Shown here piece after piece: positions 1-64,000 of a DNA stretch of 64,000 bases. The stretch is from Pyrinomonadaceae bacterium (lineage in GTDB: Bacteria > Acidobacteriota > Blastocatellia > Pyrinomonadales > Pyrinomonadaceae), in assembly GCA_030841085.1 (NCBI GenBank), contig JAVEDP010000022.1:372001-436000 (forward strand). The letters run 5' to 3'. Within the stretch, counting starts at the first letter, position 1, and each line of letters starts with the position of its first letter. Made by a program: the position numbers and the translations under genes. The notes below the pieces were generated by a model that had not been told where the DNA came from, did not search any database, and saw only the letters and a program-made list of their open reading frames with translations.

Positions 1-3000
1 TTCCGCTTCGTGCTCAACCGCGCAGAGTCGATCCTCGTCGCGCAGGGCGACAACGAGTTCTGCGAGTGTCTGATCAGAGACACCGCTGCGAAGTTGGCGG
101 TTGAGAGTATCAGTAGCTGTGGATCGCAGAGGGTAGCGATAAATGTCGTCAATGGCCTTTAATAATTCCTGAGATTCGAAGAGCATTCCTTTGACATCTT
201 CCGCATAACGTTTAAGGCGTTCATACGTTTTGAAGCGGGCGCCCGACGGTCGGCCAAGTTGACCGCCAACAGACTTCTCTTCCTCGCTGATTATTTGAAC
301 AGCTTTTTGCACCAGCTCGTGGTGCTTTTCTTGGCGCGATAAGGCTTCTGTACCTGGAGAGCAGGCCGCGGCTTTGAGGATTTCAAACTGAGACTCCGTT
401 ACGCTGTTACCTTCGCGGTCGATCCATGCCAACGCATCGTTACCTTCAGCGGTGCGAAGATAAACCAGAGCGCCTTCCGGCGCACCCTCAGTTGGTTGAT
501 GCTCTTTGGTTGAATAAACCACTGGCGGCATTTCCGGAATAGTCTTTAGCAGTTCTTTATCCGCTTCAGTTGCATTCTTCCAAATCTGATAAGCGTAGGA
601 AGCAAGGTCGACTTCGGTGTCGGCTTCGCCGTCCAGAATGCCGGCATTCTCGTTGTAGAGATCGACAACAGCCTGATCATTATGATCGTCTTCGAAAAAG
701 GCTTCGTCAGTACCGACCACTTCCGCATTCTCGCGCAATCGCTGGCGAACGCGTGAACGTAAATTGATAATGCGGTCCACTCCTTCAGCAGGAAGAAATG
801 AGTAGCAAAGAATGCTTTCGGCTTGTTGGCCGATACGATCGACGCGCCCGGCGCGTTGAATTAACCGGATAATGGCCCATGGCAGATCGTAGTTAACGAC
901 AATGGCACAGTCCTGCAAGTTTTGCCCTTCGCTAAGAATGTCGGTTGCGAGCAGAACACGAAGTTCACTCTCCGGACTAACGGACGCCCGTTTGTCATTG
1001 CTGACCGGGCTGAATCTCCAAGCCAGTGCTGTTGGATTGGCAGAATCGCCGGTGGCCCCCGCTAGTCTTGCCACACCGCGTGCTTTCAGTTGGGCGTCCA
1101 AATACCGCACCGTATCGGCGAATTGGCTGAAGACAAGGAGTTTTTCAGCCGGGTGTTGGTTAGATAATAACTCTATCAGCGCTTGAAGCTTCGCATCGCG
1201 ATTTGAATCCCACTCGCCTGACTTGTGCAAGACTTTGAGTAGCGCTGTAGCGTCTTCATTGAGATGCTTCGCCAACATGTTTGTGAATAGCGCCGAGTTC
1301 AGCCACTTGAAGCGCCGTTTGTATTGGGAGGCGTATTCGCTGTATAGAACCGCAGCTCGCGCACGAAAATCATCATCAGTTCGAAGTCTGAGGGTGAGTG
1401 AAATGGTTCCTTCTTCGCCATTACCCTCCTCATCAAACAATTCGGGACTGCCTATAACAGCTTCGGCGTCTTCGTCGACGAAGCGAACATCGAGCATCTC
1501 AGCACCCTGCGAACCGATTGGCAGCGGTAAACCATTCTCGATGGCATGAAGAAAAACATGATTGCGTAGGATGTGGCGTTCCACTGATTGAATGAAGGCC
1601 TGTCCGCTACTTTCAAGGCGCTTGAAAAGATTAGTGCGGCAGTAGCCGATAAGTCGCTTGCCAGCCCGTGAGAGATCCTGCAACGTCCTGGCTTCGGTTT
1701 GAGTCGGCGGCTGATTAGGAGTTCTATTTTCATAGTTCCCTAAGCCGTAACGAGGAAGTTTTAGTTTGCCGACAATATCGACCACGTCAGGTGCATAGAG
1801 TTTTGCATATTGATCGTTCTGATTGTTGTCCTCGATTTTGAACTTCAACGTCTTGGGAACACGCGAAGGAAAGTAAGAGCGCGAGCCGTCTTCGAACGTA
1901 AGAAACTTGCGTCCGGTTTCAGCGTCAGGCACGGCATAATTATTTTGAATAAAGCTGCGCGTGCGCCGCACGAGGTAAAGGCGCATCAACTCCCGCCAAT
2001 CGTCTGCATAGTTGCTGTGATCAAACGCCGTCAACGAACGGATAGGAGCCTGATGCCGCCGCAGGAATTCAGTCTCACCTAATTCCCTAAGCAAGCGCTC
2101 CGGCCGTATGCCCAGATCCTTGTCCTCCGGTATGAATAGCCGAAGCTGATTTGAAAGGTCGGTGTACGTCTTGTTGTAAGGCGTTGCGGAAAGCAGGATG
2201 CATTTACTCTCGTTTTTCTGAATGTAGTCCTGGATGGCCCGGAAGCGTCTGCCTTCACGGTTACGCAAGTTATGGCTTTCATCGATCAGCACCAGACGAT
2301 AGCGCCTGAGGTCGGCAAGATCGCGCGTTACGCGCGTAATCGAAAGCACCTTGCCGTGAATCCGGTATTGCTCGCGGTAGTCTTCCCACATTGGGACAAG
2401 GTTCTTTGGGCAAATGATCAAAGTCTCCAAACCGTGGTCATCTTCGAAGATGCGCGCAACTGCAGTAGCCATTAGTGTCTTGCCGAGTCCGACGACATCA
2501 CCAATCAAGACGCCGCCACGCTTATTCAAATGGTGTGCAGCAATCTTGACCGCCGCGGTTTGGAACTCGAAGAGCTTGTTTCCAAAGTCGCGAGGAATCT
2601 TGAATTCGTTTAAGCCAACGCGAGCTTCCTGCGAGAGGTGATAGGCCATCTTTACGTAGATGTGATGAGGTGGAATTAGTTCTTCACGGGCCCAGCTCTC
2701 TTGTATGATCTGAACCAATTCTTCCGAGATATCGATACACCACTTGTCGTCCCAGCGGTCTTCGAACCACTTCGCAAGCTTTTCACACGCGTCGTGATCC
2801 ATAACATCTACATTCAGCTCACCCTGTCGCGCAAGGCCCGCAAATGTAAGATTGCTACTGCCGACAAACCCTACAGCCGGATTCACCGGGTCTGGCCGAA
2901 ACAAAAGATAGAGCTTTGCGTGTAGTTGATGTCGCAGGAAAAGTTTGACTACGACTTTCTTGTCCTTGATTTGGTGAGCTAGCCGGCGAAGACCTCTCTC

Positions 3001-3336
3001 GTCTTCGTCGGTGGGAACCCCCAAGGTAAGTTGTTCGCGAAATTTCTCAGCCAGCTTTTTGCGGAGTCGAATAACCGTTTGATTGTCTGGATCCGTTTCG
3101 TGATGAATAACGCTTAGCGCCGCTCGCAACTCTTCGTCTGGCGAGCTTTGCATACCAACAAGCAATCGGCAGCATTTACCTTCGCCTCCCGGCCAGCGTT
3201 CGACGAAGGAATCGATTTGCTTCCAGCCGCGAAGATTGAAGTAGCCAACGCAGAAATCCGCGCGGTCCGCCACTTCGAGCGTTTCACGCAGCGCCGGGAG
3301 AAGCTGCTTGTCGATGTTGTCGAAGATACGGGGCAT
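1..3336 (-). CDS. PLD-like nuclease domain plus SNF2-family helicase (3' end outside window)
   Basis: The reading frame stays open from the ATG at 3336 to base 1, giving 1112 residues with the C-terminus beyond the window; a TGA lies directly before this ATG in frame, so it is the first possible ATG. The N-terminal ~190 residues look like a phospholipase-D-type domain: HAKLYLL followed by GSSNLTFAG. Then comes a SNF2/superfamily-2 ATPase core with Walker A GLGKT near residue 285, DESH box near 350, SAT motif near 380 and motif VI QRAGRVDRIGQ near 829. Proteins of this architecture act on DNA using ATP and are common in phage-defence and other accessory loci. No methylase or other DISARM-type partner is visible on the side that is seen, so a defence role is only inferred. 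The upstream spacer is made of repeats. Confidence 0.85.
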   Translation of the reverse strand, partial: MPRIFDNIDKQLLPALRETLEVADRADFCVGYFNLRGWKQIDSFVERWPGGEGKCCRLLVGMQSSPDEELRAALSVIHHETDPDNQTVIRLRKKLAEKFREQLTLGVPTDEDERGLRRLAHQIKDKKVVVKLFLRHQLHAKLYLLFRPDPVNPAVGFVGSSNLTFAGLARQGELNVDVMDHDACEKLAKWFEDRWDDKWCIDISEELVQIIQESWAREELIPPHHIYVKMAYHLSQEARVGLNEFKIPRDFGNKLFEFQTAAVKIAAHHLNKRGGVLIGDVVGLGKTLMATAVARIFEDDHGLETLIICPKNLVPMWEDYREQYRIHGKVLSITRVTRDLADLRRYRLVLIDESHNLRNREGRRFRAIQDYIQKNESKCILLSATPYNKTYTDLSNQLRLFIPEDKDLGIRPERLLRELGETEFLRRHQAPIRSLTAFDHSNYADDWRELMRLYLVRRTRSFIQNNYAVPDAETGRKFLTFEDGSRSYFPSRVPKTLKFKIEDNNQNDQYAKLYAPDVVDIVGKLKLPRYGLGNYENRTPNQPPTQTEARTLQDLSRAGKRLIGYCRTNLFKRLESSGQAFIQSVERHILRNHVFLHAIENGLPLPIGSQGAEMLDVRFVDEDAEAVIGSPELFDEEGNGEEGTISLTLRLRTDDDFRARAAVLYSEYASQYKRRFKWLNSALFTNMLAKHLNEDATALLKVLHKSGEWDSNRDAKLQALIELLSNQHPAEKLLVFSQFADTVRYLDAQLKARGVARLAGATGDSANPTALAWRFSPVSNDKRASVSPESELRVLLATDILSEGQNLQDCAIVVNYDLPWAIIRLIQRAGRVDRIGQQAESILCYSFLPAEGVDRIINLRSRVRQRLRENAEVVGTDEAFFEDDHNDQAVVDLYNENAGILDGEADTEVDLASYAYQIWKNATEADKELLKTIPEMPPVVYSTKEHQPTEGAPEGALVYLRTAEGNDALAWIDREGNSVTESQFEILKAAACSPGTEALSRQEKHHELVQKAVQIISEEEKSVGGQLGRPSGARFKTYERLKRYAEDVKGMLFESQELLKAIDDIYRYPLRSTATDTLNRQLRSGVSDQTLAELVVALRDEDRLCAVEHEAE

Positions 3337-3483
3337 TCAAGTGAGAACAGTGATAGCCAAATAGAAGAACGGGATTCGCGCTTATGATACATGCTGACCA
3401 TTGCAGTCGCCAAAATTGCCGCAGGGTAGGTGAACAGACGATGGGTAATAGAAGTCCGCGGCGAATCGAGCTCGGCTCCCAAA

Positions 3484-3600
3484 AGCCGTGAATTGTGAAT
3501 CGTAAATCGTGAATAGAAAAGCAAATAGCAAACAGTAAACAGCAAACAGCCAGGAGCGGTTAATCGTAAATCGTGAATCGTAAATGGCAGAAGTCAGAGG
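3484..3600. repeat. degenerate tandem repeat: GTGAATCGTAAATC and AGTAAACAGCAAACAG units
   Basis: The spacer between the helicase and the CPBP-like gene holds repeated near-copies of GTGAATCGTAAATC and of AGTAAACAGCAAACAG. The same two unit types recur at about 5187-5270, 5560-5585, 7684-7850, 9140-9160 and 61358-61400. They are noncoding, although short reading frames run across them. The 3' edge (3588-3612) has a short stretch resembling a tRNA T-arm, but the stem does not pair properly. Confidence 0.7.
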
Positions 3601-3622
3601 TTCGAAGCCAGTGCAATGCACT

Positions 3623-4351
3623 TTATCGGGCGGTTGAGATTAGGCCTCCGTAGATAATGTGCCAGACCAGATAGAACGAAAGGCGCATGATAAACGCCGC
3701 GAGGAAGCCATACTTTCTAAAGAGCCAGCCGGTAAGCACGTTCGCCAGGAAGAGCGGCTCGATGGCCCACTTGATGAAGACGAAGAAAACGGCAACACCG
3801 GAAACGCCGTTCAGTTGTTCTCTCATATGAGGAAGCGGTTCATACAGCGCTGCAATAATAGCGGCCAGCCAAAACACTTTCGTTTGCCATCTGCCTCTTA
3901 GAATCAAGTTAGAGAAAAGCCAGACCAGCAGCGGGATCGTAAACAAGCGCAACATTATTTCCAGAAGCAAAGCGCCATAGGTATAGAAGGGAATGGAAAG
4001 CGGCAGCTTGAGATGAACTGGTGAGGGATTTCGTAAATCAATGATTATCGTGACCAGACCGTACACGATTCCAATGGCAGCGGGAATCAGGAACCTCTGG
4101 CGATTCGAAACATTGCTGTCCCAAATTTCAGGAAAGCCCGTTCTGCGCGAAAGGAGGAGGCCGATAAACCCCATCACTGCAATTGCAAGGATCGTGGTCC
4201 AGGAAAAAGCGCCCTCTTGATCTGCGCCCGGGAAGACGGTGGGGAAGAGTAGGAAGACGACCTTCACGGCAACCATGAACGCAATTAGTCCGAGATAGAT
4301 CTTCGTTGAGATTGCTGAGTCTCTGGTGGTTCTGCACGGAGCATTGCTCAT
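3623..4351 (-). CDS. CPBP-like (CAAX protease-related) membrane protein, active site degenerate
   Basis: A 242-residue protein with about seven hydrophobic segments. Its layout resembles the CPBP/Abi intramembrane protease family: a glutamate-containing helix EIMLR (E131, R135), a later FWLAAIIAAL segment and a C-terminal YLVWHIIYGG helix with H231. The family normally has a paired EE in motif 1 and a histidine-asparagine pattern in the last motif; here only one glutamate is seen and the asparagine is absent, so it may be inactive or only distantly related. The start at 4351 has an AGGA about 10 bases upstream. It stands alone between repeat-filled spacers. Confidence 0.55.
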   Translation of the reverse strand: MSNAPCRTTRDSAISTKIYLGLIAFMVAVKVVFLLFPTVFPGADQEGAFSWTTILAIAVMGFIGLLLSRRTGFPEIWDSNVSNRQRFLIPAAIGIVYGLVTIIIDLRNPSPVHLKLPLSIPFYTYGALLLEIMLRLFTIPLLVWLFSNLILRGRWQTKVFWLAAIIAALYEPLPHMREQLNGVSGVAVFFVFIKWAIEPLFLANVLTGWLFRKYGFLAAFIMRLSFYLVWHIIYGGLISTAR

Positions 4352-4416
4352 AGATCATTTGTCCTGTCTATGGGTACGCGGTTGGGTGAAGTAAGTTCGT
4401 TATTGTTCTTTAGGAG

Positions 4417-4885
4417 AGACTATCCGCAGAGTACGCAGATTACGCAGAACGGAAAGCACTAGGCAGAAGGCAGTAGGCAGTAGGCAGAAGGCAGAAAGTA
4501 GAAGGCAGACGGCAGACGGCAGAAAGCAGAATGCAGAAGGAGCGGCTCTGCCGCTTTCCTTGCGGTAAGCCTATGGCTTACCGATCAGCGGGACTTTTAT
4601 TTGAGGCTGCGCCTCCGACTTTGCTGTTGCATGATTAGGATCTTCGCGGGAGGTAGCGGCTTCCCAGAATCGAAAGCGGCGTCTAGCCGCCGCAGTCCAA
4701 AAAAAGCAGAAGGCAGTAGGCAGAAGGCGGAAGGCAGTAGGCAGAAGGCAGAAGGCAGTAGCAGAAAACAGAAAACAGAAAACAGAAAGCAGAAAGCAGA
4801 AAACAGAAAGCAGCGGCTCGCCTTGCTGCGTTTGCTGCTGCTTTCTGCCGACTGCCTTCTGCTTCTGCCGTCTGCCTACTGTCTT
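4417..4885. repeat. composite repeat block: 7-base GCAGAAG/GCAGTAG tandem units with inverted arm
   Basis: This spacer of more than 500 bases holds no credible gene. It begins with a TATCCGCAGAGTACGCAG-type unit, then degenerate 7-base tandem units GCAGAAG/GCAGTAG (about 4461-4545 and 4696-4811). At 4840-4885 the same units appear inverted (CTTCTGC, CTACTGC), so the block can fold on itself. Between the arms are small perfect hairpins such as GTAAGCC-TAT-GGCTTAC and GAGGC-TGC-GCCTC. An open frame across it is an artefact of the 7-base period. Confidence 0.75.
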
Positions 4886-5104
4886 TCAGAACTTGTCGCT
4901 CTTGTTGTCCGGATCGAGAGCTGAACGGTCTGGAGCGTTGACACCGTGTTGATTGTAATAGCCGCCCGGCGCGAACTGACCCGACTCGCCAACGTCGAGT
5001 GAGCGTTCGTCGTTTCTCACTTCATCCTTTGCAGATGCTGCGGCTGGTTCCCAATTCTTTTCTTCTATTCTTTCCCTGTCACTTTTGGAATCGCGATTGT
5101 CCAT
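4886..5104 (-). CDS. small hydrophilic protein of unknown function
   Basis: A 72-residue, strongly charged and mainly acidic protein with no signal peptide or membrane segment. I do not recognise a family. It is supported as a real gene by a strong ribosome-binding site, GGGGAGG, nine bases before the ATG at 5104, while its surroundings are repeats lacking such signals. The sequence is rich in Asp, Glu, Ser, Lys and Arg and contains a QFAPGGYYNQHG segment, suggesting a disordered or stress-associated small protein; that is only inference. The stop lies immediately at the edge of the upstream repeat block. Confidence 0.55.
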   Translation of the reverse strand: MDNRDSKSDRERIEEKNWEPAAASAKDEVRNDERSLDVGESGQFAPGGYYNQHGVNAPDRSALDPDNKSDKF

Positions 5105-5186
5105 GATGATGACCTCCCCATTATTGGCAAATGCTGACTGCGATGTTTAAGCAATCAAGATGCCAAATCGGAGGAAAGGTAAATCG

Positions 5187-5590
5187 TGAATCTAAGTCGT
5201 GAATCGTGAAGTGCAGCGTAGGGAAGCGCGACACTGGTGTCTGGAAAAAACAAAAAACAGTAAACAGCAAGAGTATCCGCAGATTACCCGATTACGCAGA
5301 GGCAGAAGGCATCGGCACACACAATGGGCAGACCGCTTCGCTCGGTCCTTTAAGGCTATACTTCAGGCAAAGGCACAGCCTTTAAAATTAGGAGGCTGAC
5401 GGAAAGGCAAAGCCTTTCCGCACGGGATGCGGCGGAGCCGCCGCGGCTCTAGCATTCTGTGTTCTGCCTAAAGTTAGTGCCTTATGCATGTTGTTTTTAA
5501 TGCTTTCTGCTTTCTGCTTTCTGCGTAATCGGCGGATACTCTTGCTCTTCACTCTTTGCTGTCTACTGTTTGCTGTTGACCGATTGCAGC
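5187..5590. repeat. composite inverted-repeat block
   Basis: The left arm (about 5244-5320) carries AACAGTAAACAGCAAGAG, TATCCGCAGATTACCCG and GCAGAAGGC units in that order. The right arm (about 5495-5585) carries the same units in reverse order and orientation (TTTCTGC, GTAATCGGCGGATACTC, TTGCTGT, CTGTTTGCTG). Between them are small palindromes, for example AAAGGC-AAA-GCCTTT and GGCGGAGCCGCC. The right arm overlaps the last ~12 codons of the downstream kinase gene, so the repeat encodes its C-terminal tail. Confidence 0.7.
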
Positions 5591-7684
5591 CGCGGTCGAC
5601 CGTGGCGTGTTGACTGAAAGTCGTGTGCGCATGCGTTGTTGCCAATTCGTTAGCCGGCTATCGACTTCTTCAATTTGCGAAAGTGCAGAGCTCAAAGTTT
5701 CGCCGCCCAGTTGCCGCATCTTCAAGTAGAGCAAAGCCGAAACGATCGCGACGAGCGGCACGACCACGATGTTCACCAGGCTGGCAAGCTGCTTATAAAT
5801 TTCCTGCGTGTGGAAGCCCTGAGTGGGCGCGGCAGCCTGCTTTGCGCCGATGTGTATGTTGCCAATCAGCAAGCTGACGGAAATCGGAATTAGAAACTGC
5901 AAAAACCAGACAATGATCATGGTGCGCCACGATCTCGACGCCAGTTGATAAGATCGCTGTCGCGCCGCTTTCTTCTCCAGGCCTTCCACTAATACCACCG
6001 GCGCATAAAACGCATAACGCAATTGCATGACGACGCCGGGAATAACCAGCAGCACAGTGCCGATAATGATGCGCAGCGTCACACCCAAACTAGTTTTCAA
6101 AAACGGTTTCCAACGTTTCTTCAAAACACCAAACGCTGTTCGTAGTTCAACCGGCCGCAGCGGCGCCGCCTGTAACTGAGTAACAATGACTGCGGTCATG
6201 CCCGCGATCGCTGAAGCGGCGACGAAGTAACCGGCGATATGCACTAAGGCGACAAGCGCCAGAGATACGACCAGGCAAACTTTAGCGAACGTTATGCCTT
6301 TGGGTTGGGCATCGAGCGCCAATTGCAGGATGATCATCACGACGGTCGTAATGATGACCGGCGAGTGGGCCAGGAACGACATCTTTAGAAACTTGGGAAA
6401 GTATTCGCTGTAGAGTGCGAACGCGCGGCGATAGAGCGCGCTGATACCGTCGGCCTGCGCGCGTAATGCCGAAGCGAAGGCGGCCGCAGTTTGCGGGCGC
6501 GCGGCGGGATCTTTGGCGAGCGCCGCTGCGACGGTTTGCGCAACGCGTTTAGGAACTTTTTTCGCGCGGTCGCGCAAAGGCGGCGGCGCCATCTCGCGAT
6601 GGCCGCGCATCACCGCGTCGGTGGGTCCCGCGAAGGGTGGTTCACCAGCGAGCATTTGATAAGCGATCACGCCCAGACTGTAAATGTCCGAACGCGCGTC
6701 GAGCGTCTTTCCGCGGCACTGCTCGGGCGACATGTAAATCGGCGTACCCATGATCGCACCGACCTGAGTCAATTGAGTCGCACGCGTTACGTTACCGCCC
6801 GCGGTGGTTGGTTGGCCCGCGCTGGTTTGACGTCCTTCACCGTTGAATATTTGTGTCCGGTCGTCGTCTACCATGCCAGTCGCATTGCTCGCACGGTGAT
6901 CTGGACCGGCGCTTTGGATCGTTGGAGATAAAATAGCTGTGCTCGCTGACTCGAGGTCAGTGGCGGTGGCGGATGACCCGAACATGCGCGTGTCGTCGTT
7001 ATTGCTCGCTGGAGAGGAGGTGGCGGCTGCTGATCTCGCTTGCGTTAGGTCAGGATTCTCAGAAGCGAACACCAGCGTGTCAATTTCCAAGTCTTCAGTT
7101 GCCGCCGGTGCAGTTACGGCCATGATTTTGCCGCTTAAGTTTTTTGCGGGCGCAGGTGAGTTATCAACTTCGGCAAGTTTGGCAATCCCAAAATCGAGCA
7201 CCTTGACGCGATAGCCACCGAGCCGATTTGGTTCCAGCCAAATGTTTTCCGGTTTTAGATCGCGATGCACGATGCCTTGTTGATGCGCTTCGTGCACAGC
7301 CGAGCTGACCTGCTCGAGAATGTCCACGACCCATTCCAACGGCAGTCGCGTTTCTTCTTTCAAGACGTCGCCGAGTGTGCAGCCGTCGAGGTATTCCATC
7401 ACCAGGTACGCAACGTTTTCACCGCGCACGCGCGCGAATCCGAAATCGGTGACATCAACGACGTTCGGATGACGCAGGCGACCGGCGGCGCGCGCTTCGC
7501 GTTTGAAGCGCTGCACAAACTCTTCATTGCGCATGAACTGAGGTGTGATTAGTTTGAGCGCGACATAGCGCTCGGTGCCGAGATGCACGGCGAGGTAGAC
7601 AGCGCCCATGCCGCCCTGGCCCAGCAGCCGTTCCAGACGGTACTTCTCATCAAGCACCTTCCCGCAATATTCATCGGATGACAT
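5549..7684 (-). CDS. Ser/Thr protein kinase with large activation-segment insertion and C-terminal membrane domain
   Basis: A 711-residue Hanks-type (PknB-like) kinase. The start at 7684 (MSSDEYCGK) is preferred over frames reaching into the upstream repeat. Seen: glycine loop GQGGMGAVY (22-30), lysine in VALKLI (K44), catalytic HRDLKPEN (140-147), DFG (164-166), GTPIYMSPEQ (313-322) and SDIYSLGV. Between DFG and the SPE motif lie about 150 residues rather than the usual 25-30; residues ~171-308 are low-complexity, rich in Ala, Ser, Thr and Asp. After the kinase (~430) come about six hydrophobic segments resembling a glycerophosphodiesterase-type membrane domain, ending in a cytoplasmic tail partly encoded by a repeat. 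It probably phosphorylates proteins at the inner membrane; substrates are unknown. Confidence 0.9.
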   Translation of the reverse strand: MSSDEYCGKVLDEKYRLERLLGQGGMGAVYLAVHLGTERYVALKLITPQFMRNEEFVQRFKREARAAGRLRHPNVVDVTDFGFARVRGENVAYLVMEYLDGCTLGDVLKEETRLPLEWVVDILEQVSSAVHEAHQQGIVHRDLKPENIWLEPNRLGGYRVKVLDFGIAKLAEVDNSPAPAKNLSGKIMAVTAPAATEDLEIDTLVFASENPDLTQARSAAATSSPASNNDDTRMFGSSATATDLESASTAILSPTIQSAGPDHRASNATGMVDDDRTQIFNGEGRQTSAGQPTTAGGNVTRATQLTQVGAIMGTPIYMSPEQCRGKTLDARSDIYSLGVIAYQMLAGEPPFAGPTDAVMRGHREMAPPPLRDRAKKVPKRVAQTVAAALAKDPAARPQTAAAFASALRAQADGISALYRRAFALYSEYFPKFLKMSFLAHSPVIITTVVMIILQLALDAQPKGITFAKVCLVVSLALVALVHIAGYFVAASAIAGMTAVIVTQLQAAPLRPVELRTAFGVLKKRWKPFLKTSLGVTLRIIIGTVLLVIPGVVMQLRYAFYAPVVLVEGLEKKAARQRSYQLASRSWRTMIIVWFLQFLIPISVSLLIGNIHIGAKQAAAPTQGFHTQEIYKQLASLVNIVVVPLVAIVSALLYLKMRQLGGETLSSALSQIEEVDSRLTNWQQRMRTRLSVNTPRSTAAAIGQQQTVDSKE

Positions 7685-7685
7685 C

Positions 7686-7850
7686 GTGTCGTGAATCGTA
7701 AACTGTGAACAGCGAACAGTAAACAGCAAACAGTGAACCGTAAACCGTGGACGGTGAATTGTGAATCGTGACTTCCAGTGAACTGTTACGGCTCACAGTT
7801 AGGGATGTTTCACTGTTTGCGGTTCACGGTTCACTGTTCACTGCTTTCAG
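7686..7850. repeat. tandem GTGAATCGTAAAC / AACAGTAAACAGC repeat
   Basis: The start-side spacer of the kinase consists of repeated units GTGAATCGTAAACTGTGAAC and AACAGTAAACAGC, followed by the inverted form (TTCACTGTTTGCGGTTCACGG). The same family appears at 3484-3600, 5187-5270 and 61358-61400. No gene is present. Confidence 0.7.
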
Positions 7851-8425
7851 CACATTTGCCAGGCTTTGATTGCATGAACGGGAGTAATCAGCATGAGGAT
7901 TTCGAGCAGCAGGCTATCGTGAATCCAGAAAATCAGAATCAATTCACAAGCGACAAACAAAATAAGCGAACGTCGCAGGCCGAGCCGTTGCGCGATCAAA
8001 AATCCAGCAATACAGCAGAGGATGTCGCCGAATGAATTGACGACCGTATCACCGTTGTAGCCCAACGCAGCGGTGGCGGTGCGATAGCGTTCGATAATGA
8101 AATTTGTATTCTCAAAAACTTCCCATGCTGCTTCGATGGCAGTTGCGAGCAGCAACTGGGTTGTCAGTTGCCACTTTGGCGCCAACCAGTAAATCAACCA
8201 AAAAAACAAAACCCCATGCAGCAAATGTGTGAAGCTGTAAGGATCGAGAAAGTGCTGGGAATTGTTGGCGCTGCAAACCCCGCCGGACCATAGGAGCAAC
8301 TTTCCGCAAGCGCAGAGCCACAAACGGCCTTCGGTGTGCAGTAATAAAGCCGTCGCTGGGAAAATTGCGGCGAAGGCAATCCACAGACAGAAATTGTTTT
8401 TGTTTGCAGGCAACAATAGTGGCAT
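7847..8425 (-). CDS. UPF0314/DUF2585 family membrane protein
   Basis: A 192-residue integral membrane protein with four to five hydrophobic segments. The pattern THLLHG, then IEAAWEVFENTNFIIERYR and GYNGDTVVNSFGD is that of the DUF2585 (UPF0314) family, whose function is unknown. The conserved polar residues, such as the Glu and Asn in WEVFENT and the Asp in GDTVVNS, sit within or next to the membrane, as for an enzyme or transporter core, but no activity is established. The ATG at 8425 lies inside a palindromic repeat (8421-8473), so the first few residues are repeat-derived; a slightly later start cannot be excluded. Confidence 0.75.
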   Translation of the reverse strand: MPLLLPANKNNFCLWIAFAAIFPATALLLHTEGRLWLCACGKLLLWSGGVCSANNSQHFLDPYSFTHLLHGVLFFWLIYWLAPKWQLTTQLLLATAIEAAWEVFENTNFIIERYRTATAALGYNGDTVVNSFGDILCCIAGFLIAQRLGLRRSLILFVACELILIFWIHDSLLLEILMLITPVHAIKAWQMC

Positions 8426-8473
8426 AGACTTTAGTCTGTGACGCCTTAGCCGACACAGACTAAAGTCCGTGCC
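8421..8473. repeat. short inverted repeat, 14-base arms
   Basis: GACTTTAGTCTGTG at 8427-8440 faces CACAGACTAAAGTC at 8454-8467, with outer GGCA/TGCC matches. The loop is 13 bases. It lies between two minus-strand genes and includes the start codon of the UPF0314 gene. Confidence 0.8.
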
Positions 8474-8484
8474 ACATCGATGCG

Positions 8485-9141
8485 CTATTCCGACTGGCGC
8501 GAATATTTCAACAGATGCGCTGGCGGCTCAAGTCCTTTTCTTAAAACCGGATCGTTAACCGGATCGCCAGCCACTAGCTTGAGCGGCAAGACGCCTGCCC
8601 AAATCTCCAGCGCGTAATCTTCAGCATCATCATGCGGTGGTCCAGTGCGCACTTTCGCGGAAACTTCCTCGAGCGGCAGCGACAATACAGTCGTCGCTTT
8701 CAATTCTTTATCGGTCGGCTGGCGCACTTCATCCCAACGCCCGGGAATCATATGTTCCGAGAGTGCGCGCAGTGCCGTTAGTTTTTCATCCGCCGCTTCA
8801 ATCGCGGTTGCAGTGCCAAAAACGACCACTGACCGGTAGTTCATAGAATGATTAAATGCGGAACGTGCCAGCACCAAACCATCAAGCAAAGTTACGGTCA
8901 CGCAAACGTCAATCCCGGTTTTCAACGTGCGCAGCATGCGGCTGGCCGCCGAACCGTGGATCAAAAGGCGGTCGTCAACGCGCGCGTAGCCGGTAGGAAT
9001 TACAACCGGCTTGCCATCCGAAACGAAACCTACATGGCAAACAAAACCTTCGTCGAGAATTGCATAGACCACTTGACGATCGTAAACACCGCGCATCGGC
9101 AGGCGTTTAAGAGCGGTGCGTTCGGTTTGCGAAAAGTTCAT
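8485..9141 (-). CDS. pyridoxamine 5'-phosphate oxidase-like FMN-binding protein
   Basis: A 218-residue soluble protein of the split-barrel flavin-binding fold (NimA/PNPOx-like). Recognisable parts are RGVYDRQVVYAILDEGFVCHVGF at the start, PVVIPTGYARVDDRLLIHG, the helix AASRMLRTL, and NYRSVVVFGTA in the middle. Such proteins bind FMN and reduce or bind small molecules; the NimA branch reduces nitroimidazoles, but the substrate here cannot be told. No operon partner is visible. The start at 9141 is followed by TERTALKRLPMRGVYDR, which matches the family's usual N-terminus. Confidence 0.8.
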   Translation of the reverse strand: MNFSQTERTALKRLPMRGVYDRQVVYAILDEGFVCHVGFVSDGKPVVIPTGYARVDDRLLIHGSAASRMLRTLKTGIDVCVTVTLLDGLVLARSAFNHSMNYRSVVVFGTATAIEAADEKLTALRALSEHMIPGRWDEVRQPTDKELKATTVLSLPLEEVSAKVRTGPPHDDAEDYALEIWAGVLPLKLVAGDPVNDPVLRKGLEPPAHLLKYSRQSE

Positions 9142-9214
9142 AGGTGAATCGTAAGTCGTAGCCTGATAATAGTAAATTCCAATCGCGTTTCAGAGCCGTG
9201 TAGAATAACCGCAC

Positions 9215-9301
9215 TGTAAAGCAAACTATTAGTTTGCGATGGAGGGTTAGCACTCAAGTTGAGAGGATTTGCACCAACGCAAACTAACAGTTTGCTTTAC
9301 A
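9215..9301. repeat. 87-bp palindromic element, copy 1
   Basis: Terminal inverted repeats TGTAAAGCAAACTATTAG and its partner ending AGTTTGCTTTACA flank a core with GTTAGCACTCAAGTTGAGAG. Each terminus is itself a hairpin, GCAAACT-ATT-AGTTTGC. Copy 2 (13392-13478) has the same 87-base length and about nine mismatches. The last part encodes the N-terminus of the TlpA-like lipoprotein. Confidence 0.85.
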
Positions 9302-9858
9302 GTTTAATCCGGCTCGGGATATGTCTTTCCGTCGCGATGCTTCTCGGCGCCTGCGCAAAATCGGTGGCGAACAAAGAACCTGCCCCGCCGTCATCCGGCC
9401 CCGCCAACACAACTTATCCCATGCCGCCGTTGTCTACGCATGCAGAAATCGGCTGGGTTGGCACAAACAGCCAGCGCTCGCGCTTAATCGACTATCGAGG
9501 CAAAGTGCTGGTGCTTGATTTTTATGCGACCTGGTGCGAGCCTTGCCGGCAGAGCATACCGCGGCTAAACGGACTGCAACAGCAATATGGACCACAAGGC
9601 GTTCAAGTGGTCGGACTGAACGTCGGCGGCCCCGATGATCGCATCAAGGTAAATGAATTTGCGCATGAGATGAACATTCAATACCCGCTGGGGTTTCCCG
9701 ACAAAGCCTTGACCGATCTGTTTCTTTCCGACGATCAAACCATTCCGCAGACATTCATCTTCGGTCGTGACGGCGAACTTATCAGAAGATTCATCGGCTA
9801 CGAAGGCGACACGGGAGCGGAAATTGAAAGAACCATTCAGACGCAATTGGAAAAGTAG
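9259..9858 (+). CDS. TlpA/ResA-like thioredoxin-fold lipoprotein
   Basis: A 199-residue exported protein: hydrophobic signal segment (SLIRLGICLSVAML), lipobox LLGAC with C32, a Pro/Ser-rich linker, then a thioredoxin-like domain with WCEPC (C93, C96), the cis-Pro region TIPQTFIFG, and a GLNVG strand. It would act in the periplasm as a thiol-disulfide reductant or oxidant, for example for cytochrome c maturation. The start is a TTG at 9259, with GGAGGG 12 bases upstream, and both lie within the 87-bp palindromic element, so about 14 N-terminal residues are repeat-encoded. TTG at 9292 would be an alternative giving a more ordinary signal peptide. Confidence 0.8.
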   Translation: MRGFAPTQTNSLLYSLIRLGICLSVAMLLGACAKSVANKEPAPPSSGPANTTYPMPPLSTHAEIGWVGTNSQRSRLIDYRGKVLVLDFYATWCEPCRQSIPRLNGLQQQYGPQGVQVVGLNVGGPDDRIKVNEFAHEMNIQYPLGFPDKALTDLFLSDDQTIPQTFIFGRDGELIRRFIGYEGDTGAEIERTIQTQLEK

Positions 9859-9895
9859 AGATGGGCGGAATCTGATCGGATAGTCTTGCTGAACC

Positions 9896-10492
9896 ATGAA
9901 AACCACGCTCGCGCTTGTTCCGCCGCTCGTATTCGTGGTGGTGATGCTTTGCTGGTTCACGTTCGCCGGGATTTTCATTTTTCGCAAACAACCACGAGAT
10001 GCTCAGGATCGGAAGCGCGACCGTAGTTCGATTGTGGGAGTTGCACTTCAGGGCTTGTCTTATGCGATTGTGTGGTCAGTTCGTCGGCACACCTTTACAC
10101 CGCTGGCTCCCGGCAGGCAATGGTTGGAGGTGCTCATTGCCACGATTGCGATAGTTGCAGCGATCGGATCGGTACTGCTAATCATGGCGGCGGTGAAGAC
10201 GCTCGGCAAGGAGTGGAGCATAACGGCGCGCATGGTCCAGGACCATAAGCTGGCCACCAAAGGTCCCTACGCGCGCGTGCGACATCCTATTTACACGGGC
10301 ATGCTGGGCATGCTTATCGCCACCGGCCTCGCCATCAGTCACTGGATCGTTCTGGTTGCGGCTATAGTGGTTTTCGCCATTGGCACATGGATTCGCGTGC
10401 GCATTGAAGAACGGCTGCTGCGCGAAACGTTTGGGCCACAGTTTGAAGAGTATGCGCGCCGGGTGCCGGCCATAATTCCCGGAATATTTTGA
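9896..10492 (+). CDS. isoprenylcysteine carboxyl methyltransferase-family membrane protein
   Basis: A 198-residue protein with about five hydrophobic segments. The C-terminal half carries the ICMT/PEMT signature: HKLATKGPYARVRHPIYTG followed by RIRVRIEE-type and EERLLRETFGPQFEEYARRVP. In this family these residues bind S-adenosylmethionine and the membrane substrate; bacterial members methylate lipids or small molecules and most have no known substrate. It follows the TlpA-like lipoprotein by 37 bases and precedes pyruvate kinase by 32, so it could share a transcript with either. Confidence 0.8.
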   Translation: MKTTLALVPPLVFVVVMLCWFTFAGIFIFRKQPRDAQDRKRDRSSIVGVALQGLSYAIVWSVRRHTFTPLAPGRQWLEVLIATIAIVAAIGSVLLIMAAVKTLGKEWSITARMVQDHKLATKGPYARVRHPIYTGMLGMLIATGLAISHWIVLVAAIVVFAIGTWIRVRIEERLLRETFGPQFEEYARRVPAIIPGIF

Positions 10493-10524
10493 ACTAATCA
10501 TATCGCTGTAATCGTGAGGACAAT

Positions 10525-11979
10525 GTGGACAAACCGGTAAGAAAAGCAAAGATTCTGGCGACGCTGGGACCGGCGTCCCGCCAGCAAAGCGTAATCGAAA
10601 GTTTGATTCAGGCCGGGGCGAACGGCGTGCGCATCAACATGTCGCATGGCACGCGCGAAGAGCAGACCGAGGACATCAAAAGTGCGCGCGCCGCCGCCGC
10701 AAAGTTAAAGCAGCCACTGGCAATACTCGTCGATCTCTCTGGTCCAAAGATTCGCACGCGCCAACTCAAAGACGGCAAGCCCGTGACCTTGATTACGGAT
10801 GAACTGTTTACGCTGACAACACGTGACATTCTCGGGGACGACAAAGAGGTGGCGACGAACTATCCGGATCTTCCTCGTGTCGTCGAATCCGGCAGCAGGC
10901 TTCTGCTTGACGACGGCGCAATTGCGCTGATGGTTGAAAGCAAGACAAAAACCGACGTTGTTTGCCGCGTCATTAATGGTGGTGTGCTTGGCGAGCGCAA
11001 AGGCATCAATCTGCCTGGAGTTCCCTTGCCGATTGATTCGCTAACTGAAAAAGATCTCGAGGATTTGAAGTGGGCAGTCTCGCAAAATGTTGACTACATC
11101 GCGTTGTCATTTGTTCGTCGCGCCGAAGATTGCGCGCGCGCCAAGGCGTTGATTCAGGAAGCGGGCGGGCGCGCGCCGCTGGTTGCAAAGATTGAGAAAG
11201 CCGAAGCGATAGACCATCTCGACGAGATCATTGCCACCGCCGATGCCGTGATGGTCGCGCGCGGCGACCTCGGCGTTGAGACCAGCGTCGAGCTGGTGCC
11301 GGTCTATCAAAAGCGGATCATTGAAAAGGCGGTCAACGCCGGCAAGATGGTGATCACTGCGACGCAGATGCTGCAATCAATGGTCAGCAGTCCGCGGCCG
11401 ACGCGTGCCGAAGCTTCGGACGTCGCCAACGCAGTTTGGGATGGCACCGACGCGCTGATGCTTTCGAATGAAACCGCGAGCGGCGACTATCCGCTGCCGG
11501 CAGTTGAAACCATGTGCCGCATCATCGAATCGGCGGAAGCCGGCAAGGCGCTGGAGACCGACAAGATGAAAAATTGGGCCGGAAGACAGTCGGGCCGCGT
11601 CAGCCGCGCGCTATCCGAGGCGGCAACGTTTGCGGCGGAAGAGATGGGCACGCGAGTCACCGCCGTCCTGACTGAATCCGGGTTGATGGCGCGGCGGCTT
11701 TCAGCGTTGCGGCCCGGCCAAAGGATTGTTGCTTTGACCAATTCCGAAAACGTGAGAAACGAGCTGGCGCTAATCTGGGGCGTCGAGTCGCTGATCATGC
11801 CTCACGCTGACTCGACTGAAGAGATGCTGAAAATTGGCGAAAGAATTTTGTTGGAAAGCGGCGCCGTTGAAAAAGGCGAGATGATTGTGGTGATGGCCGG
11901 CAGACTGTCCGGCCTGGGGCTTTCAAGTTCGGTGACGCTGTTTACGGTTGCGGGGGATATGCATCAAACTGTCGCTTAG
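10525..11979 (+). CDS. pyk: pyruvate kinase
   Basis: A 484-residue protein of standard length for pyruvate kinase, converting phosphoenolpyruvate and ADP to pyruvate and ATP in the last step of glycolysis. It shows KAKILATLGPAS at the N-terminus, NGVRINMSHG, the substrate and metal-binding KIEKAEAIDHLDEI, MVARGDLGVE and ATQMLQSM, then the C-terminal allosteric domain ending in SSVTLFTV. The start is GTG at 10525 with GTGAGGA just upstream; the ATG two bases earlier is out of frame and ends after five codons. Confidence 0.97.
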   Translation: MDKPVRKAKILATLGPASRQQSVIESLIQAGANGVRINMSHGTREEQTEDIKSARAAAAKLKQPLAILVDLSGPKIRTRQLKDGKPVTLITDELFTLTTRDILGDDKEVATNYPDLPRVVESGSRLLLDDGAIALMVESKTKTDVVCRVINGGVLGERKGINLPGVPLPIDSLTEKDLEDLKWAVSQNVDYIALSFVRRAEDCARAKALIQEAGGRAPLVAKIEKAEAIDHLDEIIATADAVMVARGDLGVETSVELVPVYQKRIIEKAVNAGKMVITATQMLQSMVSSPRPTRAEASDVANAVWDGTDALMLSNETASGDYPLPAVETMCRIIESAEAGKALETDKMKNWAGRQSGRVSRALSEAATFAAEEMGTRVTAVLTESGLMARRLSALRPGQRIVALTNSENVRNELALIWGVESLIMPHADSTEEMLKIGERILLESGAVEKGEMIVVMAGRLSGLGLSSSVTLFTVAGDMHQTVA

Positions 11980-12012
11980 GTGGTCATTAGCGAACAATAA
12001 CTAATCGGCGCT

Positions 12013-12300
12013 TTAAGAACTTTGGCGGTCCGCTCCGGCCATCAAACCAACCACACTCAGATCCTCATCGAGTTCCGGCCAATGCAGCGAGCTTCCACCG
12101 CCACCAATTTCGAATTTCATTCGTTGTTCCGGTGAGGCTTTGAGTAATAAAGGAAACCAGGTTATCGGCACGCTAATGCGTCGCCCGTCGGTAAGGAGCA
12201 CGTGCATCATGTCTTCATCAAAATTGACAGACTTGGCCAACGCCGTTGTGGGAACAAAGGCTCGTTGAGATTTAGCCTCATTGCTTACTAAAGTACTCAT
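12013..12300 (-). CDS. DUF2442 domain protein
   Basis: A 95-residue soluble protein. The core VNFDEDMMHVLLTDGRRISVPITWFP followed by GGGGSSLHWPELDEDLSVVGLM matches the DUF2442 family, which is usually found next to DUF4160 proteins in toxin-antitoxin-like pairs. No DUF4160 partner is seen: the gene sits between pyruvate kinase, convergent with it, and a radical SAM gene. Its function is unknown. Confidence 0.8.
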   Translation of the reverse strand: MSTLVSNEAKSQRAFVPTTALAKSVNFDEDMMHVLLTDGRRISVPITWFPLLLKASPEQRMKFEIGGGGSSLHWPELDEDLSVVGLMAGADRQSS

Positions 12301-12326
12301 TCCAAACCTGTGAGAATTAGCAGCGT

Positions 12327-13343
12327 CTATTCAGCGCGCAGCACTTCGTGGATAGTGTCTTGCAGTGAGCTTTCCGGCTTCGTCAGTCCGGGCGCCTGTT
12401 GCGGATCGCGCCAGTTGTCCAGAATCCCCACCTGATGCACGCACTGCAAAGTGCAAGTTGGCGCGCACCATTTCTCGGTGTTGTATTCACGATCGAAGTC
12501 TTCCATCGTGTACTTCTCGAGCGGAATGCCGGGATAGCCGCGTTGCTGCGAGCACCAATGGACCAGACCCTCTTCGCAAATGTAGAGGTAGCGAGCGCCG
12601 GCGCGACAGCGCCAGTTGTAAGGCTTGCCTTCGGCGATACTGTCCTGAAACCAATTCAACCGTGCGTGGTCCTTGTTGCCGAGCTTCTTCACCTGTTGGA
12701 AGAGATCTTTTTCTTTCGGCGACAGCGGTTTGAGGGTGCCGTCGTTGTCGTGAATCACGCCGACCGTGGTGGAAAACTTCAGTTCGACCGCGCGCCGCGC
12801 AACCGACAGCGCATCTTCCGGATTCTTGATTCCGCCGCCAATTACCGAATTGATATTCACATGAAAATCGGCGTATTCGGAAAGGTAGCGCAGCTTCTTG
12901 TCGAGTACGCGCAAACTCTTGCGTGAAACTTCATCCGGCTCAACGTTGTCGATACTGATTTGCAGGTACTCAAGACCGGCTCTGTTCAGCCGCTTGATGC
13001 GTTCGGGCGTAAAGTAGTAACCATTCGAAATCAAACCGGCGATCATTCCGCGCATGCGAATGTGATGAATGATGTCGTCGAGTTCCGGGTGCATCATCGG
13101 CTCGCCGCCGGAGATGGTTACGATCGACGTTCCCAGGGAAGCGAGCTTATCCAGGCGACTCTTAATAACCTCAACGGGTACCGGTGAAGAGTTGTGGTCA
13201 TACTCGTTGCAATAGCCGCAAGCAAGATTGCAGCGCCGCATCGGAATCAAGTGAGCCAGAACGGGATGACGACTCGACAAAAGCGCTCGGCTAATAAAGC
13301 CGGCTTCGCGGAGTTTCAACTTAACGAATTTACTTTTACGCAT
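12327..13343 (-). CDS. radical SAM protein with C-terminal cysteine-rich region
   Basis: A 338-residue radical S-adenosylmethionine enzyme. The [4Fe-4S] motif is CNLACGYC (C38, C42, C45), followed by [13 protein letters not shown], the GGEP motif that contacts SAM, and LQISIDN. The C-terminal third holds [19 protein letters not shown] and CAPTCTLQC, cysteines like those of SPASM/twitch domains that hold auxiliary clusters. The family includes MoaA, PqqE and peptide-maturing enzymes; the substrate cannot be read from the sequence. It is separated by 26 bases from the DUF2442 gene downstream. No precursor peptide was found beside it. Confidence 0.85.
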
Positions 13344-13391
13344 CTTGGGGAACGAATCTGAATCGATACCAGACCTGATCTATCTTTTGAG

Positions 13392-13478
13392 TGTAAAGCA
13401 AACTGTTAGTTTGCGGCGGTGAGTTAGCACTCAGGTTGAGATGCTTGGCACCAACGCAAACTAACAGTTTGCTTTACA
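13392..13478. repeat. 87-bp palindromic element, copy 2
   Basis: Terminal repeats TGTAAAGCAAACTGTTAG and CTAACAGTTTGCTTTACA flank a core with GAGTTAGCACTCAGGTTGAG. It has the same length as the copy at 9215-9301. It lies upstream of the radical SAM gene and downstream of the terminator of the LolA-like gene. Confidence 0.85.
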
Positions 13479-13529
13479 TCCGGAAGGATAGCGACAGAGA
13501 CAAACAAAGGCAACTGGGCCGCAGCGCCT

Positions 13530-13568
13530 AAAAATAAAAAGGGCTCTGGATTCAAGACCTCAGAGCCC
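13530..13568 (-). terminator. rho-independent terminator
   Basis: Read on the minus strand, stem GGGCTCTG/CAGAGCCC (13541-13548 with 13561-13568) is followed by TTTTTATTTTT. It lies just beyond the stop of the LolA-like gene. Confidence 0.85.
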
Positions 13569-13592
13569 GAAAGGTCTAAATTGTAACTGTCC

Positions 13593-14297
13593 TTAACCCT
13601 TAACAATCTTCACGTTGGAATCCAACGGCACGTTGAACTCGTTTGAGGAAATCTTCAGGTTCCGTTCGACGCCGCTCAAACGCATGGTGGTGGCGTCGTC
13701 GTTTTTCTCAACAATCTTTGTTTGGACCGGCATGCCGGACTTGTCAACCCAAATTTCGGCGTACTTAAAGCTGGCGCTACCTTTGGGCACGAGTGTCAGA
13801 TGGATCGTGTAGACGCCACCCCACAATGTTTCTTCACGAACATCCTGCACCGGTTGAAACTTGGCTTCGAGCTGCTGCTTGGACATATACATCATGTCGA
13901 GAACGCCGCTGGCACCAGCCTTTCCTTTGACCGAGCCTGACTTGCCGACAATCGCCTGTCCCAGCGTGGGGCGAAACAAGGTGTACTGACCCTTGGAAAC
14001 TGCCAGAATTTCGTGTCGCGGCTTCTGCCATTCGATACGCACGGACGCCTCGCGACCGCTGCCAGGAACATACAGCACCCAGCCGCTGTAGTTATCCTTG
14101 TCGCGGAGCTGAGCGTTGTATTTCTCCATGCTGATGCTCGCTTTGAGCGAGCGCAGCGACTGGCGATTGCGCTCCATATTATTTAGAACCGCACTCACCA
14201 GGCCCGCGCTTTGTGCGCTGGCCACTTTCGGGGATGTGAACGTTAATGCGCCGACGAGCATCGCCGACAGCAAAGCAAGGGGAACTAATTTCTTCAT
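13593..14297 (-). CDS. periplasmic LolA-like outer-membrane lipoprotein carrier
   Basis: A 234-residue exported protein. A typical signal peptide (MKKLVPLALLSAMLVGALTF, cleavage near ASAQ) precedes a domain that begins with a helix LNNMERNRQSLRSLKASISM and continues as antiparallel strands, ending YAEIWVDKSGMPVQTKIVEKND. That is the LolA/LolB fold, used to carry lipoproteins or other lipids across the periplasm. Acidobacteria encode several such proteins, and this one may be specialised. Another LolB-like lipoprotein (15867-16943) and a LolD-like ATPase (14824-15516) are close by, which suggests a common envelope-transport task, although no permease is present. Confidence 0.7.
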   Translation of the reverse strand: MKKLVPLALLSAMLVGALTFTSPKVASAQSAGLVSAVLNNMERNRQSLRSLKASISMEKYNAQLRDKDNYSGWVLYVPGSGREASVRIEWQKPRHEILAVSKGQYTLFRPTLGQAIVGKSGSVKGKAGASGVLDMMYMSKQQLEAKFQPVQDVREETLWGGVYTIHLTLVPKGSASFKYAEIWVDKSGMPVQTKIVEKNDDATTMRLSGVERNLKISSNEFNVPLDSNVKIVKG

Positions 14298-14376
14298 AAG
14301 TACTCCTAAATAAAATCCAGAAAAACGGCATCGCTAAAACCCCGGGCTCGAAAAACCTGGCAATTATAAGGGCTGA

Positions 14377-14709
14377 CTACCGTATGTCAATCTCGTACCC
14401 GGTTGTTTTACCATCCGAGCCGGTCACTTTCCGTACGCTCAGGACCTGCAAATCGCTGCGTCCGGTAAAGGCCCGCAGCCGCTGTTCCAGTTGGGGCGTA
14501 TCCTGTGCCTTTTCAACAACTTCAGCACCAACCAGCAAGGTTGATGCAGATGGGGTTTGATGCGCCATCACGCTTCGCCGTTCGCCAGTTTCAAACCAGG
14601 TTTTGGGGGTCAAAAAGATAAAAATCAGAATGACAACGCATAGGATGTCCCATTGCCAACTGCTTCTGGCGTAATTCCAAAAAAATAGTTTTTTTAGAGT
14701 TGTCAGCAA
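14377..14709 (-). CDS. small single-pass membrane protein of unknown function
   Basis: A 110-residue protein: a short cytoplasmic start, one hydrophobic segment (residues ~20-34, WDILCVVILIFIFLT) and a soluble C-terminal domain ending GYEIDIR. I recognise no family. It lies between the LolD-like ATPase and the LolA-like gene on the same strand, with 79 bases to the latter, so a role in the same envelope process is possible. Confidence 0.55.
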   Translation of the reverse strand: MLTTLKKLFFWNYARSSWQWDILCVVILIFIFLTPKTWFETGERRSVMAHQTPSASTLLVGAEVVEKAQDTPQLEQRLRAFTGRSDLQVLSVRKVTGSDGKTTGYEIDIR

Positions 14710-14823
14710 TTTTGTTAGTCACTCACGAAAGGTATTGAGCAAGCGCCACGCCAATAGCCTTGGCGAGTTGGGATCCATTCTAACTGCGGCAAAAATCCCT
14801 GTAAATCAAGTTGATTGGTCTGA

Positions 14824-15516
14824 TTACAATTGCACTGCGGCGGCGTGCTCAACAATATGACCGTCACGCATTTGTATTATTCGTCGGCACATTGCTGCGG
14901 CTTCAGGATTGTGAGTAATCATGACGATGGTTTGATTGAACCGGTAATTCAATTCCTGAAACATATTAAGGACGAGCGCGGAGTTTTCCGAGTCGAGGTT
15001 TCCGGTGGGTTCGTCGGCCAGCACAATCGCGGGTCGCGTTACGACCGCCCGGGCCAGCGCCACTCGTTGTTGCTCGCCGCCTGAGAGTTCGAGAGGCTTA
15101 TGGTGCAATTTGTCCTGAAGTCCAAGCAGACGCAAAACTTCGCGGCGCCGTTCGGGATCTTCACCGCCGTTGCCGTGGATTCGTTCGGCCAGGCGCAAAT
15201 TACCTTCAGCCGTAAGCGTGGGGAAAAGGTTGAAGCGCTGAAACACAAAACCAATTTTGCGCCGGCGGATATCAGTGCGCTTTGCGTCTGACGCAGCAGT
15301 CAAATCTTCCCCGTCAACAACAATCTTGCCCGTCGTCGGTGTCAACAAACCGCCAAGCAAATGCAGCATCGTCGACTTGCCGCAACCCGACGGTCCCATG
15401 ATGGCCACGAATTCACCCTCGTGAACTTCGAGCGAGACTCCTCTCAACGCCGGCACATCAACTTTGCCGACGCGATAGGTCTTGGTCAGATTGTCTGCTT
15501 GTAGAATTGTTCTCAT
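14824..15516 (-). CDS. ABC transporter ATP-binding protein, LolD/MacB type
   Basis: A 230-residue cytoplasmic ATPase. Walker [10 protein letters not shown] (41-49), Q-loop region [10 protein letters not shown], signature [14 protein letters not shown], Walker [13 protein letters not shown] and switch HNPEAA are all intact. The lengths and the GNLDS-type sequence place it with LolD, MacB and FtsE-like ATPases that drive lipoprotein or macrolide export through a separate permease. No FtsX/LolC/E-type permease is encoded in the neighbourhood, which is unusual; its partner must be elsewhere. Confidence 0.85.
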
Positions 15517-15617
15517 CAGCGATAGAAATCCGTACTCTGCGGAAGGTAGGGACGCAAGATGTTAATACATGCAGCCGTTTAATAGCTACCAAGGCTTTGC
15601 ACAAAAAGTAATTCAAC

Positions 15618-15824
15618 CCAGTCCGCCCAGCGGACGACCGATAATAGCCCAGCGATTTTATCGCTGGGAAAAAAGACAGTAGCGACAAAGTCCGTGAAAT
15701 GGACGACTGAAGTGTTGATATAGACATCCCTTCAACCGTCCGCTTCACGGACTACACTTTCTTTGCCACTTATCCCAGCAGTGAACTGCTGGGCTACTAT
15801 CATTCGTCCGCTATTGCGGACTGG
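15618..15824. repeat. nested inverted-repeat element (~207 bp)
   Basis: Outer arms CCAGTCCGC and GCGGACTGG enclose hairpins CCCAGCGAT-TTT-ATCGCTGGG and CCCAGCAGT-GA-ACTGCTGGG, plus GTCCGTGAA facing TTCACGGAC. It occupies the spacer between the ABC ATPase and the LolB-like lipoprotein gene; no gene lies here. Confidence 0.75.
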
Positions 15825-15866
15825 AGAAATAATTTTGCAAAGCAAGTAAGCGAAGCGAGTTGGAAA

Positions 15867-16943
15867 CTATTTAGGTGTGACCGCGGCCTTGTTGCGCTGC
15901 CGGGCGTCCAGGTCGACTTCTGACAATTGCCACCTGTTCTCGAGCACAAAAGCTTCGGGGCGGAATTCCTTATCGACGTCAACAGCGGCTGGCGTTTGAT
16001 AGGTAATGCTTAACTTGTAGTGATCGTGAGGTCGAGTAATCTCTATTCGAGCAGGTAACCGCGCCTGCCCACTTTCGCCAATCGGTTTCTCATCCCAATA
16101 AGACACGTCCGTAATTAACAGGCCATTCTCATCGAACGACTGAATGCGCGCCAGGCGAATTCCATTCACTCGGTCAAACCAAAAGCGGCGCAACAAGCGT
16201 GCGTCATTTGTGCCGGCCTGGGAAATCTCTTCAAGAAGATAGTAACCCCTGACGACTCGCGCACCTTTTTTTTCGGGTCGACTGTCCGCTTCTTCCTGGT
16301 AAAACTCGCTTTGCACATAAGTCAAACCACTTTGCGATCCAACTGCAATCGGGCTAATCATTAGCGCATCAGTTAAGTGTTGCGGACGCAGATTGGAAAG
16401 CGCAGTCACAGTTTGCTTCTCGTTCATCGTGCCCTTTTTGCCTTTTTGCGTGGCGGGCTCTGCTCCATCACCGTCGAGTTTTTCATAGACTGCGCTGTTG
16501 GTTCCTTTCACGAACCGACGATACTTATCTTCGCCCTGCAACACCGCCACCCGAAACGTCTCGCCGTTGGAGGTCATCTGCGCAATGTCTTTGGCAATGA
16601 ACGGCACCGCAATAATCAAATAGATCTGACCCGGACGTTGCAGCGTGACCGTGCCGTCTGCTTGCTTGTACTTCTCCGCAATGCCTGACTCGGCAAATGA
16701 TGTGTCTTCGAATTCGATGTCTACTTTGCCGTGCAGTGAATGCACACTCGCGAGACGATTGACTTCGGTGATGAGACGGCTCTTGGCTGCTTCGCTTAAG
16801 GGCGTAAGCAACTGCGGCACCTGCACCTTCTTATGAGTGCCAAACAGTCCACAGCCCGCATTGAGCGCAACCGCAAACGTTAGTAACAGGAAAAATGAAA
16901 CGCGAACTGAGTAACGCAAATTCGCAGCAGTGGAGTTGATCAT
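15867..16943 (-). CDS. LolB/LolA-like lipoprotein
   Basis: A 358-residue lipoprotein. The start at 16943 (MINSTAANLRY) gives a normal signal peptide with lipobox ALNAGC; a frame reaching 16988 exists but adds 15 unlikely residues. After the cysteine comes a domain starting LSEAAKSRLITEVNRLASVHSLHGKVDIEF, then YLIIAVPFIAKDIAQMTSNGETFRVAV, a layout like the DUF4292/LolB-type lipoprotein-binding fold. It probably sits in the inner leaflet of the outer membrane. Same strand and near the LolD-like ATPase and LolA-like protein. Confidence 0.7.
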   Translation of the reverse strand: MINSTAANLRYSVRVSFFLLLTFAVALNAGCGLFGTHKKVQVPQLLTPLSEAAKSRLITEVNRLASVHSLHGKVDIEFEDTSFAESGIAEKYKQADGTVTLQRPGQIYLIIAVPFIAKDIAQMTSNGETFRVAVLQGEDKYRRFVKGTNSAVYEKLDGDGAEPATQKGKKGTMNEKQTVTALSNLRPQHLTDALMISPIAVGSQSGLTYVQSEFYQEEADSRPEKKGARVVRGYYLLEEISQAGTNDARLLRRFWFDRVNGIRLARIQSFDENGLLITDVSYWDEKPIGESGQARLPARIEITRPHDHYKLSITYQTPAAVDVDKEFRPEAFVLENRWQLSEVDLDARQRNKAAVTPK

Positions 16944-17073
16944 TGACAAAGTTCTCGGGGGAAACCAGCGCTTATCTCTCGTAAGCAAAACAGCGGCTCA
17001 AGCTAACAAAGACGATTTTTGTTGTCAACGCAACGTTCTTTTGGCACTGGATCGTTTGACTCATTATCCTGCA

Positions 17074-17257
17074 TTAGGTCCGAAGGACCAGCAGTCAGTA
17101 GCCCCGTCCGTCAGGGCGGGGGGAGCTGTACTCTCGATGGCTCAAAGGCCCGAAGGGCCGATACAAATCGTGTCGCACCTTCGGCGCTTGGACACCACTG
17201 TCGCATCTACCCCGCCCTCACGGACGGGGCTACTAACTGTCGGTCCTTCGGACCTAA
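17074..17257. repeat. 184-bp inverted-repeat element
   Basis: The termini TTAGGTCCGAAGGACC and GGTCCTTCGGACCTAA are each palindromic and face each other; inside them are AGTAGCCCCGTCCGT and ACGGACGGGGCTACT with GGGCGGGG/CCCCGCCC. It sits in the divergent spacer between the LolB-like and PGPGW-type genes. Short plus-strand frames cross it but show no family features. Confidence 0.85.
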
Positions 17258-17291
17258 GAATCAAACTGAACCAGTACCTTTCTTTTGCGAA

Positions 17292-17723
17292 TCACAGCGC
17301 AAGTTCCGGTTTACCAAATCTGTGCCGCAGCCTATTGACGTTTTTCAGAACGCGCGGCTGGCTGACAATTCTGCGTTCAAGGTCTTGTCTGCCGGGAAAA
17401 TCCAGCAACATGATCCCCAACAGAATTGTCAAAATGCCCTGCCCGGGCACGCCGGGTATCGACATCACAATTCCCAGCGCGACCAGCAAAACGCCCAGGA
17501 TGTTTTTGCCGATGATTCCCAGCAGCCGAACTGCTGGATGCCGGCCGGACCAAAACTGATTTGGCCGATCCTCCTGGAAATAATCCGGCGGAATCTTAAC
17601 GAGGATGAAGGAAACAATCCCGAGACTGATCGCGAAGGTAACGACGAAAAGCAAAACTCCGAGCAGCGCACTGTGCCACGTCACCATTGAAATCGAAGTC
17701 AGAATCCTGCGGAGTGTCCCCAT
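17292..17723 (-). CDS. PGPGW-type small membrane protein
   Basis: A 143-residue protein with two to three hydrophobic segments. The second half has VALGIVMSIPGVPGQGILTILLGIMLLDFPGR, the pattern of the PGPGW family of putative transmembrane proteins, followed by a basic tail. Function is unknown. It starts 6 bases after the stop of the upstream HD hydrolase gene, so the two are probably translated from one mRNA. Confidence 0.75.
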   Translation of the reverse strand: MGTLRRILTSISMVTWHSALLGVLLFVVTFAISLGIVSFILVKIPPDYFQEDRPNQFWSGRHPAVRLLGIIGKNILGVLLVALGIVMSIPGVPGQGILTILLGIMLLDFPGRQDLERRIVSQPRVLKNVNRLRHRFGKPELAL

Positions 17724-17729
17724 TGTCTC

Positions 17730-18305
17730 TTAATTAATTTCGCGGCGTTCGGCTATCAACGAATCCAGCACTTCGCGCACAACTGACTGCGCGATCGGAG
17801 GAAGTTGAAAGTCCGCAGTAACTGCGACTTCCCAAAACTCGTCGAGACCTTTCGCTCCCGCACGCTCCAGCGCATAAGCTTCGATCAACAAGTCAATCAC
17901 ATCGGCTGCCTTCACGATGCGTGCTTCGATGCTTTGGCGCTGTTCGTAATCGTCATACAGCTTTTGGTAATCCGCTTCGGCTGGACCAACGCCGGCAATA
18001 ATGTCTGCGAAGGCTTTACCCTCCGCGAGCTTTCTCGCCCCCGCGCCAAAATAATGGGTCGCGGTTCTGGGCATGTCACCGACGCGCGTCTCGGCCCAGT
18101 CGTGCAACAACGCCATGCGCAGCACGCGCTCCATTTCAAGCTGAAGACCACGCGTGGCCATCTCATCGGCCAACAACATCGCCGTAACGCTTACGCCAAA
18201 AGAATGCGAGGCCACGGACTCGGTTCCGTTCGGCAGACCGCGCAACGTCCAACCCGTGCGATCGAGGCGCTTCAAGCGCTGCAGCTCTATTAAGGTGTTA
18301 AGCAT
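17730..18305 (-). CDS. HD-domain hydrolase, YfbR/HDDC2-like
   Basis: A 191-residue soluble protein. The metal-binding HD pattern is present: SVASHSFGVSVTAMLLAD (first His), MALLHDWAETRVGDMP (HD pair) and KAADVIDLL (last Asp). This is the arrangement of YfbR-type 5'-deoxynucleotidases, which dephosphorylate deoxynucleoside monophosphates, so that activity is likely but not proven. Codes just upstream of the PGPGW-type gene with a 6-base gap. Confidence 0.8.
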   Translation of the reverse strand: MLNTLIELQRLKRLDRTGWTLRGLPNGTESVASHSFGVSVTAMLLADEMATRGLQLEMERVLRMALLHDWAETRVGDMPRTATHYFGAGARKLAEGKAFADIIAGVGPAEADYQKLYDDYEQRQSIEARIVKAADVIDLLIEAYALERAGAKGLDEFWEVAVTADFQLPPIAQSVVREVLDSLIAERREIN

Positions 18306-18370
18306 GACTCTTGACTACTTTAACGTGCCCTGTGACGAGCAACAACACCACTTGTTCGCGAGCGGCGCTG

Positions 18371-18412
18371 AAAAATAACAAAGCGGCGGCGCGATTGCTC
18401 GCACCACCGCTT
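18371..18412 (-). terminator. rho-independent terminator
   Basis: On the minus strand, imperfect stem AAGCGGTGGTGCG / CGCGCCGCCGCTT is followed by TGTTATTTTT. It lies downstream of the secreted Ser/Thr-rich protein gene. Confidence 0.7.
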
Positions 18413-18440
18413 GCCATATTGCCGAAACGAAAAGCCCGAA

Positions 18441-19271
18441 CTACTGTTTGCTAGTGCCGGCGCTGGCAGATTGCGTCAGCATCAGATTAAACGTGGTGCC
18501 TTTCTCCAAACGCAGATTGCCGCCTTGCAATGAAAGCACCGAGCTCCCCTCGACCGAGGTGTTGCTCGACTGCGAAATTTGAATGCCCCCCAACGACCGA
18601 CCGACTCCCGTCGTCGTGTTGCCGACGACGCTGGTAGTCGAATCCACCGTCGAGCCAACGGCTGAAGTGGTGCCGCCTACGACGTTACCAACCGTCGAGG
18701 TCGTAGAATTGGCAACGCCGCCAAGCAAGCCGCCATTGCCAGATGATGAACTGCGTGAACTACCCGAACTCGCCCGCGCAGAGGTTGTGCCGCCGGCATC
18801 GCTGGAAAAAAGATCCTCATCGTTGGCTCGCGCTCTCGCCGTGCCGTTGACCACCGAAGTGATCGTTGCCGCAATCGGCATATTCAACGAACCGCCTTCG
18901 AGACGATCAAAAAGAAGTCCGACCCGCGATTCGCCGCTGCTCTTGCTCTTCTGGCTCACTTCCGTAACGTGGCCCACCAGTCGCGAACCTTTGCTGACCA
19001 CCGTCCGCCCTTGCGACTTAATCGCCTGCGTTGTCTTCAAGACAACCTGATCGCCCACCTTGGCGTTGCGCGCATCGATCGTGCTTTGCAACTCGCCGGC
19101 CAGGCGCATTCCCGAATCCAGGTTGATGCTCTTGTTCGCTGCGCGCGCCGCTGCCGAAGTTTGACTGCTTGTTTCGCCGCGTGCGCTCGTGTTCGCGGTC
19201 TGTGCATTCACTGCTAAGCCACAAACAAGCATAAGGCTAGCTGCCAGGATGGTTCTCTTCATCGTTCTCAC
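18441..19271 (-). CDS. secreted Gly/Ser/Thr/Val-rich protein of unknown function
   Basis: A 276-residue exported protein with a signal peptide (TILAASLMLVCGLAVNAQ). Residues ~45-135 form an ordered part with LAGELQSTIDARNAKVGDQVVLKT and GSRLVGHVTEV, like small beta-barrel linkers in acidobacterial surface proteins. Residues ~155-225 are low-complexity, rich in Ser, Gly, Thr and Val with near-repeats such as TTSAVGSTVDSTTSVVG. The C-terminus has LRLEKGTTFNLMLTQ. I do not know a function; cell-surface or secreted is inferred. A terminator follows at 18371-18412. Confidence 0.65.
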   Translation of the reverse strand: MRTMKRTILAASLMLVCGLAVNAQTANTSARGETSSQTSAAARAANKSINLDSGMRLAGELQSTIDARNAKVGDQVVLKTTQAIKSQGRTVVSKGSRLVGHVTEVSQKSKSSGESRVGLLFDRLEGGSLNMPIAATITSVVNGTARARANDEDLFSSDAGGTTSARASSGSSRSSSSGNGGLLGGVANSTTSTVGNVVGGTTSAVGSTVDSTTSVVGNTTTGVGRSLGGIQISQSSNTSVEGSSVLSLQGGNLRLEKGTTFNLMLTQSASAGTSKQ

Positions 19272-19550
19272 CTCTCAGTTTTTTCGCCGCGAGTGGGCGT
19301 CAAAGTTAGTTTCGAATTAGGATTAGTTTGTTAGTGGACTGTGCCAATTATGAATGTCGAAACCCAGATTGGGACAAGGGAGACCACGACCGTCGTTGCT
19401 AGTCTCAGGATGAAAAAAGTTTAGAGGGCGTTGCCGGTCGGACGGCTACAGGCGGATTGCAAGTTTATTGCAAATGAAAATTACAGGATGAGGTAATCGC
19501 TCGGGCGAGATGGCCGGGCGGTGGAATGCTGCTTTTGATTTGGTTTGTGG

Positions 19551-19703
19551 CTAGCGACAACCGTCGTGTTCGCAGCCGCAACCGATTTCCATCACATGCG
19601 ACTTCTCGGCGTTCTTGCAGTACTCGCTGCAATACTTGCTGTCTTGCTCCGCCGGACAATCGCAGGCTGGATGCGCGCAAATGTTTTTCTGATTTTCTGC
19701 CAT
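19551..19703 (-). CDS. small metallothionein-like protein
   Basis: A 50-residue protein too short for most gene calls. It has nine cysteines and two to three histidines in a pattern like bacterial (SmtA/BmtA-type) metallothioneins: CAHPACDCP, then YCSEYCKNAE, then GCGCEHDGC. The YCSxxC block and the late CGC motif are features of that family, which binds zinc, cadmium or copper in the cytoplasm. Start ATG at 19703, stop TAG at 19551-19553; the ribosome-binding site is weak. It stands alone between two secreted-protein genes; no SmtB-like regulator is nearby. The identification is by motif only. Confidence 0.8.
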   Translation of the reverse strand: MAENQKNICAHPACDCPAEQDSKYCSEYCKNAEKSHVMEIGCGCEHDGCR

Positions 19704-19877
19704 AACGTAGCGCTGCTTTCTGTGGCTCTTACTGCTTTGATCCTAAGACTCCATCAGGATGCGGTCAAGTAGTGAAAGACGTTCGGCGACGGTCTATTTC
19801 GCCACAACTTCCGAATAGACTTTTTGTTTGAAGTCTTTCTCTTTCTCCGTTAACCCGCCAAAGGGAGAGGGAAGAAC

Positions 19878-20450
19878 TCAAGGCGCTGGGCGGACCACAA
19901 TCGTGCGTTGCGCGTTGCCGAGCGTAAGCACCAGCGGCCGATCTATTTGCAGTGGGTGCTCTTCGCCGTCGATGCTGATAAGAAGATTTGTAGTCGAGTG
20001 GGTAGCCACGCCTGGGTTCTCAACTACCGGCGCTATGCGCGGTAACAAGTTCGTCGCGACGATGCGCCAGGTTGACGGTGAACAACGAATTCGAATACCG
20101 GGCGTGTCTGTTTCAAAAGCCTCGCCAACTGCGAGCGCGTCCGCCTTGAACAAACCTTCGCCGCAGCGCACACCGCTGCTGTCGTAGAAGGTCACCAATC
20201 CTGACACCAATGCGTAAGGAACCGTGCTCGAGTTTTTAATGACCATGCGAATGTTGGTGACCGGCGAATCCGTCGTGCCATTGAGCGCAGTCGTGCGTAA
20301 AGATCCTTCGAGCGCAGAAGCGCCGGCGGCGTCAAGCGCCAGGGCTGTATCGGTCAGCGCCACGCGCCGCTCAGCCGAGTCTGTAGGTTGTTGGGCCATT
20401 ACGCCAAGAGGTGTGATTGCGAGTAGCAACGCGAGCATCATCATTTTCAT
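19878..20450 (-). CDS. secreted protein of unknown function
   Basis: A 190-residue protein with a signal peptide (MMMLALLLAITPLGVMA, cut near AQQ). The mature part is beta-rich and contains SPVTNIRMVIKNSSTVPYALVSGLVTFYDSSGVRCGEGLF, similar in style to FxLYD-type domains. No catalytic motif is seen. It lies 66 bases downstream of the LarA-family gene on the same strand and may be co-transcribed with it; a functional link is not supported by sequence. Confidence 0.55.
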   Translation of the reverse strand: MKMMMLALLLAITPLGVMAQQPTDSAERRVALTDTALALDAAGASALEGSLRTTALNGTTDSPVTNIRMVIKNSSTVPYALVSGLVTFYDSSGVRCGEGLFKADALAVGEAFETDTPGIRIRCSPSTWRIVATNLLPRIAPVVENPGVATHSTTNLLISIDGEEHPLQIDRPLVLTLGNAQRTIVVRPAP

Positions 20451-20516
20451 TAGTTGTCGCTCCAGTTCTTTAACCGCAGGATGTGCAAAGGATAGGAAGC
20501 CATTTTAGTGCCAGAC

Positions 20517-21821
20517 TCAGTCAGTAGCAACATTGTCCGATTGACTAGTTCCGCGATCTGTCCTGATCAGCGGCAAGATGGCAGCGCCGCGCGGGAGGAT
20601 GAAACCGTTCGCAGCGTTATCGATTTGATTCATTGCTTCGTCGAGCGAGTGAGCAGGAACCATTCGCATGTCGCGCACCTGTTCGTCAGGTAATTCTGAA
20701 ATTAGAAAGATTCGGTAGCGCTCAGCCTTCGTCAGTAAAGACCACGCGGTTTGGCCGTTTACCTCATAGCTCTCGCGCAGTCGCGCAGCCAGGGCGCTCG
20801 AATCCTTCTCAGCAAACCACTTCAGAAAATCCGCGCGGCCCAGACCATCGCTGCATTCCGCCAGCAACACAATTGTGCCGCCTTCGTTGGTCGCCTGCGC
20901 GGCCATCTCGAGCGCTTTGTGCGCCTGGATCAAATTTATGTCCCAGGGCGAACCGCCGCAACTAACGATGACCAAGTCGCGCCGTCCAGCGATGTCGACG
21001 GAATGCGTCGCGAGATAAGCTTCGCAGCCCGCGCGATGCGCCGCGCGCCAGTGGCCGCCATAAACGCTGACCACCCGCCCGCGCTCATCGACGACAGCGT
21101 TCACGCTAAAGCGCGGCTCGATCAGGGCCGCGACGCGTTCGCATTCTTCATTAACTGCATTGCCGTCTAACTCTCCGGTACCTACGCCCTTGCGCCGTCC
21201 ACCGGTTTCAAAGTCGAGCGCCAGCAGATGTGTGGCTTCAATCGTTTGCGCCGATGCGAGCCCGGGACAGATCGACTTACGACCGCCGGTGAAGCCTGCA
21301 AAGTAATGAAAGCCGAGCGCGCCAGTGAGTATGACGCGAGAAAAATCCTTGAGTGCGCGATTAAGTTCGACCGGAATGTCGCCGTCGGTGACACCAAATG
21401 AAACGAGCGCACCAGAATCATAAGCATCATGATTAATAGTGCGCACGCGCTGGGCAATGAACGGTGTCAACAACTGCTCCTTTTCTTCTTCAGTGACGCG
21501 ACGATGTATGCCGGTCGCAAAAATAATAGCGATATCCGCAGGCGCAACGCCCGCTTGAATTAACCTGCGTACCAGGAGATTGATGATCTGCGCGCTACCG
21601 GTGGCGCGTGTCGCGTCTGAGACAACGATGAGGACGGTATCGCCCGCGGAAAAAAGATCGTCGATGGGCGGCGACTCGATTGTGTTGCTAAACGCCGCGC
21701 CAATCTCAACGTCGGTTAGCGGTTTTTCGTTAGCGGGATTTGTTTCCAGCACCTGAAAGCGTGAGGCTTCGAAATGAAAAGTCTGTGTGCCGCGTCCATA
21801 ACCTAATTGTATTTCAGTCAT
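20517..21821 (-). CDS. LarA-family nickel-pincer enzyme (lactate racemase-like)
   Basis: A 434-residue protein of the DUF2088/LarA family. Residues known to be essential in lactate racemase are kept with matching spacing: H106 (TGIHRRVT), H172 and K182 in GFHYFAGFTGGRK, and H198 in EATHLL. In the studied enzyme the lysine carries the nickel-pincer nucleotide and the last histidine binds nickel, so it is probably active as a 2-hydroxyacid racemase or epimerase. The substrate cannot be told, since many homologues do not use lactate. The cofactor-making genes larB, larC and larE are not in this window. Confidence 0.85.
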   Translation of the reverse strand: MTEIQLGYGRGTQTFHFEASRFQVLETNPANEKPLTDVEIGAAFSNTIESPPIDDLFSAGDTVLIVVSDATRATGSAQIINLLVRRLIQAGVAPADIAIIFATGIHRRVTEEEKEQLLTPFIAQRVRTINHDAYDSGALVSFGVTDGDIPVELNRALKDFSRVILTGALGFHYFAGFTGGRKSICPGLASAQTIEATHLLALDFETGGRRKGVGTGELDGNAVNEECERVAALIEPRFSVNAVVDERGRVVSVYGGHWRAAHRAGCEAYLATHSVDIAGRRDLVIVSCGGSPWDINLIQAHKALEMAAQATNEGGTIVLLAECSDGLGRADFLKWFAEKDSSALAARLRESYEVNGQTAWSLLTKAERYRIFLISELPDEQVRDMRMVPAHSLDEAMNQIDNAANGFILPRGAAILPLIRTDRGTSQSDNVATD

Positions 21822-21880
21822 CGAGGAGTCTTTCGACGCTACGTAAACCTCCAGCCTCAGATTAATGGACGAAACGTTTT

Positions 21881-21990
21881 GACAGGATTTATAGAATGTA
21901 CAAGATTATTCTTCAGATTCTGGAAGTTTCCCTGACCGGCGTTAGTTTGAATGTATTGCACGCAGTCTTGTGAATCATGTTAATCCTGTC
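21881..21990. repeat. inverted GACAGGATT / AATCCTGTC spacer
   Basis: GACAGGATT at 21881-21889 faces AATCCTGTC at 21982-21990. It lies upstream of the LarA-family gene, in a spacer of about 200 bases without a gene. Confidence 0.5.
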
Positions 21991-22023
21991 TAATTCGCAG
22001 TAGCGAATGGATGACGCCTGTCA

Positions 22024-22266
22024 CTAAGCGCCAAACTCCACCAGCGCGCGCTCGATAACATGCAAAGAAGCAAAATCAGTTTCGCCCGCCGTGCGCGCTT
22101 CGGCCAGCCATTTGCGGAGTTGTCGGGCTTCTTCGAGCGAGAGAATACGGCAAGCGCCGGTCAACGCGAGCGTGACCAGCGCATCGGGAGCGCCATGCGT
22201 CACCAGCGCAGCTTGCAACGCCGCCTGTTCGCGAAGATCGAGTGTGAGCAGAAGCTTGATCTCCAT
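22024..22266 (-). CDS. small protein of unknown function
   Basis: An 80-residue hydrophilic, mostly helical protein with no signal or membrane segment and no recognisable domain. Its helices carry patterns such as LREQAALQAAL and EEARQLRKWLAEA. It starts 39 bases beyond the stop of the upstream trans-sulfuration enzyme gene on the same strand, which supports it being in that transcript. The ribosome-binding site is poor, so it could still be a chance frame. Confidence 0.4.
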   Translation of the reverse strand: MEIKLLLTLDLREQAALQAALVTHGAPDALVTLALTGACRILSLEEARQLRKWLAEARTAGETDFASLHVIERALVEFGA

Positions 22267-22305
22267 AAACCGTTCACTGATCCGCTGTCATGGTTTGGAA
22301 GTTCG

Positions 22306-23511
22306 TCAGATCTTATCGAGCGCTTGAGTGATATCGGCGATTATGTCCGCGGATGCTTCAATGCCGACTGCAAAACGCACCGTTGCAGCAGAAACACCTG
22401 CGGCCTGGAGTTGCTGATCGCTAAAGCCTGCGTGCGACGAATAAAGTGGATAGCTGGCAAGCGTCTCGACGCCGCCCAGCGAGGGCGCGGTACGCACCAG
22501 CTGCAGCGAGTTGAACAGCTTTTCAACCTCGGGCTCACCGCCAACCACATCAATCGCCACGACGCCGCCGAAGCCACTCATTTGGCGGCTGGCTAATTCA
22601 TGACCGGGATCGTCTTCGAGACCGGGGTAGTAAACACGCGCAACTTTCGGATGTTTGCGCAACGCCCGCGCCAATGCCAGCGCGTTCTCGCAGGAAGCGC
22701 GCACCCGCAGAGCGACCGTTTTCATGCCTCGTGAAAGAAGATAAGCGGCGGCAGGATCGAGCGTGGTGCCCACCATCACCGATGTTTGTCGCGCGCGTTC
22801 GATGAATTGCTTGCTTCCGGTTAACGCGCCGGCGGTCAAGTCCGAGTGACCGCCCAAATATTTTGTGGCGCTGTGCATCACGGCATCGATGCCGTGTTCA
22901 ATCGGTCGTTGCAACACGGGCGATGCGAACGTGTTATCGACCAGCGAAAAGAGTTTCGCCTGGCGACAAACGTCCGCAACCATGTCCAGATCGACAATGC
23001 GATTGAGCGGATTCGCGGGAGTTTCAAACCAGAAAACCCTGGAATGCTCGCCGGCGATCTCAGCGAGGTCCGGGATTTCGTCAAGTGAAATAAAGCGTGT
23101 GTTGATTCCCAGTCGGCTAAAGACTTTGGTCAGTACTTTCACCGTGCCGCCGTAAATTGAATCGCAGGCGATCACTTCGTCGCCGGCTTGGCACAAGGTT
23201 GCCAGCGCGCAAAATGTTGCCGCCGAGCCGGAGGATGTCACGAGCGCCATCTCAGCGCCTTCAAGTTCAGCAATTTTTCTTTCTGCCTCGGCGACGGTAG
23301 GGTTGGCATAACGCGAATAGAAGTATGCGTCGGTCAACTCGCCGCGCGCATAGCGCCGCATTTGATCAAAGTTTTCGAAAGCAAAAGTTGCGGTATGAAA
23401 AACAGGAGAGACAACTGCGCCGTGCGGTTGTTCCTCAGTGCGTTCACCGCCATGGACCGCCAACGTAGCTTGAGAGAGTTTGTTTTCCGGCGTGGAATTG
23501 TTTGCAGTCAT
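22306..23511 (-). CDS. PLP-dependent trans-sulfuration enzyme (cystathionine/methionine gamma-lyase family)
   Basis: A 401-residue Cys/Met-metabolism enzyme. The pyridoxal phosphate lysine is K217 in SATKYLGGHSD; FSRYANPT-like FYSRYANPT, ALVTSSGSAAT, WFETPANPLN, SLVDNTFASP and the C-terminal LGGVETLASYPL are all family marks. Members include cystathionine gamma-synthase, cystathionine gamma-lyase, methionine gamma-lyase and homocysteine synthase, which make or break C-S bonds; this sequence alone does not decide which. It may sit at the head of a transcript including the small gene at 22024-22266. Confidence 0.88.
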   Translation of the reverse strand: MTANNSTPENKLSQATLAVHGGERTEEQPHGAVVSPVFHTATFAFENFDQMRRYARGELTDAYFYSRYANPTVAEAERKIAELEGAEMALVTSSGSAATFCALATLCQAGDEVIACDSIYGGTVKVLTKVFSRLGINTRFISLDEIPDLAEIAGEHSRVFWFETPANPLNRIVDLDMVADVCRQAKLFSLVDNTFASPVLQRPIEHGIDAVMHSATKYLGGHSDLTAGALTGSKQFIERARQTSVMVGTTLDPAAAYLLSRGMKTVALRVRASCENALALARALRKHPKVARVYYPGLEDDPGHELASRQMSGFGGVVAIDVVGGEPEVEKLFNSLQLVRTAPSLGGVETLASYPLYSSHAGFSDQQLQAAGVSAATVRFAVGIEASADIIADITQALDKI

Positions 23512-23642
23512 GCAAGTGCAAGCTCGCAGAAAAGCTGAATTAGCGCGGCCAGCTTAACAAATCTGCAGGATGGAAAACAGAAATAACGCTGCCAGTACTG
23601 GCGAACACGGACACAGCGAGCATGAAAACCGCGCGTTTCTTA

Positions 23643-24350
23643 CTACAGCCGCGCGATCGCTTTCTGCGCCAGCGTTTTCGATTTGTTTATTTTGTTGGTC
23701 TGGTCCCCAGCGCCGCCGATGCTGATGCGCAGATACGAATTGCCTTTAAGTACGTAGAGTGCGCCGCCTACTCGGCTGCCGATCCAATAAGCATCGTCGC
23801 CGACGCCCGCAACCTTTTGCGGCGGGGCACCTTCGTCCTCTTCTTCTTCGCTTCGTCCGCCAGCCTTTTTATCTTTGTCGCGATCTTTCTTGTCTCGCTC
23901 GCGTTCCCGTTCTTTTTCTCCAGCGCTACCCTTTTGAAATGTTTCGCGCCAAAAGTCCCTTGGGTCTTTCGCGTCGGCGCCGTCGCCCTTCTGGGCCACC
24001 AGCAGGCTGATGGAATTCGAAAAAGTCGGCAGCGTAAAGAAGCATTGCGAGATTTGCAGACCGCCGCCCGCTTGTCCGCTCAACTTCGTTTCCTTGACAG
24101 CTTCGCCCTGGACCGTTTGGATTTCTTTACTGTCCAACAGGGCACAGGCGTCGACCTTGGGCTTTACCGCCGCTGCAACCTGGGGCGCGGAAGGCGAACC
24201 CGTCGAAGTTATTTGGCCCGGGCTAGATTGTGCGGCGCTGGTTTCCGAAGTGCCCGACGTATTCGCAGGCGATTGAGTAGTGGTCGATGTCTTGCACGCG
24301 CCCGTGGCAGCGAACAAGAGACAGAACGAAAGCATATGAATACGGCGCAT
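23643..24350 (-). CDS. lipoprotein with highly charged Arg/Lys/Glu/Asp linker
   Basis: A 235-residue lipoprotein. The ATG at 24350 is chosen because an AAGGAG sits seven bases upstream; a GTG two codons earlier is too close to it. Signal with lipobox ATGAC, then a Thr/Ser-rich stretch, then DACALLDSKEIQTVQGEAVKET, a fold seen in DUF3558-like lipoproteins, and a C-terminal GVGDDAYWIGSRVGGALYVLKGN strand region. A run of alternating charged residues (ERERERDKKDRDKDKK) lies in the middle. Function is unknown. Confidence 0.7.
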   Translation of the reverse strand: MRRIHMLSFCLLFAATGACKTSTTTQSPANTSGTSETSAAQSSPGQITSTGSPSAPQVAAAVKPKVDACALLDSKEIQTVQGEAVKETKLSGQAGGGLQISQCFFTLPTFSNSISLLVAQKGDGADAKDPRDFWRETFQKGSAGEKERERERDKKDRDKDKKAGGRSEEEEDEGAPPQKVAGVGDDAYWIGSRVGGALYVLKGNSYLRISIGGAGDQTNKINKSKTLAQKAIARL

Positions 24351-24520
24351 AAGCACGCTCCTTCAAACAAAGAATTGAAAGTGTGAGCAGGCGAATTCTT
24401 GCATGGCACTGTGCTCATCGCAAGCCCTCCTAGCCTGCATGGTCTATCAATACGAAATGGCCCTTGAGAAAAACTTGAGTCGGCTGACTGACCCAGTGAT
24501 TGCCCGGCTTTCTAAAATGA

Positions 24521-24545
24521 AGAAGGCCACCCGAGGTGGCCTTCT
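24521..24545 (-). terminator. rho-independent terminator
   Basis: Stem AGAAGGCCACC / GGTGGCCTTCT with a three-base loop, followed on the minus strand by TCATTTT. It lies downstream of the zinc-ribbon protein gene. Confidence 0.75.
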
Positions 24546-24572
24546 AAGTAATTGCGTAACGAAACTTAAACT

Positions 24573-25343
24573 TTACAACGCTGCCACGCCGTTGACGTGA
24601 TTAAAGTCCTTGTAGAGTTCGTTATATTCACGCAGCCGATGTTCGATAAGCCGCGGCATTTCATCTAACTCATTGAGATTGATTATTGCATTGACGTTGT
24701 TTAGAAACGCTGCGTGCGGATCCATGGTGCGCAGTGACGGCGATAACAGAACGAAGAAGACTCGGCGGCGCTGCGCCGGCCTGAGAATACTGATCTCACG
24801 TGTCACATAGACCGTGCCCTGCTCAACCGGATCAAAGCGCGCGTCCAGGACCACGACGTCCAATTCGTTTTCACGCATTCTGTCCACTGCCTGTCGTGTA
24901 TCATTGGCCACAAAGACTTTGTAACCGTTGTCGGTAAGCGCGCGCGCCACGCTTTCGCGACTCTCTTCCAGCACGCACACCAAAGCCTTGCGTGGGTTCC
25001 ATGATGGCCTGACAACTTCCGAGGCGTGGCCGTTGGGAAGCGATTGACCGGCGAGTTTGGAAAGCAATTCCAGCAGCATGTCGGCGGCTGAGGCGCTGGG
25101 CTGTGCTTCCTGGCCGCTGCCCTCAACTTCGAAAAGCGGCGCGGGATTTGGCTGTTCAAAACGCGAATTCGCCGTGGCGGGCGAATCTCCCAAACCGATC
25201 CCACTTTGCTCAAGCGCCGGGTTCGGCGTTGCAAACTCGACGGTGCTGTTACATTTTGGGCAACGAATACTAAAGGAGCCGGTGGGCACCTTCGTTTCAT
25301 CAACCTGCAATCGTGAAGCGCATTTCTGGCAAGAAATAATCAT
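24573..25343 (-). CDS. zinc-ribbon protein with receiver-like domain
   Basis: A 256-residue protein. The N-terminus is an MJ0042-type zinc ribbon: CQKCASRLQV and CPKCNSTVEF. A disordered Pro/Ala-rich linker (about 40-120) follows, then a domain resembling a response-regulator receiver: CVLEESRESVARALTDNGYKVFVAND and DVVVLDARFDPVEQG. The Asp pair normally at the first strand is replaced by EE, while the Asp in VVVLDA is kept, so phosphorylation is uncertain. It is encoded 39 bases after pilT on the same strand, suggesting a role in surface motility control. Confidence 0.7.
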   Translation of the reverse strand: MIISCQKCASRLQVDETKVPTGSFSIRCPKCNSTVEFATPNPALEQSGIGLGDSPATANSRFEQPNPAPLFEVEGSGQEAQPSASAADMLLELLSKLAGQSLPNGHASEVVRPSWNPRKALVCVLEESRESVARALTDNGYKVFVANDTRQAVDRMRENELDVVVLDARFDPVEQGTVYVTREISILRPAQRRRVFFVLLSPSLRTMDPHAAFLNNVNAIINLNELDEMPRLIEHRLREYNELYKDFNHVNGVAAL

Positions 25344-25382
25344 AAAGTGAAAGTTGTTGGCTGAAGTTTTTTCGAGAGAAGG

Positions 25383-26567
25383 TTAGTCAATCATATTGAG
25401 CATCGATCCGCTTTCGGAGATTGCATTCAAGGGTATTGCACCGCCGCCCTTTTGCAGGAATTCCTCTGCGGCCGTCACGCCTTTGAGCGATAGCAGCAGA
25501 TTGTTCTGATTGGTTGCGAAGGCCAGTCCGTCTTCCAGGCTGACACGCCCGGTTTCGATCATGTATTTGATGACAGTGTCAAAGTCCTGCATGCCATCAA
25601 GTTTTCCATCGCGCATCGCATCGAGCAAAGACTTGCCATCAGCCTCTCCTGCCTCGACGTATTCGCGCGTGCGCGGACTGGAGCGCAATATTTCAACTGC
25701 CGCAATGCGGCCGCGCCGATCTGCGCGAGGAATGAGACGTTGGGAAATAATGTAACGAAAGGTTTGGGCGAGGCGAGTGCGAATAACAGCTTCCTCGTTC
25801 TTGGGATAGAGACCAATGATGCGGTCAACCGTTTTCGAAGCATCGATCGTGTGCAGCGTGGAAAGCACTAGGTGACCAGTTTCCGCAGCCTCTAAAGCAA
25901 TTTCAGTTGTTTCAAAGTCGCGCATTTCGCCGATAAGAATTACTTTCGGCGCCTGGCGCAAAGTTGCACGCAGCGCCGAGGGAAAGTCGCGAGTGTCGTG
26001 CCCAACTTCACGTTGATTAATCGTCGAACTCTTATGCGAGTGGAGATACTCGATTGGATCTTCAATGGTAACGACGTGGTAGTGCTTCTTTTCATTGATC
26101 AGGTCGATGATCGCAGCCTGAGTGGAGCTCTTTCCCGAACCGGTTGGACCAGTCATCAAGACCAGGCCGTTTCTTAGTTCGGCAATCTCCGCCAGTTGGT
26201 CGGGAAGACCCAACGACTTGATGGTCGGTATGTCTGTGGGAATCACGCGCATGACGATCGAATAGACACCGCGCTGTTGAAAAATATTGACGCGAAAGCG
26301 CGCGCGTGAAGGAAGCGAGTAACTGAGGTCAGCAGTACCGGTGTTCGCCAATCGCTCGGCGGCATCAGGATTACCCTGCATCAGCGCCATCGCGATGATC
26401 TCAGTTTGATAAGGCGTCAGTTTCTGCATCCCCAAAGGCTGCACCGGTGTGAGCTTGCCGTTGACTTCCACTTGCGGAAGTTGGCCGACGGAGAAATTCA
26501 GATCACTGATCTTTTCGGAGACGAGCAGCATGCGCTCGATGATGGGCGGCAGATCGAAGAAACTCAT
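25383..26567 (-). CDS. pilT: type IV pilus retraction ATPase, PilT family
   Basis: A 394-residue hexameric secretion ATPase. Walker A GPTGSGKSS (140-148), Asp-box VVTIEDPIEYLH, Walker B VILIGEMRD, and His-box GHLVLSTLHTIDA are intact. PilT powers pilus retraction at the cytoplasmic membrane; PilU-like paralogues modulate it. Some PilT proteins have an AIRAE-type C-terminal motif; here the C-terminus differs and is extended, so PilU is possible. It is followed 39 bases later by a zinc-ribbon/receiver-like gene. Other pilus parts are encoded at 30392-33383. Confidence 0.88.
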   Translation of the reverse strand: MSFFDLPPIIERMLLVSEKISDLNFSVGQLPQVEVNGKLTPVQPLGMQKLTPYQTEIIAMALMQGNPDAAERLANTGTADLSYSLPSRARFRVNIFQQRGVYSIVMRVIPTDIPTIKSLGLPDQLAEIAELRNGLVLMTGPTGSGKSSTQAAIIDLINEKKHYHVVTIEDPIEYLHSHKSSTINQREVGHDTRDFPSALRATLRQAPKVILIGEMRDFETTEIALEAAETGHLVLSTLHTIDASKTVDRIIGLYPKNEEAVIRTRLAQTFRYIISQRLIPRADRRGRIAAVEILRSSPRTREYVEAGEADGKSLLDAMRDGKLDGMQDFDTVIKYMIETGRVSLEDGLAFATNQNNLLLSLKGVTAAEEFLQKGGGAIPLNAISESGSMLNMID

Positions 26568-26734
26568 TTAGTTTGTAACCCCGGAAGAAAACTGATGGAA
26601 CGCGTCGGGCGGGAGGGCAGCCATTTAGGGACACCCTGGTTGGCGCAGCGATTCTCGCGCACAACAGTGTCAAACGCAAGCAAAATATGTTGCCCGGGCG
26701 GTTTCTTGCCGGTTTTATAAGGTTGTTTTGGACG

Positions 26735-27347
26735 TTAACGAGGCCAGAGGTCGCTGATTGCCGCGACGGCGTCGGCGCCGGCAGCGATGACGGCGGCTCG
26801 GTTGGCAGCGTCGATGCCACCAATGGCCACTAAGGGAATCCCGGGCACGGCTTGCCGAACCGCGGCGAGTCCTGCGAGACCGACCGCAGAATTTGAGCTT
26901 TTTTTCGTAGAGGTCGGAAAGATTGGACCGATAGCCAGGTAATCAATAGGCAGCCGCGCTGCTTCCCGGGCCTGTGCCAAACTGTGGGTGGAAAAACCGA
27001 TGACTACATCGGCTCCAAGCAAGTGCCGGGCGGCCTCAACTGGAAGATCATCCTGACCGAGGTGTACGCCATCCGCATTAACGGCAAGGGCGATGTCGAC
27101 GCGGTCATTTATTATGATCTTAATGCCGTTACGATGCGCGACCAACATTGCTTGCTCGGCTTCACGATAGAACTCGCCGGAAGATAGATTCTTTTCTCTT
27201 AATTGGACGAGTTTCACGCCTCGGTCCGCGAACTCCGCTACCTGCTCAGCATGTGAACGTCCGGATAACAACCTGTCCGTGATTGGGTAGGTTCGGCTCG
27301 CGTCGAGTAAATCCAGAAAAGCCGTAGTCACGATTGCATCAGGTCTC

Positions 27348-27376
<29 letters not shown>
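26735..27376 (-). CDS. thiE: thiamine-phosphate synthase
   Basis: A 213-residue TIM-barrel enzyme joining HMP-pyrophosphate and thiazole phosphate to thiamine phosphate. Visible are [63 protein letters not shown] and VAIGGI, all typical of ThiE. Its start overlaps the end of typA by 29 bases on the same strand, so translational coupling is likely. No TPP riboswitch precedes it. A slightly internal start cannot be ruled out. Confidence 0.93.
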
Positions 27377-29165
<1,789 letters not shown>

Positions 29166-29307
29166 TTAATCCTACCTGGGACTTCACCACACAGTTTCAA
29201 ATTTGCCTTCAAGGCGAAACCATGAATGTTACCACCTGACCGGGAATAACTCCCGCGGCGAGAGACCGCATGGCTGTATTGGCGAGAACGAAGGCCGCGG
29301 AAACTTA

Positions 29308-29775
29308 CTATTCGCGCGATACCAAGCCACCCGTCTGACGGAGCGCCTCGTACAGCACGATTCCGACAGCCGTTGCCAGGTTCAGGCTACGCACCTTCGC
29401 ATTTGGCATCGGTATGGTAAGGCACCGATCCCAGTTTGAGGTGAGCAGCGATTCGGGCAAGCCACGCGTTTCGCGGCCAAAGACAAGGCAGTCGTCAGGC
29501 AGAAACGCCCAATCCGTATAACTTCTGGTTGCTTTGGTGGTGAGATAAAGAAAGCGAGCTTCCGGAAGTGATTCAGCCAGGTCTGAAAGAGTTGAGTGCC
29601 GGCTCAGAACTACCTGCGGCCAATAGTCGAGGCCTGCCCGGCGCACCGCTCGATCGTCGAGTCGGAAGCCGGTTGCGCCGACGATGTGAAGCGGAACACT
29701 CGTGGCCGCGCAAAGCCGCGCTATGTTTCCCGTGTTGGGTGGAATCTCGGGCTCGACAAGTGCGACGCGAATCAT
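29308..29775 (-). CDS. trmL: tRNA (cytidine/uridine-34-2'-O-)-methyltransferase
   Basis: A 155-residue SPOUT-family methyltransferase, matching TrmL in size. It starts MIRVALVEPEIPPNTGNIARLCAA and shows the knotted C-terminal SAM site: LVFGRETRGLP, CLTIPMPNAKVRSLNLATAVGIVLYEALRQ. TrmL methylates the ribose of the wobble base of tRNA-Leu. It is transcribed toward typA, with a 142-base spacer. A hairpin terminator lies upstream at 29837-29880. Confidence 0.93.
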   Translation of the reverse strand: MIRVALVEPEIPPNTGNIARLCAATSVPLHIVGATGFRLDDRAVRRAGLDYWPQVVLSRHSTLSDLAESLPEARFLYLTTKATRSYTDWAFLPDDCLVFGRETRGLPESLLTSNWDRCLTIPMPNAKVRSLNLATAVGIVLYEALRQTGGLVSRE

Positions 29776-29836
29776 CGGAAGACGTTGCGTTCAGTAAACG
29801 AAGGTTCCAGGCGCTGAGATTTCAAGAATGAAATAC

Positions 29837-29880
29837 AAAAGGAACGACGAGATTCGCTTGAAGTGCTCGTCGTTCCTTTT
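29837..29880. terminator. strong bidirectional hairpin terminator
   Basis: AAAAGGAACGACGAG (29837-29851) pairs perfectly with CTCGTCGTTCCTTTT (29866-29880). T-runs flank it on both strands. It separates the lysine-rich micro-gene from trmL. Confidence 0.85.
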
Positions 29881-29951
29881 GAAAGGCCATGCTGGCCTGT
29901 TGAAGTTGTGTGCGCCAGTTGGAGGTTGCTGTTCTACCGTCGAAGACCGAA

Positions 29952-30044
29952 CTATCTCTTCTTGGCTGCCTTCTTGCCGCCCTTCTTGGCTGCTTTCTTT
30001 CCACCTTTTTTCGCTGACTTCTTTCCACCTTTTTTAGTTGCCAT
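29952..30044 (-). CDS. 30-residue lysine-rich basic protein (histone H1-like repeats)
   Basis: An ATG at 30044 opens a 30-codon frame ending TAG at 29952. The product is about half lysine, built from KKGG and KKAA/KKSA blocks: MATKKGGKKSAKKGG then KKAAKKGG then KKAAKKR. It resembles the C-terminal tails of bacterial histone-H1-like and HU-tail proteins, which bind DNA or RNA electrostatically. AAGGAG eight bases before the ATG and a consensus sigma70 promoter (30153-30181) upstream, with a strong terminator downstream, argue for a real, well-expressed gene. Function beyond nucleic acid binding is inference. Confidence 0.8.
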   Translation of the reverse strand: MATKKGGKKSAKKGGKKAAKKGGKKAAKKR

Positions 30045-30152
30045 TCTGTTTGCTCCTTCGTTTCAAAAATTTTTAGGGTTTAGGTCTTAACCACAAGATA
30101 CTGTGCTTACTTCTCTCTTGTGGGCTAGAGTAAACGGCGCACAACATCTTGC

Positions 30153-30181
30153 TATATAAACGCAAACGCCCGCAATGTCAA
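30153..30181 (-). promoter_or_regulatory. sigma70-type promoter for the lysine-rich micro-gene
   Basis: On the minus strand, -35 TTGACA (30176-30181), 17-base spacer, -10 TATATA (30153-30158). The likely start site is about 100 bases before the 30044 ATG, leaving a leader of that length. The rest of the 30045-30391 spacer shows no gene. Confidence 0.7.
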
Positions 30182-30391
30182 CAACTTATTACATCTGCAG
30201 GTGAAAAATAATTTGGTTCTGCGAGTGCTCGTGAAGCTGAATGGCAGCGCGAGCTTACGTTCTCGTCGTCGCATTGTGATCAAAAACGAAAACGCTTTCA
30301 TGAACGCTCTCGCGATCATGTTGACTCATACACGACATCTGATCCGAGTATCAAGTGATTGAAATTTGATCTTTGATTGCGATCGATTCCG

Positions 30392-31105
30392 TTATCGTAA
30401 AAAAGGAGTGAAGATCCAACCGTCGTGCCGATCGATGCCGTAATAGAAAATCACTGCTTCAGTTTTGTCCTCGCTGCTCACACCAAGGAAGGGACCGGAA
30501 CTATTGCCAGAATTGCTTGGGGGCGAAGGCGAGGGCGTGCCGCTTGGGTTGGGCAACACGATCGGCACCATAACTGGTTCTGCTTGTTTGAGTTGCGGGT
30601 CATGGGTATCGGGCCGCACATTTTGTGCAAACGTCATTACGGCGCGCACGAAGTCTGCCAACTCGTTCGATCGAGGTCTGACCGTCTGCCACTCGCCAGA
30701 TTCTGATAAAGGATCGTGCGCAGCGGAGCGACGGAGAATCTGAACCTTCTTAGTGCCGACCGACAAGCCCTCAGTCAGATCATCGATCGATGATGGGAAG
30801 CCAAGTTCTCCAGTAGTGCCTCGCGATGCTTTGTAAGAATAGTAAAGACGAATCGCTTCTGCTACCTGTTCACCACGAAAGATCGTCTCCTTCTCTCTTT
30901 CACGACGTGCTTGTTGTTGCAGACTTGGAGCCGCAGCGGCGGCGAACAGCGCCAGGATCGTCATCAACGCAAGCAAGGCCACCAGGGTGTAACCACGCTC
31001 GTGGTGACGACTGAGACTCGGATGCTGACGCGATCTCGCCGCAGCAGCGTCTGAGCGCCCTGTCCATATATTGTGGTGTGGTCCATTGCTAGGGTTGGTC
31101 ATCAT
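30392..31105 (-). CDS. type IV pilin/pseudopilin-like protein
   Basis: A 237-residue protein with a prepilin-type N-terminus: basic leader ending HERG, then YTLVALLALMTILALFAAAAAP, a single hydrophobic helix, and ERE-rich helix. Prepilin peptidase would cut after the Gly, leaving Tyr as residue 1. The glutamate normally at position 5 is absent (YTLVA), as in some minor pseudopilins such as GspK. Its C-terminal domain has a Pro/Ser linker and ends YYGIDRHDGWIFTPFLR. It overlaps the preceding PilP-like gene by 17 bases and is the last gene of the cluster. Confidence 0.75.
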   Translation of the reverse strand: MMTNPSNGPHHNIWTGRSDAAAARSRQHPSLSRHHERGYTLVALLALMTILALFAAAAAPSLQQQARREREKETIFRGEQVAEAIRLYYSYKASRGTTGELGFPSSIDDLTEGLSVGTKKVQILRRSAAHDPLSESGEWQTVRPRSNELADFVRAVMTFAQNVRPDTHDPQLKQAEPVMVPIVLPNPSGTPSPSPPSNSGNSSGPFLGVSSEDKTEAVIFYYGIDRHDGWIFTPFLR

Positions 31106-32006
31106 CGCTATCAGGTCGCGGTGTAGGTCGTTGCATCGGGTTACCTTTGTCGCCCGAAACGGAGAATGCCACAGTGTGTTTGATCTTCAGATTAGTATCA
31201 ACCAGCACCAGTTCCTTTTCTGAGATGCTGGTTACGCGAAATCTGCCGCCGAGAAGATCGCCACGCTGTACGTTCAACATCTCTTTCGATCCTTTGTCTT
31301 GCAAAATAGCCGTGTCGATATACCGGCGCGTCCCGATAATCCCGACGTAGTTGTAGTTGGGTATGGGCGGCGCGTTCACTGACAGGGTGACAGGGTTCGA
31401 ATAGAGAGCGCCGTCGGCCGAGCGGGCCATCACCTGACGTGAGCCAGCGCTCGCAATCAGAATCGCCGGCACGGTCGCCGATAGTTGCTGCGGACTCTTA
31501 TAGCGCGTAGGCAGCTCTGTGTTGTCAATTACTATCCGCATTTGAGGACTAAACTTATCGCCGGTAACTTCCAGCGTAAAGTCACCGGTTCGCGCGAAGG
31601 TGCTGGCAGGTGACACGCTTGCAAGCAAAACCGGAGGCGTCGGCGTTGGCGTGGGGGTCGGAACGGAAGCAGCAACTACTGGTTTTGGGGGAGGCTCATA
31701 ATAAGCAAATATGTTGCGCTTTGCTTCCGCAACTGCCGGCGCGGAGCTTTCCCACCTAATCGGCTGCAGCCGGTCGAGAAGGCTGTCGTTGCCCGCTGTT
31801 AAAGAAGCCGGCGCGGGATTCGCCGAAACAGATCTATTGTCGTTGGGCGAAGCAGTATTAACCGGAGGGCGTCGCGTGACTGGTTGCGAGCTACTCCCAA
31901 ATCCGAAGAAGGTCCACCAAAGCAGCAACAGCGCAATGATTCCAAGTGCGCCCGCCACGAGCAGCTTCTTGCGTTCAGCCGGATTTTGAATATCGCTAAA
32001 TTGCAT
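31089..32006 (-). CDS. PilP/GspC-like assembly protein with IPT/TIG-like domain
   Basis: A 305-residue bitopic protein: transmembrane helix at 14-36 (KKLLVAGALGIIALLLLWWTFF), a Pro-rich linker, a TIG-like beta domain (VSPASTFARTGDFTLEVTGDKFSP), and a C-terminal domain VGIIGTRRYIDTAILQDKGSKEMLNVQRGDLLGGRFRVTSI resembling the HR domain of GspC/PilP. This domain links the inner-membrane platform to the outer-membrane secretin. It follows pilO by 19 bases and overlaps the pilin-like gene. Assignment rests on layout and gene order. Confidence 0.65.
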   Translation of the reverse strand: MQFSDIQNPAERKKLLVAGALGIIALLLLWWTFFGFGSSSQPVTRRPPVNTASPNDNRSVSANPAPASLTAGNDSLLDRLQPIRWESSAPAVAEAKRNIFAYYEPPPKPVVAASVPTPTPTPTPPVLLASVSPASTFARTGDFTLEVTGDKFSPQMRIVIDNTELPTRYKSPQQLSATVPAILIASAGSRQVMARSADGALYSNPVTLSVNAPPIPNYNYVGIIGTRRYIDTAILQDKGSKEMLNVQRGDLLGGRFRVTSISEKELVLVDTNLKIKHTVAFSVSGDKGNPMQRPTPRPDSDDDQP

Positions 32007-32025
32007 GGGTCACAAACGAACCGGT

Positions 32026-32760
32026 CTAATCGCCGGAAATATTTTCCGCGCCACCTCGTTGAAAATAGGTAGTCATCTCGAGCCGCAGACTCACCAAAGA
32101 GCTTCCCGCACTTCCGGTCTCCGCACTGCTACTAGATTCGGTGGCACGTTCCAGTTCAACCGTATTGATAACGACGAACTGCTTACTTGTCTCGATGTCA
32201 CGCACGAAGCGGCGCAGATTCTGATAAGGCCCCTCGACTGTGACGCTGATGGCGATGCCCGGATAAATACTTTGCCACTTGGTATTGGCGGCCCTCGACC
32301 CGAGACTCGCCTTTGCCCCTACGGGCTCAAGTGGCGTGTAGCTTGGCCCCGACGTATTTCGCAGCCCGTTCTTACGCATCAGACTATTGAGACTGTCATA
32401 CAACCCCATGCGTCCGCGATTTGCATCCACCAGCCCGGCAGTCTCAAACGCCTCAAGACTTTGCGTGATGCTCTGAACAGTCGCGTCCGTACTTCGTCCA
32501 CGTGTCAGCAAGTCCTGCGAATTTCTCAACTGGCTTTGCAGGCGAGCTCGCTCCAGCTCGAGTGCTGCGCGGCGCGAGCGAGCGGGGACAAGAAAATAAA
32601 GGTACGAAACGACTACCAGCACCAGAATCAATAATGCGCCGGCAAGTCCAATAATCTCAGCCAAGCCAAAAACGCCAGACTGGCGCGCGACACGCAAGTT
32701 GCTGAAGCGCGCACGAAATTGGCGCTTCTCAGTCGACGGCGATGGCGGTTGCTGACTCAT
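32026..32760 (-). CDS. pilO: PilO-like inner-membrane assembly protein
   Basis: A 244-residue protein with one N-terminal transmembrane helix (about 40-55, ALLILVLVVVSYLYFLV), a coiled coil (RAALELERARLQSQLRNSQDLL), and a soluble ferredoxin-like domain with GPYQNLRRFVRDIETSKQFVVINTVELE, characteristic of PilO/GspM. With PilN it forms the alignment complex that joins the pilus motor to the secretin. Its start overlaps the pilN stop by 4 bases (ATGA), indicating coupled translation. Confidence 0.8.
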   Translation of the reverse strand: MSQQPPSPSTEKRQFRARFSNLRVARQSGVFGLAEIIGLAGALLILVLVVVSYLYFLVPARSRRAALELERARLQSQLRNSQDLLTRGRSTDATVQSITQSLEAFETAGLVDANRGRMGLYDSLNSLMRKNGLRNTSGPSYTPLEPVGAKASLGSRAANTKWQSIYPGIAISVTVEGPYQNLRRFVRDIETSKQFVVINTVELERATESSSSAETGSAGSSLVSLRLEMTTYFQRGGAENISGD

Positions 32761-33383
32761 TTGGCTCCGTCCACTTCTCCGGCGTTGGAAGCAAGCGCGC
32801 TGGTTGCAGTCGGGGCGCCGGCCCTTGGTCGATAGACCACAGCCAACTCATATTCGGCGCCGCTTTCGCCTCGACCACGTTGCAGGTTCTGCGTGCGCAA
32901 TTCCGAATGAAACACTCCGGCGCGATCCATCTCCGCGATCATGTCGGTCACAATCGCGGGCGTTTTTGCCACCACCGTGAGGTCCAACTCCGCTAACGTT
33001 TCGTCGCCTCTAGTAACGACGCGTCGTACGGCAATACTCTTCACACGAACTGCGCCGGGCAATGCCGATTCCAAATCCGCAAACAAACGCGACCACGAGA
33101 AGTGTTTTCGATCGACCAGCGCGTGGGCTGCATCCAGTGACTGCAGTTGCTCGGCAGTAAGCGAGTTCTTTACGGTTTCGGCTTGCTGTCGCAGTGCCTG
33201 CTCCTGACGGCCCAGATTATTGATGTCGTTTTGTACGGCATTCGCCTGCGCATTTGCTGCTCGCGTCGCGCGTACGATGAAAATAAGGCTGACGAGTGAC
33301 ACGAAAATCACGGCCGCGGTGATCATCCAGGGCAGTGCGCGATTATTGAACGGGCGGCTCGCCAGGTTTAGTTTCGTTGGCAC
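32757..33383 (-). CDS. pilN: PilN-like inner-membrane assembly protein
   Basis: A 208-residue protein beginning at GTG 33383 (MPTKLNLASRPFNN), which matches the conserved PilN start; a longer frame upstream lacks such features. It has the PilN mark NLASRPFNNRALPWM, one transmembrane helix (ITAAVIFVSLVSLIFIV), a coiled coil and a C-terminal alpha/beta domain. PilN binds PilM through its N-terminal peptide; no pilM is found next to it, so that partner may be encoded elsewhere. Confidence 0.8.
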   Translation of the reverse strand: MPTKLNLASRPFNNRALPWMITAAVIFVSLVSLIFIVRATRAANAQANAVQNDINNLGRQEQALRQQAETVKNSLTAEQLQSLDAAHALVDRKHFSWSRLFADLESALPGAVRVKSIAVRRVVTRGDETLAELDLTVVAKTPAIVTDMIAEMDRAGVFHSELRTQNLQRGRGESGAEYELAVVYRPRAGAPTATSALASNAGEVDGAK

Positions 33384-33531
33384 GAAAAATCTTTCCAGTC
33401 CTTCTGAGGAGTGATGCGGACTTGTTGTGAAGGATACACGCCACACTTGAGAGCGTGCAACCGGGCATGAAAACCGCCGCGACCGCACAATTACACGCCC
33501 GCTCGCCCCCAATGTTTCATAAAACGTGGCC

Positions 33532-34590
33532 TTATGTCAGGCGGCGAGCAGGTAGTGGACCTTCAGTCATCGCCAGTGAAGGGCGATAAGCGCAGATACG
33601 ATTCCGGCCATCCCGTTTTGCCCGATAAAGAGCGGAATCAGCAAGCTCGACGAGTTGAATAGGATCCGTCGCATCGTCCGGAAATGCGGCGACGCCGATG
33701 CTGATCGTGATGCGATGCGTGGCCGCGGTTTCGGGCGAGTCCTGCCGGGTTGCGGAAAATTCGTGGTTAGCAATGGCGACGCGAACGCGTTCGGCCGCCA
33801 CCAGCCCCTGCGCGTAATTCGCATCAAGTAAGAAGGCGGCGAACTCCTCGCCGCCAAAGCGGGCCGCGACATCACCCGCCCTCAGCGCCTGCTTTATGAC
33901 GTGGCCGGTTTTCTCGAGTGTCTTGCTGCCAACCAGATGACCGTAAGTGTCATTAACTTCTTTGAAGTGATCCAGATCCATCATCAAAACGCAGAACGGT
34001 CGCGCTTCGGCTTGCGCGCGCGCCGCTTCACGCCGTAGTTCGGAAAAGAAGGATTTGCTGGTCAGCAGGCCAGTCAATTCATCGTGGGCCAGGAGCCGAT
34101 GAATCTGCTGTTGAAACTCACGATCGATTTCGTCCAGCATGTCAAACCTGAAGAGATGATCGCCGATTACGATCTTGTCGCCGTCGCTGAGCGGCGCTTC
34201 AGTAATCAACTCGCCATTGAGAAGAGTCCCGTTTGTCGAGCTTAGATCTGTTATTGAGTAGACGGTTTCATCCGTCTGTGTGTCGGTCGTGCTGTTGATG
34301 CGCGCGTGTAGCCGCGAAGCGCGCAGATCGTTAATGCGCACGTCAGCTTCCAACGCGCGTCCAATTGTGACCTGGCTGCGTTCGAGCGGAATGGGAACAG
34401 CCATTAATTCACCGCGCAGCGAAACGAGAGCCGGCCGGCGTTCCTTTTGGATTGCCTTTGCACCAGTTGCCGGCCGACGCGTCTCAGTTTGGCCGGACGA
34501 ATCTTCATTATTATTTTGAATGGGCATCGAGTCTGGGAGTCGCTCGGCGATACAGGATCGCGTTTCGCTGAATAATAAACGTCGCTGCAT
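33532..34590 (-). CDS. FHA-domain diguanylate cyclase
   Basis: A protein of about 352 residues that makes the second messenger c-di-GMP from GTP. The FHA phosphothreonine-binding domain (about 58-150) shows QVTIGRALEADVRIND, SRLHARI and SSTNGTLLNG. The GGDEF domain (about 165-335) has the active-site GGEEF (246-250), and an inhibitory I-site RAGD (237-240) five residues before it. The ATG at 34590 is used; TTG at 34617 and ATG at 34527 are alternatives. It lies upstream of pilN on the same strand, fitting c-di-GMP control of pili, which is inference. Confidence 0.85.
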   Translation of the reverse strand: MQRRLLFSETRSCIAERLPDSMPIQNNNEDSSGQTETRRPATGAKAIQKERRPALVSLRGELMAVPIPLERSQVTIGRALEADVRINDLRASRLHARINSTTDTQTDETVYSITDLSSTNGTLLNGELITEAPLSDGDKIVIGDHLFRFDMLDEIDREFQQQIHRLLAHDELTGLLTSKSFFSELRREAARAQAEARPFCVLMMDLDHFKEVNDTYGHLVGSKTLEKTGHVIKQALRAGDVAARFGGEEFAAFLLDANYAQGLVAAERVRVAIANHEFSATRQDSPETAATHRITISIGVAAFPDDATDPIQLVELADSALYRAKRDGRNRICAYRPSLAMTEGPLPARRLT

Positions 34591-34771
34591 ATTATCTCGC
34601 GGTTGATAGCGGGGCAATCAAATACCATTAACCAACGATGTTCGTTGTATTGCGTGGCGCTAGCAATGGCCTTCTTGTGACCTCTGCGCCTTACTCCTAT
34701 AATCGAAACACCGATAACTTTCAGTGCGTATCCCTAGTCCGCCGCTGTTCGGTCTTACCAAGGAGTCATAA

Positions 34772-35401
34772 GTGAAGGAACAAGTAACTATCGCATGCGA
34801 TGAAGCTGAACGGCCGCTCTCAATCGAGCGCGTTGCGGTGGCCCATTTACCGACTGAATGGGGCGATTTTAAGATTGCCGGTTACCGCTCGCTAATCAGC
34901 AGTGAAGAGTTTGTCGCCTTATTTAAAGGAGAGATGAGTCGCGAAGTGCCGACCCTGGTGCGAATTCACTCGCAATGCCTGACTGGAGACGTGTTTGGAT
35001 CGAACAAATGCGATTGCGGCCAACAACTGCACCAAACGATGCAGATGATCGAACGCGAAGGGCGTGGCGCGATTGTCTATCAACAGCAGGAAGGTCGCGG
35101 CATTGGCATCTTAAACAAGATCCGTGCTTACGCTCTTCAGGATGAAGGCGCCGATACGGTGGAAGCAAACGAGCAACTGGGTTTGGCTGTCGATTTACGT
35201 GAATACATGCAATGCGCGGAGATCCTTTTTGACCTGGGACTCTGCCAGGTGCGAGTGATCTCAAACAACCCTCTAAAGCTGAGAGCATTACAAGAAGCTG
35301 GGCTGAATATCATTGAGCGCGTCTCGATTAAAGTTGAAGCACGCGAAAGAGCCGAGAGCTATCTACGAACAAAAAAAGAGAAGTTGGGTCATCTGCTTTA
35401 G
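34772..35401 (+). CDS. ribA: GTP cyclohydrolase II
   Basis: A 209-residue enzyme opening the imidazole ring of GTP as the first step of riboflavin synthesis. Zinc ligands C69, C80 and C82 lie in [56 protein letters not shown] and [11 protein letters not shown] are also present. It lacks the RibB half found in bifunctional RibBA. The start is GTG at 34772, six bases after AGGAG. No FMN riboswitch was seen. It is the first plus-strand gene after the pilus cluster. Confidence 0.95.
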
Positions 35402-35566
35402 GTCGTTCCCCTAAACCTTACCAGTCCCCGCTAATTTGGCTTTTTAATTCGGCTTGATCCATGTTTAGTGGTGCTATGCCGAACACATGGCTCTTGATTG
35501 AAAGTCCGAGTAGGCGTATTTTACTTTACATCCAGCGAAACATTCCCTACCCGTGAGGAGGTTGCC

Positions 35567-36223
35567 ATGCAGAACCATCACGCCCCGTCCTTAGTTAACG
35601 TTGTCATTATCGTCGTCGTAGTGGTTCTCGCTACAATGTCGTTAGCAACGCCGGTGTTCGCTCAGAGGCCCTCCAACAGGCCCGAGAGCTCCATGGCGCG
35701 CACAGCGGCCCTCCGGCGTGAGAGGGATGACCGCCAAACCCGCGACCTCGAGCTTAGAAGTGTTGAAAGCCCGGGTACGACCAAGCCCGCAGTCGAAGAC
35801 CCTTACCAGCGCGTAATCTATGAACAGATCCGCGAAGACTTCCATCGCCTCCAACTCGTCAACAATGAGATGATGCAGGCTACTTTTCCAGCTAAATCGG
35901 CCTATACGCCGGACTCCAACCACATCTCAAAATCAACGGACGAAATACACAAGTGCGCGAAACGACTGTTGACTAACTTAAGACTTCCGGAAATCGAAAT
36001 TAAAGAACAAAAGCCCGCAAACGGGGACATCGCAAACGCTAACCAGTTGAGATCAGCGCTTTTAGAGCTAGATTCGCTGGTCATGAGCTTCATCGGCAAT
36101 CCCACCTTTAAACATCGCAACGTCGTCGACGTAGTAGAGTCAGTAAGAGCCAAACGGGACCTCTTAGGAATGATTGAACTCAGCCGCAGAATAAAGCAAC
36201 ATTCTGAAAAGCTAAAAATTTGA
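35567..36223 (+). CDS. exported helical protein of unknown function
   Basis: A 218-residue protein. The ATG at 35567 is supported by GAGGAGG six bases upstream; 23 earlier codons in frame lack such a signal. A long hydrophobic segment (NVVIIVVVVVLATMSLATPVFA) with an AxA cut site is a signal peptide. The mature protein is charged and predicted helical: RVIYEQIREDFHRLQLVNNEMMQ and SVRAKRDLLGMIELSRRIKQHSEKL. No domain is recognised. Related 'DUF' proteins with this layout occur in Acidobacteria, but I cannot name the family. Confidence 0.65.
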   Translation: MQNHHAPSLVNVVIIVVVVVLATMSLATPVFAQRPSNRPESSMARTAALRRERDDRQTRDLELRSVESPGTTKPAVEDPYQRVIYEQIREDFHRLQLVNNEMMQATFPAKSAYTPDSNHISKSTDEIHKCAKRLLTNLRLPEIEIKEQKPANGDIANANQLRSALLELDSLVMSFIGNPTFKHRNVVDVVESVRAKRDLLGMIELSRRIKQHSEKLKI

Positions 36224-36568
36224 GCCAGTGCCAGTGGCCGTTCCCTTAATGACTCGGGTTATGGCTCGGGCTTGAGCGCACGCCGTCCGCGGTCTCCTAA
36301 ACTACGGTCCGTTGGTGTCAAAGGGCGCTGCTCAAGAATGCTTCATCTGTATCAGAACCGCGAGCAGTAGCGACCGGCCCGACACTCAACCTTCAGCCCC
36401 TGGGGACGATTCTCAGAGTGAGTCATTAGCCGGTCGCTGATCGTCGAATATCGCCACAACCTGACAATAGATCCTAAAATGTTCAAGTAGCGTTTTAGAA
36501 CCATTGGTTTGTCAGAGTCAGCCCGCCTTCGTCTCAATAGCCTTGCGAAAATGCTGCCGATGTTTTGT
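36224..36568. other. intergenic region without a detected gene
   Basis: About 345 bases between convergent genes. I see no coding frame, repeat or RNA structure that I can support. Its far end contains the terminator of the TonB-dependent receptor gene. Confidence 0.6.
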
Positions 36569-36600
36569 AAAAAAAAAGGCTGCCGTTTCCGGCAGCCTTT
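36569..36600 (-). terminator. rho-independent terminator of the TonB-dependent receptor gene
   Basis: On the minus strand, AAAGGCTGCC pairs with GGCAGCCTTT (six-base loop) and is followed by nine T residues. Confidence 0.92.
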
Positions 36601-36640
36601 ACTAGCTGAAGAACTCAGCTAGATCCAAAATGGACGAAGG

Positions 36641-39600
36641 TTAGAAGATAAACTTCGCACGCATTGTAACAGTTCTTCCTCCATACACGCCAAAGGAATA
36701 GTTCAGGAACTGAGTAGTATTCGGAAGAGTAAACGATCTCGCTCCGGATCCGACACCACTAATGTTGATCTCCCTTTGATTGAAGACGTTATGTGCTTCC
36801 GCGGCGATCTGGAAGTTGTATCTACCTTCCTTACCGAAACGGGTGTTTTTAATGAAAACCATGTCTGTGTTGTTCCAAGGCTTCGTGCGGTATGCGTTTC
36901 TGGGAGCAAGGCCGGCTCCGCCGTTGGCAATCCCTGCGGCGAAGAATCCCGCTTGCACCCATCGGGCATTTGGATTGACGGCGATACTACTGCAACTGCC
37001 GTCGGGATTGAGCGTTGGGCACGTGCCCGCAACATATGCCCGAACTCTCGTATCCGGAGAGCTTCCCGGGCCGGGAAACCCTTTGACAGCTCCAGAGATG
37101 GGGTCTATGGTCAGTCGCACAACACCGGTACCGGCATTAATATTACCGTTCGGATTGACTAGCACACGGTCGCCTGCATTGTCTCCGTTTCGATTAGAGT
37201 CAATGCCGGACTGAATGTCGACCAGCTGGCCTGACTGAATCTGGAAGACACCAGTTATTTCCCATCCGCCCGCGATAGCATTGAGGGCAGAGTTTTCACT
37301 CTTAAATGGCACTTCGTAAACCGCTGATGCCACGAAACGGTGCGGAACATCAGCGATCGATCGAGACCAGTCGTGTGAAAGGTCAAGTCCGCTTCCAAAG
37401 AACTCACCTGCGTCCTGCGAGCGCCTCGGGTTGAGAGAGCTCGTAAACAACTCGTTGAATGAGTTATCCCAAGTGCGGCTCCACGTGTAAGCCGCAGTAC
37501 CACCAAAATGACTAGCAAAGCGGCGAGTAAGGCTCACAGAAAGACCGTCATATTGCGACTTGCCTATATTCGGGTCGCCAGTAAGCACCCCGGAAAACTG
37601 CGGGAGCTGTCTCGGGGCGATGGTCGCTCCTTTAAGTATCGGATCAGCAGCTACTACAGTTCCAATGGTAGGAAGAGCTCCGAGTGCTGCGGCCGTAGGT
37701 AGCGCGTACAGCGTTGGAATGACCATCGCGCCATCGGCAACAGTTTGAGAGTTTGTCTGGACCTGGACGAACTGCTTCCTGCCATAGGTCCGGAGATAAC
37801 GAAACTCGATACCCGTTGATCTATTAAGCTGGCGCTGGATCGACACCGCGAAAGCGTCTGCATATGGACTCACATGATCCAAAATGCGCGAGCCCGTTAC
37901 AGCCCGGATATTAGCCACGGAATTGTTGAAAACATACGGACCAGGGCTTGCCCCGCCCTGCTGAAGGAAGTTCGTAGCGGGACCCGCATCGTGCAGTTCG
38001 CCCTGCAGAGCGGCCGGCGGGCCGGCGCTTACCAGGTTCGAAAAGGCTGTGACATACGCTCTGGCAAAGTTGACCCTGATAGAGCTGTCACCTTCCTTAC
38101 CAAATAGCGTGCCGAGGATCCCACTTGAGAAAGATGGCGCCCACGCAAAACCGAGACGCGGAGCAAAGTTGTTCTTATCAGTTTTGGGCACGTGAAAATC
38201 TATCACGCCCGAGATATTCGCGGGTGCCGATAATGCCTGCAGCTTCTCAACCTCATAAATGCTTTGGTAATCCCAACGAACGCCCAGGTTGAGTGTCAGG
38301 TTGTGACGTATTTTCCAGTCGTCCTGGACAAAGCCACCCCACGCATGCGAGGCGAGCGGCTGAATTGGGTCGCCAATCCCGACCACATTGAAATCAGTCG
38401 GTTTAATGTCCCGGAAGAAGTCATCAAGGTCAGAGTATTCATACTCGCCGCCATGTCGGGGCAGGAAAAAGATCGCGTTTGGCCGCTTAACGTACTCGCC
38501 CCCGAATTTGAACGCATGTTCTCCGCGGATCCATGTTAACGAGTCGTAGTACTGGAACGTCTTTTTGGTGTCCGTTTGCTGATCTGCCGGCCCAAGGGCG
38601 ACTCCGAACGGGTCAAGGTCAAGGATCGGGAAATTGAACTGGGACGAATCACGCAGTTGATTGAATAGGGTCGCACTCTTGATGTAGCCAAAACGGGCAT
38701 CGTTGATCAGCGAAGCGCTGATGTTAGAGATCCAGTTTGCAGAGAACGACATCTGATTCTGCTTCGTGTCCGATGCGAACAGCGGGACGAGAAACGCATC
38801 GGCCGAGGCGTAGTCGAATTTGTAAAATCTGTAGCGGAACTGATTCTTCGCGTTCAGATTGTGGTCAATGTTCACCTGCCAGGCGTGGGTAGTAAAGGTA
38901 TTGGGTTGGGCAACATTTACATTGCCTTCACCGATCCCGCAGGCGCCGAGAATTGCACCAGTGCCGTTCACCGGGTCGCAGTTATCAAACTGCTGACTGG
39001 CCAAAGGCATCGCCTTTTGCACAAGACCGATCACGAAGGGGCTTACGCCCGGAAGCGTGGCGATCTTTGCGAGACCTGCAGCGGTCGGAGCGATGTAGCC
39101 CGCGGAACTTCCTTCACCTTTGAAAAATTCCTTCTGGCCCGCCACGAAGAAGAAAAGCTTATCCTTTCCCGAGTGGAACGCGGGGCCATTTCCCTCACCA
39201 AAATTCGGGTATGGAATCGGCCCTCCGACGGTGAACCCGTATGTCGCATCTTTGAAGAACCGTTTGGTAGGGCCGGTCTCATCAGTTGACCGCGCATTAA
39301 GCTTCTGACTACCGATGTACGTGAAGAGACTGCCGTGAAATGAGTTAGTACCTGACTTTGTGATCGTGTTGAAGGAACCTGCGCCCCCCGAGCTGAATTC
39401 CGCATTAAAGTTATTTTGCAGGAAGGAGAATTCGCTCACGGAATCCTGGATGACCCCGCGAACGTTGCCGCTAACACCGACATCGTTATTATCAACGCCG
39501 TCGACTGTGAAAACGTTAGCTCGTTGGCGCAGTCCGCCAACTATTGCACCTGCCCCGGAAACTCCGACCGGTGGGGAAGTCACATTCGGAGCGAGAAGCG

Positions 39601-40072
39601 CGAGGTTGTTCGGATCTCCGCCGACAGGCAGATCCTGAAATTGGCGCTCCTTAAATGTTTGTCCCATTTGAGAGGTATCCGTCTGGACGATACTTTCGGT
39701 TTCACTAGTAACGTTAACGACCGCGCTGGCGGAGGCGACCGAAAGCGTCACGTTGGCCGTCGCTGTTTGGTTAAGGGAAACGGTGACTTCGCCAGTCGCC
39801 TGGGAGAAACCAGACGCAGTAACGGTCATCGTATAGGTTCCCGTCTGCACGTTGGGAAATGAATAAGATCCCGCACTCGTGGTTTCCGCTGTATGCTCGA
39901 TCCCACGCGCTTTGTCCTTAAGCAAGACGTTTGCACCGACCACGGCACCGCCGTTGGGGTCGAGGATAGTTCCTGTCACCGCTCCACCGGTTACCTGACC
40001 TGCTACAGTAACCGCGAAAACCGCCAACGCGGCAAATGCGATGAGCAGCGATTTAATTCTTAGTTTATTCAT
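36641..40072 (-). CDS. Oar-like TonB-dependent outer-membrane receptor
   Basis: A 1143-residue protein. The ATG at 40072 starts a good signal peptide (SLLIAFAALAVFAVTVAG); an in-frame start at 40138 adds 22 non-signal residues. After the signal comes a carboxypeptidase-regulatory-like domain (GAVTGTILDPNGGAVVGANVLLKD, then SAGSYSFPNVQTGTYTMTV), then a plug (about 120-250) and a large beta barrel, ending in RAKFIF with a terminal Phe for outer-membrane insertion. This layout is characteristic of Acidobacteria, where many copies take up or export large substrates such as polysaccharides or peptides. Substrate is unknown. Upstream are two hairpins (40104-40139). Confidence 0.93.
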   Translation of the reverse strand: MNKLRIKSLLIAFAALAVFAVTVAGQVTGGAVTGTILDPNGGAVVGANVLLKDKARGIEHTAETTSAGSYSFPNVQTGTYTMTVTASGFSQATGEVTVSLNQTATANVTLSVASASAVVNVTSETESIVQTDTSQMGQTFKERQFQDLPVGGDPNNLALLAPNVTSPPVGVSGAGAIVGGLRQRANVFTVDGVDNNDVGVSGNVRGVIQDSVSEFSFLQNNFNAEFSSGGAGSFNTITKSGTNSFHGSLFTYIGSQKLNARSTDETGPTKRFFKDATYGFTVGGPIPYPNFGEGNGPAFHSGKDKLFFFVAGQKEFFKGEGSSAGYIAPTAAGLAKIATLPGVSPFVIGLVQKAMPLASQQFDNCDPVNGTGAILGACGIGEGNVNVAQPNTFTTHAWQVNIDHNLNAKNQFRYRFYKFDYASADAFLVPLFASDTKQNQMSFSANWISNISASLINDARFGYIKSATLFNQLRDSSQFNFPILDLDPFGVALGPADQQTDTKKTFQYYDSLTWIRGEHAFKFGGEYVKRPNAIFFLPRHGGEYEYSDLDDFFRDIKPTDFNVVGIGDPIQPLASHAWGGFVQDDWKIRHNLTLNLGVRWDYQSIYEVEKLQALSAPANISGVIDFHVPKTDKNNFAPRLGFAWAPSFSSGILGTLFGKEGDSSIRVNFARAYVTAFSNLVSAGPPAALQGELHDAGPATNFLQQGGASPGPYVFNNSVANIRAVTGSRILDHVSPYADAFAVSIQRQLNRSTGIEFRYLRTYGRKQFVQVQTNSQTVADGAMVIPTLYALPTAAALGALPTIGTVVAADPILKGATIAPRQLPQFSGVLTGDPNIGKSQYDGLSVSLTRRFASHFGGTAAYTWSRTWDNSFNELFTSSLNPRRSQDAGEFFGSGLDLSHDWSRSIADVPHRFVASAVYEVPFKSENSALNAIAGGWEITGVFQIQSGQLVDIQSGIDSNRNGDNAGDRVLVNPNGNINAGTGVVRLTIDPISGAVKGFPGPGSSPDTRVRAYVAGTCPTLNPDGSCSSIAVNPNARWVQAGFFAAGIANGGAGLAPRNAYRTKPWNNTDMVFIKNTRFGKEGRYNFQIAAEAHNVFNQREINISGVGSGARSFTLPNTTQFLNYSFGVYGGRTVTMRAKFIF

Positions 40073-40103
40073 GTTCTTAGTTTCCTCTTTATATTTGGAA
40101 AAA

Positions 40104-40139
40104 TTCACTTCAAGTGAAATATTGCGGCTTATCCGCAAT
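40104..40139 (-). promoter_or_regulatory. paired palindromes in the leader of the TonB-dependent receptor gene
   Basis: A perfect 15-base palindrome TTCACTTCAAGTGAA (40104-40118) adjoins a hairpin ATTGCGG-CTTAT-CCGCAAT (40121-40139), 30-65 bases before the ATG at 40072. They could be an operator and an mRNA hairpin; no regulator is known. Further out, TTGGCACAGCGATTGAA (minus strand, 40167-40183) resembles a sigma54 element but has GA instead of GC at the -12 position. Confidence 0.4.
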
Positions 40140-40183
40140 TAGTTCGTGAAAATCTGTCCGTTAATATTCAATCGCTGTGCCAA

Positions 40184-40491
40184 ATGGGCATCAAACTAAC
40201 TGAAGACTTAAAATGTGTGTTTTCAATGGGTTAGAATACCGATTGTTAACAAAGAGGGAGGCGAAATCCAAATATTTGAAAACTATCCATAAATCGGAAG
40301 CGCGTTTGTATGTCAGGGTCGGAAATCGCGTTGGTTCGTAGTGACGAATGGTGGGGTCCAAGGGATGACATAGAGGCGGGACCACGTCTAGTCATGGAGG
40401 TGCACCCTTGATGCCTCGAAGCTGAAGGCCTGAAATACCGAGACCCTCCCATGTTGCCTTCCGGCGTATTTGCCGTTATTAGAATTACATC
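40184..40491. other. intergenic region between divergent genes
   Basis: About 300 bases with no supported gene. Apart from the region near 40104-40183 that belongs to the receptor gene leader, I see no repeat or RNA signature. It must hold the promoters of both flanking genes. Confidence 0.5.
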
Positions 40492-41826
40492 ATGTCAGAA
40501 CGTATCTATCGCGATCCGGTCCACAACATAATTAGGCTTCGCACCGACAACGACGAAGGCGCACTGATCATGCATTTGATCGACACACCCGAGTTTCAAC
40601 GGCTGCGTCGCATCAAGCAACTAGGCCTTGGTCTCTATACTTACCAGGGCGCGGAACACTCGCGCTTTACTCATTCGCTTGGCGCGTTCCACTTGATGAG
40701 CCGCGTGCTGGATCGCCTCGGTGAAAAGCATCGCATAGATAAACAGGATCGCGCGGCGGCGCGTGCAGCTGCGTTGCTGCATGACGTGGGCCATGGATCG
40801 TTTTCGCACGTGATGGAAAAGGTACTCGGCTTTCATCACGAGAAATGGACCGTAGAAGTGTTGCTGAGTGCGGAAACTGAGGTTGGACAGCGCCTGCGTG
40901 CACATTCAGCAGACTTGCCTGCGAAGGTTGCGGCAATCATCGAAGGCAAGTTCCAACCGGCCGCGCTGGCACAACTTGTTTCTTCCCAGCTCGATGTCGA
41001 TCGCATGGACTATCTGTTGCGCGATTCGCTGATGACGGGCGCGAAGTACGGCATTTACGATCTGGAATGGATCATCAACGCGTTAGCAATCGATGAAGAA
41101 CGTGATCGCATTTACGTGGCGGCGCGCGGTTTATACGCAGTGGAAGAGTATCTGCAGGCGCGTTACTACATGTTTCGACAGGTTTATTTTCATCGCGCGC
41201 TACGCTCGGCCGAAGCGGTGCTTCGTTCGATTTTGCGGCGCGCGCTGGCCCTACTTGGGGACGAAAAACCCGTTTGGCATGCGCCGGGCACTGCTTTTGA
41301 GAAAGTGCTGCGACGAAAATCACTGACCATCACCGAGCATCTCGAAATTGACGATTCGGACGTTATGTTTCACGTAAAGCAATGGCAACGGTCTGATGAT
41401 GCGGTGCTTGCCAACCTTAGCCGTCGTTTCGTCACGCGACGTCTTTTCAAAGCGATCGATTTGGATATGCCCGTCGACGAGCGCCCCGATTTCCTGACTG
41501 CGGCGCGCGCCTGTGTCGCCAAAGCCGGTTACGATCCTGAGTACTACTTTATCGAAGATCGCGCCAGCGATGTTCCTTACTACAATTACTACGCGCCAAA
41601 AGATGCGGAACCGAAGAGCCGTATTTACGTCGAAGACGGCTACGCGCGGCCGCGCATACGCGAGATTAGCGAAGTGAGCAACGTCGTGCGCGGACTGCAA
41701 CGCGGGTATGAGTTGCATCGCGTGTGTTTCCCTCCGGAAGTGAAAGAGGAAGTCTACCGGCTTTATCACGATGCGACGCCGAAGGAACCCTCAGCTGTCG
41801 GCTACGCAAACGCAAACGGAGATTAA
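40492..41826 (+). CDS. HD-domain phosphohydrolase (dNTPase/SAMHD1-like)
   Basis: A 444-residue protein. The HD metal site is H61 in [12 protein letters not shown]97-D98 in [13 protein letters not shown] and the late Asp in [13 protein letters not shown]. The start [12 protein letters not shown] and the [12 protein letters not shown] sequence are typical of the family including SAMHD1 and bacterial dNTP triphosphohydrolases, which hydrolyse dNTPs or related nucleotides. The substrate is unproven. Five bases after its stop begins the AhpD-like gene with an in-frame TGA, so the two are probably one transcript. Confidence 0.88.
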
Positions 41827-41831
41827 CCGCG

Positions 41832-42383
41832 ATGGCGAGAATAGCCGAGGCTGATGTTGAGCAGGCGGATCGTTATGTGAAAGACGTGCTCAAGGCACAG
41901 CGAAAGACCTGGGGCGCGCCGCTGCTCAATCACCTGCTGTACGCAAGGCGCCTTTCAATTTTCCGCGGCGCGCGCGCAATGTGGACGGGCATTGAGGCTT
42001 CCGGATTAATTGATGCGCGGTTGCGCGCTTTGATCAACCGGCGCGTGGCGGCGCTAAACGGTTGCGAGTTTTGACAGGACATAAATGCTGCCGTGAGCAG
42101 CCAGCTGGGTGTTTCGGATGAAAAGATTGAAGCCGTGGAAAACTACGCAACCAGTGATCTTTACAATGCCGCGGAAAAGATTGCGCTCGAGTACGCCGAG
42201 AGCATGACAATAACCGGAAGCGACGTCAGCGACGATCTTTTTGCGCGTCTTCGTTCTTTCTACAGCGAAGACGAGATAGTGGAACTGACGGCCACCATTG
42301 CCTGGGAAAATTCATCGAGCAAATTCAATCGCGCCTTGCGCGTGCCGTCGCAGCATTTGTGGAAAAGTGAGCGACAAACTTAA
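41832..42383 (+). CDS. AhpD-like/carboxymuconolactone decarboxylase-family protein with in-frame TGA (probable selenoprotein)
   Basis: Read through one TGA (42072-42074), the frame gives 183 residues, a normal length for this family. Conserved parts lie on both sides of the TGA: RALINRRVAALNGCEF before and QDINAAVSSQLGVSDEKIEAVENYA after, exactly in frame. The TGA is residue 81, the place of the second cysteine in the family's CxxC redox motif (C78, E79, F80, residue 81). AhpD-like selenoproteins with this kind of replacement are known. Such proteins reduce disulfides or peroxides. Five bases after the HD phosphohydrolase gene; ribosome-binding GGAG about ten bases before the ATG. Alternative: a nonsense mutation or sequencing error. 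Confidence 0.8.
42087..42101 (+). promoter_or_regulatory. SECIS-like hairpin after the TGA codon
   Basis: GCTGC (42087-42091) pairs with GCAGC (42097-42101), with loop CGTGA carrying a G in its second position. It begins 12 bases after the TGA. A lower ACAT/GTGT pairing could extend it. Bacterial SECIS elements are found at this distance and have a G early in the loop. Confidence 0.5.
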
Positions 42384-42423
42384 AGTCGCAGACAATTAAT
42401 CATCTCTGCCCCGCCGCAACTGA

Positions 42424-43359
42424 ATGGCTTTCATCCAAAACGATCATTCACTGTCGTTCGTCGCAGGTATTGCGTTGACTGTAATTCTTGTCGCGCTGTT
42501 TTTTTCGGCGAATGTTTCCGGTGCTCAAGCACAAACACCGGTGCGGCGCCCCAGGATAGCCGTACTCGACTTTGGCGAAACAGCATTCGCCCGCGAAGCC
42601 GTCGAAAAGTTTTCAACCAGTCTAAAACAGGACGAAACTATTGAAGTTCTTGATCGCGATCAGGCGCGCGCGGCCACTCGCGGCGCCGGTTACGCCGGCT
42701 CTCTAAATCTGTCGCTGGTTGAAGCGCGCAATCTCGGCGCCGTTCTTGGTTCTGATTTCTTTGTGTTGGGCGACGCGCAAACGCTGCGTCGTTCGCCTTC
42801 TGCTGGGCCAGCATATTTCGAAGCTTACGCCTCGATTTTTCTGGTAAGCGCGCGCACCGGACGGCTGATAATTTGGGAACGTCCAAACTTTCGCGCCGCA
42901 ACTGTCGCGGCTGCCGAACATTCTCTGCTGAGCGAACTGGCCGGCGCGCCGCTGCGACAACGCATTCTGGTTTCGGCGCACCGGGCCGAGGTGGATGAAC
43001 GTGCTGAGCGCGCGATCATAATTGACGACGAGATCCCCGTCATTGAAGAGGCGCCGGATGATGACAAGCTGGCGGCAGCGGAAGGGCTACGGTTGCCGAA
43101 ACCATATCGTCGCTTTGTGCCTGCCTATCCCGAAACCGCGGCCGCTGCCGAAGCTGAAGCGGTCGTCGATGTGCTGGTGGATCTGGATAGCAGCGGCGAA
43201 GTTGAGCGCGCCGAAGTAGTGCGTTGGGGCGGCTTTGGATTGGACCAGGCGACACTTGCTACGATTCACAAGCTGCACTTTTTCCCGGCAATGCGCGCCG
43301 GCGTTGCCGTGCCGATTCGCGTTCTATTACGCTATAACTTTCGCAAGCCGCCGCCGTAA
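42424..43359 (+). CDS. exported CsgG-like/TonB C-terminal hybrid protein
   Basis: A 311-residue exported protein. Signal peptide (ALTVILVALFFSANVSGAQAQ). The N-terminal domain (about 40-190) starts RPRIAVLDFGE, contains IEVLDRDQARAATRG and LGAVLGSDFFVLGDAQ and resembles the CsgG/DUF-type domain used in outer-membrane lipoprotein transport. The C-terminal domain (about 225-305) has FVPAYPETAAAAEAEAVVDVLVDLDSSGEVERAEVVR and ATLATIHKLHFFPAMRAGVAVP, the TonB C-terminal fold. A second, proton-motive-force coupled role is not obvious, since the usual N-terminal anchor is replaced. It may bind TonB-dependent receptors or be a periplasmic adaptor. Confidence 0.7.
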   Translation: MAFIQNDHSLSFVAGIALTVILVALFFSANVSGAQAQTPVRRPRIAVLDFGETAFAREAVEKFSTSLKQDETIEVLDRDQARAATRGAGYAGSLNLSLVEARNLGAVLGSDFFVLGDAQTLRRSPSAGPAYFEAYASIFLVSARTGRLIIWERPNFRAATVAAAEHSLLSELAGAPLRQRILVSAHRAEVDERAERAIIIDDEIPVIEEAPDDDKLAAAEGLRLPKPYRRFVPAYPETAAAAEAEAVVDVLVDLDSSGEVERAEVVRWGGFGLDQATLATIHKLHFFPAMRAGVAVPIRVLLRYNFRKPPP

Positions 43360-43458
43360 TTCTCACTTCAAATCCGCTACCTCAAACGCTTCCGCCCGTT
43401 ACGATCGCTCATGCTATGATGCCCGGCGCGCCGCGGCATTCGCGCGGTTAAATCAATC

Positions 43459-44700
43459 ATGCTTTATCTCTCTCAAGTGCTGGGTCGCCCCATACGCGAT
43501 CTGGAGGGCGAACGTGTCGCGACCATCAAGGACGTGATTGTGCGTCTTGGCGAAGAAGATCATCCGCCGATGCTCGGGCTGGTTGCTCGCTATCGCCGGC
43601 GCGATTTTTTTGTACCGCGCTGGCGCATCACAAACTTTGACGAGCATGGCGTTCGTTTGAATTCAGACATTCTCGATCTGCGGCCATTCGTGCGCCGCGA
43701 TAATGAAGTCTTGCTCGCGCGTGACGTGCTCGATAAGCAGTTGATCGACGTCGATGGCAAACGCGTCGTTCGCGTTAATGACGTGCAAATCATTGAGGCG
43801 GCCGGCGACTGGAGAGTGACGGGCGCTGACGTGAGCTTGCAGGGACTGTGGCGGCGGCTGGCGCCGGCGAATTTTCTGGGAACGAGAAAGCCCGTGGAAG
43901 TCATCGATTGGTCCGACGTTGGCTATCTGGCGACCGACGCGGCGACGGTCCAGCTAAAGTCGGCGAGCGGAAAACTTGCGCGCCTTCATCCGGTCGAAAT
44001 CGCGCGTCTCGCAGAAGCGCTTTCTTATCACCACGGTTCCGAAGTTGTCGAATCCCTGGACGACGAAACGGCGGCGGAAACTCTTGAAGAGATGCCGTCG
44101 GAACGGCAAGCGCGCATTCTCGGCGACATGGATGAAGAACGCGCCGCCGACATTCTGGAATGGATGTCGCCTGACGAAGCGGCCGACGTGCTTGGCGATC
44201 TGCCGGAAGAAAAGGCGGAAGAGTTGCTCGGCTTGATGGAAAGCGAAGAGCAAGCCGAAGTCGCCGAGCTGTTGCCTTATGCCGACGACACGGCGGGCGG
44301 CTTGATGACTACGGAATTTGTGACGCTGCCGCGCGAGTTAACCGTCGGTGAAGCGCTGGCACGTTTGCGCGAGATGGCGGAAACGCCAAACATGATCTAT
44401 TACCTTTATGTGGTGGCGATAGAAGGATCGTGGCAACTCGAGGGTGTGATTGCCTTGCGCAGTTTGATTCTTGCCGATCCTTCGGTACCGCTTTCTAAGA
44501 TGATGCGCACGGAATTTCAAAAAGCACATGCGGATGAGTCGGCTGAAGACGTGGCGCACCGAATTGCCGAATATAATTTGCTGGCGCTGCCGGTGGTTGA
44601 TGAAGGCGGCGACATTCTCGGAATCATAACGGTCGATGACGCGATGGAAATTCTGTTGCCGAAAGACTGGCGACAGCGATTGCCGCGACTGCTGGGATGA
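43459..44700 (+). CDS. PRC-barrel, MgtE N-terminal and CBS-domain protein without channel
   Basis: A 413-residue soluble protein. Two PRC-barrel-like parts (about 1-80 and 88-130; MLYLSQVLGRPIRDLEGER), then an MgtE N-terminal helical repeat domain (about 160-270: LEEMPSERQARILGDMDEERAADILEWMSPDEAADVLGDLP) and a pair of CBS domains (about 280-400). In MgtE these regions sense magnesium and open a channel, but no transmembrane channel part is present here. The next gene is an Nramp-related transporter, so it may be the separate magnesium sensor of that carrier; this is inference. Confidence 0.85.
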   Translation: MLYLSQVLGRPIRDLEGERVATIKDVIVRLGEEDHPPMLGLVARYRRRDFFVPRWRITNFDEHGVRLNSDILDLRPFVRRDNEVLLARDVLDKQLIDVDGKRVVRVNDVQIIEAAGDWRVTGADVSLQGLWRRLAPANFLGTRKPVEVIDWSDVGYLATDAATVQLKSASGKLARLHPVEIARLAEALSYHHGSEVVESLDDETAAETLEEMPSERQARILGDMDEERAADILEWMSPDEAADVLGDLPEEKAEELLGLMESEEQAEVAELLPYADDTAGGLMTTEFVTLPRELTVGEALARLREMAETPNMIYYLYVVAIEGSWQLEGVIALRSLILADPSVPLSKMMRTEFQKAHADESAEDVAHRIAEYNLLALPVVDEGGDILGIITVDDAMEILLPKDWRQRLPRLLG

Positions 44701-44705
44701 AAATA

Positions 44706-44811
44706 TTAGCCGCGGTAACGCGGATTACGCGAATCTGAAAAGTCTTCATATGCGCTTGAATTGTTTGTGTCTGGTTCTGATCCGCGTTTATCCGCGTAAA
44801 TCTGCGGCTAA
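44706..44811. repeat. inverted-repeat spacer with CGCGGATTACGCG / CGCGTTTATCCGCG arms
   Basis: TTAGCCGC (44706-44713) faces GCGGCTAA (44804-44811), with CGCGGATTACGCG and CGCGTTTATCCGCGTAAATC inside. It fills most of the space between the MgtE_N and Nramp-related genes. Confidence 0.6.
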
Positions 44812-44839
44812 GAACGTATGACTGACGGAGAACCTCCAA

Positions 44840-46159
44840 GTGGCAGAATCACGAGCAGCGGTCAGGGCCGCGGGACGACGTTTACTGCGTCGTGGCGCTC
44901 GGGGTGTAGGCCACACCGTCGCGCGCCGCAGTAGATTCCTTGCCTTCCTGGCCTTGCTTGGACCAGGCATGATTGCTGCCAGCGCGGGCAATGACGCGGG
45001 CGGCATCGCAACCTTCGCCTCCGTCGGGGCCGAGCACGGCTATCAACTTCTTTGGATCCTCATACCCATAACAATCAGCCTCGGCATTGTTCAGGAAATG
45101 TGTGCGCGCATGGGCGCAGTCACCGGCAAAGGACTCGCCGACCTGGTGCGCGAACGGTTCGGTGTGCGCTGGACCGCGTTCATCATGTTGGCGCTGCTGA
45201 TCGCGAACGGCGGTGTAACCGTTTCCGAGTTCGTTGGCATCGCCGCCGCAACGGAACTGTTCGGCGTGCCGCGCTTCATCTCAGTTCCCTTGTCCGCAAT
45301 CAGCATTTGGTGGTTGGTCGTTAAGGGTTCGTATCAACGAGTAGAGCGCGCGTTTCTACTAATGTCGCTGGTCTTTCTCGGCTACATCGTTTCCGCTTTT
45401 ATGGCCCACCCTGATTGGAGCGCGGTCGCAGTTGGTTTCGTAAAACCCACTTTCAGTTTGGGCTCGGCATATCTATTCACCTGTGTCGCTGTGATCGGAA
45501 CGACCATCTCGCCTTACATGCAGGTTTACGTGCAATCGTCGGTAGTTGAAAAAGGTGTGACTCCCGAGGAGTACCGGAAAACAAAAGCGGACGTCTGGGT
45601 TGGAACTGTTTTTGCGATGCTGGTCGTCTTTTTTATTGTGGTATCGACCGGAGCAACGCTGCACAAGTTTGGCATTCGCATCGAAACCGCCGCCGATGCT
45701 GCGCGCGCTTTGAAACCGCTTGCTGGACCTTATGCGGAAAAACTATTTGCAGTTGGTTTGTTTGGCGCGTCGATGCTGGCCGCCGGCGTGCTGCCGCTTG
45801 CCACGGCTTATTCGATCAGCGAAGCCCTGGGTTTTGAAAAAGGAGTGTCGCGCAGCTTTCGCGAGGCGCCAATCTTCATTGGCGTCTTCACTTTTCTGGT
45901 AGCGGTCGGCGCCGCCATCGCCGTTATTCCCAACCTGCCGTTGATTCGCGTGTTACTCGTAACGCAGGTTATCAACGGACTGCTCTTGCCCATTATTCTT
46001 TTCGCGGTTCTGCGACTGGTTAACGATCGTGAAATCATGGGCGCCTATGTCAACGGGCGGCTTTACAACCTCGGCGCCTGGTTGACGGTAATCATCGTCA
46101 CCGCACTATCGTTCTTGTTAATTCTGGCAACAGTCTTTCCCGGCATTTTCGCGGTCTAA
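44840..46159 (+). CDS. Nramp-related divalent metal transporter with altered metal site
   Basis: A 439-residue membrane carrier with about 11 hydrophobic segments in the Nramp fold. In TM1 the usual DPGN is NDAGG (D52 kept, Asn replaced by Gly), and in TM6 the usual MPH is SPY (S224, P225, Y226), so the conserved methionine is lost. In studied Nramps this methionine is needed for selectivity against magnesium and calcium. With the MgtE_N/CBS protein encoded just upstream this suggests transport of magnesium or another hard cation rather than manganese or iron. GTG start at 44840 with GGAG upstream. Confidence 0.85.
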   Translation: MAESRAAVRAAGRRLLRRGARGVGHTVARRSRFLAFLALLGPGMIAASAGNDAGGIATFASVGAEHGYQLLWILIPITISLGIVQEMCARMGAVTGKGLADLVRERFGVRWTAFIMLALLIANGGVTVSEFVGIAAATELFGVPRFISVPLSAISIWWLVVKGSYQRVERAFLLMSLVFLGYIVSAFMAHPDWSAVAVGFVKPTFSLGSAYLFTCVAVIGTTISPYMQVYVQSSVVEKGVTPEEYRKTKADVWVGTVFAMLVVFFIVVSTGATLHKFGIRIETAADAARALKPLAGPYAEKLFAVGLFGASMLAAGVLPLATAYSISEALGFEKGVSRSFREAPIFIGVFTFLVAVGAAIAVIPNLPLIRVLLVTQVINGLLLPIILFAVLRLVNDREIMGAYVNGRLYNLGAWLTVIIVTALSFLLILATVFPGIFAV

Positions 46160-46274
46160 ACCATTGATCCTGGCTTCGTACCGCAGCGCAAATCTCTCTC
46201 GCCAAGCCACGCGATCAGTGATAAAAGAATAGGCCACAAAACCCGTTGCACTTACCGACAGCGTAAGCAAAAGC

Positions 46275-47714
46275 TTGAAGCGTAACCAATCCAAAAACAA
46301 AGCTGTTCTATTCCTGGTCGCGACCGCCATCGTCGTGCTGGCGATCTATCTCGTATTCAAATTCGATAAGCAGTTGCTGGATCTGCTGAGTTCGCGAATG
46401 GCGGGGTTGTCTTTTAACCCCAAGACGATCATCGGAGTTTTGCAGCTAATTCTGTTTGCGACGCTCGCCTATCTCATCGTCCGTGCGCTCAATACCGCCG
46501 TCTTTGGCCTGGTTCGTTTGCGCCGCGATTTTGAAGCGCCAACTCTGGTTCGCAACATCTTTTCGATCATAGCGTTCACAGCGTTGTTCTTCATTATCTT
46601 CACGCAGATTTTTCCTGACGTTAACCTCGGCGCGCTATTCACTACCTCGGCGATCTTCGGCGTAATCCTTGGTCTTGCGTTGCAAGACACACTCGGGAAC
46701 TTCTTCGCAGGCATTTCGTTGCAAGCTGACAGGCCGTTCCAGGTTGGTGACGTGATCACAGTTGGCTCGCAGCAAAACACTGGAGTGGTCGAGGAGATCA
46801 CCTGGCGGGCTGTCAAAATCAGGACGTTCCAGAATCATGTCGTGCTCATTAGCAATAGCACAGCGGCAAAAGAGCCGATCGAAGTGGGACCGCGCGACAA
46901 CCTGAATGCCCGTTTGGTTTTCTTCAACACGTTGTATACCGACTCACCGGCAAAGACGATCCATGTCGTAAGGGAAGCAGTGCGCGAGGCAGACAATGTG
47001 TCGCAGAAAATCGCGCCCGTTGTGCGCATCCGGAATCTGGGCGAGAGCGCGGTCGAGTACGAAGTCAAATATTGGCTTGACGACTATGCGAAATACAATG
47101 ATACCGACGCTCTCGTGCGGCAGCGAATTTGGTACGCCTTCCGGCGCAACGATTTGAGCTTTGCCTACCCAACGCGAACGTTGCTGGTTGCAAGACGACC
47201 AAAAACTTCAGGCGGCGACGCTGCCCCCATTGTCGAGCGGCTCGCTGCCGTTGACATCTTTGCTCCACTCTCGACTGAAGAAACGACAATGTTGGCCCAG
47301 GCGGCGACCAGTCATGTGTTCGCGCCGGGCGAAACAGTTATCCGCGCCGGCGATCCCGGTTCGTCAATGTTCGTGGTCCATAACGGCCGCGTCGCTGTTC
47401 AGTTAAATGAAAACGGGCGGCCGCGAACCGTTGCCACGCTGAGCGAAGGCGCTTTCTTTGGTGAGATGGCATTGTTTACCGGTGAACCGCGGACAGCAAG
47501 TATAGTCGCCCTTGAAGAAACGGAAGTTTTGGAGATTGGCCACCAGGCGATGAAATTGGTTTTCGATGCCAACCCCGACCTCGTCGAGTCCCTAAGCCAT
47601 ATCATCACCGAACGTCTCCAGGCTCTCGCCGCAAGCGAGGATCAAGGCGCCACCGATAGCGACGAATCTGCCGGCCTTCTTTCCGCTATTAAACGTTTCT
47701 TCGGGCTCTCTTAG
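46275..47714 (+). CDS. MscS-type mechanosensitive channel with cyclic-nucleotide-binding domain
   Basis: A 479-residue protein. After two or three hydrophobic helices comes the MscS pore and beta domain: GVILGLALQDTLGNFFAGISLQADRPFQVGDVI and NHVVLISNSTAAKEPI. Residues ~325-450 form a cyclic-nucleotide-binding domain (GETVIRAGDPGSSMFVVHNGRVAV, FFGEMALFTGEPRTASIVALE). Similar fused channels in other bacteria respond to cyclic nucleotides or osmotic shock and open as a safety valve. No cyclase is next to it. TTG start at 46275 is uncertain. Confidence 0.88.
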   Translation: MKRNQSKNKAVLFLVATAIVVLAIYLVFKFDKQLLDLLSSRMAGLSFNPKTIIGVLQLILFATLAYLIVRALNTAVFGLVRLRRDFEAPTLVRNIFSIIAFTALFFIIFTQIFPDVNLGALFTTSAIFGVILGLALQDTLGNFFAGISLQADRPFQVGDVITVGSQQNTGVVEEITWRAVKIRTFQNHVVLISNSTAAKEPIEVGPRDNLNARLVFFNTLYTDSPAKTIHVVREAVREADNVSQKIAPVVRIRNLGESAVEYEVKYWLDDYAKYNDTDALVRQRIWYAFRRNDLSFAYPTRTLLVARRPKTSGGDAAPIVERLAAVDIFAPLSTEETTMLAQAATSHVFAPGETVIRAGDPGSSMFVVHNGRVAVQLNENGRPRTVATLSEGAFFGEMALFTGEPRTASIVALEETEVLEIGHQAMKLVFDANPDLVESLSHIITERLQALAASEDQGATDSDESAGLLSAIKRFFGLS

Positions 47715-47832
47715 GCTCACCCTTTAGACCCCCGACCTGGACCTTGATCCAGCCCAATTCCCCTTTTCGAAGCAACAGGCGAGACGCATTTTTCCGGCGC
47801 TTTTGTTGGCCATTTCCCATTTTTTGGGCAAC

Positions 47833-47861
47833 TTGACAGAACACGACTCAATCTTTATTAT
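47833..47861 (+). promoter_or_regulatory. sigma70-type promoter upstream of hsp20
   Basis: -35 TTGACA (47833-47838), 17-base spacer, -10 TATTAT (47856-47861). It is about 75 bases before the hsp20 start. No CIRCE operator is seen with it. Confidence 0.75.
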
Positions 47862-47936
47862 TGTCTTGCGCTCACGGGCGTAAATCCAAACCAAATAGCC
47901 CGCAAGCGTGAAGAGAAATAAGGAGGACATTTTGTG

Positions 47937-48470
47937 ATGACCATAGTTCGTTATGACCCCTTCCGCGATCTTCGCACCCTCCAGGAAGAAGTGAATCGAT
48001 TGTTTTCCACGAACCTGACTCGAGGCTTTGGCGAAGAAGGCATCGGCCGTGGCGCCTGGAATCCCAGCGTCGACATTTATGAGAACAAGGACCACATCGT
48101 TCTCGAGGCGGAACTGCCCGGAATGAAGCGGGAAGACTTCGAATTGTCAGTTGAAAACAATGTGATTACCCTGCGCGGTGAACGACAGTTCGAAAAGAAC
48201 GAAGATTCGGATAATTATCACCGCGTCGAACGATCTTACGGTTCGTTCACGCGTTCTTTCACTCTGCCGCAAACGGTTTCGGCGGAAGGAGCAAATGCTG
48301 AATACAAAAACGGCGTGTTGCGCGTGACGTTACCAAAGCGCGAAGAGACAAAAGCGCGCCGCATTGAAATTAGCGGCGAAGCTGCGGGCAGCACGGCCAA
48401 GACGATCGAAGCAAAAGCGGAGAACGTCAATAACGCGACGAAGTCGAGCCAGGCCGCCGGCGGCCGCTAA
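47937..48470 (+). CDS. small heat-shock protein (Hsp20)
   Basis: A 177-residue alpha-crystallin-type chaperone. The core (about 40-135) has NPSVDIYENKDHIVLEAELPGMKREDFELS, then VITLRGERQF, FTRSFTLPQTVSAEGANAEYKNGVLRVTLPK. An Ala/Glu-rich tail follows. Hsp20 holds unfolding proteins for refolding by ClpB/DnaK. The ATG at 47937 is used; a GTG just before it shares the same frame. AAGGAGG lies about eleven bases upstream. First gene of the chaperone cluster. Confidence 0.93.
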   Translation: MTIVRYDPFRDLRTLQEEVNRLFSTNLTRGFGEEGIGRGAWNPSVDIYENKDHIVLEAELPGMKREDFELSVENNVITLRGERQFEKNEDSDNYHRVERSYGSFTRSFTLPQTVSAEGANAEYKNGVLRVTLPKREETKARRIEISGEAAGSTAKTIEAKAENVNNATKSSQAAGGR

Positions 48471-48493
48471 ATATTCTCGCGGTGCGAACACAG

Positions 48494-48542
48494 GCGGGGT
48501 CGTCAGGCCATGAAATCGCCTGACGTCCCCGCTTCAAGATAA
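48494..48542 (+). promoter_or_regulatory. long hairpin between hsp20 and clpB
   Basis: GCGGGGTCGTCAGG (48494-48507) faces CCTGACGTCCCCGC (48529-48542) with one T-T mismatch. There is no T-tract after it and clpB starts eight bases later, so it may limit or tune clpB translation or stabilise the mRNA, rather than terminate. Confidence 0.6.
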
Positions 48543-48550
48543 GAACAGAC

Positions 48551-51145
48551 ATGCGACTAGATAAATTTACGCTGCGAGCGCAGGAAGCCATTCAGGCGGC
48601 AATCGAACTCGCGGAAAAAAACCAGCACCAGCAAGTTGAGCCGGAACACTTGCTCGCGGCCATGCTCGAGCAGCCGGAAGGAATCGTGCGTCCGGTGCTT
48701 GGCAAACTCGCGGTCAATGTCCCCGTAGTGCTCAATGATGTGCAAGCGGCCATCGGTCGTTTCCCAAAAGTTGAAGGCGGACAGCAATACTTCAGTTCGC
48801 GTCTCAGCCAGATTTTTACGGCCACTCAAAAACTAGCCGACAAGATGGGCGACGAGTTTAACTCGACCGAGCATCTGCTGCTGGCGCTCGCGGATGAAAA
48901 AAATGGCGAGGCGGGAAAGATTCTGCGCCAACATGGCGTAAAGCGCGACGATCTCTTGAAAGTGATCGAGCAGATGCGCGGCGGCTCGAAGATTACCGAC
49001 TCGAACGCGGAACAAAATTATCAGGCGCTTGCAAAATATGCGCGTGACCTTACCGAACTCGCCCGCAAGAATAAACTCGATCCGGTGATTGGTCGTGACG
49101 ACGAGATACGAAGAACTATCCAGGTCCTGTCGCGGCGCACAAAGAATAATCCGGTTTTGATTGGCGAGCCGGGCGTAGGCAAAACCGCCATCGTCGAGGG
49201 ACTGGCACAAAGGATTGTTTCAGGCGACGTGCCGGAGACGTTGCGTAACAAGCGGCTGGTGGGGCTTGATCTCGGTTCGATGCTGGCAGGCGCGAAGTAT
49301 CGGGGCGAGTTTGAAGACCGCTTGAAAGCAGTTCTAAAAGAAATTGAGAACGCGCAAGGGCAGATCATTCTTTTCATTGACGAGCTGCATACGTTGGTGG
49401 GAGCGGGCGCTGCCGAAGGCGCGATTGACGCGTCGAACATGTTGAAGCCGGCGCTGGCCCGCGGCGAGCTGCGCTGCGTCGGCGCAACCACGCTCAACGA
49501 ATATAAAAAATATATTGAGAAAGATGCGGCACTCGAACGCCGCTTCCAACAGATCTACGTTGGCGAGCCCAGTGTTGAAGACACGATCGCAATCCTGCGC
49601 GGGTTGAAAGAGCGTTACGAAGTTCACCACGGCGTGCGCATCAAGGATTCGGCCATCGTTGCCGCCGCCACGCTTTCCAATCGTTACATTACCGACCGCT
49701 TTCTACCAGACAAAGCCATCGATCTGATAGATGAGGCAGCTTCGCGGCTAAGAATCGAGATCGATTCGCTGCCGCAGGAGATCGATGAACTCGAGCGCGA
49801 AATTCTGCAACTTGAAATTGAACGCCAGGCGTTGCAGCGCGAGGAAGATGAAAAGTCGCGAGCGCGTCTGAAGGAAATTGAACAGCGCATCGCCGACCTC
49901 CGCGAGAAATCATCGGGCATGAAGGCCAAATGGCAATCGGAAAAAGAAGCCATCGAGCGCATGCGTACCGCTAAGGCTGAGCTCGAGCAACTGAAAAGGC
50001 AGCTCGAACACGCGCGAAACGCCGGCGACCTGGCGCGCGCCTCCGAACTCCAATACGGCCAGATTCCGGAGCTCGAACGTAAGTTTACTGCCGAACAGGA
50101 AAAGCTCGCGGCTTTCCAAAAAGACGGCGTCATGCTCAAGGAAGAAGTAGATGAAGAGGACGTCGCGCAGGTCGTTGCCAAATGGACCGGCATTCCAGTT
50201 TCCAAAATGCTGGAAGGCGAGACGCACAAGCTGGTGACGATGGAAGAGCGGCTGGGCAAACGCGTGATTGGACAGGAAGAAGCATTGGCGGCGGTGGCGA
50301 ACGCAGTCAGGCGCGCACGCGCTGGTTTGCAGGACCCGAATCGTCCGGTTGGTTCATTTATATTTCTTGGTCCAACTGGCGTTGGTAAAACTGAAACTGC
50401 GCGAGCGCTGGCTGAATTTCTGTTCGATGACGAGCGCGCAATGATTCGTCTCGACATGTCTGAGTACATGGAAAAGCACGCCGTGGCGCGCATGATTGGA
50501 GCGCCGCCGGGGTACGTTGGCTACGAGGAAGGCGGGCAACTTACGGAAGCGGTGCGCCGCCGGCCTTACGCAGTCATTCTTTTTGATGAGATCGAAAAAG
50601 GGCATCCGGACGTTTTCAATGTGCTGCTCCAAATTCTTGACGACGGCCGGTTGACCGACGCGAAGGGGCGCACTGTTGATTTCAAAAACACTGTGCTGAT
50701 CATGACTTCAAACCTTGGCTCGCGTGAGATTCAGGCGGCCGCAGGCGACGAGACGCAGGTGCGCGAAGCGGTGTTGCAGGAATTGCAAGATCATTTCAAG
50801 CCGGAATTTCTCAATCGCATCGATGACATTGTGATCTTTCATCAACTTTCGCGCGAGCAGATTGTGAAGATCATCGACGTGCAATTAGAGCGGCTGCGCA
50901 GGAGTCTGAGTGAAAGAGGAATTCAACTGGTTTTGGATGATTCGGCCCGCCAGCTTTTGGCTCGCGAAGGGTACGATCCGACTTACGGCGCGAGACCGCT
51001 CAAGCGCGCAATTCAAACGTTGGTACAGAACCCGTTGGCGGTGAAGCTGCTGAACAGCGAAGTGCTGCCGGGACAGATTGTAAAAGTCTCGGCCGAAAAC
51101 GATAAGATGGTTTTTAAGAACGAGGCCGCAGCGGCAGTTGCTTAA
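48551..51145 (+). CDS. clpB: ATP-dependent disaggregase ClpB
   Basis: An 864-residue AAA+ chaperone of full length. Clp_N domain (about 3-145), first ATPase ring with GEPGVGKT (205-212), coiled-coil M domain (about 405-525, rich in Glu, Lys and Arg: [27 protein letters not shown]), second ring GPTGVGKTE near 605 and ClpB C-terminal domain. The M domain, not found in ClpA/ClpC, identifies ClpB; it binds DnaK and threads aggregated proteins for refolding. Partner dnaK is not in this cluster. Confidence 0.97.
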
Positions 51146-51220
51146 TTGTCCGATAAACTTCAGTTTGTCGCCGTTGCTCATTCGCTCAACAACCTCGACA
51201 AACTAAAGTTTATCGGACAA
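51146..51220. repeat. 25-base-arm inverted repeat after clpB
   Basis: TTGTCCGATAAACTTCAGTT (from 51146) faces AACTAAAGTTTATCGGACAA (to 51220), with a loop of about 25 bases. It starts right at the clpB stop and may form the 3' stem of the clpB mRNA. Confidence 0.85.
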
Positions 51221-51250
51221 GTGTTCGAATAACAGGAGAGAAATCACGAG

Positions 51251-51694
51251 ATGTCTCAATGGAATCCATTGCACGACCTGGTGACTTTGCAAGATCGGAT
51301 GAACCGTCTGTTTGAAGACGCAACCCAGCGGCGCGCGAGCGAGGCCGACCAGAACGATCAATTGGAACGCGCTGATTGGTATCCGGCCGCGGATGTTTAT
51401 GAAAACGATGGCGCGTTCATGGTGGCTGTCGATCTTCCCGGCATTGATCGAGCGAAACTGGATATCAGCATTGACGGCGATAACCGGCTGACGATTAGGG
51501 GCGAGCGCACCGCGCGTGATTCAACACAGCATCGCGGCGAGTGTCCGAGCGGCAAGTTTTTGCGGACCTTCAGCGTGCCGGCGTCCGTCGATCAAGGGGT
51601 CATCAGGGCAAATTATAAAGACGGCGTGCTCGAAGTTCAGTTGCCAAAGCGGCCCGAGCGCAAACCGCAGCGCGTGGAAATCAAGGTTTCTTAG
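51251..51694 (+). CDS. small heat-shock protein (Hsp20), second copy
   Basis: A 147-residue alpha-crystallin-type chaperone. DRMNRLFEDA opens, followed by the core ADVYENDGAFMVAVDLPGIDRAKLDISIDGDNRLTIRGER, then FLRTFSVPASVDQGVIRANYKDGVLEVQLPKRPE. It is more acidic than the first copy (47937-48470) and has a shorter tail; the two probably form different oligomers. Start ATG 51251 with an AGGAGAGAAATC-like ribosome-binding site. Confidence 0.93.
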   Translation: MSQWNPLHDLVTLQDRMNRLFEDATQRRASEADQNDQLERADWYPAADVYENDGAFMVAVDLPGIDRAKLDISIDGDNRLTIRGERTARDSTQHRGECPSGKFLRTFSVPASVDQGVIRANYKDGVLEVQLPKRPERKPQRVEIKVS

Positions 51695-51695
51695 T

Positions 51696-51738
51696 TGTAA
51701 AGCAAACTGTTAGTTTGCGTTGGTTCGTTATCATGAAC
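51696..51738. repeat. half copy of the TGTAAAGCAAACTGTTAG palindromic element
   Basis: TGTAAAGCAAACTGTTAGTT and the following GCG match the left end of the 87-bp elements, but the right end is missing. A TCGTTATCATGAACGA hairpin follows. It lies just before the grpE start. Confidence 0.7.
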
Positions 51739-51758
51739 GAGCGGAGTTGGTAAAAAGT

Positions 51759-52406
51759 ATGAGCAGATTTGGCAGAGGCCGCGGCGCCTGGGACGAAGAC
51801 GAGCCGCGAGACATCAGGGTAACCGATCGCCGCCGCATCCATTTGGATGATGAAGGTGAAAGCGTCGCGCCCGCCGCCGACGTGCCTAATCTTAAGCCGA
51901 GCTACGTCGAGGAATTGGAAGCTCGTACCCGCGCCGCCGAACAAAAGCTTCAGGAAGTGCAGGCGCGTTTTGAACAGCTGCGCCAGCAACTCCAGAATGA
52001 GACTGACGAGACGCGCCGTCGTTTGAACAAAGCAGCCGACGAGCGCGCGCACCGCGAGAAAGCGAATTTCATTACCGCGCTGTTGCCGGTTTTGGACAAT
52101 TTGCAACGTGCGACTGAGGCCACCGAATCGGGCGCATCTGCGGAAGACGTGGCTGAAGGCGTTCGTCGTACGGCGTCTAGTTTTGAAAACGCGCTCGTCG
52201 CTGCCGGTGTCGAACCGCTTGAATCTGTTGGTGAACAGTTTAATCCGGAGTTACACGAGGCGGTCGAGACCGCGGAAGTCGAACCGCAGGATGAAGGCAA
52301 AGTGATCGAGGAATATGCGCGTGGTTACAGAATTGGCGATCGCCTGTTGCGTCCGGCGCGGGTAAAGGTTGGGCGCGCGGCCGCCAGGGCTAAGGGTGTG
52401 GAGTAG
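51759..52406 (+). CDS. grpE: nucleotide-exchange factor GrpE
   Basis: A 215-residue protein. The N-terminal basic and acidic segment leads into a long coiled coil (EELEARTRAAEQKLQEVQARFEQLRQQLQNETDETRRRL), then a GrpE beta-domain with NFITALLPVLDNLQRATEAT, GVEPLESVGEQFNPELHEAV and GYRIGDRLLRPARVKVG. GrpE releases ADP from DnaK, yet dnaK and dnaJ are not seen beside it. ATG 51759 is preferred over an earlier frame that runs through the repeat; the site before it is a modest GGAG. Confidence 0.9.
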   Translation: MSRFGRGRGAWDEDEPRDIRVTDRRRIHLDDEGESVAPAADVPNLKPSYVEELEARTRAAEQKLQEVQARFEQLRQQLQNETDETRRRLNKAADERAHREKANFITALLPVLDNLQRATEATESGASAEDVAEGVRRTASSFENALVAAGVEPLESVGEQFNPELHEAVETAEVEPQDEGKVIEEYARGYRIGDRLLRPARVKVGRAAARAKGVE

Positions 52407-52501
52407 TTTCGGACTAAAACCGCACTACCAAAATTTAAGAATTTAAGATTTGAGATTTCAGATCTCAGAAGAGAACGAGTTGAGATGCTGGAAGCAACTG
52501 A

Positions 52502-54160
<1,659 letters not shown>

Positions 54161-54302
54161 GAGGCGCCCGGCGGGGAATATTGACGCAGTGTGCTCCGGA
54201 TTTCCTGAAAAGCTCTTCAAGTTGGCCGCATATTTGCTTGAAGTGGAGCGGCGAGAAATCTTATTGCATTGAAACGCAACGGCGAATATGCTCGGGACAT
54301 CT

Positions 54303-54326
54303 AACCGCCGGAGTAAGGCGGTTTTT
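54303..54326 (+). terminator. rho-independent terminator after groEL
   Basis: AACCGCC (54303-54309) pairs with GGCGGTT (54317-54323) followed by TTTGC. Short T-tract. Confidence 0.65.
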
Positions 54327-54412
54327 GCAGTTCCCGTTTTGAAAAAGAAGAAGCCTGCCGTCACGAAATAGTGCACGACGTTTTTCTTTTGGGAAGTACA
54401 GGTTAAGAAAAA

Positions 54413-56698
54413 ATGGTTGATCTAGGTTCGTATAAAGACAAATTTGGGGACAGCGGTCAGCGTGTATTGGAATACGCCTTGAACGAGTCCCGTCAGCGTG
54501 ATCAGAATTTCGTCGCCGTCGAGCATATTCTTCAGGCCTTGATGCATGAAGAGCCCGACATGTTCAATTCCGCAATGCGCGAGCTTTCGCTGGACCCGGT
54601 CAGCGTGAAGTTCGCCATCGACCAGCGGTTGGATACCACCCGGCAGCAGCATTTAGGCAAAGGCTTTCGAATTTCTCCTGACACTACGGATCTGTTTAAG
54701 CGCGCGATGGAACGCGCGCGCGCCCAGGGTCGCAAGACGATCGAAGCGACAGATATTTTTTCCGCGCTTTCAAATCAGGACAGTCTTTTTCTCGATGTGT
54801 TGCGAACCATGGGCGCTACACCGGACGCGATCGCAGAAAATGTTCAGGCGCAGGTGCAAAAACGTGAGCGGGAAGAAGAGCAGTATCGCAAGAAATTCGA
54901 TCTGCCGCCTTACCTGAAACATTTTGGCGTTTCGCTTAACCGCTTGGCGCGCGCCGATAAGATTCCACCGACGATTGGCCGCGAAAAAGAAATTCAGCAG
55001 ATCGTCGAAATTCTTTGCCATCGCGAGCGCGCAAACTCGCCCATGCTGGTTGGCGAACCTGGCGTTGGCAAGACTGCAGTCGTCGAAGGGTTGGCGCGGC
55101 TGATCGAGTTGGAACCAGAGAAAGTGCCGGCGCGTTTGCGCGGGAGCCACGTGGTCCAATTGCAAATGGGCGGCTTGGTCGCCGGCACAATGTTGCGCGG
55201 CATGTTCGAAGAGAGAATCAAAGGCATCATCGACGAAGTTAAAGAGAAGGACAATCTGATCCTTTTCATCGATGAGGCGCACACCATCATCGGCGCGGGC
55301 GCGGCCTTGGGTACTTCTTCCGATGCGGCAAACATGTTCAAGTCGGCGTTGGCGCGCGGCGACATGCGCATTATCGGCGCCACCACGAATTCGGAATATA
55401 AGGAATACATTGGCGAAGACGAAGCACTGGCCCGGCGTTTCCGCCTGGTGAAAGTAATGGAGCCTTCAATCAGCGAGACGCGCGAGATTCTTCTCGGCCT
55501 GCGGCCGCGGCTGGAAAAAAATTATTCGGTGAAGATTTCCGACGACGCCATCAATATCGCGTTAGAGATGGCGCCAAAGTACATTCGCAATCTGCACCTG
55601 CCGGACAAGGCAATTGGTTGGCTCGATACGGCTGCGGTGAAAGTGGAAATCAACGAACCGCAGACGATGGTCGTTAAGCCGGAGCATGTGATTGAAGTCA
55701 TTTCGCAGGAATCGCGGATTCCGCGCGACATGATTTTCCGCGATACCAGCGAACGCTTTTCGATGACCGAAGCGATGCTGTCGCAGCGTGTCATTGGCCA
55801 GAAGGCGGCCATCAAAGCGGTGGCGCAGCGCCTGCGACTGAATAAAGGACCACTGAAAGAGTCGCACTACAAACCTGACGGCGTGTTGTTGTTCCTTGGC
55901 CCAACGGGCGTTGGCAAAACTGAGCTAGCCAAAGCTGTTGCTGAATTCATGTTTGGCGATGAAGAGAAAATGGTGCGCATCGACATGTCGGAATACAGCG
56001 ATGGCACCGTCGGCATCGAGAAGCTGATCGGCATGCCGCGCGGCATTGTTGGTTCCGAGCGCGGCGGCATCCTGACAGAACAACTGCGCGAGAATCCGTA
56101 TACGGTGTTGCTGCTCGACGAAGTAGAAAAAGCTTCGCCGTATCTGATGAATCTGTTCCTGCAGGGTTTCGACGAGGGTTGGTTGACCGACGGGCGCGGC
56201 AAGAAAGTTTACCTGTCAGACGCGATCGTGATCATGACTTCGAATCTTGGTTCCGAAAGCTTCAAGAAGTTTGAGAAGCCACTCGGATTCGGGACGAAAA
56301 CGGCGAGCGATTTTCGCATCGTGAAAAACGAAGTGATGAAAGCCGCGGAGCTGCGCTTCTCGCCGGAGTTTCGCAACCGCATCGACGAGATCATTGTCTT
56401 CGCGCCGTTGACGATGGATGAAGTGCGGCAGATTGCCGAGCTTTATGTCACCCGGTTGCAGCTCCAAATGCAGCGGCAGGGCAAGACCGTCACGGTCACC
56501 GATGAAGCCCTGAACTTTTTGACGGAAAAAGGCTTTAACACCAAGTATGGCGCGCGCTTTTTGAAGCGCCATATTGACGAGAAGGTGAAGCTGCCGCTGA
56601 CCGCCATGTGGAAGACGGCGACGAATTTCGTAGTCGAGCTGGAAGACGGCGAGGCTGTGGTTAAGCCCGTGGCCGGCACAAACGCGAACCTGAACTGA
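54413..56698 (+). CDS. ClpA/ClpC-like AAA+ unfoldase
   Basis: A 761-residue two-ring ATPase without the M domain of ClpB. Clp_N repeats (about 10-145), first Walker A GEPGVGKT (~211), GGLVAGTMLRGMFEERIKGI, second Walker [12 protein letters not shown] (~495), Walker B VLLLDEVEKA. In the second ring, TSNLGSESFKKFEKPLGFGTKTA places an LGF tripeptide where ClpA/ClpC/ClpX carry their ClpP-contacting (I/V/L)GF loop, so it may feed proteins to ClpP. It lies after a terminator, with its own promoter expected in 54327-54412, and is followed by a terminator. Confidence 0.9.
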   Translation: MVDLGSYKDKFGDSGQRVLEYALNESRQRDQNFVAVEHILQALMHEEPDMFNSAMRELSLDPVSVKFAIDQRLDTTRQQHLGKGFRISPDTTDLFKRAMERARAQGRKTIEATDIFSALSNQDSLFLDVLRTMGATPDAIAENVQAQVQKREREEEQYRKKFDLPPYLKHFGVSLNRLARADKIPPTIGREKEIQQIVEILCHRERANSPMLVGEPGVGKTAVVEGLARLIELEPEKVPARLRGSHVVQLQMGGLVAGTMLRGMFEERIKGIIDEVKEKDNLILFIDEAHTIIGAGAALGTSSDAANMFKSALARGDMRIIGATTNSEYKEYIGEDEALARRFRLVKVMEPSISETREILLGLRPRLEKNYSVKISDDAINIALEMAPKYIRNLHLPDKAIGWLDTAAVKVEINEPQTMVVKPEHVIEVISQESRIPRDMIFRDTSERFSMTEAMLSQRVIGQKAAIKAVAQRLRLNKGPLKESHYKPDGVLLFLGPTGVGKTELAKAVAEFMFGDEEKMVRIDMSEYSDGTVGIEKLIGMPRGIVGSERGGILTEQLRENPYTVLLLDEVEKASPYLMNLFLQGFDEGWLTDGRGKKVYLSDAIVIMTSNLGSESFKKFEKPLGFGTKTASDFRIVKNEVMKAAELRFSPEFRNRIDEIIVFAPLTMDEVRQIAELYVTRLQLQMQRQGKTVTVTDEALNFLTEKGFNTKYGARFLKRHIDEKVKLPLTAMWKTATNFVVELEDGEAVVKPVAGTNANLN

Positions 56699-56728
56699 TG
56701 CGCGTCAATTTGATTTTCGAACTTAATA

Positions 56729-56763
56729 AAGGGCTTCAAAGTTATTGATTGAAGCCCTTCTTC
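56729..56763 (+). terminator. rho-independent terminator of the ClpA/C-like gene
   Basis: AAGGGCTTCAA (56729-56739) pairs with TTGAAGCCCTT (56749-56759), followed by CTTCTTT. Confidence 0.85.
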
Positions 56764-56810
56764 TTTGCTCCAACGCTCTCAGTGTCCGGTCCTCTATGGT
56801 AGATTTCGCT

Positions 56811-57632
56811 ATGATCAAGAATCACAAAGGCCTCTTTAGTGTTGCTCTCTGGTTATTGATTGTTCTCGCCATTCCGTTGCAAGTCCCGGCGCAGGATAAG
56901 CCCTTGACGCCGTCCGCTGATGCCAAAACGGAAACCATTATCAATCACGCCATCGAAGCGCTCGGTGGCAGCAACTTTCTCAGCGTCAAGACCACCGTCG
57001 GCCGCGGGTTCTTTACGGCTTTTCAGGACGGCAAGTCACAACTGCCCGCCCGCTTTATCGATTACATCGCGTATCCGGATCATGAGCGAACCGAGTTTAT
57101 CAGTCTTGGCATTCGCGTGGTCCAAACCAACAACGGCGATATCGGCTGGCTGTTTGACGGCGCGACGAAAACTTTCAGCGACATGAAGGCGCCGCAGATC
57201 GCGGACTTCAAACGCAGCATGCGCACCAGCGTGGAAAATCTTTTGCGCGGTTGGTGGAAAAAAGAAGGCGCCGCGGTTAGCTACGCCGGCCGTCGCGAAG
57301 CAGGCGTGGGCAAACGAAACGAGACAGTGCGCTTAACTTATCCTGACGGCTTCTGGATTGAGTACGAGTTTGGAGCGAAGGACGGCTTGCCCGCGAAAGT
57401 GATTTACAAGCGCACGCGAAAGAAAGCGGACTCGGACGAAACTGTAGAGCTAAGCGAAGAGGATCGTCTCGGCAAACCAATTACGGTCCAGGGAATAACC
57501 GCGCCGTGGGTCGTCGACCATTACATTGATGGCGTGCAGACCAGTCGCATCAGCTATGAATCGCTCGAATTCAATCAACCGCTCCCCGATTCGCTTTTCG
57601 CAAAACCGGCCAACATCAAAGCGCTGAAGTGA
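56811..57632 (+). CDS. periplasmic or outer-membrane lipoprotein-sorting-like protein
   Basis: A 273-residue exported protein with a signal peptide (LFSVALWLLIVLAIPLQVPAQ). The mature part begins ETIINHAIEALGGSNFLSVKTTVGRG and has repeated strands with WLFDGATKTFSDM and FWIEYEFGAKDGLPAKVIYKR, a layout seen in LolA-like and related lipid-binding barrel proteins of Acidobacteria. ATG 56811 is preferred over an earlier ATG at 56796 because it starts a good signal sequence. Function is unknown. Confidence 0.6.
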   Translation: MIKNHKGLFSVALWLLIVLAIPLQVPAQDKPLTPSADAKTETIINHAIEALGGSNFLSVKTTVGRGFFTAFQDGKSQLPARFIDYIAYPDHERTEFISLGIRVVQTNNGDIGWLFDGATKTFSDMKAPQIADFKRSMRTSVENLLRGWWKKEGAAVSYAGRREAGVGKRNETVRLTYPDGFWIEYEFGAKDGLPAKVIYKRTRKKADSDETVELSEEDRLGKPITVQGITAPWVVDHYIDGVQTSRISYESLEFNQPLPDSLFAKPANIKALK

Positions 57633-57633
57633 A

Positions 57634-57768
57634 TGTAAAGCAAACTGTTAGTTTGCGGTGGTGGGTATCACTCGCCAGCCAGTAAACGCGCGGCCATCAA
57701 TACCTAACCTCTTACTTTAAAGTCAGGTCGTTGCTAACCAACCAACGCAAACTAACAGTTTGCTTTAC
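57634..57768. repeat. 135-bp palindromic element, TGTAAAGCAAACTGTTAG family
   Basis: Ends TGTAAAGCAAACTGTTAG and CTAACAGTTTGCTTTAC match the 87-bp copies at 9215 and 13392, but the core is longer and unrelated. It lies immediately before the VWA-domain gene. Confidence 0.8.
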
Positions 57769-57774
57769 GAGTTT

Positions 57775-58791
57775 ATGAAATCGCTGCTGATAATCCTGGC
57801 TCTGCTTAACTCGCTAGCATTCAATGTTCGAGCGCAAACGCCACAAGACGACGACGTCATTCGCGTCGAAACCGACATCACCAACCTGCCTTTCACTGCC
57901 AACGACAAGAACAATCGCTTCATCACCACGCTCGAGCAGTCAGACATTCGCGTGCTTGAGGACGGCGTTCCGCAGCGGCTCTTCACATTTCAACGCGAAA
58001 CTGATCGCCCGCTGTCGATTGCTTTTCTGATTGATGTTAGCCAGTCCGAGGAACGCACGCTGCCGGAAGAGAAACGCGCCGCGCGCTCGTTCATCGAAAC
58101 GATCATTCAGTCGAAGAAAGATCAGGCGGCGATCATTCCGTTTACCGGCTCGGCATTTCTCGAACAGGGATTGACGCGCGACGTGTTTGCGATTTATCGG
58201 GCGCTCGAACGGGTCGAAGTTGCGCAGCCCGCGTATTTGGGTTCGGGCCGGCCGCTGACTGGAATAACTTCCGGGCCGGGAATGAAGCGGCCGCCGCAGG
58301 AAGGCTCAACCGCAATTTGGGAAGCAATCTCGTTAACCTCAAGCGAAGTACTCGTTAAAAGTCCGGTGCAAAGACGCCGCGCCATCATTCTGCTGACCGA
58401 CGGCCAGGACACGACCAGCCGGGTGAAGGCGATTGATGCGGTCAATGCCGCTCTCGACGCCGAAACAATTATTTATGCGATTGGCATTGGCGACAGCAAG
58501 TATGAAGGAGTCGACCGCGACGTGTTGCGCGGCATCGCCGAACGCACCGGCGGCCGTGCCTTCTTTCCGAAAAAGGACGTTGATTTGAGTTCGGTGTTCA
58601 AGGAGATCGAACAGGAGCTGCGCACGCAATACTTGATTGCGTATTCGTCAACGAACAAAAACCGCAACGGCGCTTACCGGCAGATACGAATCGAAGTTAC
58701 AAATCCCGCGCTGCAAAAAGAACAACTCAAACTGCGCTACCGCCCTGGCTACTTTGCAAAGCCTCTCACTCAACAGAGCCGCGAGCGGTAG
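57775..58791 (+). CDS. exported VWA-domain protein (acidobacterial type)
   Basis: A 338-residue exported protein with a signal peptide (LLIILALLNSLAFNVRAQ). A short N-terminal beta domain, DIRVLEDGVPQRLFTFQRE, is followed by a von Willebrand factor A fold with MIDAS DVSQS (D87, S89, S91), Thr in GLTRD and DGQDTTS, then GIAERTGGRAFFP and YRPGYFA at the end. This matches the acidobacterial VWFA-related family, copies of which occur in dozens in Acidobacteria and whose role is unknown. The ATG at 57775 lies just after the repeat; a TTG in the repeat is in frame. Confidence 0.88.
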   Translation: MKSLLIILALLNSLAFNVRAQTPQDDDVIRVETDITNLPFTANDKNNRFITTLEQSDIRVLEDGVPQRLFTFQRETDRPLSIAFLIDVSQSEERTLPEEKRAARSFIETIIQSKKDQAAIIPFTGSAFLEQGLTRDVFAIYRALERVEVAQPAYLGSGRPLTGITSGPGMKRPPQEGSTAIWEAISLTSSEVLVKSPVQRRRAIILLTDGQDTTSRVKAIDAVNAALDAETIIYAIGIGDSKYEGVDRDVLRGIAERTGGRAFFPKKDVDLSSVFKEIEQELRTQYLIAYSSTNKNRNGAYRQIRIEVTNPALQKEQLKLRYRPGYFAKPLTQQSRER

Positions 58792-58830
58792 CACAATAGT
58801 TGACTGAAGTTTTGTATTCAGCCTCGTCTC

Positions 58831-58857
58831 TTGACACAGCGATTAACAGCTTATAGC
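58831..58857 (+). promoter_or_regulatory. possible promoter of higBA
   Basis: -35 TTGACA (58831-58836) and -10 TATAGC (58852-58857) are 15 bases apart, shorter than the 17-base optimum. It would give a very short leader before the GTG at 58866. Confidence 0.35.
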
Positions 58858-58865
58858 GTGAACGA

Positions 58866-59144
58866 GTGATTCGCTCCTTCCGTGGAAAGGAGGCCCAGGC
58901 TTTATTCGAAGGCCAAAGCTCGCGGCGGCTTCAGCAGATCGCTAGAGTTGCGCAGCGAAAGCTCATGCAATTACACGCCGCCCATCGACTGCGCGATCTG
59001 ACAATCTTTCCAGGTAATCACCTTGAGGCTTTGAAGCGGGATCGGAAGGGTCAGCACAGTATTCGCATTAACGACCAATATCGAATCTGTTTCGTTTGGC
59101 GCGATGGTGATGCGTTTGATGTTGAGATAGTTGATTACCACTAG
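58866..59144 (+). CDS. higB: HigB-type toxin (RelE superfamily)
   Basis: A 92-residue basic protein. The start IRSFRGKEAQALFEG, the helix RRLQQIARVAQRKLMQLHAAHRLRDL and the ending LEALKRDRKGQHSIRINDQYRICFVWRDGDAFDVEIVDYH are the HigB/RelE ribonuclease pattern; toxins of this family cut mRNA on the ribosome. It is followed nine bases later by the antitoxin gene higA, in the toxin-first order of higBA. GTG start. Confidence 0.93.
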   Translation: MIRSFRGKEAQALFEGQSSRRLQQIARVAQRKLMQLHAAHRLRDLTIFPGNHLEALKRDRKGQHSIRINDQYRICFVWRDGDAFDVEIVDYH

Positions 59145-59153
59145 GAGTCAGTC

Positions 59154-59462
59154 ATGCCTAAAAAGAACAACGGAATGCCACCGATTCACCCCGGAGAGAT
59201 TTTGAAAGAGGACCTCATGAAGCCGTTGGGGCTTACGGTAAAGGGTTTGGCGCGCGAACTGAGAGTTCCGGTAACCAGAATGAGCGAGATAGTCAACGGT
59301 CGACGCGCCCTCAATGCCGATGCCGCGCTACGCTTGTCGCGTTACTTTGGCAGCACACCCGAATTCTGGATCAATCTTCAAGCTGCGTACGATCTCCGCG
59401 TCACCATTCATTCCTCTGCCAGTCGAATAGAGCGCGAGGTGCGCCCCCGCAAAGCCGCGTGA
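59154..59462 (+). CDS. higA: HigA-type antitoxin with XRE helix-turn-helix
   Basis: A 102-residue DNA-binding antitoxin. PIHPGEILKEDLMKPLGLTVKGLARELRVPVTRMSEIVNGRRALNADAALRLSRYFGSTPEFWINLQ is the full HigA/VapI signature with the helix-turn-helix near 25-60. It would neutralise HigB and repress its own promoter (58831-58857 is the candidate). The next gene in the same direction (59522) is an abortive-infection-family protein. Confidence 0.95.
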   Translation: MPKKNNGMPPIHPGEILKEDLMKPLGLTVKGLARELRVPVTRMSEIVNGRRALNADAALRLSRYFGSTPEFWINLQAAYDLRVTIHSSASRIEREVRPRKAA

Positions 59463-59521
59463 GGTCACTCAATTACCGACCTTTCATCTGAGATAGAAAT
59501 CTTGATTAGAAAGAGACCTCT

Positions 59522-60424
59522 ATGCGAATCAGCCAAATCACCAGGCGAGATATTGCGGATGCTATTGCGGTAGAAGGAGTAAATTGGAACGGACGGCTTG
59601 AGGAGTCCGAATTCCTTGCGCGCATTTTTGATCTTAATTCACTCCCTTCCACCGACAGTCGTTTCGAGGATGCGGCAGGCGACATTTGGCAACATCGGGT
59701 TAACAATCCAGAGGATTGGAGTGATGATTGGGTTTTTCGAGACGAGCGGTTCAATCTCATGGGTTGTGATGATCAGGTCTTCTTGCGATTCTTGTGTGAA
59801 ACGATTCATCCCGTGGTTCGAGCCGATGTCACCGAAGCGGAAAAGCTTTCTCAACTCTACAATAACTACCTTAAGAACGACGGCTTTCAGCTAGTGGAAA
59901 AAACTCGATTGTCGGGAAAGCCCATCTTCACCGGTCGCGACGTTGGAGTAATCGGGGCGCCTGGTCTTGCTGCCGCAAGAGAGGTGCTGTCTGGAACTGA
60001 CGCAACCTATGTTGCTCAGCAGATTACTAGAATGGAGTCTTCAGTCGTGAACGATCCGGATCTTGCCATTGGGACAGCCAAGGAGTTAGTCGAAACGTGC
60101 TGCAAAACGATCCTGATCGAACGGGGTATTACAATTCCGAAGAGTGCTGACTTACCACAACTTGTAAAGTTAACCAGTAAAGAACTACAACTTACGCCAG
60201 ACGACATTCCTGGGGGAGCAAAAGCAGCTGATACGATCAAGCGCCTTCTCAGCAATCTCGCCACCATCACGCAAGGGATAGCAGAGTTAAGAAATCAGTA
60301 CGGTACCGGTCATGGAAAAGCCGCCAAGGCGAAGGGACTTACATCTCGGCATGCCAAGCTTGCGGTAGGGTCAGCATCCACGCTTGCTGTTTTCTTGTCC
60401 GAGACTCACCAAGCTAAGAAGTAA
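59522..60424 (+). CDS. abortive-infection-family protein (Abi C-terminal domain)
   Basis: A 300-residue soluble protein. The C-terminal ~110 residues (ATAKELVETCCKTILIERG, then IAELRNQYGTGHGKAAKAKGLTSRHAKLAVGSASTLAVFLSETH) match the abortive-infection C-terminal domain, a HEPN-like part of AbiJ-type phage-defence proteins. The N-terminal half (FARIFDLNSLPSTDSRFEDAAGDIWQHRVNN) is similar to regions in the same proteins but I cannot name a catalytic motif. Such proteins stop growth after phage infection. It lies next to higBA, whose partner role is inferred. Confidence 0.82.
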   Translation: MRISQITRRDIADAIAVEGVNWNGRLEESEFLARIFDLNSLPSTDSRFEDAAGDIWQHRVNNPEDWSDDWVFRDERFNLMGCDDQVFLRFLCETIHPVVRADVTEAEKLSQLYNNYLKNDGFQLVEKTRLSGKPIFTGRDVGVIGAPGLAAAREVLSGTDATYVAQQITRMESSVVNDPDLAIGTAKELVETCCKTILIERGITIPKSADLPQLVKLTSKELQLTPDDIPGGAKAADTIKRLLSNLATITQGIAELRNQYGTGHGKAAKAKGLTSRHAKLAVGSASTLAVFLSETHQAKK

Positions 60425-60439
60425 GAAACACTTTTACAT

Positions 60440-61357
60440 CTATCGTTCCAATGCGGCACGATCCCACTGAGCGAGATCCGCGCCGGCTTCGTAGGTAGTC
60501 TGGCAGAAATCCATGAGCGCTGTTTCCGGTGAGACGGATGCGCCATCTAACGCCGCCCGGCGAACACTGTCATACGGCAGGAAAAATTCTTTCAACTCCA
60601 AGCTGTAAAAAGTTTCAGCCGGACGAATCTTGCCTTGGCTCATGGTGTCGGATAAACCAGCTGGTTCGGGAGCCGTGTAGGAATAAAACGCGGCTTCCAT
60701 ATCTTTGTTGCCGGGCCAGAAGCCGTGGCTGATCACTTCATGCGAATAAGCCTCGCGGTTGATCACATCGGCGTCTTCGCGCGGCGGTGCAGGCCTGCCT
60801 GAAAACCTGGTGACGGCTATGTCAAAGCTGCCCCAGAAAAAATGCACGGGACTGACTTTGCCGATGAAGCGCGCGCGAAACTCCTGAAACACCGGGTCCA
60901 TCTTCAACAAAGCGTGCCAAAAACGATTCGCATATTCAGCATCGTAAGACGTGTGCGTGGTGTCGTCCTCAAAACGGATCGGGTCCGGTACCTCGACCGG
61001 CATGGTCCAAATCTTTACTTCGATCTTCAACTCGCGCAGCGCCGCCATAACTTCGGCGTAGAAATCGGCTACTGACTGCGGACGTAAATCAAGCAGCTTT
61101 AGCGCGCCGTCACTGCATTCGATTCGCAGTTTGTGATCGATGAAGTCGAATTCAATTTCGAAGTAGCGGTCGCCGTAAGGCATGGCGGTAGTGGTCAGGC
61201 CGCGCGCCGAAACATACAGCGGCACGTTCCACCAATGATTCACCAGCGGTGTCTGCTTCAGGCGAATCTTGCCCACCACCTGCGTCCACATGTGCAGCGT
61301 GGCGAGCGTGTCTTGCCATTCGGCAAACTTCAGTTCGGGCCAGGGTTCGTTGGGCAT
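60440..61357 (-). CDS. DUF5996 family protein
   Basis: A 305-residue soluble protein. PWPELKFAEWQDTLATLHMWTQVVGKIRLKQTPLVNHWWNVPLYVSARGL at the start and VHFFWGSFDIAVTRFSGRPAPP in the middle are the DUF5996 pattern, whose function is unknown. Several Trp and His are conserved in this family. ATG at 61357 is used; an upstream frame runs through the GTGAATAGTAAACAG repeat. It is downstream of the vapBC-like pair on the same strand but is separated by that repeat. Confidence 0.82.
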   Translation of the reverse strand: MPNEPWPELKFAEWQDTLATLHMWTQVVGKIRLKQTPLVNHWWNVPLYVSARGLTTTAMPYGDRYFEIEFDFIDHKLRIECSDGALKLLDLRPQSVADFYAEVMAALRELKIEVKIWTMPVEVPDPIRFEDDTTHTSYDAEYANRFWHALLKMDPVFQEFRARFIGKVSPVHFFWGSFDIAVTRFSGRPAPPREDADVINREAYSHEVISHGFWPGNKDMEAAFYSYTAPEPAGLSDTMSQGKIRPAETFYSLELKEFFLPYDSVRRAALDGASVSPETALMDFCQTTYEAGADLAQWDRAALER

Positions 61358-61400
61358 AGTGAATAGTAAACAGTGAACAGGAAACTGCGAACAGTAAGGC
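61358..61400. repeat. short GTGAATAGTAAACAGTGAAC repeat
   Basis: Further copy of the GTGAATCGTAAAC/AGTAAACAG repeat family seen at 3484-3600 and 7686-7850, here between vapC and the DUF5996 gene. Confidence 0.6.
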
Positions 61401-61409
61401 AAACAATTC

Positions 61410-61814
61410 TCAAAGCCAGGCGATCTTGATTTCGTCTTCGACCGATTTGAAATCTCGGTCCCCGGTGACTAATTCCGCGTTTCTCAATTTTGCCAAACCA
61501 GCTGCAAAGGCGTCAGCATAAGCAAGTTTTCTTGATGCTTTAAAAATAGCCGCCTGCCTGACAAGCGCCAGATCCGTTTCGATGGGCACAAGTTCTATTG
61601 GCATCGCATGAATTTCGCGGGCATGGTGTTCCGCCAAATCCTGTGACGCGCCTCGCATAATTGAATAATAGATTTCACCCCAATTAATTATTGTCAGCAG
61701 CAACCTGGTCGAGCCGGCGCCGGCTTTGATTAGCAACTTTTCTACAGCCGGCGCGGCGGGCTCGTCGTTAAAGAGGGCCATCAGAGCCCAACTGTCGAGC
61801 ACCTTGGTGGCCAA
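61410..61814 (-). CDS. PIN-domain toxin, VapC-like
   Basis: A 134-residue PIN-fold ribonuclease. The acidic metal-binding residues D7 (VLDSWAL), E47 (NWGEIYY), D101 (YADAF) and D119/D121 (TGDRDF) are all present. VapC toxins cut tRNA or rRNA. The start is TTG at 61814, two bases after the antitoxin stop (61817-61819), so both are translated together. A few residues longer than the shortest VapCs. The antitoxin is the AbrB-type upstream protein. Confidence 0.9.
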   Translation of the reverse strand: MATKVLDSWALMALFNDEPAAPAVEKLLIKAGAGSTRLLLTIINWGEIYYSIMRGASQDLAEHHAREIHAMPIELVPIETDLALVRQAAIFKASRKLAYADAFAAGLAKLRNAELVTGDRDFKSVEDEIKIAWL

Positions 61815-61816
61815 GT

Positions 61817-62062
61817 CTAAAGCTTCCTCTCCCGTTTGCGCTCACTCAAAAACTCTTTCATTGCGCCGGTGCCTTTTAGCGAGCCGCGCAAGCGGTTGAT
61901 ATGCGAGCGTGTGATTGGCTTTAGGATGAGGTGGTCGGCCTGTCGATAGACAATCGCTTTGGTGCCCTCTTCAATCTCCAGCTCCTGTCGCAGGCGGCGC
62001 GGTATCACCACCTGGCCCTTGGTGCTGAAATAAACAGTCTCAGTTTTATCGGTGCTCTTCAT
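61817..62062 (-). CDS. AbrB/MazE-type antitoxin
   Basis: An 81-residue DNA-binding protein: VYFSTKGQVVIPRRLRQELEIEEGTKAIVYRQADHLILKPI is the swapped-hairpin AbrB domain typical of VapB/MazE antitoxins, followed by a toxin-binding tail (GTGAMKEFLSERKRERKL). ATG 62062 is preferred; a longer frame upstream has no signal. A promoter and inverted repeat at 62070-62098 overlap, a typical autorepression site. Confidence 0.88.
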   Translation of the reverse strand: MKSTDKTETVYFSTKGQVVIPRRLRQELEIEEGTKAIVYRQADHLILKPITRSHINRLRGSLKGTGAMKEFLSERKRERKL

Positions 62063-62069
62063 GGGCCTA

Positions 62070-62098
62070 TTCTTACTTCGAAGTACAAAGTAAGTCAA
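62070..62098 (-). promoter_or_regulatory. promoter and operator palindrome of the vapBC-like pair
   Basis: Minus strand -35 TTGACT (62093-62098), 17-base spacer, -10 TAAGAA (62070-62075). The inverted repeat CTTACTT/AAGTAAG (62072-62078, 62088-62094) and an inner ACTTCGAAGT sit in the spacer, where the antitoxin would bind. The start point is at or next to the ATG, so translation may be nearly leaderless. Confidence 0.6.
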
Positions 62099-62180
62099 AC
62101 CTGCGCGAGGTAAGCAATCGCGAGAATTAGCAAAGAGTAAAAAAGCGAGTGTGTGCGGACAGGGAATCTGGGAGCGGAAA

Positions 62181-62939
62181 CTAGATTGCGAGTCCGCCAT
62201 CAACTTGAATAACCTGGCCGGTAATGTATCGCGCGTCATCAGACAAAATGAAGCAGGCGATGCGTGCTATTTCATCGGCTTCGGCAAAACGTCCGAGAGG
62301 GATCTGTTCCATGATCTTCGCGCGATAAGTTTCGTCGAGCCCGCCGGACATGTCGGTCGCAACCATGCCCAGGGCCAGGGCGTTGACTGTGACTTTTCTG
62401 CTGGCGACTTCTTTCGCGAGGGCTTTGGTGAGACCAACCATGCCTGCCTTGGACGCCGAGTAGTTTGACTGTCCGGGCATTCCTACTTCACCGCTGATCG
62501 ATGAGATGTTGAGAATCGATCCGCCGTGCTCCTGGCGCAGCATTGTTCTGAGCGCCGCCTTGGCGAAATTCCAAGCGCCCTTCAGATTTGTGTCCATCAC
62601 CTCGTCCCAATCCGATTCCTTCATGCGCAGAATCAAATTGTCGCGAGTTATGCCGGCGTTGTTTACCAGGAAATCTATGCGACCGAAAGTCTCTTTAACT
62701 TGTTTCACCGTACCAGCGGCTGCTTCTGTATTCGCCACGTCGCATTGCGTAGCCAGCGCGCGCACGCCGAGCGCTTCAATTTCCTTACTTAATGATTCGG
62801 CAGCTTCGGCACTCTTCGCGTAGTTGAACGCGACGTCAGCGCCGCGGCGCGCGAGTTCGATTGCGATGGCGCGACCGATGCCGCGCGTGGCGCCCGTGAC
62901 AATAGCGGTTCGGCCGGAGAATTGTTTTTGATCAGGCAT
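62181..62939 (-). CDS. fabG: 3-oxoacyl-[acyl-carrier-protein] reductase
   Basis: A 252-residue NADPH-dependent short-chain dehydrogenase. TGATRGIGRAIA (nucleotide-binding), NNAGITRDNLILRM, SISGEVGMPGQSNYSASKAG with the YxxxK catalytic pair, and VTVNALALGMVATDM are all intact. FabG reduces 3-oxoacyl-ACP in fatty-acid synthesis. ATG 62939. The next gene, galU, is separated by a repeat. Confidence 0.95.
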   Translation of the reverse strand: MPDQKQFSGRTAIVTGATRGIGRAIAIELARRGADVAFNYAKSAEAAESLSKEIEALGVRALATQCDVANTEAAAGTVKQVKETFGRIDFLVNNAGITRDNLILRMKESDWDEVMDTNLKGAWNFAKAALRTMLRQEHGGSILNISSISGEVGMPGQSNYSASKAGMVGLTKALAKEVASRKVTVNALALGMVATDMSGGLDETYRAKIMEQIPLGRFAEADEIARIACFILSDDARYITGQVIQVDGGLAI

Positions 62940-62959
62940 TTTATTGAACTGATTGTTGT

Positions 62960-63094
62960 CCGCAGATTACACAGATTACACAGATGCAGAACTGCGTATT
63001 CAAAGAATAGTTGGTTGGGAATTTACAGATATTGCCAAAACTTCTTGCTCCTGCTGGCTCGTTTTGAAATCGGGGTAATCTGCGTAATCTGTGG
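62960..63094. repeat. inverted CGCAGATTACACAG / CTGTG-type repeat
   Basis: TCCGCAGATTACACAGATTA at the left faces GTAATCTGCGTAATCTGTGG at the right. The unit is the same as at 4425-4455, 5272-5303 and 5522-5545. No gene is present in this spacer. Confidence 0.65.
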
Positions 63095-63125
63095 ATTGAT
63101 CTAGTCTTAATTGCTGTTCGACCTT

Positions 63126-63995
63126 TCAAAACTTTAGCGACTGCAAATACTCGCCAAATTCCGGCGCCAGGTCGTCATGCTTCAATGCAAACTCGACGGT
63201 CGCAATCAGAAATCCCAATTTATCTCCAGCATCGTAACGCTTCCCCTGGAAACGCACTGCATAAAATGGACGCTTTTTCAGCAGCGATCGCATGGCGTCG
63301 GTAATCTGAATTTCGCCGATGGCGCCGGGCGTTGTTTTTTCAATCTCGTCAAAGATGTCTGGAGTCAAAATGTAGCGGCCGATTATTGCGAGATTCGAGG
63401 GCGCCTCGTTTTGCGGCGGCTTCTCGACCATGTCTTTGATTTTGTAAACGCCGGGTTCGACTTCCTCGCCATCGATTACTCCGAAACGCGAAATCGCTTC
63501 GCCTTCAACTTCAAAAACAGCGACCACGGGAGCGTCATACTTTTCATAAACGTCGAGCAACTGCCGCAGCGCAGGCGTTTCCGAATCGATGATGTCGTCG
63601 CTGAGCATGACGGCGAAAGGTTCTTCACCCACCAGGTCGCGCGCTTGCAACACCGCATGGCCCAAACCGAGCGCCTCCTGCTGTCGCACATAACTGACGC
63701 GCGCCATCTCGGAAATCGCACGCATTGCTTTCAGTTCTTCTGTCTTGCCGCGCTCTTCGAGAAGTTTTTCAAGTTCAAACGAAACATCGAAATGATCTTC
63801 AATGCTGGCCTTGCCGCGTCCCGTAACGATAATGACGGACTCGATTCCGGAGGCAACCGCTTCTTCGACGACGTACTGAATCAGCGGCTTGTCGACGAGC
63901 GGCAGCATTTCCTTCGGCGATGCTTTCGTCGCGGGAAGAAAACGCGTGCCCAAACCGGCGGCAGGGAAAACTGCTTTGCGAACTTTTTGCGGCAT
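63126..63995 (-). CDS. galU: UTP--glucose-1-phosphate uridylyltransferase
   Basis: A 289-residue enzyme making UDP-glucose from UTP and glucose-1-phosphate for envelope polysaccharides. It starts RKAVFPAAGLGTRFLPATKASPKEMLPLVDKPLIQYVVEEA and contains YVRQQEALGLGHAV, PFAVMLSDDIID and KDMVEKPPQNEAPSNLAIIGRYILTP, all typical of GalU. The first gene, at the window end, of the minus-strand set with fabG. Confidence 0.96.
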   Translation of the reverse strand: MPQKVRKAVFPAAGLGTRFLPATKASPKEMLPLVDKPLIQYVVEEAVASGIESVIIVTGRGKASIEDHFDVSFELEKLLEERGKTEELKAMRAISEMARVSYVRQQEALGLGHAVLQARDLVGEEPFAVMLSDDIIDSETPALRQLLDVYEKYDAPVVAVFEVEGEAISRFGVIDGEEVEPGVYKIKDMVEKPPQNEAPSNLAIIGRYILTPDIFDEIEKTTPGAIGEIQITDAMRSLLKKRPFYAVRFQGKRYDAGDKLGFLIATVEFALKHDDLAPEFGEYLQSLKF

Positions 63996-64000
63996 CCTCA

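Follow-up and report, generated by a model that had tools for sequence, protein, structure and literature searches.

The stretch of DNA analysed here, hereafter the window (64,000 nucleotides from a Pyrinomonadaceae bacterium), carries a gene of the CMD/AhpD-like family whose in-frame TGA, at positions 42072-42074, is very probably decoded as selenocysteine. As read from the sequence, the product would be a 183-residue redox protein of CMD/AhpD fold, in which Sec81 would most likely be the attacking residue. Selenocysteine at residue 81 had already been proposed in an initial annotation, and the selenocysteine genes of the host, the conservation of the TGA and a hairpin downstream of it favour the same reading. 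What was computed directly is the gene itself, the machinery genes and the conservation of both codon and hairpin, and from these we infer that selenocysteine is inserted in the cell. The elements on which the argument is built are the following:

40492-41826, plus strand: HD-domain phosphohydrolase gene, perhaps co-transcribed here (PF01966, PF19276).
41818-41821, plus strand: GGAG, possible ribosome-binding site 10 nt before the ATG and inside the end of the HD gene (sequence reading only).
41832-42383, plus strand: putative CMD/AhpD-like selenoprotein gene, 183 codons plus stop, with codon 81, TGA, read as Sec (translation, NF053654, PF02627, AlphaFold).
42063-42065, plus strand: TGC, Cys78, first half of C-x-x-U (invariant in 29 aligned rows; Cys in 79 of 80 scanned loci).
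42072-42074, plus strand: TGA, the probable Sec81 codon (TGA in all 19 close homologues among relatives and in all 80 scanned loci).
42087-42101, plus strand: SECIS-like hairpin, stem 42087-42091/42097-42101 and loop 42092-42096, CGTGA (consensus fold, covariation).

The frame 41832-42383 is 552 bases long, and its sole internal stop in translation is the TGA at residue 81, in the context NGCEF*QDINAAVSS, the frame being open on both sides. The initial annotation had described a gene split by this TGA at the second redox position, with family sequence continuing in frame on both sides and an HD gene five bases upstream, and each element of that description holds: a single internal stop was found and the coordinates are correct, the translation reads C78-E-F-U81, the read-through protein matches NF053654, and the HD gene ends at 41826, with the ATG at 41832. 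The match to this NCBIfam model reaches 324 bits (cut-off 310; 317.9 bits for the same protein in the genome search) and covers model residues 1-178 of 179, while the Pfam CMD model PF02627 is matched with 45.6 bits, over a cut-off of 23. The score against TIGR01926, a peroxidase-related enzyme, is 34.2 bits, below its cut-off of 81.8.

The family is a known one. The full-length match, NF053654.1, is named “YciW-related (seleno)protein”, so that the name already says seleno, and no difference was seen between it and the window protein. A study of 2005 on the Sargasso Sea described 27 sequences of AhpD-like COG2128 (YciW) selenoproteins with a CxxU motif (PMC1088965), and AhpD-like selenoproteins figure also in a survey of 2006 (PMC1794560) and in reviews of 2022 and 2026 (PMC9312934; PMC13188914). 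The window protein has in common with the COG2128 group the AhpD-like family, a CxxU motif with Sec in second place and a downstream hairpin. The accessible text of the 2026 review links its AhpD-like COG2128 row to TIGR01926, under whose cut-off the window protein falls, and NF053654 does not appear in that text (PMC13188914). Furthermore, the 2006 survey counted for Acidobacteria 4 selenoproteins of 3 families (PMC1794560), and therefore selenoproteins are not new in this phylum. Because AhpD-like CxxU proteins have been in print since 2005 and an NCBIfam model exists, the gene belongs to a known kind, as the initial annotation had supposed; it is a further member of an already catalogued selenoprotein family.

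The conservation of the codon was followed in two sets of genomes, which overlap and share contigs. A search of 294 genomes, host included, returned a close full-length homologue, defined by at least 250 bits, in 19 genomes (host included), and all 19 carry TGA at the codon. In turn, a scan of GTDB, with one genome per bacterial and archaeal species and a motif located close to the C-terminus and excluding the Cys/Sec site, kept the best 80 of 211 confirmed loci, and the site is TGA in every one of these 80; no Cys version of the close clade was found among them. Seven more distant relatives (L041, L042, L044, L047-L050) also have TGA at the site, and the three best-scoring relatives without it (L043, L045, L046) have Cys exactly there, at 36-37% identity, a reading limited to these three, many weaker stop-free matches lying outside it. 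The underlying alignment has 29 rows, the window itself and 28 loci out of L021-L050, without L036 (the window copy) and L040 (a fragment). Since the same TGA recurs in 19/19 and 80/80 homologues, it is neither a chance event nor a sequencing slip. The initial annotation had suggested that homologues be inspected for Sec or Cys at this site, and both are what the homologues carry; one mark of a bacterial selenoprotein is indeed that its in-frame UGA occupies a site filled by Sec or Cys in homologues, and this UGA occupies such a site.

In a tree of 77 rows, built without L125, L142, L150 and L156 (partial or frame-broken) and for which the tool warns of long branches, 70 rows, the window included, form a single well-supported group that carries 11 phylum-level labels. 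Since some phyla do not come out as clades in this tree, transfer of the gene between phyla is possible.

Three loci present damaged copies. At L040, in genome G005 of the same genus, what is left of the gene between the HD gene and the downstream gene is its first codons and its last half, and the stretch with the TGA and the hairpin is gone, G005 keeping selA and tRNA-Sec; the gap is either a real loss or an assembly fault. At L142 (Dictyobacter vulcani) and L156 (Rubrobacter marinus), both isolates, the TGA is kept and the frame is broken elsewhere, by either decay or sequencing error. Such copies would be expected if the TGA of the window were a plain nonsense mutation or a sequencing error and only an 80-residue fragment were made, and L040 indicates that loss may happen in this lineage. 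Nevertheless, this explanation is extremely improbable in view of a TGA shared by all the scanned loci in different phyla and flanked on either side by conserved protein sequence, of the Cys found in the best-scoring relatives that lack it, and of the conserved hairpin.

In bacteria, the SECIS element is a stem-loop that follows closely on the UGA and has a G among the first bases of its loop. The window hairpin, GCTGC-CGTGA-GCAGC, has a 5-bp stem and a 5-base loop and begins 12 nt after the TGA, with 17 nt from UGA to loop, which agrees with the rule in both loop and spacing. Over 26 aligned sequences, 95.4% of the 130 stem cells are paired, and pairing falls to 18-62% of cells when the partner is shifted by 1 to 3 columns. 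Three of the five stem pairs have changes on both sides, a count equalled by 3 of 500 shuffles, and the covariation score was reached by none of the 500; moreover, RNAalifold recovers the same stem unaided.

A larger comparison was made over the core loci, the 73 of the 80 with NAAV or NAAI after the TGA. All five pairs form in 71 of these 73, rows which are related by descent and are not independent trials, as against a mean of 2.2 and a maximum of 7 loci over 2,000 runs in which the codons of the same protein were redrawn. The best stem of the same shape at the other codon offsets tried is found in 18 of the 73. GCT serves as the first Ala codon of the stem in 69/73, while it makes up 10.8% of the Ala codons in the same genes. 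Taking all 80 loci, 71 have five pairs, two have four, six have two and one has one; in this register the stem is not formed in 7 of the 80, which are more distant ones (L151-L155, L157, L158).

The folding energy of single sequences was also considered as SECIS evidence and set aside in favour of the family-wide pairing test, being weak for the window: its hairpin alone has -7.1 kcal/mol, a value reached by 34.7% of codon-redrawn versions. In the same energy test, 12 of 26 Sec loci are at or below 5% and the three Cys relatives lie at 29 to 51%; one of these three, L043, nevertheless forms a hairpin close to the corresponding position.

The host genome (4.69 Mb, 98.88% complete) contains the genes that the initial annotation had proposed to look for: selA (540.8 bits), selB (359.5 bits), selD (354 bits) and tRNA-Sec with anticodon UCA are all present. 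The host selD has an in-frame TGA of its own, in SCSG*AAKLSP. There are two tRNA-Sec genes with anticodon TCA, one of 73.3 bits on contig C10 (G000:C10:60168-60262, L002) and the other of 67.7 bits on C4 (G000:C4:20689-20783, L003). With 93% identity over 105 bases and different flanks, they are separate loci and not a double count. Two other genomes, G016 and G067, likewise have two tRNA-Sec matches of at least 69 bits, and the accessible text of a 2017 survey reports a second tRNA-Sec copy with compensating changes in eight bacterial genomes, as well as two or more tRNA-Sec candidates in 151 genomes of all kinds (PMC5330540). Contig C28 has another selB candidate (195 bits, 384 aa), which was rejected, being under the cut-off; it adjoins a frame of 714 aa, and the pair may well be EF-Tu and EF-G.

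These data bear on another reading, in which the UGA would be translated as a different amino acid, either Cys through an opal-decoding tRNA or Trp under an altered genetic code. The Cys present in the three relatives without TGA would fit the first of these options. Yet TGA terminates 9 of the 31 long non-overlapping reading frames in the window by mechanical count, and so retains its stop function elsewhere in this stretch; of the eight tRNA-bearing loci scanned, the two tRNA-Sec genes alone have a UCA anticodon; and the selenocysteine machinery and the hairpin are both there, all of which makes a different amino acid very improbable.

Of the 19 genomes with the full-length gene, selA is present in 17 (G001 and G257 are the exceptions) and tRNA-Sec reaches 65 bits or more in 17; G001, which is 67% complete, and G048 have no tRNA-Sec match above 52.3 bits, and G257 does carry tRNA-Sec. 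Twenty genomes were hand-picked for spread from those of the 80 loci; all 20 have selA above the cut-off, and tRNA-Sec reaches at least 61 bits in 19, the exception being G304, with a match of 48.7 bits. The co-occurrence of the gene with selA was dropped as evidence: selA is over the cut-off in 231 of the 294 relatives anyway, these having been sampled from the phylum, so that the company of the machinery is consistent with the selenocysteine reading without being strong evidence for it. Selenocysteine use looks common in the phylum.

By the general bacterial route, SelA and SelD of the host would produce Sec-tRNA-Sec, which SelB, bound to the hairpin at 42087-42101, would bring to the UGA of this message. 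The product would be an all-helical protein of 183 residues, with the CMD/AhpD fold and the redox pair C78-E-F-U81. Sec81 would most likely attack and reduce an oxidised or electrophilic substrate, and would then be regenerated via a Cys78-Sec81 selenenylsulfide, with Cys78 as the resolving residue, that a thiol donor would open. This chemistry of Sec81 and Cys78 is proposed from the motif and the modelled fold.

The AlphaFold model has a mean pLDDT of 95.1, and its best matches among PDB folds are the debrominase Bmp8 and CMD/AhpD-like proteins, with query TM-scores between roughly 0.64 and 0.87 for the 37 matches whose E is 0.001 or lower. The top match is Bmp8 6ohj (TM 0.84 and 0.83), and AhpD of Mycobacterium tuberculosis is a weak match at rank 41, with E 0.97; by sequence profile, Atu0492 is the best match and Bmp8 the second. 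The CxxC/CxxU pair within the CMD fold is present in the window protein, as are, by comparison with M. tuberculosis AhpD and PA0269 of Pseudomonas aeruginosa, the helical fold and the pair together. A published comparison names Glu, Cys, His or Tyr, Cys and His as the proton relay of AhpD, and, in the accessible text of that study, Cys48, Cys51 and His55 are invariant in the AhpD-like set and Glu36 is replaced by His in one member (PMC3141380). In contrast with AhpD and PA0269 as presented there, the window protein has Ala at the relay Glu site (C-12) and Asn at the last His site (second Cys +4). No Glu occupies the former site in any of the 80 scanned loci, which have Ala, Ser or others instead, and the latter is Asn (U+4) in all 80; Asp is found at U+2 in 79 of them. 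A more distant Sec relative, L050, has both the relay Glu and the His according to the alignment, therefore Sec and the relay are not mutually exclusive in the wider family.

Given that the relay Glu and His are absent in 80/80, the term “AhpD-like” used in the initial annotation is safe for the fold and the CxxU motif and does not extend to the mechanism. A selenol is already ionised at neutral pH, and the absence of the relay residues would fit a selenol able to lose its proton unaided.

The missing relay is also what would be expected if Sec were inserted and the enzyme were not a peroxidase of AhpD type, the fold having been turned to some other reduction, for instance of carbon-halogen bonds as in Bmp8. 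Bmp8 chemistry has been linked with the selenium deiodinases. Bmp8 (6ohi, 6ohj) is the closest solved fold, has a CxxC pair and stands second by sequence profile, and in the alignment it likewise has no His at the last relay site; the Asp at U+2 and the Asn at U+4 point in the same direction. Nevertheless, Bmp8 has Cys where the window protein has Sec and is only 20-21% identical to it, many AhpD-like proteins come close to it in score, Atu0492 surpasses it by sequence, and no conserved neighbour points to halogenated substrates, so that such a function appears improbable for this enzyme. A broader proposal, namely that of an AhpD-fold branch fixed for Sec across many phyla, which would have lost the relay, gained C-x-F-U-x-D-x-N and taken up a non-AhpD reduction, perhaps of halogenated or other electrophilic organic compounds, is speculative and on balance unlikely.

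The genomic context of the gene yields no clue to its function. The HD gene lies upstream in 5 of 30 loci, all of one genus (L031, L034, L037, L040 and the window copy L036), and was not found within the 1.5 kb flanks of the same-genus locus L033; this neighbour is thus kept only in part of the genus. Clustering of 380 reading frames, each 100 codons or longer, from around the window copy and the 80 scanned loci, with flanks that reached 3 kb at most and were often shorter, disclosed no neighbour family that is widely conserved around the 80 loci. Deriving a function from the neighbourhood was therefore rejected, the largest neighbour cluster comprising 5 loci and the HD gene being present in 4 of the 81 stretches (L079, L080, L081 and the window, of one genus). 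Elsewhere in the window, at 15774-15822 and 17210-17255 on the plus strand, about 1.4 kb apart, there are two Acido-Lenti-1 RNAs (RF01687), with scores of 37.3 and 41.7 bits and a gathering score of 37.

Gene callers that take TGA as a stop cut this gene in two, though it is very likely whole. Intact copies exist in cultured bacteria, Ktedonobacter racemifer DSM 44963 and Dictyobacter aurantiacus, in which both the Sec assignment and the substrate could be tested at the bench. Furthermore, the apparently strict use of Sec in the clade, beside distant Cys relatives, makes a fair case for studying what selenium contributes without the usual helper residues. The value of this gene would lie in its clean assignment, in the apparently strict Sec use of its clade and in its cultured relatives.
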